A stretch of 64,000 nucleotides of DNA, taken from NCBI GenBank assembly GCA_019914995.1, contig CM034141.1, forward strand, positions 1,674,001 to 1,738,000. Reading direction: 5' to 3'. Source of the stretch: Acanthochlamys bracteata (taxonomy: Eukaryota; Streptophyta; Magnoliopsida; Pandanales; Velloziaceae). This document shows, one piece after another, positions 1 through 64,000 of this stretch. The stretch's first letter is position 1, and each line of letters starts with the position of its first letter. Position numbers and translations under genes: made by a program. The notes beneath the pieces are model-generated. The model was not told the origin of the DNA. It saw only the letters and a list, made by a program, of their open reading frames with translations, and searched no databases.

Positions 1-260
1 ATTGATAATGATTTCTAAAGTTGGTATTGCATTAAATCTTGCAATATGCATATATTTTGTATAGGTAATGTATTTCGGAAGTTGGTATTGCATTAGTCTT
101 GCAAAGTGCATATGTATGTGATGGTAATGTAATATACAAATTATTGTTGTATTAATTTTGAAATGTAAATATGTTGTGTTGGTAATATCTTCCTAAGTTG
201 GTGTTGCATTAATCATAAGGTGCATATTCTTTTTGTTGGTAATGTATTTCTTAATTTGTT
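1..260. repeat. ~60-bp minisatellite, about four degenerate copies
   Basis: A unit containing TTGGTATTGCATTA, then TTGCAA, GTGCATAT and GGTAATGTATTTC recurs at about 21, 83, 143 and 199, a spacing of about 60 bp. Copies diverge by substitutions and small indels. The array may continue left of the window. It carries no reading frame. Confidence 0.7.
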
Positions 261-880
261 AAAAAGTATTAGAAATGCACCATGCAATGTACAGAAGCCA
301 ATGTATTACTGTTTATTTTCCATTAAAAATTTTTCACTGAAAATTACTAATATATTACCGTATTATTTATTCATTTTCTCCCAATTTATTAATTAGTTAT
401 TATTATTATATCTAAATAATAGTATATTAATATATTTAAAAGTAATTTAAAAATATTATTACAAATTAATAATATATTTATTAATAGATTTATAATAATT
501 AATATAAAATATTTAAACAAAAAAATTATAAAAAAATATATTATAAAATTAAATTTTAAAAAATTAAATATATATGAAAACAAATTCAGAAATTTAACAA
601 TACATTATTTATTATATATCTAGTGAATTTCAGTCATTATATATCTTATTCACTTATGAGCACAAACTTAGCCAAACATATATGCAACTTTTTTTTTAAA
701 AAAAAACTTTATGCAGTAAAATTTATCCAAAAATAAATAAACAAAAAGCTGTTTTTCCAGCAAAAACGCAACAGCTACCTTTTTTTTCAGCAAAATCATA
801 TAGATAGCAGTTTTGTCATAAAACCTCTAGATTATCAGCTTAGTCAAACATGGCCTAAGTCGTTTTTAGACAAAACATGA
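261..880. other. AT-rich gene-free stretch
   Basis: Positions about 370-600 are almost pure A/T. The part from about 690 to 860 has repeated AGCAAAA/GCTGTTTT words and ends in a TTTGACTAAGC-like terminus (reverse strand), which resembles the end of a small non-autonomous DNA element, but I could not pair it with another end. No gene seen. Confidence 0.4.
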
Positions 881-1640
881 GCTCCTCATCTTGATGCAGC
901 TCATAGATTACTTTGATACGTCAAGCATACACCAGGACAAGACATTCTTCTATCCGCTTCTGATATAATCCAATAAAAGAGATTTTCCGTGTTGATTGGG
1001 ACACTCGAAGATCTACTATAAGTTAGTGCATTCTTTTAGGAGATTATGGCGTTTCATGGAAGACTAAGAAGCAAACCACAGTCTCACAATCATCAACAGA
1101 AGTAGAACGTCGGTCCATCGGGCAGCAGCATATTGCAAAATCACATGGGTAAATCATATAGTAAAGAACTTGCAGATTCCACATCAACAAGTCTTGCTTA
1201 CTATGATAATCAAGCAGCCATGCAATATTGAGGCAAACCTGTCTTCCATGAGTGGACTGAGCAAATCAAACTTGAGGGTCAACTTGTGTGTTAAAAATTT
1301 CAAGCTGGCCTCATTGAATCAGCTTATGAACCAACAACCAAACATCTGGCGGTCATCTTTACAGAAGCTGTTGGTTCTTAACAATTGAAATTCTTACTAT
1401 GCAAGTTGGGTTTGAAAAATACACACTCCACCTTGAGGGGGGGCCATAAGGAATATGGACGATTTAAGTAATATGCTTTCCGTAGTATTCTTTCTATGTT
1501 AGGATATTATTTGTACATATACATCATTTCCTTTCCCATCATCTACTTTCTAGTTTCTTTCCATCTACATTCACATTCATTGTAATATAAATATGTTTCT
1601 AGTGATCAGCAATACGGATGAACTATTCCAATTGGATTCT
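880..1640 (+). mobile_element. Ty1/copia LTR-retrotransposon fragment (fossil)
   Basis: The plus strand encodes pieces that look like the RNase H end of a copia polyprotein. They are followed at about 1432 by a polypurine tract (GAGGGGGGGCC) and about 200 bp of LTR-like sequence. Only this 3' part is present and it is broken. It lies just downstream of the last recognisable exon of the neighbouring HAD gene and in the opposite orientation. It looks old and degraded; both outer boundaries are approximate. Confidence 0.7.
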
Positions 1641-1860
1641 TATTTCTCAGATAAGGATAAGCAGAAATTATGAGAGGTAAAAGATTTGCCGTAACACCTA
1701 CGACATATAACAAGTTCCAATTTAGGTCACAGTAACATTCTAAAAACCTTGTGTGACTAAGTAGTGCAGTTTAAGAAGCAGGCTGAAAACTTTCATCAGT
1801 AAATAACAAGCCAGGACAATCTAATGCCTATAGAAATTATGACAGAAATCAAGAACATAC

Positions 1861-3162
1861 ATCAAGAGATATTGCACCTCGATCACTCCAAGTCATGTGA
1901 ATGCAGGATTTTCCTAGTGCTGCAAACCATGGATCATCTCTCCTGCTTAGAATGCGTAGGAATCATAAAAAGCATGAATTAGTGCTTCCATAATATAGGC
2001 AACATAACCATTTTGAACCGCCGAAGCTTCCCATTTTCAGTTAGTACAGCAATTACGACACAAAAATAAAGGAAACGGGTAAAAAGAAATCCGCAATTAT
2101 CTGATAGAGCAACCTGAAAGCAGAACAAAAAAGAGTATACTACCTGAGAAGAGATTGATGTGTTAATTCACCACTTGTGATAGCACCAACAAAGAGGGAA
2201 GGATCAAATCCAAGGCTCTTCAGCTTTTCAAAAGTTATATGTGCTCTCCTAGAAGAATTGCTTATGACGACCATCTTTGCACCATTATTAGATAAATTTT
2301 CTACTACAGAGAAGAGAAAATTACTGATCAGTTCCCAGTTACATTGTGGAACAAAATCCAGATGTTACAAACATACATGTTGATAGCGCCCCTGGATATG
2401 GCTCTTTACCATCATGAAGAACCCCAAATTGATCCAAAAACCAAGCCTGGAGAGTTAAGTGCATAACATTCATCAAATTCAATATCCTCTACCCACTGAC
2501 AGTTTATATAGATATGCCATTCATTGGACGGCAACAAAGTCAAGTACTACAACCACTATGGTGAAAGAAACCTACCACGTAAGCAATCTCATTCAAGAAC
2601 TCAAAACAAAAAAACAAGAGATTTAAAGAAAATGCTCCTCATAAATAAAAATAGCAAAGTATACTACAACAAGAACAACAACAACTACGTCTTATACCAC
2701 TAGCTGAGGTCAGCAACATGAATGCTTTTCACTCCATTCATAGTTGAATTTTGTGATGAAACTATACACTAATCGAACATTATCAAGTTGTGGATCGCTG
2801 TTAGGGAAGTACTACTATGCCATGGCAAAAAACGTCATAATTGAACTTTTGGACCAAATTAAAATGCTACGTGAAAACTATATTTGGAAAGAACTCATCC
2901 TCAAACCAAAAACTACTGCTAGAAATCTCTTACATATTTGAATTTCGTTTTGCTAGCACGAATTCATATATATAAATGACAACAAACCCTAAACAAGCGA
3001 ATTTAAAATTGAAAAACTATTAAAATGTTCCACAAATCACAGTAAAATCCAGACCTTGAACCGACCAGATTCAGCTAAAGTTTTGATTCCTTCCAAGTAA
3101 CAGAAACTGCTTCGTCTGCCGCTGCCGCTGCTATTCGATTCGATCGACGATTTTGTTGCCAT
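1861..3162 (-). CDS. HAD-IIA family hydrolase, first four exons only
   Basis: Four exons join in frame on the minus strand: 3055-3162, 2377-2446, 2144-2303 and 1861-1942, all with GT..AG borders. The product starts MATKSSIES. It carries the HAD motif I segment LDQFGVLHDG, with its likely nucleophile Asp, then PYPGA, motif II in VISNSSRRA, and the conserved stretches GAITSGELTH and DDPWFAALG. This matches the plant TIGR01459/CECR5-like HAD-IIA proteins, predicted phosphatases with unproven substrates. The frame reads through to a plausible donor at 1860. The next exons of the family, including the region around a conserved AHGTE motif, are not seen in 1-1860, where a copia fragment and repeats lie. 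Either the last intron is long and the gene continues left of the window, or the gene is truncated. About 136 residues are present. A (CT)n leader lies upstream. Confidence 0.75.
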
Positions 3163-3359
3163 CTTCTTCAATTGATTTGTATTTGCAGGATCACCTAACA
3201 AGAATTACTTCAAACTTTCAAAATAAAAAAAATTCTTAGATAAACTAAAAAGAAAAAAGGGTTTTATTATTCAATACCACGGAAACTGATTCGAATTGGA
3301 GAAGATGGAATGAATCGCGAAGGACAAGACGAGAAGGTCACTACAGGTTTCATCATCAC

Positions 3360-3380
3360 CAGAGAGAGAGAGAGAGAGAC
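3360..3380. repeat. (GA)n microsatellite in the leader of the HAD gene
   Basis: About ten GA units, read as (CT)n in the direction of the HAD gene, roughly 200 bp upstream of its ATG. CT-rich leaders are common in plant genes, so the transcription start is probably close by. Confidence 0.7.
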
Positions 3381-3567
3381 TGAAGTTAAGGGGCAAAAAT
3401 GGTAAATAAAAAATACAACGGAAAAAACGAATTGAAAATACTAGCACCAATCTGAAGAACAGTATCTATTATTTAATAAAAAATATTTATTATATCTTTG
3501 TTTGAATTAAAATTTCTTTGCCTTTGACTTATCTCCATTTCCAATATGCTTTTTTCAAGACTTAAGA

Positions 3568-3804
3568 GGAAGTTTGAAAATGTTTATAAAATAAAAAATA
3601 ATTTTATTTTTTTAGAAATAAGTTTTATTTTTTTATTTTAAAAATAATAATAAAAATATGTAATAAAAAAATTTCATTTCATAAAATTTTTCTATATTTT
3701 TTAAATTTTTAAATAAATTTTTTATATATTTATAAAATATGTATTAAAAAATATAAATAAAAAAAATTAAAAAATAGTTTTTGAAAAGCTAAACCAAACA
3801 CGCT
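3568..3804. mobile_element. MITE-like AT-rich element, Tourist-type
   Basis: The outer ends are related in inverted orientation (GAGGAAGTTTGAAAATG on the left, CCAAACACGC on the right). The body is nearly all A/T with the TTTTTAAATAAATTTTTTA signature seen in many other repeats of this window. Target duplication is ambiguous. Confidence 0.45.
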
Positions 3805-4124
3805 ATAAAACTATCTATAGAACTTCAAAAAAAAATTTAATATTAAAACATAAATAAAATATAAATTATATATATATATTTTTTAAATATCAAAAAAGAA
3901 AAAGTAAACTTATCTCTAAATACCTTCTTGTTTTTTTTTTTTTAGGCATCTTACACTTAAAACAATCCAAACGGGCCTATAACATACATTAGAAAAGTAA
4001 GATCCGCAACTAAGTTTTATGTTATTAAATAAAATATATAAAAGTTCTTCATGTCATTGTGTTCTAAGGACAATTGAGCTACCAAGTACAAGACAGGAAA
4101 CCTAATCGTTTCGGGTCATATTTG

Positions 4125-4325
4125 ACAGAGCATTTAAGAGTTTTTTTTTAATTTGTTTCATATTTATTTTAAAATTTTATACAAAATTTATTTTAAATTT
4201 AAAAAATATAAAAAAAATTTGTATCCTTACTTATTTTTATTATTTTTTAAATAAAAGAATAAAATTTATTTATCAATTTTTGAATATTGTTTTTAAAAAA
4301 AAGTTATTTCATAGCACTCTCGAGC
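4125..4325. mobile_element. MITE-like AT-rich element
   Basis: It has the same AT-rich core as the neighbouring elements. The left end reads TTTGACAGAGCATTTAAGAG and the right end AGCACTCTCGAGCG. Boundaries are approximate. Confidence 0.4.
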
Positions 4326-4573
4326 GATTCAAATTAGATGTTGTCAAATTACAAATACATAACCAAATGCAGCTGACTGATGGTCTAACTACAAAAGCAC
4401 AAAGATCAACAATTTCATTTCATTTCATTTCTCTTAGAATAATACTTCATAACTGATAAAAACGTAACAGCGGCTCTGCAGAAAGAGTCGTTTGGGTTTG
4501 CTCATTGCTTTTGTGACACGATAAAATTAAAGAATAAGTATAGAATAAAATGTTCATTGTAAGAATAGAATAA

Positions 4574-4798
4574 GGCCGCATTTGGAATTGCTTGTAGGGG
4601 CATTTTTTAAAAAATTTTTAATTAATTTTTATAAAATTTATCTAAATATTTAAATATATAAAAAATATTACGTATTAAAATCGTGTTATTATTTATGTTT
4701 TTAATTATTTTTTAAATAACAAAGTAAAGTTTGTTTTACAAAATGGGATAAAAATGCTTTTTTTAAAGTATTTTTTATAAATACTTCTAACTATCCCC
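4574..4798. mobile_element. Tourist-like MITE with TAA target duplication
   Basis: The 225-bp element begins GGCCGCATTTGGAATTGC and ends CTTCTAACTATCCCC. The ends are imperfect inverted repeats, and both flanks carry TAA (4571-4573 and 4799-4801). A 3-bp TAA/TTA duplication is the mark of PIF/Harbinger-mobilised elements. There is no coding capacity. Confidence 0.7.
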
Positions 4799-4801
4799 TA
4801 A

Positions 4802-5740
4802 ATATAAGCACCTCAACCGCAATAATGAGTCAATTATTATTATTTATGCACTAAAGTGATTGCATTTATTTCTTGTTTTATATAATTAAAAGAATTATAA
4901 TCAATTATATGTGTTTACACTTTAAATTATAATCTTTTTACTTGCTATTTTTTTGGGTTATGTTATAATACATATTTGTAGAGATATATAAGGTGGGTAG
5001 CAATTCTAATTACCAACTTTAAAATCAAAGCTTTAAAAAAATTTTAACAAAGATTGTCATTCTCTAGTCGTTTAGCCTATTAGTTTATAAATTTTTAAGA
5101 AGATAACATTAAGATCATGATAATTAAGTGAATTTATAAAGCATATAAGAGATTCTACAAATAAATGAATCATTTTTAACTGATTTACATAATATTGGTG
5201 CCTTTATATGTTTTTTATTTTGGACAATTCACAGCAACTTAGGTAAAATTCACTTTTGTTTTTTCTGTGTTTTGTAATTATAGGAAGTCAAACTAAATGT
5301 GAGATAAAAATCTTGTTGGCAAGAAACTTGAACTTCTACAATATTTTAGTTATATCTATCAAAAAGATATTCGTTGCGATATCTTTTAATTGAAATCTAC
5401 ACGTGTTTTTCTATCTTCTAATGTGATTAGTGAACAATTCACTAAATTTCTCTCCCAATATTTGAAGTATCGGTTAGCATCCTTCCCCGAATTTTGTTTT
5501 AACTGCATTACCAAAAAGAATCTGCCTTCATGCAAGATGTGCTAAAATTTTTCTTTAGCTCTTTGTTTGCGGTAGAGTTTCTCAACTTTTACAAAGTAAT
5601 ATATATTATATATATTTTTAAACTACTGACTGAAGTTTGGGAACAACAATAACGGCATTGAATCTCTTTTGCTTCTATTTCATCCTTAATTCTAAATTGC
5701 AAAAAACAAAAAAGCAAAGGAACTTCCTTCAAGAACCATT
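4802..5740. other. Gene-free intergenic DNA
   Basis: AT-rich sequence with no recognisable coding, RNA or element structure apart from a short TA-rich run near 5600. The right part (about 5640-5790) is probably the 3' flank of the lumen-protein gene transcribed leftward. Confidence 0.5.
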
Positions 5741-5790
5741 GTGGGAACTCCATCAAGGCATCAGAAGATCATGAATTCATCAGTAATCCA

Positions 5791-6252
5791 TTACTCCGAG
5801 ACTGCTGTGCCCTTTTCTCTTTGCTTGGCCGTGGCTACTTTCATGGCTTCTTTTCTTTTCTTACTTGCAAGAACCTTCGCTTGCAGAGCAGACAGACTTG
5901 GATCTTTCTTCTCCCCTGGAGGTGGTGGTGGAGGCCGTCTTGCAGCACTTGCTTCCGCAGGAGTTAACGTAAAACCGATTGAAGCTCCAACCAGAACATA
6001 CATGAATTCCCTGAGAAAGAATTACATCTCCTCAACAAGTTACGTTTAGAGTACTCATAAAAACTTATAGACTAGATTGAAAGTGAACCTTCTGCTTGCT
6101 ATCTTACAACTTCCATTTTCTTCATTGGTAGAACACCGAATGCTTCTTGGTCCCTTATTCAGTCTCAGATTATGTAGTGAATTATTGTAAGGCACAGCAA
6201 CAACTGGGAATGGCGTAGAAGCAGCTGCCATAGACACTAAAGAATGAGCCAT
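5791..6252 (-). CDS. Small thylakoid-lumen protein precursor with Tat-type signal
   Basis: Exons 6089-6252 and 5791-6010 join in frame and encode 127 residues. Residues 1 to about 50 are Ser/Ala-rich with few acidic residues, like a chloroplast transit peptide. A twin arginine at residues 54-55 (SRREF) is followed by a hydrophobic core (residues 57-72) and an A-S-A/A cleavage site after residue 77. Together these form a classical bipartite signal for the thylakoid Tat pathway. The predicted mature part is only about 50 residues: six consecutive prolines, then a very basic, Lys/Ala-rich helix-like stretch (ALQAKVLASKKRKEA). I recall small PsaN-like proteins of the At1g49975 type with a similar layout, but I cannot confirm that identity. 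The function is not known from the sequence. Confidence 0.75.
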
Positions 6253-6882
6253 CTATCTTTCGCTTACATTTGGACTGATTAACTTCAAAGTTAGGGATAT
6301 CAATTTTAATCCGGTTGTCGGAACAGGCAACCAGTCTACACATCCAATAGGAAAGCATCCTATTGGTGCGCACGAGGATAAGGTGCTTGAGCAGATCTTA
6401 AAACAATGATAGCCACAATCATACACTAGATCAAACGTTACTGCAGCTTCTTGAATGGATAAACTATTCAGGACATGCCATGCAGTTCACACTACAAACA
6501 GCATGACCAACGCACATCAACATATTCAAAAGCACAGGTTCTCTTAATATGTTTGCCTAATAAGAAGACACCGACATGCAATAAGAGCCCCCAAGTAAAA
6601 GCACTGAAGACCAATATTTACAAGACAGCCAACCAATGAAGCAAGCAAAAAACTAGTACTTGATTAACAGCAACCATATCTCACTTTTGTAACATAAGAT
6701 GGAGGCCATTAAATTTTTCCACAAAAGATAAATCTAGATACTTCCATCGAAACTCAAGCTTAGTGCAAGCTACAGTCAAAATTTCAGGCAAAAAGAACTT
6801 GTTCTCACTAAAGTTGAACAGGTAATACAGAGATTAAAATTTCTAAGTAAAAAGTTCTGGTAGTATAATTCAGAAACACTTT
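6253..6882. other. Spacer between RPL5 stop and lumen-protein start
   Basis: Both flanking genes run leftward, so this interval holds the RPL5 3' untranslated region (right part) and the promoter and leader of the lumen-protein gene (left part). No further reading frame or RNA is recognised. Confidence 0.5.
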
Positions 6883-9800
6883 CTACTCGTCATCTTCATC
6901 CTCGTCATCTTCATCCCCAGCACCAGCGTTGAGAGCGTTCAGCCTTTCAACGAGCTTAGCCTTTCTTTCTTCATATGTCAGCTTCTTCAAGTTGTACCTA
7001 CAAAAGTCAAGGATATTTGATTTAGCCGTTACCTCAACAATAACTAGCACGAAGGAAAAAGGTTTCTGCAATTCAGTTCAAATGTAAACCCAAAATTAAA
7101 TGTGCTAACTACATCAACATAAGCATTACCTCTTGTGCTCTTTAGGTGGCTCCTTTGTGGACTTCTTCATGCTTGGATCTGCATGAATGGCAGCATGAAC
7201 CTTCTTGTACAGCTCTTCCATGCCATCAGCCTCAATTCCCCTCTTGATGTACTCACTGAAATGTGCCTGGTATTTCTCAGGTTCATCTTCCATCAGGGTC
7301 TGAAGCACAAAATGCCAGAACAGTCAGACGCATTGTCCAGATAAGTCCAGAATAGGCTGCATAATCATTTTACCAATAGCAAGAAAACTTACATACAATA
7401 TTGATTCAGACTCCTAAAAAAATGGAGGCTAAATCTAACAACTAAAACATTAGATAGTCACCTAAAGCACATCCACAATTCGAGATTCGATCATTCAATA
7501 CAAAAATACTAGGTAGGACACAGAAAAAAGCTTGATGTTCAAGAGAGATATAAACAATACCCTCATGTAAGAGGCAACATGCCCACCAAAAATATACTTC
7601 CTGTGGACCTCTGCATCAAGCTGCTTATCATCCTTCTTGAAACCAGCAAACCTCTTCTCACTGTGGGGAATGTCGAGTCCACCATCTAATGCCCCCTGCA
7701 GCATATGTCAAAATAATTAAACCATTCTAATCAATTTGAAAATATTACTTGCACATTCCATCCTACAATAAATCTTACTTCTACATATAGCAGTGCCTCG
7801 CATAAGATCATACCATGCGCATGGAGAACAGTAAAACTAACATAAGATATTTTAAATTACCAAAAATGAGTTTTTTCAGTTTAAGTAAACTTCTATTATT
7901 TAGTACACAATATTGCAATTAAAAAGAAGTTGGCTTCTGTATGCTCATCTAAAGCTTCGATAAAAAATGTAGCTATTTGTAACTTTTCATACGCTACTAC
8001 GTCCTCCAAAACGTCTGCTAGGAAGTCCTACATTCAAATAGAAAAAAAATAGCAGCCAACTGTCAAAACCCATTACAATCATACCTTAAGAGCACCAAAA
8101 ACACGATTCCCTGTGGTAGTCTTTACAAGCCCGACATCAAGAAGTGCACGGAATGGCCTCCTAGTCTCCCCAGGCTCAACAGAGAAATCTTCACCATTAG
8201 CCTGCAAATATTTTAGAATAATTTAGTAAAAGCAGACATCAACTTAGTAGACTTACAGGTACTCATGCAAATACGGAGCCATGTCATTCACCTCCACATT
8301 GCCCTGATACTCCTCATCCATCTGAAGCATCTTCAATACCCGACGGGCCAAGAGAAGGCCAGTACAGTATGCTGAAACAAGAAACAGAGTTACAGAAACA
8401 GCACGCATTGAAAACACAGTAGCAGGAAAAAGAAGCACCTGCAGCATAATTGGTAAGCCCCACTTCAAGTCCATAATGAGGAAGTTCATGAGAATAAGCA
8501 GAAGCAAGAACCAGATCTCCAGCAATGCTAGCAGATGTTACTTGTGCAATGATGTCCTTGTTTGTCTATTATATTCTTCATTAAGGATAAAACAGTCACA
8601 ATATACAAAATTAACAAGTAATATCATGACAATAAGGTCTAGTTAGTTACTGTATTGAGTGCATGACAGTAAAAAAGAAGACAATAAAGATTCAGCAATG
8701 AATTAGGATACAAATCGCACAACAAATCGGTACTTTGGAGTGTTATATTTGTTCTTGTCCTGGTTGATAAGACGAATCCTAGCACGATAATCAGTCTTTC
8801 CCTCTGCCCGAAAGAAAATAAACTCTCTTTAGTAAACGCACTTCTTAGAAAGAAACTGTTAAAATAGGTAAATAGTGCTACCTCTCCTTCTTTTGAACTT
8901 TACTTGAAAGCGCTTGAAGTAAGCCCTAGTTTTCTGGGCTTTCACGAATGCCTGCAGACAAATATCAGATCAGTCAGCACAAAAGAACAGCCCACGTTCA
9001 TCTGATAAACTACAAATTGCTCCACATTTCAAAGTTCACCTGGCAAAGTGCGAAAATGCAACAAAACAAAGAAACAAAAAGTATGTGATGCATGATTAGC
9101 TCCACATTTACATTATCATGACACTCTTCAAATTAACAATTTTAGACAAATTTGCATCAAGAAACATGCAAGCCAGAGCGTCTGTTTCAAGCAAAATCAA
9201 GTATACAGCAACAAGAGCTAATTATGCCAAAGTATGAAGTTCAAGATATCCATTACAAACATGAATTAGGATTCAAGAATATACCAATCAAAGTTGCTGA
9301 AATATGTTATTAAGAGATTATTTCAAATATTTTCATAAACCATTGCTATCAAAGCAAACATCCTTCCACAAAATACATGGCAGAAGGGTTATTCAAAGAA
9401 CACAAGTTTCTTTCTTTCTAACTAACAAATTAGAAGTTCTAATCGGTCATAAATTCAATCAATGACAGTACAACAGAAGTACACACTACAGAATAACAGA
9501 CTAAAACATCTCTACTAATTTTTGGTTGAAGTGGACAATGGTTCTTCCATTTCAAGCTAAATCTTAAAGTGCTCCGGAGTACATAATGCCACGACCTAGA
9601 ATGAGATTATAACCGACAAACAAAAACAAATCTACTCGGTTCCTTCTTGAGGATCCACTTTAGGTTCTACAATATTCTCTCTGAAACTTGGATAAAAATC
9701 ACAAATTTCATTCCAGTACAGTTTTCAACTAAAATCTTTTAATTCAACCAGAGAAAAATGTTTCTTACATAGAATTCATTACTAAATATTTTCCAACACT

Positions 9801-10053
9801 TCAAATCTCACGCATTGAAATAAAATTCAGCTACTGACAAAAACTATCAAGAGCAACAATCAAAAAACACCTAATGCATTCATCTGTGAGTTGACTCACT
9901 CAAAATAACTCCAAATCTATCAAATATCTCGGATCCAGGAAGCAGAGAACGAAAGAAACACCAAACGAACCCGTAAACGATCAGTCGGACAAATTACTAG
10001 AACAGCTTAGAAATCGCAAGAACAGATATGGATCGAGAGATTTTGTTTACCAT
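6883..10053 (-). CDS. RPL5: 60S ribosomal protein L5 (uL18)
   Basis: Nine coding exons join in frame to 302 residues: 10051-10053, 8882-8951, 8712-8803, 8439-8565, 8292-8371, 8085-8201, 7561-7695, 7130-7299 and 6883-6997. The product binds 5S rRNA with RPL11 and is delivered with it to the 60S subunit. Diagnostic plant RPL5 stretches are [77 protein letters not shown] and the acidic tail [10 protein letters not shown]. The length is that of Arabidopsis RPL5. The first coding exon is only the ATG, split from the rest by a 1.1-kb intron; this start is fixed because exon 2 begins directly with the conserved AFVKAQKTR. The promoter region carries a telo-box and site II motifs typical of ribosomal protein genes. 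It diverges from the CAS-like gene. It looks intact. Confidence 0.97.
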
Positions 10054-10582
10054 TTTTACGCTGCTGCTTCTTTGCAGAAGACGGCCAGCTAACGCCAGAA
10101 GAAGATTGGAACAACGCGAGGGTTTTATGCGCGCCGCACTCGTTCTCAGTTTATAAAACACTAAGGAATCTAATGACGGCGAAGATAACCCAAATGAAAT
10201 CCAACGGTTGATGTTCTGTAAAAGGATCTTAGGCCTAATTGGGCTATGATCATTTAGCCCAGAATTAAATAAATTAGCGGGTGGATTCTTATGGTTAGAT
10301 GATTGCATAATGGGCTCGGGTTTTGACTTGGGCTTTTAGAAAATGAGAGGAAGAGAAAGATTGACTCATCGGGAACACGTGATCGCAATCTGAGTCGTTC
10401 AAAACCCACCACAATTATTTCCACGCTGTAATTTAAAACTTAAAAATGAAAAAATAATGAGCAACAGTAGAAATTGAAAATTTTTTGAGACCAAATTCTT
10501 CAATAACACTCTTCAGTGAAGAACTGAAGAAGGAGAAGCTTGTGATTCGTTCTTGTGTTGACTTCGATTTTTTAGAAAGGAG
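10054..10582. promoter_or_regulatory. Shared divergent promoter of RPL5 and the CAS-like gene
   Basis: About 530 bp separate the two ATGs. For RPL5 (leftward) there is a TATA-like TTTATAAA at about 10150-10158 and a telo-box AAACCCT (minus strand, 10119-10125). Four TGGGCT/AGCCCA site II-type motifs lie at 10240, 10256, 10311 and 10329. In plants the telo-box plus site II combination marks translation and proliferation genes. Which motifs serve the rightward gene is not visible. Confidence 0.65.
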
Positions 10583-13500
10583 ATGTTACCGGTTTGCTCG
10601 GCTGCATCAACTTGTTCTTCTCCACATCAGGTTATCATCTTTTTGTCATTTATTTACTTTTTTTGTAGTAGATAAAGCTTAAACTACATGTTTGTGAATT
10701 TGGTTTGATTATGTAGTTCAAAGCTAGGAATTAACATATAACAATTTGGTTCGCTAATTCTATTTTTTGTTAATCTTATATAAATAACAAATTTTACAAA
10801 GAAATTTCTTGCATTTTAGCTACAAAATTTTGTTTTTCTTTAAGGATTAATACGAAAGGGTTTACGTCATTGATGATTTCTTAGTAACTTTTTTCTTTTC
10901 TACAGGTTGGTCTTCTATGTTAGTTATGGTTGTGTTGCACAGGATTGTTTTCTTGAGTTTGATTTTTTAGGTAATTCCTGTAGAAGCCTAAAAATATTCT
11001 AGAACTTGATTTTAGCTGCATGTCATTGTTTACATATTTGGATAGTACATCAAATGATTGTTTACATATTTGAATGTGCGTATTTGCAATTGCAAAACTA
11101 TGTAGTTATGCAAATTTCTAAAGTACGTTGGTTGCATGTATTTGCAGATGTCTTTCATTGTAGGAGCAAGAACCTCATATCCATTTCAGAAGACCTTAGA
11201 GGATAGAGATGTATATGACGGAAAAAACAAATTTTCTTTCCAAAATGGAATTTGTGCTCGGCATTTACTATTTAAATGTCATAGTTCTATGAGGATGCAT
11301 CCTCTTGTTGTTGAAAAGCCTAATCAGACAAGTTCTTCAGATTCTTCTATATTGGCTCCCTATCCAAATAGCTCTGACGACATTGTGAGTAAGAATGGGG
11401 TCTTTCATAAGGAGAGGGAGAACTACAATGATAGTCCTATAGAGACTAATGATGTATATAATACAGTTGATGATCAGCAATTTATCAATGACTCCAGTTT
11501 AACTGGTCATCAACCTGTTGTAGGGAGCAATTCCAGTGCAACTACAGTGATAGCCGAACATGTACAGTCATCAAATAATGTGCCATCATCCACCTTGTCT
11601 AATAGTACTGAACTCTCACACTTTCAAGATCCTCTTGGTGAAAGTCCAAATGGTTTAGTAGACTCCACACTGCCTTCTGTGATGAGTAGTGTATCTAAGA
11701 ATGCAGTGCAGTCTGGTTCATTTGAGGAAGCAAGTAAGGGCATTTCGACTTTCAAAGAAAGCTTGGCTACTGACACGACAAGTGGCATCGTATCTAAGAG
11801 TATGGCAGAGGCTTCTGGTGTACTCGAGGACACTAGTAAGGGAACTTCATTTTTAAATGAAAGTATGGCAAGCGATACTTCAGCAGGCGGCATACCTGCC
11901 AGCAGGGAGCAGGTTTCTGATGCACTCGGTGAGGCTAGTAAGGGCATTGAGAAAATAAATGGTAGCATTGCAAATGACAGCACAACAGGCAGTTTATCTG
12001 AGAGTACAGTGCAGTCTTCTAGCACTCTGGACGATGCTAGCAAGAGCATTGCAAATTTAACTGAAAGCATTCAGCAATTGTTTTCTGAAATTAAGAAATC
12101 TGCAAGCACATCAATTGATAGAGCAGAAGAAGCTGCTGAAGGCACCTATAAGACAGTCACAGCTTCTATCACAGAAAAGGTTGATAATCTGAAAGAATCA
12201 CTTGATGGCGCACTAAATAAATTGTTATCTTCAATTGGTGGCTCTGAAGATAATACTAACGGGCCAGTGGCTGACTTCTCTAAGGGATTAGGCCAAAATA
12301 TGTCTCACTCAGGTGTAACTGCTGTTGGCATTCTAAGAAAGGCTATTGTCACTGTCGAAGGTTCTTTTGTCAATCTTGCAAAGGTTCTGGGCTATTCTTA
12401 TGGCTCGGCAAAGTCTGTTTTGCCAGCAGAGGTTAGGAATGTACTAAGTTTTACGGAAGAGAAAGCCTCTGAAATCCTAAGGCCTGTTGCAGCTGCTTCT
12501 CAGAAGGTATACTGATTGAATTAAGAAAAGTACAGATCTCATTTTCTCTTTTGTTGGGACATTTAAAATTGCTAGTTTAATAGTCTTGTCCGGATGCAGG
12601 TGTATATCCTTGTTGAGGGACTAGAAAAAAGTCTTGGTTTGGACCCCAGTGATCCATTAGTGCTAATTATACTTCTTTTAGGAAGTTCAGCTACTATTGG
12701 GTAATTCTCTGTTGAACTTCGCTTGTTCTCTCTAATAAAGCACCTAAACTAAAAAAATTCCATGGCATGCTTGTGACCAACAGGATTTTTTACTGGTGGT
12801 TTACCTATGGTGGATATTCTGGAGATTTAGATCCTGAACAAACGCTTCAGTTGTTAAAAGAAGACAATGCTGTACTCATTGATGTCCGGCCTGAGGCAAG
12901 AGACTGTAAATTTCACCAGCCTTTTCTTTCGTGTCACCATTCTTATACATCTCTTTGCAGTACTGTCTTCTTCTTTTGTCACTTCATTTTCCTTTTTGTC
13001 AATGAATTATTGTGCTCTTTAATATCATTTGACAGCTTATTAAATTCTTTCTTGCTATTCCTCAGATCTAAGATGAACCCTTTTCAAGAATGCATGTACT
13101 TGAATAGATTGGGAATATCTACTTGAAGTTTTCCTTCCTTTGATGATATACAAAATTTAGATAAACTTTAATACAAATCTATTCATTGTCCTCAAATAAT
13201 AAAAAGAAAAGAATCTATTCATTGTTTCACTGGACAGATCTGTTTGTATCATATGATCATTTATGCACATCTATCAATTAAATGCTGTTGCTGACTAATG
13301 CATGCCATTATCCAGGATCTCATATTAAGGGATGGTATTCCTGATTTGCGGCGAGCTGCACGGTTTAAGTATGCAAGTATTTCGATCCCTGAGGTCAGTC
13401 AGTTTTCCTTCAATGAATTCACAGATATCTGTGCTCATCGGTTTAGGTATAAATAACATTTTTAATTCAGTCACTTAATTGGTTGATTATACATTGACAC

Positions 13501-16500
13501 TAATGATGACTTCATTGATTATTTTATCTGATGTGTTGAAGTGCAAAGTAAGAATTCCTGGTACTTTAATGTGATACCTAGGAAATGCAATCTTGTACTA
13601 CATAAAAAGTATAAATTCTTCAGAGGATGAAAAAATATTGGAGGCTATGCTGGAAGATTCATACCATAAGATATGTTTACTGATTAGGAGTTCAAGAGAT
13701 GTCTCCGCTTATTTCGCTTCATAGTAGTTTTCCTACACGAGGTGTATCAATTGCTTACTTTTCTATTCTTCATTTCTGGTGAGGGGTAGTTTTAGTTATT
13801 CACTTTATGCTATGCTTTTAATGATACTCAGGTTGACGGTTCAATGAGGAAGCTACTGAAAAGTGGGAGAGACATCAATGATGCGTTACTTGCAATTCTT
13901 ATTCGTAACCTGAAAATTGTTAAAGTATGTTTAGTGGGTTACATCTATGAATATGTCCAATTACTTACTCTCTATTCTTGTGAATTGCAGTAATAATTTT
14001 GGGTAACATAGGTTCTGGTACCTGTACAGGATGGATCTAAAGTAATTGTTATGGATGCTGATGGTGGTCAGTCCAAAGCTATTGCAAGGGTCTTAAGAAG
14101 TGTTGGAGTCAAGGTAACTTATGAGCTTGCAGATAGCTCTAATATATATTCATTGCTCTTTGTTGCTCGATTGGAAAGTTGGGTCTGAATCATTTAAATC
14201 AGAAACCATATCTAGTTCGGGGTGGCTTTCAATCATGGATAAGAGGTGGTTTCAGGATCAAAGAGTCCAGACCTGAGTCAGCTTTAACTGTATTAAATGA
14301 GGTAATTATGTTTATGTTTTTTTCCTCTAACCAGATCAATCTGGCATCAGAATCCATATCTAGTCCAAGTTGGCTTTTGGTCTGTAGTAAAAGGTTAAGT
14401 ACACAGCACAGAGTTCCATCAGTTGCAAATTACTTTCTGTATAAGCAATTTAAATGGTTTCAATTTCCCCATTCAGTAATGTTCTGCCATACCTTGATTT
14501 GTGATTTGTTACTATCAACTACAATGACAATCACAATTAGCTGCAGCAGAAATTCTTGTGTGGTCCAAAAAATTCTTCGGCAATCATTTTATTTTTAAAA
14601 AGAACCATAGCAAATGGTTAAATAGCTAAGTTTGTCCATGAATTCTAGACGAATCTTTAATTACCTTATCCATTATCAAAAGCCTTTCATGTAAGTTGTT
14701 TTGTATAAAGACAATTCTGTTATCACAATTCCATATGGAATCATGGTAAGTTTATTTGATATTCAAATTTAGACAATTTATGGGAGCACCTGAATACAGA
14801 ATTTTCATAATTATCTTCCTGATAAGCACAAGATGACATAATCATGTAGATAGTGCCCTAACTCTCAAGTAAGCCATTGGAAATACCATAATACACAGAA
14901 CTGTTAGCTATTGCACTATATGGCTTTTGTGTATTAATAATGGGAGAGACGATGCGGGTTGACTATTGCTGGTATCAACTTCTTATTCCAAATTCTGCAT
15001 GAGATGATACATTTCATTAGTATTAACATCATCTACATTCTTATTGCATCTTGCATGCTATGAAATATTTGCAGGAGGCTGAGGCAATCCTTGAGGAAAT
15101 ACGACCTACCCCAACACTTATTATAGGATATAGCTTGGTAAGTTAACTGTATTCTCATCTTTGTGATATGTTAAAATGATTCTTGAAAACTAGTGTATAT
15201 AAACGGAACAGCCCCTATGAATGTCTTGAGGCGGTAAGTTGCTAAGTGGATCTTAAATTAGTGAAGTCTATCTTGGTCCCTTTGTTGGGTGTTCTTTTGT
15301 TGATATACCTGATTTACTTCATGGTACATTCCTTATCATCCTTCTCTGGCATAATATTTCAAGTGGGCAATATATCTTTGATACAAGATCATTACCTCCA
15401 ACTGAGTTTCTTCTGCTCTGCTGCTTTCATCCTGCAAGAATGCTGTCTCTCACATATTATGGCAGCAACAGGCCCACTAGTTTCCCAAGTGTCAACTGGA
15501 GGGACGTTCAATTAGTTTCAAGTCTTCTCTTCAAACATAATATAACCAAATATGTATAAGGTTGTAGCTTTTTGAAGATCTTAGTTTACAGGGAGAATCA
15601 CTGATTTGTGACTGAGTTTCCCTTTAATGTTCTGCTCTTTGGCACTTTCTAAGCATTTCTTACAAATTCAACATAAAAACTTTGTTTGGTCTATTTGCAG
15701 GCTGCTTCTGCAGGCATCTATGCATTACTTGGTGAGCAGCTTTATTCTTTAACTTTTGAAATTTATTTTGAAGAAAAATCTTATGTTTTACATACTCTAC
15801 TAAAAAATTGTTGTTAACATGAATTAAAAGACATAAAACTTCCTAATTAAAAGCTCTTCAGGTGTTCTGCTCGCATATAGGAACCTGTTTACTTAAGATG
15901 TAACATTTTGTTAATATAGCATTCATTCTTCTGTTTTCCTGTGACCCTTGTTAAGATGCTAACTTAGAAATGGAGGTTTCGTTGACTGCCTTTCTTCACA
16001 CTTGACTGACATCTGTACACTGTACTTGCGAGCATGTCCATAGAAAAAGTTCCATGCTTCTCACTTCTTTGTTCAGATGTGGCCAGATGAAAGCATTCCT
16101 CTGTAAGCTTAATTAAATCTAGAGATAAGCACATCCACATAAAAGCATGCTAATATTTCTGGAGCCCGCTACCTTTACCTGATTGTAGCTGGCATTATGA
16201 AACTTGGAGGTTGGAGCTCTTATAGCAACTAGCATTAGTGAAGTTGATCTCTGGAAATGGAACCAGAAAGAAACCAAACCTTTCAGATTAGATCCATGTT
16301 TTTATGGCTTTTCATTGTTATTGCAGAATGGGAGACGACACTGCAACTGGTTGGCCTTATTGGCATTGGCCAGGTGAGCCACTTGACATAGAATTAACTG
16401 TCCCTCAAAACTGCATCTTCTTTAATCTTTAATCGCATTGAAGCTGCTTTGGAATGTAACCTTGGACTGCACATGCTATTCGCACAATCATCTATTTCTT

Positions 16501-17346
16501 ATATCAGACCCTATAATTTCCTATAGTCTATCTTATGCAATTTTAATATTAATAGTTCTTACTATGGACTTAAATTTAACTTCTACTGTTCTCGATTATA
16601 CTTTGTTTTATGCATATTCAGACCATATATCGACGTGTTTCTTCCTATGAGGATTCTGAAGATCTGAAGAAAGACTTGAGGTAAGTAACGTGCATCTCTG
16701 GGTCAAGAAATGTATGCATTATGAGAATGCTTTCTGTGTAACTTCTTAACTTGTTCGTGGATTCAGTTCTACTGCCATTAATGAGCTAGTAACCGAAGCT
16801 AAAATTCTGACTGTGCCGTAAGCATGATGTGCGCTGATATGATAGGAAACCCATCAAAATGTAATCGCTAGCTTCTTCAGAAGCCATTTTCAGTTAAAGA
16901 TGAAAAATCCAAAATTCATCTAAGAGTATTATTGCATAATAATTTGGTTATGCTAGCTGAGTACTTTTAGCATCAGTACATTATCTGAAATGCTAAGAAT
17001 GTGGTCATTTCATGTACAGCATACCCAAATCCTTGGTTTCCTTAAGTAATACTAACAAATAAATCCTTTATTTCCTGCACTGTAGTTTATGTTAACACAT
17101 GAATTTCTTTTTCTTGTCAGCTTGCTGCTAGCTCCTGTGATTGTAGGTGCTGAAGCATTTTCTTGGGTTGCTAGAAAGCTGGAACCGAACAGGATCGGGC
17201 TGCCTACATCACCGTCATCCACAGCAGTCCAAGATAGAGTGCTACAAGCAGCTGCAAAGCATGAGTCTCAACCTTCTGATTCAGAGGAATCTCAGGTGCT
17301 ACCTAGTGAAGAGTCCAATGAAAATTTGGATCTCACCGAGGCATAG
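10583..17346 (+). CDS. Long CAS-like protein with rhodanese-like domain (At3g59780 type)
   Basis: Thirteen exons join in frame to 799 residues: 10583-10630, 11148-12506, 12600-12700, 12784-12895, 13316-13393, 13832-13924, 14030-14113, 14203-14301, 15075-15137, 15701-15731, 16327-16373, 16622-16680 and 17121-17346. Exon 1 supplies MLPVCSAAST, likely the start of a plastid transit peptide. Residues about 170-330 are Ser/Thr-rich imperfect repeats (EASKGI..ES.A.D). A membrane segment (residues about 487-505, LIILLLGSSATIG) precedes the rhodanese-like fold, which begins YGGYSGDLDPEQTLQLL and AVLIDVRPE. The catalytic Cys loop is replaced by VMDADGGQSKA, so sulfurtransferase activity is unlikely. 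Two or three more hydrophobic segments and an acidic tail follow. This is the layout of Arabidopsis At3g59780, a larger relative of the thylakoid calcium sensor CAS. Intron 4 uses a GC donor (12896). Confidence 0.88.
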
Positions 17347-17492
17347 ATTTTAACTCTCAATGACAACTATGGACCTTACTTCGCAAAGGTCTCTAGCAGA
17401 AAGCAACTACAGATTTTAATTGCAGCTTTATTTAAAGGTACAAAGTGCCCAAAGAGGTCTTAAAGATAAGTGATGTACCCTGCTAACATTGT

Positions 17493-17566
17493 GGTGTCGT
17501 GGTGTAGTTGGTTATCACGTCAGTCTAACACACTGAAGGTCTCCGGTTCGAGTCCGGGCGACGCCA
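17493..17566 (+). tRNA. tRNA-Val (anticodon AAC)
   Basis: The acceptor GGTGTCG (17493-17499) pairs with CGACGCC (17559-17565, one G-T pair), leaving discriminator A at 17566. The D arm contains GTAGTTGGTTATCAC. The anticodon stem TCAGT/ACTGA encloses loop CTAACAC with anticodon AAC at 17527-17529. The T arm has the B-box GGTTCGAGTCC. No intron. A T-rich stretch follows at 17570-17600, suitable for Pol III termination. Confidence 0.95.
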
Positions 17567-17669
17567 ATTCTGCTTCTTTCTTCTTTCTTCTTTCCTTTGT
17601 TTATTTGATTAGCATGTCATCCATTTTAACATGCTTAGAGCGAGAGGCTCTCTATGATGAATGGTAATT

Positions 17670-18078
17670 GGAATTATAAGTGAAAATACGGGCAGGTCTG
17701 CGGTTTGGTGTGGGTAATCGGTTTAGAATTTGTCTCGGTCAGTGACAGAATCGAGCCGTCTGGTCTGATATTATAGACAATATCAATATTTGGTTTTGGG
17801 TTACTATTTCATTATTAATCAATAATGACCCGTTAAATTAAAAATATTTTTAAATATTATATTTTATAGTAAAAGATATTTTTTAAATAAAATTTTAATA
17901 TTAATTCTTATTTTAATAATAATTAAATTATTTTTAAATTTTTATTTTTAATTATATATAATAAAAAAAATTGATAAATAGATCTGATCAGATTATGAAA
18001 AATAAAATCTGATCAGGCTTGCTCGACTTAGGTGTTGAAACTAGGCTGACCCGTTCATCTATATTTACACCTATATAA
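17670..18078. mobile_element. hAT-type MITE-like element, ends only partly resolved
   Basis: The left end (TAAGTGAAAATACGGGCAGG) and the right end read in reverse (TAGGTGTAAATATAGATGAA) are imperfect inverted repeats. GGTCTG/CTGATCAG words lie inside and the core is AT-rich. This resembles the 574-bp hAT MITE at 55068. No clean 8-bp duplication was found. Confidence 0.4.
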
Positions 18079-18104
18079 TTGGATCTATTAGAAGTCACTT
18101 TGAT

Positions 18105-18345
18105 TTTTTAAAGGTTATTTAGAAGTGCATTTTAAAAGTGCTTCACTAAAATAAAAAATATTTTTATTTTATTTTAAAATATTAGTTCTATTTTTATTTT
18201 AAAAAATAAATAATATTAATAATTCATAATGTATAATTTTTTTATATTTTTTAAATTTTTAAATAAATTTTATTGAAAATATAAAATTGAGAAGTTAAAA
18301 GTGTTTTTAAAAGCAATGTCAAATACACCTCCAAGGGAGATCCCA
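18105..18345. mobile_element. MITE-like AT-rich element
   Basis: The left end GGTTATTTAGAAGTGC and the right end in reverse, GGAGGTGTATTTGACATTGC, are weak inverted repeats around the common AT-rich core (TTTTTAAATTTTTAAATAAA). Boundaries are approximate. Confidence 0.4.
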
Positions 18346-18559
18346 GCTACTACTTTTGCTAGACACATGTATTAGATTATGCTTCTTCCAAGAGGTGCAA
18401 AAACAAGTATGACTAAACGCGCCTACCCCGTTTCCTCAGGTCAGATTGGGTTAAATAAGTTAGATTAGTTTCTAACTTTTTTTTTTTTACATAATTAGTT
18501 ACTTGTTTGTTTATGGAAATAAATATAAAAAAATAAAATAGACAAAAAAGGACAGACTT

Positions 18560-18745
18560 TCAACCGTGATAAAGTTGAATTTTATTCACATAGCAGCGTC
18601 TATTTTATATCGTAAAATTTTATTAGTATTTATTTTAATAATTATTATAAAATAAAAATAGACTTCTTTTTTTAATATAGATAAAAATATTTTTTTATTT
18701 TTTAAAGTATTTTTTATAAGCACTCCTAAATACGCTTTAATAATT
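18560..18745. mobile_element. MITE-like AT-rich element, right end clear
   Basis: It ends AAGCACTCCTAAATACGC followed by TTTAA, the typical right terminus of this window's Tourist-like family. The left end is not resolved. Confidence 0.35.
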
Positions 18746-19096
18746 AGTTGGCTTTACTCCTAAGAGTGCTTTTTTATTTTTCATTTAACTTTTTATTTTC
18801 CAAAATTTTTTATAATATTATAAAAATATTATAAATATCTAACAATATTTAAATAAATTATATATTATATATTATATATATATATATATAATTTTAATTT
18901 TCAAGTTGTAAAAACCTATTTTAAAAAAATTTCACCATAATTATTATAAAATTTCTTATTTCAAAACAAAATCCATCCACGGGCTACAAGCCTACAAGGT
19001 TGGCCGATCTTCTTCTGGATGTGTTGGTAGTGTGTTTGGAGAAATTTTTGTTCCCCAAATGCACTACAGAGTAAAGTAAAACGCAGAATAACGTGT

Positions 19097-19588
19097 TTGG
19101 ATGAAACGCTATGTATCAAACGCGTTGGTTATACCAAACGCGCTGGTTTATGTAATTACAATTCTATTAGAACTTTATCTCATATTTACAAAATTGCTAT
19201 AGCTACGCAAAACCCTATCTGCGCTCGTCTCATCTCTTCTATTCGCGGCCTTCTCGATGCAGATCCCTCTTTGCGTTTGTCTCTCAATCGTTTGCCTTCT
19301 CAACAATTTTTTCTTCGAACTCCAGACAACAAGTTCAATCCTTCACCTCTCTCGGCTGCCGCCGCATTGGAGCTTCCGATTTTCTTTTCCCAAATTTTGG
19401 ATACGAAGTTGTGTGCATCTCCGCGAGAAGAGGCCGACATCACCAGCTTCTTTAAGGTAAGATTTTCCTTACCGGTATTGTTTTCGACATTTGTACTCTT
19501 AATTTCGTATTTATTTCTTAATTTCTGCGAATTGATTATATCCGAATACCACAGTTGCTGTGTTTGTACTGATTTGTTAGTTGTTTAA
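19097..19588 (+). other. Gene-like open exon with donor site, possibly TE leader or captured exon
   Basis: An open frame with higher GC than its surroundings runs to a consensus donor AAG/GTAAGA at 19456-19462. The readable stretch includes ARLISSIRGLLDADPSL and SPLSAAAALELPIFF. I do not recognise a family. No ATG in this frame begins it. It could be the non-coding or coding leader exon of the Harbinger element spliced onto ORF1, or a captured host exon. The splice partner is unknown. Confidence 0.3.
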
Positions 19589-19959
19589 TTGAATTTCTGT
19601 TATAAGTTGCTGTCTTTGTACTGATTTGGAGTTCGTATTGGACAGTCTTGGTTTAGTGTTCGTTCCAATAAACTGCTGAAATTTGTTTTATCATTGTTGA
19701 TTCTAGAGCTATTTCGAATTTTCTGAGCTAATTTATTTAGTGTTCTAAGCTTCATTATTTTGTCATTGTTGATTCCGGAGTTTTGTCATGGTACAAAAAA
19801 GAATTTTACACTAGCATTCTGATTTTGTCATTGTGTGTTGATGAATGCCTAGCATCATAATTCTAAACAAATTTTCTATTTAGAATTAACACAGATGCAA
19901 TATATAGTATTTGTGTAGAATTAACACAGATGCAAATATAATCACAACTTTTTGTTAGC

Positions 19960-21080
19960 TGTTTTAGCAAAAACATATGCAATATGTATTGCTGTGTTCA
20001 GCAAAAGTTTTGGATGTTTGAAATTATTTTGGTTTTTATTTTTGCACTAAACTTTCACCCTACACTTTATGCTACAGGTATATGCTAGTATAGTATAAAC
20101 TAGTAAAAAATTTTTGTATTAACTTTATACTAGAAGTGCATCATTAGTATACAACTTTTACATTACACATTAGATAAAATAAATAAGTTAGTGTAAATTT
20201 TTTGTAGTAACTTCTATACTACAAGCATTTGGTAGTATACTATTAGAGGAGAATGTTAGTCAATGATCTGGTCTATTCTAGACCTCCCCTACCTATATAA
20301 AGTGCCCCATCTCGTTCGAGAACAAGCCCTTTCTTTGTTATACTAAACTCTATACCTACAAGTATATGCTAGTATAAAATTCTTTTACTACACTTAAATT
20401 TACAAGTTTAAGCTAGTATAATATATTTGGACTGATGCTTACTTATACTACAAATGTATGCTAGTACACATTTTCTTTGTACTAAACTTTATATTACAAG
20501 TGTATAGCTAGAATAAAATTAGATAATTGCATCTAATTTTTAGTAATAAAATAAAAATTTTGGTATTCTGCTTTAGCAAAAACAGATGCAATATCTGTTG
20601 TTGTTATTAGCAAAGTTGTTGGATATGTTTTCGAAATAGTTTTATTTTCTATATTGGCTTATGTTATTTTGTTTTAGCAATAGAATCTGATTTTTAGCAA
20701 TAAAATCACAATAATCTGTTTTTTGTTTTAGCAAAAACAGATATTATATGTATTGCTGTTTTAAGCAACAGTTTTGGATATGTTTGAAAATTGGATTGGT
20801 TTCTGTTTTTGCATATATTTTTCTGTTTTAGCAATTGAATCTGATTTTTAGCAATAAAATCATAATTACCTATTTTCTGTTTTAGCAAAATCAGATGCTA
20901 TATGTATTGCTGTTTTTAGCAACAATTTTGGATATGTTTGAAAAATTGGATTGGTTTCTGTGTTTACACTAAACTTTATACGACATGTGTATACTTAGTA
21001 TAAACTTTCACCCTACACTTTATGCTACAGGTATATGCTAGTATAGTATAAACTAGTAAAAAGTTTTTGTATGAACTTTG
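19960..21080. repeat. Interspersed long-unit repeats inside the Harbinger region
   Basis: A ~90-bp unit (TTTTAGCAAAAACAGAT, then ATGTATTGCTGTTTT, TTTTGGATATGTTTGAAA and GGTTTCTGTTTTTGC) recurs at about 19966, 20563, 20717 and 20876. Separately, a ~95-bp block beginning AAACTTTCACCCTACAC is present at 20049 and again at 21002, an offset of 953 bp. A CTATATAAA TATA-like word sits at about 20294. No coding frame is maintained. Confidence 0.75.
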
Positions 21081-21109
21081 TACTAGAAGTGTATAACTTC
21101 TTTTGAAGA

Positions 21110-21970
21110 AGCTTTTTGCTTTTTGAGGACAGGGGCAGTAGAGTTTTTGTTAAGGTGCAGGCAAGGTTGACGAATTTTTTTGTTAGAGGGGACTGTAGAG
21201 TTTTTTTGTTAGAGGGGGCAGTAGAACTTTTCCGTTAGGAGGGGGCAGTAGGGGGGAGTTTTCCTACAGCAAGGTTGTGAATTTTTTTTGTTAGAAAAAA
21301 GGCAGAGAATTTTTACATTGGGAGGGCGAGAATTTTTTTTTTGTTAGGGGGACATGAGGGGGAGTTCTCTTATAGCAAGGTTGGGGAATGTTTTTGTTAG
21401 GGGGGGTGTAAAATTGTTTTGTTAGAAAGAGAGGGCAGTAGAATTTTCCTACTGTGATAAAGGCGATGAGATTTTTTTGTTAGGGGGACAGAGAGGAGAT
21501 TTCTCCCTCTGGGGGATGAGAAGGAGGAGTTCTCCTACTGAAGGTTGGGAAATGTTTTTTGTTAGGGGGCTGTAAAATTTTTTTTGTTAGAGAGGGGAGA
21601 GGCGGTAGAGAGTTTTCCTACAGCAGTGGGGGCAATAGAATTTTTTGTTAGAGGGAGCAGTAGGAGAGAGTTCTCCTATATCAAGGTTGGGGAATGTTTT
21701 TGTTAGGGGGGCTGTAAAATTTTTTTGTTAGAGAAAGGGGGGGGGGGCAGTAGAATTTTTTTATTAAGGGTGGCAGTAGATTTTTTTTTTTGTTTGGAGC
21801 AGTGAGAGTTTTTTAAGGGGGAAGAGAAATGTTTTGTTGCTTGAGGCGATGGGGAGTTTTCCCTCTGTGAGTTGATGAATTTTTTGTAAGGAGGGACAGT
21901 AGAATTTTTTTGTTAGCGGGGCAGTAGAATTTTGTTAGGGGGCAGGGGTAGTAGAGTTTTCATAGGTAAG
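21110..21970 (+). repeat. G/T-rich, C-poor higher-order repeat array
   Basis: About 860 bp are built from short modules such as TTTTTTGTTAGAGGGGG, GGCAGTAGAATTTTT, GGAGTTCTCCTA and CAAGGTTGGGGAATG. Longer blocks combining these modules begin near 21250, 21360, 21525 and 21665. The plus strand has many runs of three or more G and very little C. The unit is too degenerate to be a young tandem repeat. Confidence 0.8.
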
Positions 21971-22125
21971 TAGCATAACATAACTGTGGTGAAGAATTTG
22001 CGTGCTTCATAGATAAATAGTTTCATATAAGATTATAACTGAGTAGCATAGTTGTTGTAATTTTTGTTGTGGTAGCTTATTTACGATATTTACGACATAA
22101 GATTTTTGTTGATTATACATCATAG

Positions 22126-23100
22126 ATGTCTACACAAAAAAAAAAACGTTGTAGTGAAATAGCGCATTGGTCGGAGATTTACTGTAGAAAATTTGTTGAA
22201 CTTGCTGAAGAAGAGATTCGAAAGGGTAATAAGCTCACGACTCACTTCAATGCAGAAGGTTGGGGTAATATCCGTCGTGCATTTAATGAATATTTTAGGG
22301 AGACGTACGACAAAAGTCAATTAAAAAATCATTAGGATAATATGAAGACTGAATGGAAACTGTATAAGAAATTAGTCTTCGGTGTGTCAGATTTGGGATG
22401 GAATGCTGAACGCAACACGATCATTGCTGATGATGAATGGTGGGACGCGAAGATTAAGGTACATTAGCTGCTTGTTATTTATAAATTGTATTTTTTTTGT
22501 TTTAAATATTAGTTTTTAACTGATTTTTTATTATTTGTATAGGTTGGCTATAAGTTGAAGAAGTTTAAGGGTAGAGATTTATTCTTAATCCGTGATCGGT
22601 ACGGTCGTCTATTTGAAGATAATGTTGCGTCGAGGAGCAGAGCAAGGTCAACAGCTACAGTTGGGAGAGATATCGCAGTTGAAGGCACGCCTAACCAGGA
22701 AGGCAGTGATGATGGTGATCAACCTCCATCAGTTGTTGCTACTGAGTAAGATTTGTTTCCTTCGAGCTCGAGGCCTGTTTCCAACACAGCAAAGAGAAGA
22801 CGGTCACTGCAGGAGAGTTTGGATACACTTATGGATGTCATCAGTTCAACTAGCCGGACAACGTTTACGGGAGCAGAGGGAGGACAAGCAAACAATCAGA
22901 TGACGTGCATGCGTATACTCAAGGAGATGGCTGGAAACAGAATCGTCCCGGGCACAAGATTCTAGAGCTACTCCACGAATCTTCTAACCAAACCAGCTAA
23001 TCATTATGCTTTTTTAGAACAACCAGATGATGAAAGTCGTTTGGCGTGGTTAGAGTTTAATTATGATGAGTATATGAGGAAAACATCGGGTAGTATTTGA
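22126..23100 (+). pseudogene. Harbinger ORF1, Myb/SANT-like DNA-binding protein, broken
   Basis: Exon 22126-22458 starts MSTQKKKR and contains the trihelix/Myb_DNA-bind_3 type pattern found in PIF/Harbinger ORF1 proteins (FVELAEEEIRKGNK, HFNAEGWGNI, then DLGWNAERNTI and DEWWDAKIK). It joins through a GT..AG intron (22459-22542) to an exon that continues VGYKLKKFKGRDLF and ends near 23100 with EQPDDESRLAWLEF. In-frame stops occur at 22333 (where the family has a Trp before DNMK), 22747 and 22963. ORF1 proteins help the transposase bind DNA and enter the nucleus. Confidence 0.8.
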
Positions 23101-23397
23101 ATTGTTAATTTAAGTTTGGAGAATTCTTATATTTGTTTCGTGAGTATTGTACTAAGTGTTTGTTAATTTAAATTTGGAGAATTCGTATGTTTGTTTCGTG
23201 AGTATTGTACTAAAGGTTTGTTTTATCGCCTTAATGAATTTATGTTTGCTGTTTGTATTGTTGAATTCAAAGTTGTGATTTTATAATATTATTTAATATG
23301 AGTGTTAGTTAAGTTACAGAATTTTTACGGTAATACATATGCTTGTTTAGTGGTTGTTTTTCAATACTGATTGGTATATTTATATTTGTGTAGTGAA

Positions 23398-24782
23398 ATG
23401 AGTGGCTCAGATGATTCGATGGATGTTTAGATACCCTTTTTTGATGATCCAATGGATGTTTCTATAGCTTCATGTGATGTTTCTGAAAATGATGCGAATA
23501 GCCAAGATAACGATAGCTAGGCACAAATCATGATACAAGCAAGTTATCATGCTGCGGCTATGTGTACACAACAAGATCAAAAATTCGTGCCGTACATCCA
23601 TACGCACAGGTCATCGATTTATTTTGGAAATATTGGAGGGAAATGAGAGTCGCTGCTACTCAAATTTTCGTATGAAGAAAAATATTTTTCGAGCATTATG
23701 TCAATGTTTGACACGTGACTACGGTTTGGAACCAACAAGATCAACAATGGTCGAGGAGAGCATTGCAATATTCCTTTTAACTTGTGCCCATGGATTTTCA
23801 AACAGATTACTTCAGTAGATGTTTAATCATTCGGGAGAAACAATTTCTAGACATATTCACAAGGTGTTGAAAGCTCTATTACAATTATCAAAACAGTTAC
23901 TACGGCCACATCGCTACTATAATGAAGGGGTCATCTATCACAAACCAGAGAACACACAATATCTTCCGTGGTTTCAAATAATCAATTAGTTTTTCACTAT
24001 AGTAGCGCATATTTTTATAATACGAGAAATTTATTTTGCTGATTTGAACATTGGATATTTTATTATAGGATTGTATTGGAGCAATTGACGGAACTCATAT
24101 GAAGGCTACATTGCCAGCTGGTGAGCAGCTATCTTACATTGGCCGTAAAGGATATTCTACTCAGAACATTCTTGCAATCTGTGATTTCAATATGTGCTTC
24201 ACCTTTGTATTGGCTGGATGGGAAGGAAGTGCTCACGACAGTAAGGTTTTCAACAAAGCATTATGTAACCCAGAGCATGAGTTTTCTCATCCTTCAGGCA
24301 ACAAATATTATCTGGTGGATGCTGGTTATGCACACAGAGCTGGGTATATAGCGCTGTATATAGGTGAATGCATCAGATATCATCTCAGCGATTTTCGACG
24401 TGCAGGTACAGCACAGCTGCGGAAACCAAGAGGTCTAAGAGAAAAGTTCAACCGACTCCACTCTTCCTGCAGAAGTATTATCGAACGTACCTTTGACGTA
24501 TGGAAAGCTCGATTTAAAATTTTAGAAGATATGCCACCATATGACATTGATGATCAACGAGATATTGTCATTGCTACAATAACAATTCATAACTTTATCA
24601 GAAAGCACGGTACGCCCGATGTGACGTTCTCAGTAGCAGAACATGAAAGTTTTATCCCGTCAACCGTAGAAGCATGGTGTAGTACGTCTAATGTTACGCC
24701 GGTAGAGATAGATGATGGTGAAAATATTTCAGACTGGCATGTATATCGCGATGCTATTGCTATGAGAATGTCAAATGTATAA
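23398..24782 (+). pseudogene. Harbinger DDE transposase, N-terminal part broken
   Basis: The frame opens with MSGSDDSMDV at 23398 but meets stops at 23428 and 23518, and a frame change near 23550-23640. Family sequence then resumes (FRMKKNIFRALCQCLTRDYG, MFNHSGETISRHIHKVL) with another stop at 23816. After a short intron (about 23985-24069) an uninterrupted exon runs to 24782. The DDE_Tnp_4 catalytic acids are all visible: Asp in GAIDGTHMK (about 24088), Asp in GSAHDSKVF (about 24237) and Glu in RSIIERTFDVWKARF (about 24482). The C-terminal catalytic half is therefore open and well kept, while the N-terminal half is decayed. Confidence 0.85.
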
Positions 24783-25600
24783 TTATTTTTAACTAATATG
24801 TGATTATTTGTTCATACTTTTGCAATTATGTCAAAAGCACAAATATTATCCAAAATAATTTAACACATTATTTAAGAAATTATTAAATATTTAACAACTT
24901 TTTTAATATTTAATAAATTATTTAACTATCAATTATTTTTAACAAATATTTTAAATAATTATTTAACAAATTATTTTCTAAAATAATAATAATTTTAATT
25001 TAAACAGATATTTATATAAAATAATTAATTTAAGTATTTTTATTTAAAAGAAAAATCAATACAAAAATCACTTTATTGAATATAATATTTTTTAAATAAA
25101 TATTTTATTCAAAATAGCATCAATAATTTAGTATATATACATCAATAACTAACACAAAATATTAAAACATAAATCAGTAATTTTTATATCTCTTCACTTG
25201 AAAAGCTGCTTATCTAAAAGTACTACCAAATACTTTTCTAAAAAAGCTCATTTTCTCTCAATTTCTCAAAAGTTACTTTTTCTTTCTAAAAACTCCTTTT
25301 CATAAGCAATCCCAAACGCTCCCTCTATTGTTCTCTTTTGGTCCAATAGTCGGCTGAAAAACTTTTCGGACATTAGAAATTCTCCTCATCGAGACTAAAG
25401 ATGTTTGACAATATTTTCAATAATTTCAACTAAATCTTTTAGTTATAAATAAATTTTTATTTTATTTATATTTTTTAAAATTTAAAAATATAATATTATA
25501 TATTACAAATTTATATTAATTTTTACTGTTTTATAATTAAAATTTTAATTTCTAAAAATTTAAAATAATTTTATTTAAAAATTTAATTTCATAATCATTT
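24783..25600. other. AT-rich 3' part of the Harbinger region and SF3A1 upstream DNA
   Basis: AT-rich sequence runs to the terminal CATAAGCAATCCCAAACGCT at 25301-25320. Positions 25323-25600 are the upstream region of SF3A1, also AT-rich from 25430 onward. No other gene seen. Confidence 0.5.
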
Positions 25601-25754
25601 CTTGTTCTTATTCCCTCTTTCATTCTCCCATTCTAGGGTTTTCTCCGCCCCTAGAAATTTTCTTCCCTCGCTTGAATTCTTCAATCAACTAATTCAATCA
25701 AGATTGAAATTTAAATTCCAATTCATTGATTGGAAGTTTTTTTCTATCTCAATC

Positions 25755-28317
25755 ATGATTAGCACAATCCTTCCTCTCCCTGCTCCGCCTCTGGACGGCG
25801 ATTTGGGCCCCACTCCTCCTTCCCAACTCCCTCCCTCTTCTTCTCAACAAGAGCAACAGCAACAAGAACAACAGAAGGAACAACAAACGGTTGTAGCCAC
25901 ACACACGCGAACGATAGGAATCATCCATCCACCGCCGGACATTCGTGCGATTATCGAGAAAACAGCGACCTTCGTCGCTAAAAACGGCCCCGAATTCGAA
26001 AAACGAATCCTCGTCAACAACGCCGATAACCCTAAATTCAATTTCATCACACCTTCTGATCCTTATCATGCTTATTACCAGCACCGGATTTCCGAAACCC
26101 GAAATCAACTCCAGCAACAACAACAGTCTACTGACTCGAAACCTGATTCTGATTCGAAAGCTGAAGCTGATGGTGAATCAGCAACGGCAGCAGCTGATAA
26201 TCAGCAGCAGGAACAGCAGAAGCAGCAGTCGGACTATTCAGCGCAGTTTAGACAGGCGCCGAAGAAACCGTTAGAGCCGCCAGAGGCTGAACAGTATACT
26301 GTTCGATTGCCAGAAGGGATTACAGGTGAAGAACTTGATTTGATTAAGTTAACTGCTCAGTTTGTTGCTAGGAATGGGAAGAGCTTCTTACAGGGGTTGA
26401 TTCAGCGTGAAGGAAGCAATGTGTCTTTTCATTTTCTCAAACCGACGCAAACTATGTACACTTTTTTCACTTCGCTTGCGGACGCATATTCACGGGTGTT
26501 GATGCCGCCAAAGAATTTGGTTGAGAAGTTGAAAGAGGGAGTGAAGGATAGGACGACAGTCTTGGAGAGGTGTTTGCATAGGTTGGAGTGGGATAGATCA
26601 CAGGATCAGGCCAGGCAGAAGGCTGAGGATGAGATTGAGCAGGAAAGAATGCAGATGGCGATGGTTGATTGGCATGATTTTGTTGTTGTTGAAACGATTG
26701 AGTTTGCAGATGATGAGGATGAGGAGTTGCCCATGCCGATGACGCTTGAGGAAGTTATTAGACGGAGCAAGATCTTGTCTGTGGAGGAAGTGGCTGTTTC
26801 CGTGGACACTGCAGAGCCTGGCAAGGAGGTTGAGATGGAGATGGATGAAGAGGAGATGCAACTTGTGGAAGAAGGTATGCGTGCAGCGAAGATTGTGGAG
26901 AATGGTGGAGAGGAGAAGAAGAATGAAGCTGATTCAGAGCCACCGATGAGGATTGTCAAGAATTGGAAGAGGCCTGAGGAACGGCTGCCGGCTGAGAAGG
27001 ATTCCACCAAATTTGTGATCTCGCCTATTACTGGAGAGTTGATTCCTATCAATGAGATGGCTGAGCACATGAGGATTTCTCTCATTGATCCTAAGTATAA
27101 GGAGCAGAAGGAGAGGATGATGGCTAAGATTCGGGAGACAACACTTGCTGCAGATGATGAGATATCGAGGAACATTGTGGGCCTTGCTCGAACCCGTCCT
27201 GATATTTTTGGCACAACAGAGGAAGAGGTTTCTAATGCTGTCAAGGCGGAGATTGAGAAGAAAAAGGATGAACAGCCAAAACAGGTCATATGGGATGGGC
27301 ACACTGGGAGCATCGGGCGTACAGCAAACCAAGCAATGTCTCAAGGCATGTCTGGTGAAGAGCAGACTGATCCTAATGCCGCTAGTGATGGAAGAAATCT
27401 TCCTGGCCCTGTCCCTCCACCAAAGCCTGGTGTTCCTACGGTCCGACCCCTTCCTGTTCCCCCAGGATTAGCTGTCAATGTTCCTAGGTTCCCTCCAAAT
27501 GCTGTTCCCTATTCAGCACCACCAACTAGTGGTGGACTCGTGACACCACCTAGGGCACCTTTGGTCTCTGCAATTCCATCAGTGAGGCCACCCATGCCTA
27601 TGGCTTCAGCCCCTCAACCTATGATGATGAACCATCCTCCATTGCCTCCGTCAATGTCGGTGAACCCACCTGGCATGCCTGTGCCAATGCCTCCAGGATC
27701 CCAATTCACACCCTTGGGTGTACCCCGGACACCTTATCCTCTTCCAATACCGCCTCCTAATATGACTGTTGTGGCCCCACCTCTGTTGCCACAGGGTATG
27801 ATGCCGCCCCCTCCACCCCCTGAGGAAGCTCCTCCACCAGTACCCGATGAACCTGAGCCGAAGAGGCAAAGAACTGATGAATTTTCCCTCATTCCAGAGG
27901 ATCAGTTTCTTTCTAAACATTGGGTAAAGTTTAAGAAAAGTGTTGTTAACCTTTTGCAGTGCCATTTTAACATTCTCTTTTGTTTAGTACTAAGTTATTT
28001 ACTGTAAATTTGTAAACTGATGGAAAATTATTATTGCTGCTTTCTAGGGTCCTGCGTCCATCTTCGTTACGGTTCCTAATCTTGATGACGGGAACCTTAA
28101 AGGGCAAACATTGGAGATCAATGTTCTGTCGCTCTCTGAGACCATTGGTAGTCTGAAGGAGAAGATTTCAGTTCATGTTCAGCTTGCCTCTAACAAGCAG
28201 AAACTGAGTGGTCGGGCTGGTTTTCTCAAGGACAATCTCACACTAGGTCATTACAACATTTCCTCTGGAGAAACATTGACTCTTTCTTTGAGGGAGCGTG
28301 GAGGGCGAAAGAAATGA
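25755..28317 (+). CDS. SF3A1: Splicing factor 3A subunit 1
   Basis: Two exons, 25755-27923 and 28048-28317, encode 812 residues. SF3A1 is a U2 snRNP subunit (PRP21 homologue) that helps commit the branch-site complex. It begins MISTILPLPAPPLDGDLGP, close to the Arabidopsis start, so I chose this ATG over the upstream open frame. Gln-rich tracts flank the first SURP domain (residues about 57-105, IIEKTATFVAKNGPEFEKRI). The second SURP follows at about 193-242 (IKLTAQFVARNGKSFL). Then come the PRP21 region (about 255-490, with HRLEWDRSQ, MVDWHDFVVVETI and RIVKNWKRPEER), IFGTTEEEVSNAVKAEIEKK, VIWDGHTGSIGRTANQA and a Pro-rich stretch (about 548-700). A C-terminal ubiquitin-like domain ends LTLSLRERGGRKK. 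It is intact and slightly longer than the Arabidopsis protein because of the Gln/Pro tracts. Confidence 0.97.
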
Positions 28318-29604
28318 GAACATGCATGTGGTTACAACATGGTTATAACTGAGGGAATATAGATATAGATGTATTTTGGGGACACGTGATATTCAACTTA
28401 ATTGCATTCTGATGATGGCCATATTTTTTAATGCAGATGTGCTACATGGGCTGCTCAGTTTCCACATTACGGTGGAGGTTCACACTGTTGGTTGTGGAGA
28501 AAGAAAATTTTATGGATTTACTTTTTGCATCTGCATCCTTCCTCTTTGTCATTCTAAAATCTAATTGAGTTCGAAACTATTCTTATTCTTGTAAGAATTA
28601 ACAGAAAACCTTAAAGATATATGGTATTCTGGGGATCTCATGGTAAGTTTCAGTTTTATGGATTGCAGCTGTTGTGGCAACATTTCACAAACATATGTTA
28701 TCTGAGCAAGCAAGTTGAAGCTGGAATTTATGTAGGTTTTTTACATCTGTAATTGCTTTTCATGCTGTTTAGGTGTTCTCATGTTATAGTGTTTGCTGTA
28801 GACATATCATAAAAGAATATGCTGTTACCAAGCGGCTACTTTGTAGCTTTTCCTCTAGAGCTTGTTCTAATTTGTTACTTGGATTTCTGGAATAAATGTT
28901 CTGTCAGGATCTCTTTTGAATATATTTTCAGAACCTAATTTCAGCAGTCTCTTGGCAGTCAAATATCTCTGAAGAGAGTTTCCATGTCTATGTAGGAAAG
29001 AAGATGCTATGCCAAGGATGAGGACCATCTTGTTGTATCTCAAACTTATCTTATTTTAGGTAAATTCTCTTAATGACCATCAAGTTGCAAGATTTGACAT
29101 GTTTATGTGCTGGTTTATTTCATTGTTTCTTTTAAATTAAGTAGTAGAGTGTGATCTTAAACATCTTCAGTTTGCAGCATTCTAGTTGTTGATTGTTTAG
29201 TTGCCACCATGAAGTAGAATCTAGGAGAATGTGCCTTGTCTCTTTTGCAGACATTATGATTACTTGAGAGCATATGCTATTGGTTTCACTTTAGTTGTCG
29301 GTCTCTCTGAGATCAAATTCATGGTCGCCATAGTTCTGTGTCAATGCAGCATGCAGATAACAAACATTTTAACCGTGTCTCTACTTTTCACTTAAGCTGT
29401 TGTATATAGATGGGATTTTCTCAGACATTGACATATTAGTGAGATGATTGTGGAAATAGGATATGTTTCTGAGCGGAACAATCATTTATGTAATGGTGGT
29501 ATTTGTCATCACTACACAGCTCAGTTTTTTAAGATTCTTTGTGATTGATACTGGATTTGGTTCTAGCAGAAACTGCAGTATGTTTTTATGCTTGTTCATC
29601 TAGA
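28318..29604. other. SF3A1 3' region and gene-free DNA
   Basis: The first few hundred bases are probably the SF3A1 3' untranslated region. The rest has moderate GC but no recognisable coding or RNA feature. Confidence 0.4.
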
Positions 29605-29765
29605 TCATTTTAGGGGAAGAGGTAGGCCAAAATTAACTTGGCCTAGGGTGGATGCTAAGATTATAGAGGAATTAGATCTTTTGCTGAATCTGGTGTATAA
29701 TCGAACAGAATGAAAAAAACAGATTCATGTACCTGACCCCGCTCAAGTGGGATGAAGGTTTAGTT
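29605..29765 (+). mobile_element. LINE fragment, C-terminal end of reverse-transcriptase protein
   Basis: The plus frame reads GRGRPKLTWPRV, later VYNRTE, a stop where the family has Trp, then KKQIHVPDP. This is the characteristic C-terminal GRGRPK..W..D..EWR.RIHVADP segment of plant non-LTR retrotransposons. Only about 160 bp survive, with no ORF1 or catalytic domain nearby. Confidence 0.65.
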
Positions 29766-30094
29766 TGTTGTTTGTAGTTGAAATGTTTAAGTTTTGCAAG
29801 AGAAAAAAGGTGCTCTAGGAGGTGAGGACCATTATAGAAGGATGGGTGGACGAAGGAATTTGAATATATTGTAGGGGTTAAACCAAATCAACTAGACAGA
29901 TCCTTGTATGATAAGAGATATTGTATACCTCAAGTAGTGGAGCTTCTTATTTTATTAGCATTTTGCTCCAGAGTTCAGTGCATATTTGGATCCTTGAAAG
30001 CAGCATTAGTGAATCGGTGTTAGCAGCTGTAGTTTAGAAAGGGGTTCGTCTCTTAAGTTGACTCGTTTATCGTATAATGTTTCTCCTAAGCAGT

Positions 30095-30325
30095 CACTTT
30101 CGTTAGCACGGTTTAGTATTTCAGGAGCAAGTTAAAGTGCTTTTCATAAACCTAAAGCTCTTTCATGTGTGTTCGATTAAGTACTTAGAATGGGATAGGC
30201 TTGGACTTCAAAGCATTTCCACTTATAGAAAAGTTTTCGGTGCTTTTACATGAAGGAGGAAATTTTCAAGAGATTTATAAGTGAAAGTGCTTTAAAAGTT
30301 GTTCGCCAAACACAATTCTTTATTG
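30095..30325. mobile_element. MITE-like repeat (AAAGTGCTTTT-type ends)
   Basis: The left part carries AAAGTGCTTTTCATAAACC, and the right part AAGTGCTTTAAAAGTTGTTC followed by GCCAAACACAA. These are the CCAAACAC and AAGTGCTTT words of the Tourist-like family. The core is less AT-rich than in other copies. Ends are approximate. Confidence 0.35.
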
Positions 30326-31689
30326 ATGCAAAGCTATTTTCTAAACAGCTTTGTATAAATTGTTTCTTCTGGAGATGAATCTGGATTAAGTGATGCCGTA
30401 GTTATTGGGTTGGAAATTATCTGTTGGACCATGAAAAATCATGTACAAGGTACCTACAATTGGTCATAAAGTAGACAAGGGAATATGTTGAAAATGGTTG
30501 CACATTATGTTGGTTCTTGGAAGTAAAGAGTATGTTTATCTGAAGGTTTACAAATTGCTACATAGTACAATGTAACTATGGTTCACCAAAGGTGCACACC
30601 CATTGGGCATAAGTATTATCCAGTGTAGCATTTGTTAGCTTTTAGGTTGGCCTTCTTTTTGTTCGTAATATTATTTGTCAACTTCTATTCGTATAGTAAG
30701 GAACATTGATGTGGAGCAATGTTAACTAGTCTTCTGCATTTTCAAGTACATTCTTTAAAGGTGTATAGTTTCATTAATAGATTTTGATGTGGAGCATGTG
30801 CTTGATGCAATTGATTACAATGATTACTGATTTTGTTTTCTCATGATTGAAAATTTGGCATCATATGTAGCTTCTCATTTTGGTGCTGCTTGAGGTGCCA
30901 CTACAAAACTTGACAACAATGTGTAGTGTATGGATGCTTCAAGCAGTTTCCAGAGTTTTTATGGAAGCATAAGTCTGTAAAATAAGGACAATTCTGGAGA
31001 CACTAGCAACTTATACTAGTTATGTTTGTGAAGTTTTTGATGGTATCCGCGTGACTTTAATTGAGTAAATTCCCTTTGTGTCTTAAGAGAGGATTTATTT
31101 CATATGGTTGCTTTTTGAATTGTGATTCCTTGTTCCCTAGTTTGAGGCATTCTAATATCATCTGCTACTTTGCATATTTTGTCACTTTGACTTCTTTTTT
31201 CCTGAAATAGGATCATGGCGTCTTGAAGCTGGTCATATTGTGTGGTTGCCCTTGTTCAAAATCCTCCTGACATGTTACTTTCACCAGTTGGACTATTGAG
31301 ATCTAAATGCAAATCTAGACAAAATAGGAGTAAAATATCAAGAATGATGGATATAGCATGATACTGGTTTTGGATGGGGTGAGCAGGTCAGCTAGTTATG
31401 TTCCTAGAAGGTTGACCTCTCGAATTTTCTGGTGGCTGATTGAAAAACCAGTTTATGAAGTCTTCTTTCTTTTTCGCAGTTAACAGTGAAACTCTATGGT
31501 CTTGCTTGCTGTAAGTTTGTGGTGCAGTGAGATTGGTACTATCAGGGTATGTATTTGGATAGTAGGTGGTAGGTGGAATTTAAAAATCAGAGAATTGTAT
31601 GTATATTACTTGTATGTAGCAGGTTAATAGTGGTTTATCTAGAAGGAACAAAGATAACAGTGTCTGGAAATTTCAATCTTATGGTCATC

Positions 31690-31900
31690 GAAGTATCTAA
31701 AGTGCTTTTCTTTTCGTTCTAACTTTCTTTTTATGTGTTTTAACTAAATTTTTTATAATTTTTTAAAGAAATTTAAAAAATATAAAAAAAATTTACGTAA
31801 TAAGATTTTATTATTTATTTTTTTTGTTTTTTAAATTTTTAAAAAAAATTTCCGTTTTAGAAATTTTTTTTAAAAAAAACATTCTTAAACATTTCCGAAA
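31690..31900. mobile_element. MITE-like AT-rich element
   Basis: An AAAGTGCTTTTCTTTTCG left end and the common core AATTTTTTATAATTTTTTAA surround a run typical of the family. It ends near AACATTCTTAAACATTTCC. The surrounding DNA (29766-32990) shows no gene. Confidence 0.4.
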
Positions 31901-32989
31901 TATGGTAACAGTTTTTGCCACAGGATGGATGTTAACTAATTATACACTTGCTATATAAATATTAAAGCTGTCTGGGTGTTTACATGTTAGTGAGATTTCA
32001 AAACATAAAGATTGAAACGACGACTAGAAAATCTGAAGATTCTGAACACCAACCAAAGCTGTAATAAAAATATCGTTCATTAATTTACTACGGGCTTTTC
32101 AGCTTTGAATTATCGAGTTATAATCCCCTTCTAGGATAATTTGTCAACTGCTGTGAGAGTTCTTTTTTAAGTTTTTAAACCTGCATTAAGCCTTGTTGTA
32201 TTATCTTAGAAATATATTTTGATGATCACAAACATGAAGAGTTATTGTATATAAAATACTATGATTTAATTTCAGCTATTGAAATAAGCATAACAAAATT
32301 CTGACAGCACTAGCACAATTTAGTTACAACACAGCCAGCTATTCTATAGGAATAAGCACATTAAGGAATGAAAAAATAGAAATCACCCCGCTAGATCAGA
32401 AGAAACAAACAAAAAGTAACAGTCGACTAGATTGATACTTAATACAAAAAATAGATATAATAATGTGTCAAAATCTGATCCGACCAAAACATGCCAAGAA
32501 ACAACACCAGCGTCTGTAAAATTAAATTTTCAGTTGAAAAGAAGAAGCGTGCACGGCTACCAACGAGCATTAATTACAACAGAAATGGAGATACATATCA
32601 AATCATTTCTAAGAATGGAGAATTAAATAAAGATACACTATCCGGCTAAGATCCCATCACTCCAAATCAATCATTACACAGAACGGCTCAACGGACAAAT
32701 TTCATTACCTTAAATATCAGAAAGAAGAAAAGCAACAGGAATTTTAAAACGGTAGCCAACCTATGACGAAGCAAGATATAAAAGATAAAAACCAAAGCTG
32801 AAACTAACAGAGCACCACAAGCCAAAAAGTTTTTAAGATAAACAAAAAATCCTCTTCTCCAAAAGAAGCCAAGAATCTAAGAAATTTTATTTTCATCTCT
32901 GGCTTCCAATTTGATCTTCTCACTTTACTTACTCTGTCAACCTGCATGTGTGAGATATATCCAAAACTTCAACTGAGTTTTTAATTTTC

Positions 32990-33420
32990 ATTAAATGTGT
33001 GTAAGTGCGTATTGCACTTGAAAGCAAGTAGCTTGAGGAAGCTTTTGCTTGTAGGATTGTTCGTGTCATAAGTGTAAGGTCTGCAATAGGTAATACCATA
33101 GGTAACTGCTGTCGGTTTAGCTTGAGGAGTGAACTGATAGAGTTGTGCTTGTCATAGCACAGTGGTAAGATGTTGTAGTTTTACACTTAAGAATAGTGAA
33201 ACTCATTCGAGTAGAGTAGTTATGGATATAGGCAATTCATTTGCTGAACTACGTTAAAATATTTATGTAGTAGCATAATCTTACTTTGAATGTTCTCTGT
33301 TTGAGATTTTCTAACAACCAGTCACTGTATAATGAACATTCTATTTTAGCTCTCTGTCTGAGTCCAGTCGAGTAAACTGAAATTATTTCATTGGAAAAAA
33401 TTTTAAATTTTTTTCAACAC
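32990..33420 (+). mobile_element. Possible copia-type LTR scrap (fossil)
   Basis: The composition and words such as GAACTACGTTAAAATATT resemble LTR downstream regions of plant copia elements. No internal coding region, second LTR or target duplication is seen. If real it is a short, old, broken fragment. Confidence 0.25.
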
Positions 33421-35930
33421 AATTCACCATTCCCTTCTTGAGTTGAATATGCAGGATTGAACTACAAGTCTTTAGGCCACAATATTCAAGTTAATTCTTG
33501 ATTCATATTATCTCATGGCCTTCTGATCTGAGGCAACCGACTGCATTTACCTTAGTTTTTCCTGCAACAATAAAGTAGTAATACTGAGGAGAATTCTCTT
33601 TGTTTGCTTTCTTTTTATTGCACAGTAGAGGGATGGAATCAGATATACAATCTCTTCATACTATGTTGAAGATGGAGTTAAGAAAAAAATAAACTAAACA
33701 CAGGATGTACTCAAGAGAGTATTTAAAATCTGCAATCACAAGGAGCAACCTAGATAGAGTACAAAGTTTGGATGATATTATTCCTAGTAATTTCGCTCCA
33801 ATTTTAAAAAAAGGTATATAATAACATTTTTCTTTTTAATATTTATAATATTCTATTTCTACAAATTGGTTCACCTGTATTTAAATGTGTAAATGAAATA
33901 GGTTAATAATGATTAGTCATTTGACCAATGATTTGAGAATGCTCATTTGTTAAAAGCGTGTTTCAAATACACGTAATTTAGTTTTACGAAATCAAAATAT
34001 AGAAAGATAATTTTTTTTAAAAATACGTTAAAAGTGGAGTTCAATTTTTGTGATTCAATTATTTTTTGAAATAGCTTAAAAGCATATTTAATTTTTGTTT
34101 TTCGAATTGGATTAGAAGTAAAATATAGTAACTTTAAAGTATAAGTCTAAATGAAATTTACATTTAAAATATGTAAATTATTCGAAACTTTAATTCTAGC
34201 AAGTTTTGGATATTTTGAAGCACACATAAAAGGTAAAACATGCGCATGCACACTTACAAACTAGGTTAACCAACCCCAAATAGGTTTTGTTCTTGCTGTT
34301 GCTACCTAATTGCAAATTAAGATGTTTCTAAGTTCAAATAGATAACGGTGAATGATAATATCTCTCAAAAAAGGAACTTGATAAATGCTACAACAATATT
34401 ATCTGTGATAAAAACGTAAATACTAATATAACCTATGCCTGATTCTACAAAAGCTTGAGCGCGGGAAGCCTACAAAAAGCGCGAGAAAATTGGAGAAAAC
34501 ATTTTACAGAGATACGGAGAGCGGAGAAAGAGACAGACGGATGGGAAGGGAGGAGACAGAACTAACAATTAATATCAATCCTAGTTCATCGAGATCCGTT
34601 CGGTATCACCGGGACTTCAGTCAGAACGACGAACTGATACTCATTGAAATTGATTGTGTAACAAGAAGTTAGTGCCAGACTGACTACAAAAAATATATAA
34701 ATAAATAATTATAGTTAAAATTTATTCGACTTGATTTTCTAACGTTTTCCTAATTTTTCCAATCAGCTTTAAAAATTATTCTAGTGCGTTTTTAATTTTA
34801 TCCTTAATCCATTTTTTTCAACAAAAATAAATTTAGATAATTTTTTGTTTACTTTCAAAATTTACTTTTAATTTCACAAAATTATTCTTTTAATAATTTA
34901 TTTTTTAAAATTTATTTAATAAAACTTCACGTTCAAATTTTTTTCTGAATAACAAACAAGCTCTTAAGTCGATCTTATTTTGTTTCCCAAGATAAAATAA
35001 TTATTTATAAAAAATACTTTTTCCTAAAAAAAGAACTTTTAAGTACCTTATGTTATAAATATTTTTAAAAATAAAATTTATACATATAATTATTCATACT
35101 CTATAATTTGTCTATATTTTTTGAATTTCAAAAAAAATCTTAAAAAAATTATACTTAATTCTTTTAAAATTAAAAAATACGCAGTCGATAGTCCGTATAC
35201 TTTTGGTTTTTATTCTAATTCACGCATCTAGATTCTAGCATAATCCGTTACAAAGCACGAGGTCATCCTACCTATTGAACGGAGGGAAATGCAGCAACGC
35301 GTAGTGGAACAGACAATATCGAGACGAATTATCAAACAAATAAATACTAACTAGGTAACGCCTCATCGTATCATACATTGATGCAACACAAACATGTTTA
35401 GAGCACTAGGTACCAGAGATATCCATATATGAACAACCTCGCCTCAAAAAAACAAAGCAAGAATTTCCTTCACCAATACTTTAACCGTTTTAACTTAAAA
35501 GAGAGTTTTAATTACATAAAAAGAGTTGAGTAAAAATAAATTTCAGAATAATTATTAAAACACATAAAATAAAATTTAGAATTAAATTTTGATGAAAGTA
35601 AAATTTGATATGAAAATTCTTAATGATAACTGAAAGACCTAAAATAGCAATTGAAACATGCTCTTATACCGATAACTAGAAGTATATATATACCCTAAGA
35701 ACACAAGATATAGCAAATACACATCAATGAGGCTTATCGACAACAAATATCTATCGAAGATAATTACTTGCGCAACCGAAGATCCCACAAAATTGCCCAT
35801 TGACAAACACACGGGGAAATAAATCTTTGATGGGTCAAAACTTGAGGAATACACACTTGCTTGAGCATTATCCTTGTACTATTGTGTCTTGTAGCAACTT
35901 CAGGGATTTTCTCAAATGCACAAAAACCTT
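33421..35930. other. Gene-free intergenic DNA and AAPT 3' flank
   Basis: It contains AT-rich MITE-like stretches at about 34700-34970 and 34980-35180 and no recognisable gene. The part from about 35640 to 35930 is probably the 3' untranslated region of the AAPT gene transcribed leftward. Confidence 0.4.
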
Positions 35931-38900
35931 CTACGCTTCTTTTCTTGATATTCTGGCAGAGTAAAATTTCCGTTAAGGTAAGTAATGGTGAGCTTGAAAT
36001 AGAAAACACATTAGAAAGATAAAGGCTTGTTCTTACCTGAAGCAGTAGATGCCTAGGGCATCAGTGATTTCCTTAATCACTGATTTGGCAAAATACAAGT
36101 AGAATCCAACTGTTTCATTAACAAAGCACAATTACTAAGAACAAGATTGATATAAACACTACAAGTCTACTTGATTGGATGAAATCCAGAGAATATTTCA
36201 GAGAACAGAAATCAACAACTGAAAATTAGGAAGAATTCCTCAAATTGCCGGCAGCAGCCGCTAGACATAAACCAAAAAATGAACATTAACTAGGGAAGCA
36301 AAATTGTTAAAGAATTTATAGTGTCATAACCTTTGACTTCATAATATGCATGCAACAGCTTTACTAGAGACTGTTTCTTGGATGAGGAAAGTACTGGGAA
36401 TAGCCAACCAATAAACGTATTATATCCTTTCAAATCAATTCAGTGAGGCGATCAATGAGCATAATAGATTGTCTTCACTGCTTGGTTGTAAAAATGACAA
36501 CAGTAACAAATTTTACTATGCCAATAAACCCTTGTAAGCTTGTAGAAATGTTCTGAAACAAAACTTGTACCTGTAAATACACAATACCCCAGAAGCATCA
36601 CGTGCTCATCAACAAGAGGAGCTCTGAAAAATTAGATGAATACATATATATACGAAAGTGATATTAGTAGAATTGATATCCTTGAAACCTAACAAATACA
36701 ACAAGTTTACATACCCATCATTCAGATTGGCAAAAAGCGCATTCGCAATGGCAACTGGAAGAGCCAGTAGCGGCTGTTAGAAAGCACAGCAATTTAATGC
36801 CAGATACAAACAGTAAATATATGAGTAGGAGTTTCATACATATTGGAAGTCCCCTTAACCAAGATCGAGAAACATGAAGTACTTAGATGCATTGTCATTT
36901 GACCGTAGTGACTATCAGAATCAAAGAAGTCGCACGTACCATACACATACTTGTTTTCAAACCCTGGGGTTCGTCACAGAGGTGAGCAAGTATCATCCTT
37001 CCCTGTGAAAACAAACTTCAGTTGTATATTTCAAAATTTTATTGCAAATAAATTTTTCTACACTTTGATTCAAGTAATATCCAGTTGACTTCCATCTTAA
37101 AATTTTGACTTCCTTTGTCTTACTAAAATATATAATATACAGTAAATTGTATTCGTCAACCTCACTTGTAGGGCACTTTGACATTACCTACCTCACTTTT
37201 GAAAGCTTTCACTTTGCCTAAACATGGACACTACAGATTTGCCACACTCCTATGTACAGACAACAATAAAGAACTTCAACTTTGAATCATAAAGTGAGCG
37301 TTTGCCAACTCTGGCTCAGAACCAGAAACGCCACTCTAACCCAGAACTTTGATCACCAAGGCTTAATTCGATCTTTTCATAGCTATATCTCAGACTGGGA
37401 ATTTGTTCTATCTTAGATGGATCCTGTGATTTAATTTGCTAGAAAAAGGTTGTCTTTTATTAGCGTTAAATTGTAAATAGGTTCAAGTATACTCCATGTC
37501 TTAGAACCACACCTTTCGCATTAATGATTCATATGGAAACTATAAGATACACAAATCAGAAGAACATCAAAACGAGCATAAATACTTAGCTTAGTTGAAG
37601 AACCTTGTTTGAAAGAACAACTGGTTTAAACAATTTTCATAAACTGTAGTTCTTTTATGGATAGGACCTCTATTCATGAAAGTAGATCTTTAACTATTCT
37701 ATTGAGATAAATGTATTTGCCTGTATAAAAAAATGATGCTGTCATATTAACTTTGTTAAATAAAAAGAAAACTGGATTGACTTTGAGAGGAGCAGAGAAT
37801 GTCCTCCACATAGACTAAAGAGAAAATTCATCATAGAGATAAAGAGTCATATGACACAAAATTGGGAATATAAGATGGCATGCAACTGATCTGATAAAAC
37901 ATAAACAGAAAATCACTCAGAAAGCATACTATAAGTACCATCCTACCACAAGGAAACCAAACGCAAATCCAGTTCCAACGATAAGCAGATGAGGGTAGTT
38001 GCGCATTATGTCAGAAGGTGACAAAATCGACCTGCACAAAATATATTATGTTCTAGATGAGGAGTGACTACGTCTATTTCAGCTACAACAGAGGCCAAAA
38101 ACGTACCAGATGAGAACTCCAGCCATGAGTGCAGCAAAAGGAATAAGCTGGAATAAATAAGACATTTGTTTTGTTAATATTCTACTGGGTATCCAAAAAA
38201 GGTAAGATTTTACAAAAGTGATTTGTATTATTATGCATTACCATTGCCAAAGCCAGTAACATGTTTCCCTTCTTGGCTTGGATAACCTTGTGAACGGTGC
38301 CAACGCTGCAAGACAATCATGACAGTATGTATTAACAATTCACAACAACAATATTAGAGAAGTGCATCTGAAACTTTTGTAACACTTCAAGTGCTTTACT
38401 ATTTGACCCCTACCATGGGCAGCATCAAATATATTACTTAAAATTGGGGGTTATTGACAAACTAATCCTTGCTTCCTTTTCCTCAAACAGACCCCTCACC
38501 TTTGGTCTATCACAAAGCAAATGTAGTTACCTTTACTTAAATAAATTAAATAAATGTCTGAATTGTGCATTATGATTAATCATAGTTGCATTAGTTGGCC
38601 ATGTTTTATGGTTAACCATCTGAGAAATCAATGACTTACATTTGATGGCTGAAACTTCATAGTTATAAGCCCTTTATTATATTAAATAATGGAGGATCTC
38701 TACTTGAAGAAAATAAAACATCAAGGACTAGTTCTTTGAAGACAGGGCTAATTGTAACGTTTAACCAAAAATTCATTTTAAAGAGTCAAAGAGATATTGC
38801 TTATTCAGATACCAACTGAATGTATAGATTGGGAAAAAAACTTTTAAAACCTGACAAAGCATTGACTGGCTCTTGTAAACTACCGGTAATAATTCATGCT

Positions 38901-41900
38901 GACAATCATGAAATCAAGAAGTATGGATCAGCAATTTCTCATTAAATTGAGTGGGAAAAAATGTTTGAAAACAATAAATGGGGTACACAGAACTTACTTG
39001 GATGCAATGGTTGGGACAACACCAAAAACAATCATGGCATAAAGTACAACTCCATACATTGGGATTTCTGCAGAAAATTCACATAGTTAAAGATATAACA
39101 GCTTATAAGATATCCACAAAGTGTTGCACAGATTAAAACTACTTGTAAGAGAAACTCAAACGTGAAGAGGCTTATGTGCATACACCAACAAGGACTGTTG
39201 GAAAGAAAGAGAAAAGAAAGAATGCACACCTGTATACTAAGGATCTGCCAGTATAAAGAAAAAGCAGTTAAAATAATTGTGAAATCAAATAAGAAGGTAC
39301 TTCTATAAGGCATTGTTTTGAACATGCAAATATACAAAGTTTCTTTTAAAAGCTATTTCATGGGACAATGGCCAAAAGCATAAGAGACATGGCAGCCGAC
39401 CCTATCTAGTGGGATAATTTTGCCTTTAGATTTAGCAAATTTATGAGTAAGCTATACAGAGCAGCTAATTTTATTCCCAAAAAGCATCTTCACCATCAAT
39501 GAAATGATATTTTAAACTTTAACGGCAAGAACTTACACATTCTCTCATACCAACTTAGAAACAAACTTTTGCACTGGAAGGCATTGCTATATAATTCTCT
39601 ATGCTTGTAGAAGTTCACTCTTCAATACAACAATTCAATATATATGCCTCCCAAGTTCTCCAACACCCAAAAAAGATGATATCTGTAGCAAAAGAATATG
39701 AGCAAAAGCAACTAATGTCTTGGGAAAAAAGTGATACATATATTTTCTTAGGCCATCTATTCATGCTGAAAAGGGACATTCTCTTGGTTTTTAAAAATTC
39801 TTTTTCCTTGAAGCCTAAGTCAAACATATTTACTAAACAAGAATACCAATATGTTAGGTCATAAAACAAGCTCTTACACCTATAAAGATCTTGAAGCATA
39901 ACTTTTCAACCTCCTGATACATGTTCCACGACACCAAAGTTATTGATTGAGCAGATTACAGAGAATTTGGGTGACATGAGAAACTTGTGTCCATGTTTTC
40001 AAGATCGGCATTTGGTTGAATACATCTTGCCCTAAAATATAAATCTCTTGACGAAAACTACATGAAATTTAAGAAGCCTAATCAGAGGAGGTGCACTAAA
40101 AGAAAGGGCATGGAGAAACGAACAAGACAATCAAACAAGAGGATGCCCACCACATCGCACATTGCAGCAAAGTCAATTTTATATGGAAAAACAAAGGCAT
40201 ATACATCCTGCAAAATAAGTTAAGGATTGCTTTTGAAAGTTTTGGAAACGAGTCAATCTTTCAACCACCTTTCGAAACAAACTGCCGTGATGGAATCTCA
40301 CCAATACTTCAATCATATCAAAACAAAATACCACAGAACCTGAATATGAGTTCCGCATTTTTAGCATATTTACCTGGAAGAAATGGCACCCAACCTAGAA
40401 TGGGAATGGACTTTCTAAAATCCTGAGCCCACCACTCTGCCCCTGGTAAAGATCACACCAAAAATGAGTGACACAATAAAAATATTCAAATTCAGAAAAC
40501 AAAACAGGATCTTCAGTGCAAATTTAATAAAATTTATAAGATCTGAATGAGGCTCTTACCCAAATAAAAAGTGAGGAGATGAACACAATATATCAGCATT
40601 AGGCCTTCTGTGGGTCCATTAATTATGGGAAGGACAAGTGAATTGGTGAAAAAGCTGCATCAAGCACAGACATCTCATAATGGGTCAGCAGATAGTGAAA
40701 ACAATTACAAAACTTTTTTTTAGCGAATGAAAAACAATTAAGATAGGCCTTTCATTGAATAAACTGAACATCAAAGTACTAGCGCTTACAAACTCGCACT
40801 GAACTATTTCTTAGGAACAAAATAATATCATGTGCGAAGTATATAACTCAGGATAACATGAACTACAAATGTATTCAGATGTACTTATACATACATACAC
40901 TAAACGAATATAACACATGATCAACTGAGCATAAACAAAGATATGCATACAAGGTTAAACATGGCAATCTTATTATAATTTAGATGTTAGAAACTAACAA
41001 CTGCCTAGCAATTGTTAGAAACACATGTTAATTATTTTTCAAAAGGTTTGACAGCAGCTCATTGGGCTTTCAACCAGTGACCCTTTGCAGCAACCAAAAA
41101 CCAGAAAAAGGTAACAAGATACATTATAATCAGTTACTCCAATAAAACTAATAACAATAAAATGAAACAAGAAGTTCATTTAGTAACACAGGTATTGGAA
41201 CTATACAGTATGTTTATTGTATATATAAAATGACAATACTGGTTGAGCTTGCCCAGCACAAGCAAGGACTACTACAATTGAGCATCAAATCAAGACAGAA
41301 TTAATATGAACTAAGAAGACATTTTGCAACATTAACAAGACCCCAACAAACTCACTGTTCCCATGTGGCCAAGTAAAACGTGGTAGCTGCAATAGCCCAG
41401 AACCAGAAGGTATATCTCCCACACATAGCAGTACTCCCAAAAGCTAAGGATTCAAACTGAAACATAGCCGCAAGCTTATAAGAAATAAATCTGTAAAACA
41501 TAAGTTTACAGCAAAAAATGGTGGCTTAAATCTTTGAAGAAATGCAGCCTACCGTGCATGCAAGCGCATCACATCCTGTAGCCAAATAAAACTTAACAAA
41601 AATTAGTACTTTATAACGGTTTTCCCAAAACATCAAAAATAAAACCAACGCACATTGTGTGTGTGTGTGTGCGCGCGCGTGTGTGGGTAAGCATGTAGAT
41701 TGTAATGTGTGTGTGCACATATGAGAGAGAGAGAGAGAGAGAGAGATTACCGTGATCAAAAAGTTCTCCCAATGGACTGGATGAGTTTGTACGTCTTGCT
41801 TGTTTCCCATCAACAGCATCAAAGGTCTATGATAAAGAGAAACAGAAGCTAAAAGGAGTTTGTCAAACACATCATAATCATGATAAGTGCCTGCCCAATT

Positions 41901-44900
41901 GCTGATGTAATAATGTTTTTTCATTCAGATGTTAACAAAAGATGATATGATGACCTTCCCGGTAGCCACAATAGATTCCACACATCCTAAATTTCCAAAA
42001 TATGACATTCAACTGAAAATATTCTAGGACTATGATATTATATTTTAAAATTCCAAACTAGAAACAAATACGTGAATCAGCTTTTATACCAATTTAGTAA
42101 GATAAGCCTTTATCGTTGCTATCATTCATAAGGGACTAATAATATGAACAAATAGAGATGCCTAATTGTATGAACAGTTGCACAGAACAGCCTTTGAGGA
42201 CATTATGTTTCAACTTTCAATGGAGAGGGAACAAAGCAAGTTCTAAAAGGACCAGGACAAAGATAGATCTCATTTTGACTGAAGTAAGCTCTCTAAGACT
42301 ACTGCTATCCAGACTTTATCTGGAAGAATGACATGACATCACCTTATAACCTCAAATGTGTCAGCTAGAAAACTGAGTTTCCACGCTAACTTACAAGTAT
42401 ATAACAACTATATGCACCATGGACTCCCATTTGGGTTGACTGCTAATACCACTTGTGCAGATTTAGGAGTAATCACTATCATGTATGTGAGATGAGGGAG
42501 CATTTTTAGTAGGAAAGTTCAAATGTAGCCACACGGCAGAATTTTGTCTGCCAGCCTGAAAGTTTCAAGAACTTAAATTGATAACACACTCAAGAAACTG
42601 TGTATTGAGCAAAAAGAATATGCTAATTTGAATACTCAAGATAAGGTACTCCAGCACATTACAATCTAGATAATAAACAAGTTCATTTCAATAGATTGGT
42701 CCATGTCAATTGTTACACATATTGATGTTACCTGGTAAAGAAAGAGAAGTATTCCATGAGCGAAGTGAACCCATCTAGGAGGTGGAGAGTCCAAAAGAGG
42801 TGAATAACTCTGTACAGAGAACAAATGTAAATAACATTTTAAGACAAAACAGACATTTCACGAACTACCAAACATAACAAAATTACAACATAGATTAAAG
42901 AGCTCCACATAAGCATATCAATGAACAAGGAAATGAGAGGAAAACGTTAACATGAATATGAACAACTGACAAGGAACTTGCAAATGAAACACCAAATGTA
43001 TTAACACCACAGACATGCAACGATCTCACAATGCAATATCAATAGCGAAACTAAGAGCATGAACACGCAACAGTAGTCAGCTACACATCACTATGGCTCC
43101 CCGGTCTTGGCATGAGAATTATGTAGCAAACTGACTATAGCTAATGTAACATACAAAATGAGCTTGCTTTGTTGCACATGAGACAAATTTCATAACAGCT
43201 CCCATAAATGAACTTCAAGTGCAGGCCCTGCAGATAGCTTTTCAATTTACTTAAAAGCACCGTTTGTTCTGGTTTTTCTTTTAATTAAAGGGGCATTATA
43301 AAAAATGCTTTGTGAAGAAAGTACTTTTGGTGAAAGAGTTTTTGTGTAATTTTAAGGTATTTCTTTTTTTAAAAGCAGTTCAAATAATTCAAAGTGTTTT
43401 TCAAAAGCAGAAACCAAAATGAACATCCTAAGTACAAAATGAAAATGGACATTTGGTCCTAGTACAGGGACCATTAGTGGCTCCACACATGTCGTTATTG
43501 TTTATGGCAATTCCCAAAAGTAGAACAATGATATTTGAATGTATTAAAACCCTTGATGTGCTCCTAAGAAACATTTTCAAATACATTGTTGTTGCAAAAG
43601 GACTTCTGATACAGATATTGTGATAAATTTAGACAGTGAGAAAGGGCAGTAGTCAAGAGATTTCAAAACTACAGTAAGCCTTTGTAAAGTGTATGTAAAA
43701 GAAATTGCAATGACGGAGTAGCATCATTACTTCATTTGTGAAACCCAATCAATTGTCTACAGACATAAAAGTACAATACGCCACAACAGCATTAGTTGAC
43801 AGTTTTCACTCAAGGAGTCCAGAAATGAAGTAACCGCACATAACATTGACAACAGATTCTCAATTTGCAAATTATTATATAAGTAAATTATTCACTAGAG
43901 TGTAGGATAACGTTAGATAAAAAAGAAAAAAAAAACAAATTGAAGTGACGTAAACTTAAACACAAGCAACGAACAAGATGTCAGCTTGTCAACATGGTAT
44001 TGGAGATATCAATAAAAAACCACATGAACTGATTCAAGATGACCAAATGTTATAGCTACGAAGATTGAGAAAATGACACACATCATACAAGTCAGTCCTC
44101 AATTGAGCTGAATGGCATGGCACTTACAAGTCCAAGAACTGCTGAAATGACCAGAAACATGATACCCATGAGTGTTATCTGAAAAGAGTTAGATGAATCA
44201 CTGCCATTGTTGAGTTTCACAAAGTAGATAATATCGTTTTAAAGCTGAATCGACCTCTTACCATGTTTGGTCTGGAGCGCATCCACATGCAACATACACA
44301 TAACAAAAGAAGAGAGAATGAATATCAAAAACATAAAAACATTTGGAACAAAGGAGGAATTAGGATAAACAACAGAAATTTAAGTCATAACACAAGGAAC
44401 TAACATCCTTGGCAGTTTTCCCTTTATTTGGTATTATTAAGTGCCTACACAAAGTTTGCTGCACAATTCACAGCTCTACCTAGCAATCAAGCCTAAAGAA
44501 TTTGTACTGACTGTCCTTATAGTAGCATATTGTACTGAAAACCCAGGTTTTCTTCAAACAATTGAGTAAAAGGACATTCATGAATTCCTATGTGCAAATA
44601 ACGAGTCCAAACAATCTGCAATTTTGGATTACCGTGGCCCTTATCTATTTTCCACAACAATTGCATATATTATCCTTATAGCTCTTTTATATCATTCAAT
44701 AAGAAAGGTGAAGCCTTCACCTTAGTGCAGAAAGAATAAAAGAACAAAGCAATTCATTTACAGGGTGATTGAGAATCATTTAGAAACTAAATACATGCAT
44801 TGTTCCTCATATCAGATATATGCAAGTAATGGTTCAAGTTCGTTTGATGCTTTTGCTGCTGACAATGTTATGATTAGATTATGGTTGGATATCCCATTTT

Positions 44901-45595
44901 AAATACTTAGGTTCAACAGTAATAAAGAATAAATTTTTTTTAAAAAAAGAAGCACTTAACCAAAAAAATCTGGATAAGATCTTGGTGGAACATGAGAATA
45001 TGGAAACCAATTGGATGGAAGTAAAAACTGCTCAGATAAATTTTGTTGGAAACTCAAAAAAGCAAAACAATAAAGTGCTCAAATGTAGGACTACTATCAA
45101 GCAAATTGCTTCAGTCTTCTCTCTCATCAAAGACAGGTTGCTCAGGTACAAATCAATTTCTTTATTTATTATGATGAAACAGGCTCCTCTTCATGCAACT
45201 GGTACAAATGCTTCTTCATGAGAGATTCTTCACTCAAGTGACTCAACTAATGCTTAGATTCTTTCCAAATAAGGGAGCAGATGTTTAGAGTGGAGTAACA
45301 AAATACTTAGGCTCAACAATAACCTTAACACCACACAGAAGATAATGCTACAATATGCTTATTAGACGAACAAAACAGATATACTGCATCATATGATATC
45401 AACCAGCACTACAAGAAAGAGGAAAGGAAAAAACACTGTAGGAACTCGGAAAACTTACGGCATCCAGAGAGGGAAAAAAGTGACACAACGGCTCCAAAAT
45501 GGTTGCAAGATGTACTTGGCAACTAGCGATTTATCCATACCACTGTATTTGAACTTGTGCAATGTAGTAATGCCATGTTGACCAATGTACCTCAT
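35931..45595 (-). CDS. AAPT1: Aminoalcohol phosphotransferase (choline/ethanolamine phosphotransferase)
   Basis: Eighteen coding exons join in frame to 389 residues, the length of Arabidopsis AAPT1/2: 45459-45595, 44262-44271, 44128-44178, 42732-42809, 41751-41826, 41553-41575, 41356-41456, 40560-40654, 40374-40442, 38998-39067, 38242-38305, 38107-38147, 37947-38031, 36940-37002, 36715-36773, 36571-36623, 36037-36109 and 35931-35952. The enzyme transfers phosphocholine or phosphoethanolamine from its CDP ester to diacylglycerol in the ER, the last Kennedy-pathway step. The protein starts [17 protein letters not shown] and holds the CDP-alcohol phosphotransferase signature DG..AR........G...D...D as DGKQARR, then GELFDHGCD. 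About eight or nine hydrophobic segments follow, and the C-terminus is FRISRKEA. The last Asp of the signature lies in the 23-nt exon 6. Exon 2 is only 10 nt. An intron ends directly before the ATG, so a separate 5' leader exon is expected. It looks intact. I cannot tell AAPT1 from AAPT2. Confidence 0.95.
41650..41748. repeat. Compound (GT)n/(GC)n/(GA)n microsatellite in AAPT intron 5
   Basis: A TG run with a central GC run (41656-41686) is followed by a second short GT run (41708-41716) and about twelve GA units (41724-41747). On the gene's strand the CT run begins within a few bases of the exon 5 donor. Confidence 0.9.
43255..43430. mobile_element. MITE-like element in AAPT intron 3
   Basis: The left end GCACCGTTTGTTCTGGTTTT and the right end in reverse, GTTCATTTTGGTTTCTGCTT, are imperfect inverted repeats. 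The interior has AAAGTACTTTTGG and AAAAGCAGTTC words. No coding capacity. Confidence 0.5.
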
Positions 45596-45899
45596 CTGCA
45601 ATTATCAGTAAGAAGTTCACAACAGTTGTATTTGCAGTCACTAATTTTATCCTATACCATAACTTAGAAGTAGGGGTCTAAAATTAATCATCAGGAAACT
45701 AAAATTCTTTATCAATAACTTTGATCCATTCGATCCATACTATAATCATGATCAAATCCAACAGGCTCTATGAGAAAATAGTTCTTCTAAAATACCAAAG
45801 TTGTTTCCAAAAGAACCTAGTATGAAATGAAATCAGTTGTTCTGCACCATTAGAGCAATCAGAAACAGGAATAAGCTTTCAAGAATAACAATAACCTAA

Positions 45900-46215
45900 G
45901 AATAAGATGTTGTTGATTAGGGGGAAAACCAAATCAGGAGTTAGACCAAACTCAAATCAGGAAAAAAAGAAGGAACTGAAGAAACAGAATCAAAGAATCT
46001 GGGAAAGCGCGACAACGAAAAATCCACACCGAATTCGAACTCGAAAGAGTTCCTGCTGCAATGTCGATTGAGCGAACGGGAAAGAGTAGAACAACTGGAT
46101 CGAAGAATGCCAGAGGGCAGCGTGCGTGATTCCAGTGCTGAATGAACGCGGGAATCTCGAGAAACAAAAGGCAGAAAAGAAAAAGAAAAACTTTGTAAAA
46201 TCAAGAACATTTCCG
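45900..46215 (-). other. Probable 5' leader exon of AAPT
   Basis: Because an AG acceptor abuts the AAPT start codon, a leader exon must lie upstream. This GC-richer, pyrimidine-rich (minus strand) block is the best candidate. It contains an ATG at 46210 followed by an 89-codon open frame, which would act as an upstream ORF if transcription starts before it. The exact start and donor are not determinable. Confidence 0.35.
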
Positions 46216-46739
46216 ATAAATTCGCAAATTTGGATCCTACTCCGCTATCTCAAATTCTCAATACCAATACAAGAGAGAACACTTGCGAAACAGGATGATT
46301 GAAGGAATAAATTGCAAAATAGCTTTTGGAAATGGCATTAAGCTTTTGGAAAATGCTACATTTTGAAACACAAAAAACAACGTTAACAGTATACAATTAC
46401 ATATCGATAAAAATGAGTTTTCTGAAACAAAATTCAGTAAAAAGTGAATCAAAATAAATACAAAATTCAGAATAAATGAAATACAAAACTAAATTTAAAT
46501 TTAAAATTTTAACCAAAAAACAAATATTATGTAATTGAAATAAGTTCTAAACACGATCTGATTAGTGTTGAAAAATGCTACATTTTGAAAAAAGAAACTA
46601 GACGTTCTCGTTGGTTTACTGTAACGTGACATGCAAAGTTGGCACTATTTTATTTCTTTTCTTCCGCGGAATAAAAATAATGGCACTTACACTACAGAAT
46701 ATGATTAGTTGATTACACTACATAAAGATGAAGTAAAAT

Positions 46740-46918
46740 GATGAGAGTGTTTTTAACAGTAATTATAGCACTACCTTTTATTTTTTAAAATTTTTTATAT
46801 TTTTAATAAAATTTTATGTGAAAAATTAAAAATATAAACAATTATATATAATTTTTATAATTTTAAAATATTTTTTATTTTAAAAATAAGTTAAGTACTT
46901 TCAAACTTCGCCTTATTA
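46740..46918. mobile_element. MITE-like AT-rich element
   Basis: The left end AGAGTGTTTTTAACAG and the right end GTACTTTCAAACTTCGCC, followed by TTA, enclose the common AT-rich core. The rest of 46260-47440 shows no gene. Confidence 0.4.
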
Positions 46919-49900
46919 CTTCACTACTCCAAAATTGACTTTTTTCATCAAATATTTATTTTTAAACGATGTTTTATATATATATCTTCACAAGTTTATT
47001 TCCACAAATTTATTTCAAAAGAAACTCATTCTCTAAGTAAAAGTACATGTTAATGTAGTGGGAAACACTACCCAACGTAAGCGAGCAACAAATCCTGCCC
47101 ACAAACTTTTGAGAATTCGTATACTTACATGGAATAGTACTTGCGAATATATTGATCAAAATTTTACGAACATGTTCCTCACAAAGTAACACTTGATTGT
47201 TACTTATCATCACTTAATTTTACAACATCAAACATTTCAGAAACCTTCTAACATCCTCTTAAAAATCCCTCCACATCTTTACTAGTGTGTGGAAAGCAAC
47301 CGTTCCAATTCACTCAAGTCACACAGTTAAACAGACACCAGAGTAACCTAAGTTAGAGAGTTAATTAAAGCCTCTACATGCAAGACACAGAGCTTTGCTA
47401 ACTTCAGATGATCCAAAAAAAATACTTCAACGAAGAAAGGAACTCAAACCATTCCATACTTTCTTGCAAGGGCCTCATAATGTTCCCTTTCCTATTGACA
47501 TGCAAAAAGAGAAACAGAATTATTAAAGCATGAAAATTACCAAGCTGCTTAGCGAGAATATAAGGTTAATTGGAATAAAGACATGCAGATCTCACAAGTT
47601 AACAACTGTTCAACAGTATATAGTCAAAAATGAAAAATCTAATATTATGCCTATTACAGAAAGGTCACTACTTAAGATGTATTAGCATGAAAAACATAAT
47701 ACTGTTCAGCAATGAAAAGACTGGTCTCATGAGTGGAAGGCTCAATTGTGAAGGGAAACTTGAGCAAAGGTCAACAGGGAGTAAGTCAAATTGTTTTCTA
47801 AATTCCAGGAAACCAGCATCGCAACAATACGCATATCATATTTTGTTGCCAAGCATTTTTACAATATACAAACACTTCTGGAAGAATCGCAAATTTAAGA
47901 TGTCAATGATTAAATAACCATTTAAGGGTTCAAGTTTCACAGTTAAAAGTTGCCTGACAAATTTTCTAAAAGTCTTAGAATGCAGGAAATCATTGAAGTT
48001 TGTTATGTAAAACTATCAAGTCATCAAAATAGTCTAGAAGCTTTTACTGAAAAGTTGTGCAGCATGCAACGCTATGGTTGTTCTCAACAGGTTGGCTAAG
48101 CCAATTGACTTAATCTGGTCAATCTGGCACAAGAGGACCATTTCTCAGAACTTGTGTCAGAAACTAAGGTCATGAACGAGCTGTTGTCAACTTCTGTTGA
48201 GATATTCATACCTTCACTGACTCAGACGGAGGGACTTTTGTGAGAGCCCGCTCAATATGTGATACATTGATAAGGAACTCCCCAGAATCTAATGTTCCTT
48301 CCTGAAATAACCTTTGTTTCTCTTCCATGGCTGCTATAGCAGCCTCATTCATCTGATAAATAAAGGGATAAATAAATATTATCACCACAGATATAAGCAA
48401 ATCATATCGTTAGAATATACAGATATTACACGATCTCCTACAAAGAAATCATGGCGTAGTGGGAATTATATAAACTAAGTTTCAGTAATGCTGCCTTAAA
48501 AAAAGAATAAAATATTTCAGGAGGAAGTCTCATCCTACTTTGTGTCAAAAAAAAAACATTGAGGTGAAAAATCATCGCATATCTAATTTGTTTGTACCTA
48601 CATGATCATTGGGTTAAATAATGCTTAACAGTGCCTCTCTGTTCGGGTGAATGTTGTTTATGCTCTACTTTATTCCATGAGTTAACCACGGATAAAATAT
48701 GCTATTCTACTTCTCTGGCTCTTTGTTGCAAATGAAAGGTTGGGAGTAGAGGGCATACCACTGCAGTAAGATCAGCTCCAGTAAGATTCATGAGTGAATC
48801 ACTATGTCCAAGGGCATCAAGGTCTACATCATTGCCAATAGGCTTCCTATGAGCTAATGCTTTCAAAACTAGTCCTCGTTCATTAGGACCAGGCAGAGGA
48901 ACATAGAGCTTTTTCCCAAATCGCCCAGGTCTAAGGACTGCAGGGTCCATCACTTCAATCCTGTAATGTGATCATTACATATTAAATAAAGCATACTTGA
49001 GCACATTCTAAAGGAGATAGCACTCAAAACTAGAACATTAAGTGTTTGCTCTTACCTATTTGTAGTTCCAATTACATAAACACCTTGCCATTAATCAGCA
49101 CCATCCAGTTCTATAAGTAGCTGCAAAGAAAGAAAGGATATAAATTCATAATCACCTTGACATTAATCAGCACCTTGCTGAAGAATAAAGACAGAAACAA
49201 CTACTTTGCATATCCACATAACTAGCCTGGTTCAAGAGTCTCTCAACAACCCAGCCCCCTTCTTTTCCTCGTTTAGTTGTCAAAGCATCCACCTGAAAAA
49301 GAACAGTTTCACTAGTAGTTAATATTGTGTGTTGAGACATCCAATTTGTATGTTCATTGCAAGGATGCATCTTTCATAGTCAAAGGCAAGATATCCTTTT
49401 AGCAGATCCCGTAATTTGTCATAATAAACAGATTTACAAGGCAGTCAAGATACCCAAGCAACCAAACAATTTGATTACTTTTGAATAATACATCCTCTAA
49501 ACCAACTTGAAACCAAGCCAAGCAAATCTAGAAATTTAGATGATGTGGTTTTGTAGCATAGTGGCAAACACAAACACTAGGCAACCTTCTTGCAACATAC
49601 ACATCAAGTCTTATAGATATTAAACCAACACTCATAGTAGACCCCAAATATTCTTATAACATGTACCACTGTCGAAGATTTCGATGAAATTGAAAACATT
49701 TATACAAAAGGAAAAATATTAGATCTATTAATATGATTACAATGGCAAAAGTGAAATGTAGGAAACTAGGCACCTACTTCATCAAAGAACAGTATACACG
49801 GGGAGCATGTAATATCGTTCTTACAGCGAGCTCACTTTCTCCAACATACTTGTTCAGAAGCTCAGGCCCCTAAATCAAAATAATGCAAACTTGTATATCA

Positions 49901-50297
49901 GAAAAGTACGGAAAAAAACCAACCTCCAAAATGTCATGAATTAACATTGTCGGTAAACATATGTAGATAATCTAATCAAGGTTTCCCCATTTCTTCTTCA
50001 CAACTAAGGTTCCGAGTCTTAGCAGTTGGAAACAGTTTGTTCAAAGCAAATCGACGTTGCTTAATTTCAAGTAACGTAAATAAAGTACTCTTGGAATTTT
50101 GTTTGGAGTAGTAAAGACATTCACAGTTGGAATAAACAGTGTCCTACTGCATTAATAGAGAAATGGCCAATCATATTGTCTTACAGTTTAAATATAGCAG
50201 TTTAAGTTTAGTTATTGGATACAATGCAAACAATCTTATCTTTTCCAACACCGCGTGACTCATACCAGAAAACAATGTGCTGTTGTGAGAGAGGTAA

Positions 50298-51488
<1,191 letters not shown>

Positions 51489-53879
51489 TTATTGCTATAC
51501 AACGCTCAAATGAGGAGACAAGTAGGGAAATATATAAAAAGACAAACAAAATAAACCACAAAAATACTGCAAGAATATTAGTTAGATCCTCTAACAATAA
51601 ACTACTTTGATTATTGTACTAGCAAAAATCCTTAAGACTTGTCCTAACGTAGAGAATGCTTTTTGGTTGATAATGTTGGATTAGACTCATGTCAAGTTGC
51701 CTTTTAAGCTACACATATTATGGTAATTCGAACACATATTAAGGTAAATTAGAAACACCTATCTATTATCCTCTTCATTGCAAGATTACCAGCCTTGTTC
51801 ACTAATGCTGCTAAATCAGCACCAACAAAACCAGGAGTGGACCTAGCAATTTTGATAAGGTTGAATTCACTCTCAATTTTAAGGTTCCTTGTCAGGATGG
51901 ACAGGATCTCTGCTCGGGCATTCTCATCAGGAACACCCAAAACAATCTCACGGTCAAAGGCATCTGGGTCTCCTCAATGCTTGATCAACTGCATCAGGTC
52001 TATTTGTAGCTCCAATTACAAGAACATATCCAGGTCTCTTCTGGGACATTTCAGACTCAGAAGCACCATTACTGGACCTAAGAGTTTGATGTGATTCTTC
52101 CATGCAAGTCATCAACTGTGTTTCTATTCTACGTTCCATTTGTCTTAGCAAGTTTTCCCGCTTGGAAGCAATTGCATCTATTTAATCTATGAACACAATT
52201 GAAGAAGCAGTTCGATATGCCCTTCTAAAAAGGTCACGTATATTTTCCCGCTTGGTTGACAAAGAAAAAGGAAATCACACAAGCAAATAAAAATGGCAAA
52301 TAATCAAAAAGGTGAACTCCTAACTGTATAAAGTGGGTTCCAAAGCAAATTATGTGACAACTCTTAGCAAAGACCAACTGAATTTACTTTTCGATTTTAG
52401 TAAATTTACATTCATGGTAACACCTGAGGACATAACCATGTCCAACTCCAATCTTTTCATAAGCTGCACCTTTGCCAATCATCCCTATCAGCTCATGCCT
52501 ACAGAAAGCTAGCTTAGGGTAGCAAAATGGTAAGCGGTGAGACCCATTAGCAAGCACTAACTTGATAGCTTTCAACTAATTCATTTCTTATCATCAGAGA
52601 ATGTACTCTTTAAGGAACCCACTCAAAATTCAAAGTTACAGGGATTCAACACCGATCCTGCCTACCGAGTCATCTCAAGAATCCTGTTGCTGAAAGAACA
52701 ATTCTGAACTGTAGCAAAAACAACGGTTTTATAAACATAAGTACAATTACATTCCCATGCGAAAGCTCCTACAAGTTTGCCACGTAAATCTTTGTGTTTC
52801 TAATTTAAAACATTAACAACTAACTGCTAAGTGCTAAAAAATTGACTACAAGTTTCAGAAAAAGGTTATTATAACTAATTACCAGACACCCCAGATTCAA
52901 CCTCAGTAGCTGATATTGTGTAAAACGGCACTCCAGTCTCATTTGCAATGGCATGCGCGAGCTTCGTTTTTCCACATCCAGCTGGCCCATGAAGCAGAAT
53001 CCCAGCCATTGGCTGTACTCCAAGTGTCACCGGCAAATGGGGATGACACAAAGGAACAATTACTTCCATCATCAATTCTTCAATCACTCCTTTCAATCCT
53101 CCAAGATCACTAAACCTCGGCCCTGCTCTTCCTTCTTCACTCCCCTTCATAGGTTCACTCACACCAATACCACTCCTACCATTTTTCACTGTAGCCGGTG
53201 TCATCTCAGCTGGATCAATGACTCTCAGCTGCCTGTCTTCAGCAGCATTATCAATTTCCATATTATTTTCCTCCGCTTTCAATTCGGCTTTTGGTTTGTT
53301 CCTCTGTCCACTGTAGTTATTTGAAAGACTTGATTTAACGAGATCAAACTCAGGCTCAAACTTCACTTCGAAAACCGCATCGTCGGAAGTTGAACTAGAT
53401 TGTTCCCCAGATGCTTCTTCTTCTTCATAAAAAGACGAAGATTGCGTGTTAATCTCCCTCGGCCTCCTGCGCTGATGATTAGACTCAACATGAACTAGTT
53501 TCCTTTCACCATCATCATCTTCAACAGAAGAAGAACGAGAAGAACATGAAGAATAGCGGTGTTGAGAATGAATCGACCGCAGAGCTCGATTGACTATATC
53601 GGAGAAAATCTGTAATTTATAGCGAGAGTATTCAGGGAAACGATAGCGAAGCTGTTCGACGACTTGCTCTTCGCCGAGATTAACAATTCTGGCGGAAGAG
53701 ATTTGTTGTATTAGAAGAGATTGATTGAATACAGAAGGAGATGAGAAATATCGACAGCCACCAGCTCCGCCTCCGCCGCTGCGACGGCGCTTGCCCATTG
53801 CCTCTTAGCAACTTCGGCGGTCGATTTTTTTGGTTCAATTTTCGGAGCAAAATTCGGTGGGTTTTTCCTTTTTTTCCCT

Positions 53880-55040
53880 GAAGGGAAGAAGGTTTTTTTA
53901 ATTTGAACGAGAACTCCTTTTTATAAAATTTTTTACTTCTAAATTTAATTTTCTATTTAAAATAAATTAGCACTTTCTGTTAAATTTTAAAATTTTTAAT
54001 GTATTTTTATAAAACTTACTTTTATCAGTTAAAATATATACTTTTATTCCGTGGATGTTTATGTTTTACGTCGGTCTGGACGACCGGATTCTGCCCAAAT
54101 TTCTGTCTGTTTTAATACTCGGCCGAGTATGAACTGGGACGTAAGTGGCCAGGCCCTAAGCGGTGTTTGATTTTATTTTCTTCAAAATTAATTTTTTAAT
54201 TTTTAAATATATTTTTATATAAATAAATAAAATTTTATTTAAAATTTTAAAAATTTTGAATTTTATGTACTAAAATTTATTATTATTTATTTAAATTAAT
54301 TAAAATTTATTTAAATTAAATAAAATTTATTTTAAAAAAATTTTAAAAATATTTTTGCACATACTTTTTATGGTTTCAAGATGGTGCCCCTAATATCTAC
54401 AATGTAACCGAATAAAATCATAAGAGCCTGGTCCGAATAAAACCATACTCCACCTTATGAGCCGAAAATTTTTTAGGATGCGTATTATTTAATAAAATCC
54501 GCACCCAATCGTACTCTTTAATCAAAATTGATCTTACTAGAAAAAGAATAGCAGGGACTTGGAATTGGGATTTGAATTTGGTCCGTTAAAGCAGTCGCAT
54601 ACGTTTCTTGTCAGTCCTGATGTACGGCGAGAGCAATGGGTTCTCTTAACATTGTTGAAAGAAAGAAAGACAGGGCAAGGAGATATGTATCTCAGTAGAG
54701 ATCATCACTTTCATCAGATGTAAAATAAAGTCAGACAATTATGAGACACCAATACCATGATGAACGTGAAGTTTCTGAAGAAGTTCCGCCCATCAGTTTG
54801 ATTTTTTGTTTTATATTATGATTCAGAGATAACTTAGGGTTATGCTTGAGAATGCTCTTAAAACAATTTTTTTTAAAATAAATTTTTTAATTTAAAATAA
54901 AATAAAAATAAATAATAAATAATAGTAAATTTTTTTATACTTTTAAAATTTTAAATAAATTTTTAAAATATTTATAAAAAATATATTTAAAAATTAAAAA
55001 AAATTTTCTGAAAAAATAATGCCAATCACACTCAAAAGCG
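53880..55040. other. Intergenic DNA with several MITE-like AT-rich stretches
   Basis: AT-rich cores of the common family occur at about 53910-54020, 54160-54355 (left end TAAGCGGTGTTTGATTTT) and 54850-55040 (right end ATGCCAATCACACTC). Between them, 54360-54840 has no recognisable feature. Confidence 0.4.
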
Positions 55041-55067
55041 ATGAAATTATTAACAACGTAACCAAAC

Positions 55068-55399
55068 TAGCGGTGACAAATTTCGACCCGATCCGAAACC
55101 GATCCGAAAAGGTCGGATTCGGATCAAAACTTATTCGGGTTCGGATCGATTTCGGATCAAGCCGAAAATGATTCGAAAAATTTAAATAGGTTCGGATCGG
55201 ATTCGGATTGATCCAAAATTGACCCATTTAATCCGTATAACTATTTATATAGTATATATTATTTAATAATTAGAAAAAAAAAGCAAACAATTTGAATTTA
55301 ATTTGTATATATATTTTAAATTTATCTTAATTTTAACTAATTTTTATTTAATTTATAAATTTTGTCAAAATTAATATATTTTTAAATATATTATAATTA

Positions 55400-55432
<33 letters not shown>

Positions 55433-55641
55433 TATTAAAAATTAATATTTATAATTTTTATTTAATAATTTAATTATTAAATGGGTCGACTCGAGTTTGA
55501 CCTGATTATAAATAAGTTAGGTTAGGATTGACAATTTTGACTCATATAAATAAATAAATCGGACTAGGATTAAATAATTTTGACCTGATTATTATATGGG
55601 TCAATCTGAAACTGTCCCATCAACCTATATTGCCACCCCTA
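55068..55641. mobile_element. hAT-type MITE, 574 bp, perfect 8-bp target duplication
   Basis: The inverted ends are TAGCGGTGACAAATTT on the left and TAGGGGTGGCAATATAGG for the right end in reverse. They are flanked by AACCAAAC at 55060-55067 and 55642-55649. The left subterminal part is rich in GATCCGAA/TTCGGATC repeats and the right part in GACC/GGGTC words. The core is AT-rich, including a (TA)n run. Eight-base duplications with TAGGGGTGG-type ends are typical of plant hAT non-autonomous elements. Confidence 0.85.
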
Positions 55642-55959
55642 AACCAAACAACTGGTCTTCAAAGCAGTTAGAATTATATGGCATAAACACAGTAGAAAAG
55701 CTTATACAATTTGAACATACACATCTACAAATTTTAGAGGGTTGCAGAAACTTGCGATGAATGATATACACATTAAGTTATTCTAACATTAAGTTATTCT
55801 ATCACATACAATACACTTGCTTGCAAAACTACATTTTTTAGCATACTTTACACAATCAAAACTACAGGAGGTTTGTGTAACTCTTACTTAAGAATTTTAC
55901 TAAAAATGGACAATGAGGTTAGGAGGCCGATTGCTACTTAAATAAAACCACTATTGATA

Positions 55960-58415
55960 TCATGGCCTCCCAGCATTACCATGTCGTTGACTTTTGAAAA
56001 GTGTAAGCAAATGTTGAGCCTGCAAAAAGGAGAGAACGCAAAGGATAAATCAAACTACTGTAATAGAACTTGAATGAATAGGAGAAACGGAGTGTCACAA
56101 GCTGACGCACATAGATGATAAAAGCACATTAATACAAATACTGCAGCAAAAAAGAAGAAAATTCCCCTTCTAAAACAGTTCACCATTCTTAAAACAGGAT
56201 ACCCTTAGAGAAGGAATTTTTGAGTTATGAGCCTTAACAATAAATTCCAGTGTTCCGTTTGTATCAAGACCAAGTAATCAAAAAAAACCAACCCAATTAC
56301 TGATTAGCCCCTAGCAACCACTTCAAACAAAAGACAATTGTTTGTGAGGAAAAAGAAAAAGATAACATGCTCAAAAGTCGATTGCTTCTCTTTTGAATTC
56401 CTAAGAAAAATCATAGGACCATTCAATTTTGACCTATATGCCAACATAAGCCTACGAAACTTTTTATGTCCTTACTTTTCATTTTGTAAGTGAGAGAAAG
56501 CACGTCTTGTTCATGATTGCTGTTAACAGATAATAAAGTATGCGATGAGAACTAGGAATTAACAAATGTGACAAGCTAGGTCTATCAGAGTTTTCAAAGA
56601 AAATAACTCTATCAGATTTTAAGCAATCTATCAAGCATCTGTAGCATACAAAAAAAGAGCCAAAGCAGGACTTAATCACAGAATACACGTTACAAAAAAG
56701 AAAAGGAAATCCTACAGGAGAAGGTAGCCTCTGCTAGAAGACCGATTGGAGCAAGTGCTTCAGAATTGGTAAACACTTCCAAAAGAGTCACTGCATCCAA
56801 ACTGCACCAACTATGCAAATGAAACTAAACTACCAACTGTTACTATTTCAACCTCCAATCCTTAATTTTAAAATTAAAAGAACAAAGATAAAATAGCTAT
56901 TTTATGAAAATAGAAAGACATTATCCTCCAGTATACTGAAGAAGAATATTAGGATTTCAATGGAAGCAGAGGCCAGGAGAAATAATCTCTCTAGGTGACA
57001 GACTTGATATGTTTGGATCCAAACAGCAATACAGAGTGCTAGAGACTTTTACGCAAACAGAACAAGCCAAACTTGCAAGATGGTGTAATAGTTATCATTA
57101 CACCACAAGCTACAACAATTACATGCCTAAAAGCTCCCAGTCTAAGAACCTCTCCTTCTAAAAATAATGCACATACACCAATTCCCACCATAAACTTAAG
57201 CCTTGAGCAGATTTTCTACTTGCTGATTCATAATTTTCATTCCCAGAAAAGACGGGCTCTCTCTCTACACATCAGGAAGACAAAAGTAAAATATGGATCT
57301 CTCCAACTATATATTCAGAGTAAGATCTTGCGATGATAATTGCATATATTTGTAACTACAATCATATAATCGGGAAAATTTGGATCAACTTATTCCCAAG
57401 GAAGATTGCCTTTGGAAATGTAATTCATCTAGTAAACGCATGCACATATGAAAAGCTGAAAAAACAAATAGGCATTAATGCAGATACAAAAGGAAACTGT
57501 CAAGAGGTTGTAGAATTTCCTTGCATGAAGAGAGGATAACTTCTGCCCAGACAGCATGGAAGCATAAATAGCCAAAATTTTAACCAATCTTACCTTTTCT
57601 TTAGCTCGTGCAGTGCCAGACTGTGACAATGCTACCAATGGTGGTACAGCACCCTCTTGAAGAACTTGCATACAGAATTTATTACTATTCACACAGAGTT
57701 TAAGCAACACTGCAGCAGCATTCTCTTTCGCTCTTGCAGATCCTAATTCAACAACTTCCACTAACGCTGGGATTCCACCAGCTTGACCTATAGCAGTCTG
57801 TCCCTCCTTTATATTTGCAAGATTAGACAGCACAGCTACAGCTTTATCAACGATTCCAGCAGCAGGATCCATCAGTTCCACTAAGTGCCTGACACCATCA
57901 GCCTGCACAATTTGGTCCTTATTCTCATGCAATTTTGACAAATTAAATAATGCAGTGACAGCATCTTTCTTTCCACGAGGGGTCCCACTTCCTAACAACT
58001 CAACCAACGGTTTAATAGCACCAGAACGCCCAATCCTAACCTTGTTTTCATCAATTACTGAAAGACTGAAGAGTGCGGCAGCTGAATTTTCTCTGGCTTC
58101 TGGAGTTCCAGTTTCCAATACATGAATGAGAGGATCGATGGCACCAGCATTTCCAATGGATGTTTTATTGTTGTCATTGATCGACAAGTTATAGATGGCG
58201 GTAACAGCATGCTCCTGAGTCTTTGGGTCCGTAGAATGAAGAAGGTCAACTAGCAAGCTTATAGCTCCACAATCTGCGATCAGAATACGGTTTTCCAGGC
58301 CGAGTTTAGCAAGAGATCGTAGCTCAGCTGTTGCATTTCTTTGCACTTCAACTGAATCACTTTTTAGCCGCTGGATTTGAATTTCCACGCCTGATAGGCC
58401 AGGTCTGGAATCCAT
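55960..58415 (-). CDS. ARM-repeat protein related to the PUB4 ARM domain, no U-box
   Basis: Exons 57594-58415 and 55960-56019 encode 293 residues. I start at ATG 58415 (MDSRPGLSGVE) because it is the first ATG of the presumed transcript; the open frame extends upstream to about 58532 without an ATG. Nearly the whole protein is tandem armadillo repeats (AVTAIYNLSINDNNK, NSAAALFSLSVIDENK, DAVTALFNLSKLHENK, AVAVLSNLANIKEG, NAAAVLLKLC), and it ends QRHGNAGRP. This is very close to the ARM part of Arabidopsis PUB4, but the U-box and long linker of a PUB E3 ligase are absent, as in At3g01400-type proteins. It is therefore a likely adaptor or binding protein rather than a ligase. A possible leader intron lies at about 58550-58590 (CAG/GTAGCT to TTTCCAG). 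Confidence 0.88.
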
Positions 58416-58590
58416 AGACGATGAAGATAGAATTAGACGGACGTCGCCGCAAGTTTTGCTTCTTGAATGATCAGGCAGTCTCAAGTAAGTCACTTTCGTC
58501 TTGAAGAGGAGGAACTGAACCCTGATGTGCAACCTCCTGGAAATTTTAATAAAAGCAAAATCAATTGTCGTTAGCTACCTGAAATTACGA

Positions 58591-58613
58591 ATCGAGAGAG
58601 AGAGAGAGAGAGA
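58591..58613. repeat. (GA)n microsatellite in the ARM-gene leader
   Basis: About eleven GA units, read as CT in the leader of the ARM-repeat gene. Confidence 0.85.
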
Positions 58614-59342
58614 GAACGTTGTTGATGGAGAAGGGACGGAAACAGGAGGAAGAGCTGAAGGCAGCGAGCAACAAGAAGAGAGAGAAAGTTTAGTTTGTGT
58701 TTCTTTCCGATCGGTGGGAAACGGAACCGAGAAGATGACCGCGGTTGAATTACGAATATTTAAAGGTCCAACATAAGTCTCGCAGAAAATAAAAATATGT
58801 ATATTTAATTATTTGTTGAAAGCTGTTTTTGATTTTAACAGTGTGTCAGTTTAATTAGACTTTTTTTGGGAACTAGTGAATTCTCATTTCACTCGTCAGT
58901 ATAATTAAGTACAATTGTTTTTATACTTATTTCAATTATAATTAAAATACTTAAAATTATAATCATTTTTAAGCCAATTTTTAAATTATTTTGAAAAGTT
59001 TAATTCTTGAAAATCACTCTATTGTAACCAGTGTAGTCAGATCCGGACCGACCGGGTCCGATCGGAAACCGGCGACCTGGTCACCGTCCCGGGTCGAGTC
59101 ACTTATTTACCGGGTCACCGGCGAGAGTCGATAGAGATGGAGAAGCACACGTAGTCGTCGGTGAGTAGAATGAAGCCGGATAAATTCGTCTGCGGAAGAA
59201 TTTTTCTTCTCTATTGCAGCAAGCTTGATGCAGTATATTAGACAATGAAAATGCTTAGCTACGCCAGCGTAGATAGTGTCGTCGGCCAAACAGACTGGCA
59301 ACACAAGAAGAACCAGTCCAGTCCGAAGTTTCACCCGCCGAC

Positions 59343-59768
59343 GCAACTAAGCTCAATAATAATCTTATCGAGCTAATTAATTTCACCAAGAACTCCGATG
59401 ATGCCCGAAAGAAAGCTTTACCTAGCTGGCCATCAATGGCCGCACTGCATCATAAACTCTTCGACCTCCGGTTTCATCACGCCAGTGCAGCCGCATTCAC
59501 CGCAGCATTGATCTACTTCATTTTCATTGGCCCTTCGGTTTCCTCCGTCGACAACTTCTTCTGGCATTTGCTTCTCTCGGTCGCCTTCATCCTCGCCGTT
59601 GTCAACTTCTTTTGGCCTTTGCTTCGCTCAACCGCCTTCCTCTTCGCCATCGTCGCAGTCCACATCTACATCTCCTCCCCTGTTGATGACTCTAATGCTG
59701 GTGAACACCTCGTGAATACATTACCAGCTAGCCTTTCGGTGAAGTCTCCGGCCACCAAAACGACATGA
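59343..59768 (+). CDS. Unrecognised membrane-protein-like frame inside the hAT-like element
   Basis: From ATG 59436 the frame encodes 110 residues (MAALHHKLFDLRFHHAS...). It is open and protein-like for at least 30 codons upstream (KLNNNLIELINFTKNSDDA), so the true product may begin earlier or in a missing exon. Three hydrophobic stretches follow in tandem (AAFTAALIYFIFIG, LLLSVAFILAVVNFFW, STAFLFAIVAVHIYI), then a polar tail ending TTLPASLSVKSP-like sequence. I do not recognise the family. It could be captured host sequence or a chance frame in GC-rich DNA; the even spacing of the hydrophobic segments favours a real protein. Confidence 0.35.
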   Translation, partial: ATKLNNNLIELINFTKNSDDARKKALPSWPSMAALHHKLFDLRFHHASAAAFTAALIYFIFIGPSVSSVDNFFWHLLLSVAFILAVVNFFWPLLRSTAFLFAIVAVHIYISSPVDDSNAGEHLVNTLPASLSVKSPATKTT

Positions 59769-59843
59769 TCAGAGCTGATGTTGACAGACAGGCGGCGAAA
59801 TTTGATTGGCAAAAGAGCAGTTGATCAGAGCAAGAATGATTAA

Positions 59844-60101
59844 GGGGTTGTTTGGCACTGATTATCATAAGCAATTTTTCAACTTTTCTCCATTTCACGT
59901 TTTCTAATACATATTTTATAAGTATTTAAAAATTTTATTTAAAATTTTAGATAGTGTAGAAAAATTCTACGAAGTGAGATTTTTTTATTACATATTTTTA
60001 TTATTTTTTTGGAAGTAAAAAATAGAGTTCGTTTTTCAAAAAAGACAAAAATACCTTCTATTTTAGAAAAGCTCTATTTTATAAGCACTACCAAACGCTC
60101 C
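59844..60101. mobile_element. Tourist-like MITE nested in the hAT-like element
   Basis: The 258-bp element begins GGGGTTGTTTGGCACTG and ends GCACTACCAAACGCTCC, a good inverted pair. TAA flanks it at 59841-59843 and 60102-60104. The core carries the family signature (TTTAAAATTTTAGATAG, GTAGAAAAATTCTAC). It postdates its host element. Confidence 0.85.
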
Positions 60102-60560
60102 TAAGAGCTTCCGGTGAAGTCTTCTAATGTTAAAATAACTGACAAAATTAGTGGGTCAGCGTTGTAAAATATTACAAATATGTTCTATATTTGTAATATC
60201 TTATGATTATGGGTTTAGTTAAAATACCGAATATTTTTCACTTCAGCTTCATGTTCATCTTCTTCTTCCGAAGGATGGAGAAGACGGTGGAAACAAGGTA
60301 CGTTTCCACCGTAGGAACAACCGAAGGTGCAGTAGCAGTAGCTATAGTAGTAGGAATAGAAGCAGAATTCATATTGAAGCCTCGCTCCGTTAGATTCATC
60401 TTTCCGAAAATAAACCTAGAAAGAAGCCCGGTTCGGCATAATCATCGCTCGCTGCTTTTCAAATCTATACCGTTTTTGAAGTTTTTTCATCATGTGTCTA
60501 CACTAATGAACAGCAGTTTTTGGCATAGCCGTCGATAATCTCGCTCTTTAGTCCGTCTCC

Positions 60561-60790
60561 TTATTTGTTTCTATTGTTATGTTGGATTTGTTGATCTTCA
60601 TCATCTTCGTCTTCGTTATCAAGATCTAGAAATTTTCTGAGGGTGTTGAAGAAGAGGTAAAGCTCCATCGGCCGGACCTGGCCATTAAGAAACAACTCAT
60701 CAGCAGAGTTCGTGGTAATGTTTCTTACTGAAAACTCGAACGAAGAAATGATTCGAATTCCGGTCAAAGTAGCCGGAGCCGACGAGATTA
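60561..60790 (-). other. Minus-strand gene-like frame with ADELF..GQVRPM motif and acidic tail
   Basis: The frame reads SSFEFSVRN, then SADELFLNGQVRPMEL, and ends in an acidic DNEDEDDEDQQ tail with a stop at 60561-60563. The F-E-F ... ADELF..G.IRP.. pattern occurs in several plant proteins of the MAKR and DUF1645 kind, from memory. There is no ATG start in the visible frame, so it is a fragment or an internal exon carried by the element. A second minus frame at about 60240-60380 (MNSASIPTTIATATAPSV) could be an exon of the same cargo. Confidence 0.3.
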
Positions 60791-60896
60791 ACCCAGCGGG
60801 TCAACTCGGTGACCCGCCGGATAAACCGGTGATCCGGTGACCCGGCAGCTTTTTCAAATTACTACTCGGGTCGGATCTGACAATATTGATTGTAAC

Positions 60897-63000
60897 TGAT
60901 ATAAGTTATTATATTTTTATAGTTTGGTTGATCAATGGTAAAAATATGAAATTTTTTTTTCCAACCATAGATTTTAGCCGGTTCAGTTCTTCTGCAATTT
61001 ATATGTTAACTATATAAGCCTACGATTCATGACAAACTTTTAAAAAATGTACCATATTCGGTAAAAGAGTAGCTCTTTCGTAGCATAAATATGTGTTTAT
61101 CTTAATTTGAACTCAATTTTGTAAATAAATTTAAAAAATTAAATTAAATTTAAAAATTAAAATTAAAAATTAAAATATTTAATAAATTTTTTTTTATATT
61201 AATTTGTATTAAAAAAATTTAAAATTAATAATGACAAAAATTAATAAATAATTTATATAAAATTTTTAATTTTTTATATTAAATTTTTTAAAAATAGTAA
61301 AGTTTAGGTAACAGATAACACGTCCTAACTGAAAAAACCAACCTTTTCGTTAAGGATTGTCTGACAAATCATTTTTGTAAATACAGCCGATAGTTATGAA
61401 TAGATAAACTAAGTGAGCTTTAAAAATAGTTATCATTTTAAAATGTATATTATATTTAATTAATTTTTAATCGTATTGTATTCATTTTAAAAAATATTAG
61501 ATAGTAAATGTTTTATATATTTGTTTAAAGTAAAAAAATTTAAACTCATATTTCAAAATTCTAAAAACTTTTAATTAATTTTTTTTATTTCATATATATT
61601 ACCAAACATTTTCATTCGCCATGCTCTTTTGAGGATTTTTAAGCACAAAACGTTTATAGACAGCTCTTTTGAGGATATCTAAATAGTTAAATATAAATAC
61701 GTTATATATTCTAAAATATGTATACGTATTCTTTTTTTTAAAAATTCAAAAAAAATATTATTTTTAGCTATTTCAAATAGAGTCTTAACTTTATTGTAAG
61801 AGATTGGAACCTGACATTAACCGGTGGTACCCTTGAGAATAAAAATACAACTTAAAGTTTAAGGTCTCCAAACTTTCAAAAGATTAACATCTTTGTTATT
61901 CGGAGCAATTAGAATGTATGATAAAAAAATTATCATAAAACATTGTTGTGAAAATGTATAATTAAATAGAAAGGTAATAAGTATGCTATAAGAAATATCA
62001 TAAACATTTGACATCCTTCGATAAAATTGCTTAAGGACATTATAAGAAGATATGTAATAAGGTCACACGTAGTATATTTTTTAATAATTTTTAATTTTTT
62101 ATATTTAGGAAAGTTATGTACAGTGATGTAAAATTTTTGAAGTTAGAAAAATGTGTACATGCTATAATAACTGTATGTATAAATGTTTTTAAAAGTCATA
62201 AAAACTTCTAAATTTTATTTTTTGAAAAAGTTTTCTTTAGTTATTCCAAACATATAATATATTAAAAATAAAAATTGAAACCGTTGAATAGTGAAAAGGA
62301 ACTTATTATTATTTAGTGAATATTTGAAAGAGTTAAAAGTTTATTTCCTTCTAATTTTTTATTTTATAGTTTTTAAATAAAGTTTTAAAATTATTTTACA
62401 AATATTAATATAAAAAAATTTATGTTATAAAATATATTAGTAATTTGTTAATAATTTTTTAGATTAAAAACTTATTTTAAAAAAATTTAAAAATATTCAT
62501 TTAATATAAAAAAAAAATTTTACAATAAATATTTTCAAACATTAGTCTTAGCAATTGGGTCAACAATAATGCTTGAACAAGTCATTAATCTATCAGTTAT
62601 TACATAATAATTAATTACAGAATTAAAATGAAAAACAAAACGAACAAGAAATCCACTAAACTATTTGACCACTAGATAGTATAATAATCTTTACTTATGC
62701 GGTGGATTCTTGATTAAAATACTTATAAAAAATAGTTTTTTAATACTTAAGTTTATTTAAAATAAAATAAATCATTATAAAATTTATAGTACAATATTTT
62801 TAAATTTTAAACAAACTTTATAATATCATTAAAAATTATTATAAAAATATAAATAATTTTTAGAAATGCTTCCATTAACGCGCCTTCAAACAGGTCGGGC
62901 CTTTGTAAAATGAATTGAAGACAAGTCGGAACGGAGTCGATCTTTCTTGACTCAAGAAAAATCCGACGGTTATAACACAACCATATCCGATCATTTCACG
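60897..63000. other. AT-rich intergenic DNA with MITE-like stretches
   Basis: The family core recurs at about 61080-61310, 61440-61620, 62170-62540 and 62715-62890 (the last ends CATTAACGCGCCTTCAAACAG). Boundaries cannot be fixed by eye. No gene seen. Confidence 0.4.
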
Positions 63001-63251
63001 TATTCAAAGGTCCGGATGAATTTATTATTTCTCTAAAAATAAAATTGAATTATTATTTCTTATTAAGAAAGAAAATAAATAAATAACTAAAACGATGCTC
63101 TCTCTCCTGTTACTATTCTTGCTTTCTCTGAAGTCTAACCCCAAAAGGAAAAAGAAACAAATTGTCGTGTTATTCATAAAAGTCTATATTTCCGAAATTC
63201 TACTCCGATCAATGAGAATTTCATGCCAAAATTCGGCTTTCACTCGCGAAG

Positions 63252-64000
63252 ATGTCCCAGGTGGATGTCTCTTATTAGTAATTAACTTATTTTTTCACTG
63301 TTTTTTGTTTCCCGATTTGTTGTGTAATTTGAGTGTTTTGATTGTTTGTCTTGGGGAAAGTTTTGAATTTGATATTATCTAGGTTTTTGTTGTAAGGTTT
63401 ATTAATTTTTGGTTGGTGGATTTTGTTCTTGATTACGTTTAATGTATTTGCATCTTGAGAGGAATTTATAGATTATAGGGTTTCCTTGTTAATTATAATG
63501 TTTGTAGATTATATTTAAAACTTGTATGTGTTTTTGTTTTCAGATTTTAGTTGTTTTGTTTACTATAGATTATGGTCTAATTGTAGTTCTATACTAGTGG
63601 GTGTTCGGAATGTTGATATCAATGATTTGTGTTTTTCTTCCTTTTTTTCCTTAAGATAGAAGAGAACTTTCTTGCTTGTAATTTGTGAACAAGAAAGAAA
63701 AGATGGAACTGATGGCTTATTGTTGTTGGGAAATTCAAGTGATCAGCATTGAATTTGCTCCCGTTTGACTTGGACTGCATTTTTGCACATTGCTTGACAT
63801 ACTTGACCTGATTTAGGTTTTTTAAGGTTGACTTGAATTTTTGTTTCTGGGTTGTTAATGATCAAGATTACTAGGTAACCTGATTTAGTTGTTTTACTTG
63901 CAGCTGTGGTTCGTGTAAGTACCCTCTGAACTTGACATCTTCTAATCGGATTACAAAAGGCCTGGGCTACTGCTACTGCAATCCATCAAGGAAAGTGTCA
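63252..64000 (+). CDS. Zinc-ribbon-like protein of the At4g08330 family, 5' part only
   Basis: Exon 1 (63252-63277, MSQVDVSYY) joins through a 626-bp intron to exon 2 from 63904. The product then reads CGSCKYPLNLTSSNRITKG, the conserved N-terminal CxxC block of the small plant proteins annotated uncharacterized At4g08330, chloroplastic. The family's later Cys pair would lie beyond the window. After NRITKG the frame reads LGYCYCNPSRKVS, which departs from the family (an SIKKGVISF-like stretch). A shifted frame gives QSIKESV, closer to it, so there may be a base error, a frameshift or an unrecognised splice in the last 45 bases. The function is not known. Confidence 0.7.

Follow-up and report, generated by a model that had tools for sequence, protein, structure and literature searches.

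The question raised by this locus is whether the block at positions 59029-60888 of the 64,000-nucleotide stretch analysed (hereafter the window) is a transposable element, and whether the gene-like frames that it holds were captured from a host genome. The first-pass annotation had read it as a hAT-like element without a transposase of its own, carrying captured gene pieces on both strands (a Pack-hAT). In our view, the block is probably a non-autonomous hAT element, possibly of the Tag1 group, with a DUF1645 gene fragment inside; this content would most likely make it a Pack-hAT, which later received a nested MITE.

A distance of 454 bp separates the block from the 5' end (58574, minus strand) of an armadillo-repeat open frame, whose gene may have exons further upstream. 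The protein-coding surroundings recognized with Pfam, which mark the window as plant DNA, are as follows:

57432-58574, minus strand: armadillo-repeat frame, matching the plant U-box-protein ARM region, with no U-box among the matches
25587-28004: SURP/PRP21 splicing-factor frame
52878-53804, minus strand: AAA frame
24069-24779: DDE_Tnp_4 transposase frame, PIF/Harbinger-like (E 1.9e-23)

No Pfam match at E 0.01 was found in three frames at 63-64 kb, and a search of 54000-64000 against Rfam returned nothing at gathering thresholds. Tandem repeats with periods of 154 bp (20531-20965) and 26 bp (21172-21251) are located upstream of the DDE_Tnp_4 frame. In addition, the window holds a tRNA-Val (AAC) predicted by ARAGORN at 17492-17567 and a minus-strand frame at 8256-8537 that matches ribosomal protein L5e in part (E 9e-7) and may be an exon or a pseudogene.

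Boundaries of the probable insertion and its superfamily

The following features define the putative element and its ends:

59029-60888: putative hAT element, bounded by an exact 8-bp duplication and matching inverted ends
59021-59028, unstranded: left target-site duplication ATTGTAAC, an exact match to 60889-60896
60889-60896, unstranded: right target-site duplication ATTGTAAC, identical to 59021-59028
59029-59046, plus strand: left terminal inverted repeat CAGTGTAGTCAGATCCGG, 14/18 against the right end
60871-60888, minus strand: right terminal inverted repeat CAATATTGTCAGATCCGA, 14/18 against the left end
59029-59168, plus strand: left subterminal region, rich in G+C and holding the GGTSACC words at 59079 and 59113
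60749-60888, minus strand: right subterminal region, rich in G+C and holding the GGTSACC words at 60808 and 60836

The coordinates given in the first-pass annotation are right to the base, and its description of matching ends between identical flanking repeats holds: both copies of ATTGTAAC abut the block, and CAGTGTAGTCAGATCCGG and CAATATTGTCAGATCCGA agree at 14 of 18 positions, or at 17 of 22 when the comparison is extended. Repeat pairs were scored by the 8-bp duplication together with the inverted ends, weighted by base composition, and this pair reached 35.8, ranking first among the 19,323 scored in the window. Locally shuffled windows attained at least this score in 2 of 200 cases (shuffle median 29.3); the ends and the duplication alone therefore represent a finding of about 1 in 100. 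Plain matching would be insufficient here because the window is A+T-rich and, counted without weights, contains 14 pairs of identical 8-mers with ends that match at 14 or more of 18 positions, the remaining 13 of which are A+T-rich. The motif GTCAGATCCGR, with up to one mismatch, is found in the window only at the two ends of the element, and 13 of 100 shuffles also hold at least two occurrences.

Base composition changes abruptly at both junctions, with a G+C content of 0.21 outside (200 bp) versus 0.54 inside on the left, and of 0.49 inside versus 0.27 outside on the right. The word GGTSACC occurs four times in the 64 kb, twice per end and each time at most 140 bp from that end; none of 5000 shuffles of the element ends held four, for a word that was picked after inspection of the sequence. 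It forms the core of the 10-mer GGGTCACCGG, which is found exactly twice, once at each end. With one mismatch allowed, this 10-mer, taken from the first-pass annotation, has seven places in the window: the element contains four, two of them being extra ones in the right end, and the other three lie outside it. The shuffle mean is 0.29, and no shuffle of 100 reached seven. The composition step and the GGTSACC words agree with the ends and the duplication at the same two places. This coincidence, in which a hAT-type tip on the left also takes part, argues against a reading without any transposon, in which chance ends would surround an ordinary small gene; the two shuffled windows that equalled the score speak in favour of such a reading, which we nevertheless regard as extremely improbable.

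As to the superfamily, a MULE, with its 9-bp duplication, was ruled out, since the agreement between the flanks stops at 8 bases. The 8-bp duplication, as in the hAT superfamily, and the CA...TG tips point to a hAT element. Plant hAT terminal inverted repeats are reported to follow the patterns [T/C]A[A/G]NG or [T/C]AGNGNNG (PMC6027215). The left end fits both; the right end, CAATATTG, misses two of the four fixed positions of the longer pattern and one of the shorter. No further copy of the element was seen within the 64 kb. A search of IMG/VR with the element ends gave 14 stretches with one match each and no pair in the DNA searched, which are presumed to be chance matches.

The right-end 22-mer agrees at 17 of 22 positions with the presumed end of Arabidopsis Tag1, and it is the best match to that end in the window on either strand (best other 14). 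The left end agrees at 14 of 22, a value shared by at least six unrelated places among the top eight matches listed. The likeness serves as a lead, albeit a good one, to possible membership in the Tag1 group; two stretches of the presumed Tag1 end were absent from the literature text searched. Binding of the Tag1 transposase to TGACCC and AAACCC subterminal words has been reported (PMC3143072). On either strand, TGACCC is present four times in the two 140-bp ends, as many as in none of 5000 shuffles, and the rest of the window contains it seven times and its reversed form eight times. AAACCC is found in neither 140-bp end.

Elsewhere in the window, another hAT-like candidate measures 574 bp (55068-55641, within 55060-55649); it is flanked by the 8-bp repeat AACCAAAC and has ends TAGCGGTGACAA and TAGGGGTGGCAA that match at 12 of 18 positions. 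Its score of 28.4 is lower than the median best score of the shuffles (29.3), and its ends alone are therefore no proof of an element.

Interior of the element

Between the subterminal regions, the following features were distinguished:

59277-59768, plus strand: membrane-protein-like open frame (ATG 59436, stop 59766-59768)
59844-60101, unstranded: putative nested Tourist-like MITE of 258 bp, with TAA duplications at 59841-59843 and 60102-60104
60165-60203, unstranded: AT-rich palindrome with 17-nt arms (94%)
60203-60538, plus strand: open frame of 111 aa, with no Pfam match
60561-60767, minus strand: putative captured, broken DUF1645 gene fragment (PF07816 positions 1-39 of 188)

No transposase family was found in the element when all six frames, with stops masked, were searched against Pfam at E <= 1, in keeping with the absence claimed at first. 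An autonomous element, or a decayed transposase inside this one, was rejected on the same grounds. Ends and a duplication of the hAT type would also be left by a formerly autonomous hAT whose transposase had worn past recognition. In addition to the empty six-frame search, the length is at odds with this explanation: without the MITE, the hAT element proper measures about 1.6 kb, and a transposase gene with its ends is expected to be longer. We consider such decay highly unlikely. The assignment of 59029-60888 to the non-autonomous hAT insertions is thus supported by the ends and the duplication, the G+C steps, the GGTSACC words, and the lack of a transposase family.

The segment at 59844-60101, overlooked in the first-pass annotation, is interpreted as a Tourist-like MITE, a later arrival inside the hAT element and not part of its cargo. 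Its ends are GGGGTTGTTTGGCA and GGAGCGTTTGGTA, TAA is duplicated on both sides, and GGGGTTGTTTGG presumably resembles PIF/Harbinger-type ends. Target-site duplications of PIF elements are reported to be TTA or TAA (PMC8903248). The segment is repeated, with one diverged relative in the window, in inverted orientation at 3583-3800 (78% over 221 bp, E 5e-43); weaker A+T-rich matches elsewhere may be due to chance. A pair of inverted arms at 18105-18743 (117 nt, 70% complementary, 405 nt apart), weakly similar to the nested MITE, is possibly another MITE.

The membrane-protein-like frame described earlier is present on the plus strand and encodes hydrophobic stretches. It includes an in-frame tandem duplication of 51 bp (17 codons) at 59545-59646 with copies 80% identical, differing at 10 bases; among the 16 codons compared, three changes are silent and six alter the residue, which gives no sign of selection for a membrane-like protein. 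Pfam yielded no match above the cut-off (DUF4149, E 0.14, and Caa3_CtaG, E 0.84, both fell under it), PDB nothing up to E 10, and IMG/VR 11 pattern matches without a relative. No codon bias was detected, the score being near zero compared with 0.07-0.38 in five self-scored training frames, and 40 of 1000 shuffles reached the length of the frame. The fold predicted from the single sequence was poor (mean pLDDT 67.4, pTM 0.31). Neither a captured origin nor a coding role of the frame is supported by the Pfam, PDB and IMG/VR searches, the codon score or the fold. The 111-aa frame at 60203-60538 is probably a chance frame, as a stop-to-stop frame of equal length occurred in 79 of 1000 shuffles and no codon bias was found.

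The minus-strand frame, noted in the first-pass annotation as ADELF-type, is present and resembles a short, broken part of a DUF1645 gene from a plant, a likeness that adds to that annotation. The frame matches DUF1645 (PF07816) with E 2.2e-5 and 25.6 bits, 0.6 bits over the cut-off of 25; the match begins at the first position of the family, and its core, SADELFLNGQVRPM, lies at 60666-60707. Since 39 of 188 positions are covered before the frame stops, the fragment cannot make a DUF1645 domain. Members of PF07816 are reported to derive from hypothetical plant proteins, and one of them, the stress-related OsSGL, is described as lacking introns (PMC5186801). When the whole frame was taken with stops read through, the score fell to 22.1 bits (E 0.00026). 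The codon score of the frame (0.115) is below those of four of the five training frames, which were self-scored, and below that of the opposite-strand frame (0.142). One virus record and 14 control genomes, also searched for the family, gave no match, a result that is uninformative. A longer, frame-joined DUF1645 reading was rejected: it reached 28.8 bits, but a version with the middle scrambled still scored 27.3, and the extra frame therefore adds no evidence.

The shortness and marginal score of the match, as well as the other frames, which have neither relatives nor codon bias, would suit a plain non-autonomous hAT packed with non-gene filler, in which an acidic run had helped a chance resemblance to DUF1645 over the cut-off. 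Weak matches can arise in this way, as shown by an approximate scramble of the frame that matched Trehalase_Ca-bi with E 0.044. However, neither this scramble nor an approximate reversal matched DUF1645, and an approximate scramble of the core motif with the acidic tail kept abolished the match, with nothing reported, which means that the score depends on the motif. Conversely, the frame without its acidic tail still found DUF1645 over 16 positions around the core motif, at 17.9 bits (E 0.0053), below the cut-off. Moreover, among the ten proteins searched against Pfam, four of them from the element, DUF1645 was matched by the minus-strand frame alone. We therefore regard the filler explanation as unlikely.

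The DUF1645 likeness supports gene capture. The claim of captured gene pieces stands for the minus-strand frame, with a score just over the cut-off, and is unsupported for the membrane-like frame, which has no relative above the cut-off in Pfam, none in the PDB, and no codon bias. Given that the element shows no trace of a transposase at the search threshold and carries, in the DUF1645-like piece, apparent host coding DNA, it is most likely a Pack-hAT.

Proposed history and comparison with known systems

In hAT elements, the transposase binds subterminal words, cuts the tips, pastes the element elsewhere, and leaves 8 bp duplicated. By analogy with the superfamily, the Pack-hAT candidate described here would be moved by cut-and-paste, now or formerly, by a transposase supplied in trans from an autonomous relative elsewhere, which would bind the repeated words near the ends and cut at the CA...TG tips. 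Such an event would have placed the element upstream of the armadillo-repeat frame and left the 8-bp duplication. The DUF1645 piece may have been acquired while a break was being repaired, or when neighbouring copies fused. Gene capture has been ascribed to faulty repair after excision (PMC3260210), and capture by Pack-CACTA elements to hybrids formed between closely neighbouring elements (PMC13317346). The fragment would since have lost its coding function, and the Tourist-like MITE would have landed inside the hAT element afterwards.

A more specific version, in which a Pack-hAT of the Tag1 group gives rise to a transcript that either runs antisense to the DUF1645 fragment or is fused with it, appears very improbable. 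If true, the insertion next to the armadillo-repeat gene would connect this gene, or the DUF1645 donor, with small RNAs derived from the transposon.

Arabidopsis Tag1 is autonomous, unlike the element here. It resembles the element in the TGACCC words near its ends but differs in its AAACCC words, which are absent from the ends here (PMC3143072).

Elements of the hAT superfamily with gene fragments are already in print for maize and grapevine (PMC3260210, PMC8903248, PMC2528002). Maize Ds-l4 and Ds2 are described, like the element here, as short non-autonomous hAT elements with ends of their own, an unrelated interior, and occasional gene fragments (PMC3260210). According to the same source, the modal length of Ds-l4 is about 1 kb, and gene fragments, which are rare in hAT elements, were found in two Ds2 and nine Ds-l4 elements (PMC3260210). 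Ds-l4 and Ds2 have Ac-type 11-bp ends, and some of their donor genes have been identified, whereas the ends here are of another type (PMC3260210). Grapevine Hatvine-6 hAT elements share with the present one a variable interior that often comprises genic and non-genic host sequence, but they are reported to have a common transposase coding sequence, which was not found here (PMC2528002). The Pack-hAT elements of maize and rice are likewise non-autonomous, with an 8-bp duplication and captured coding DNA; those described in grasses carry Bg and Ac ends, whereas the present element has other ends and a single short broken fragment (PMC8903248). The element most likely adds one more member to a known kind, distinguished by its ends and its DUF1645-like fragment. 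A single element with one short broken fragment alters little alone; a clean example of capture with neither Ac- nor Bg-type ends would broaden the picture slightly.
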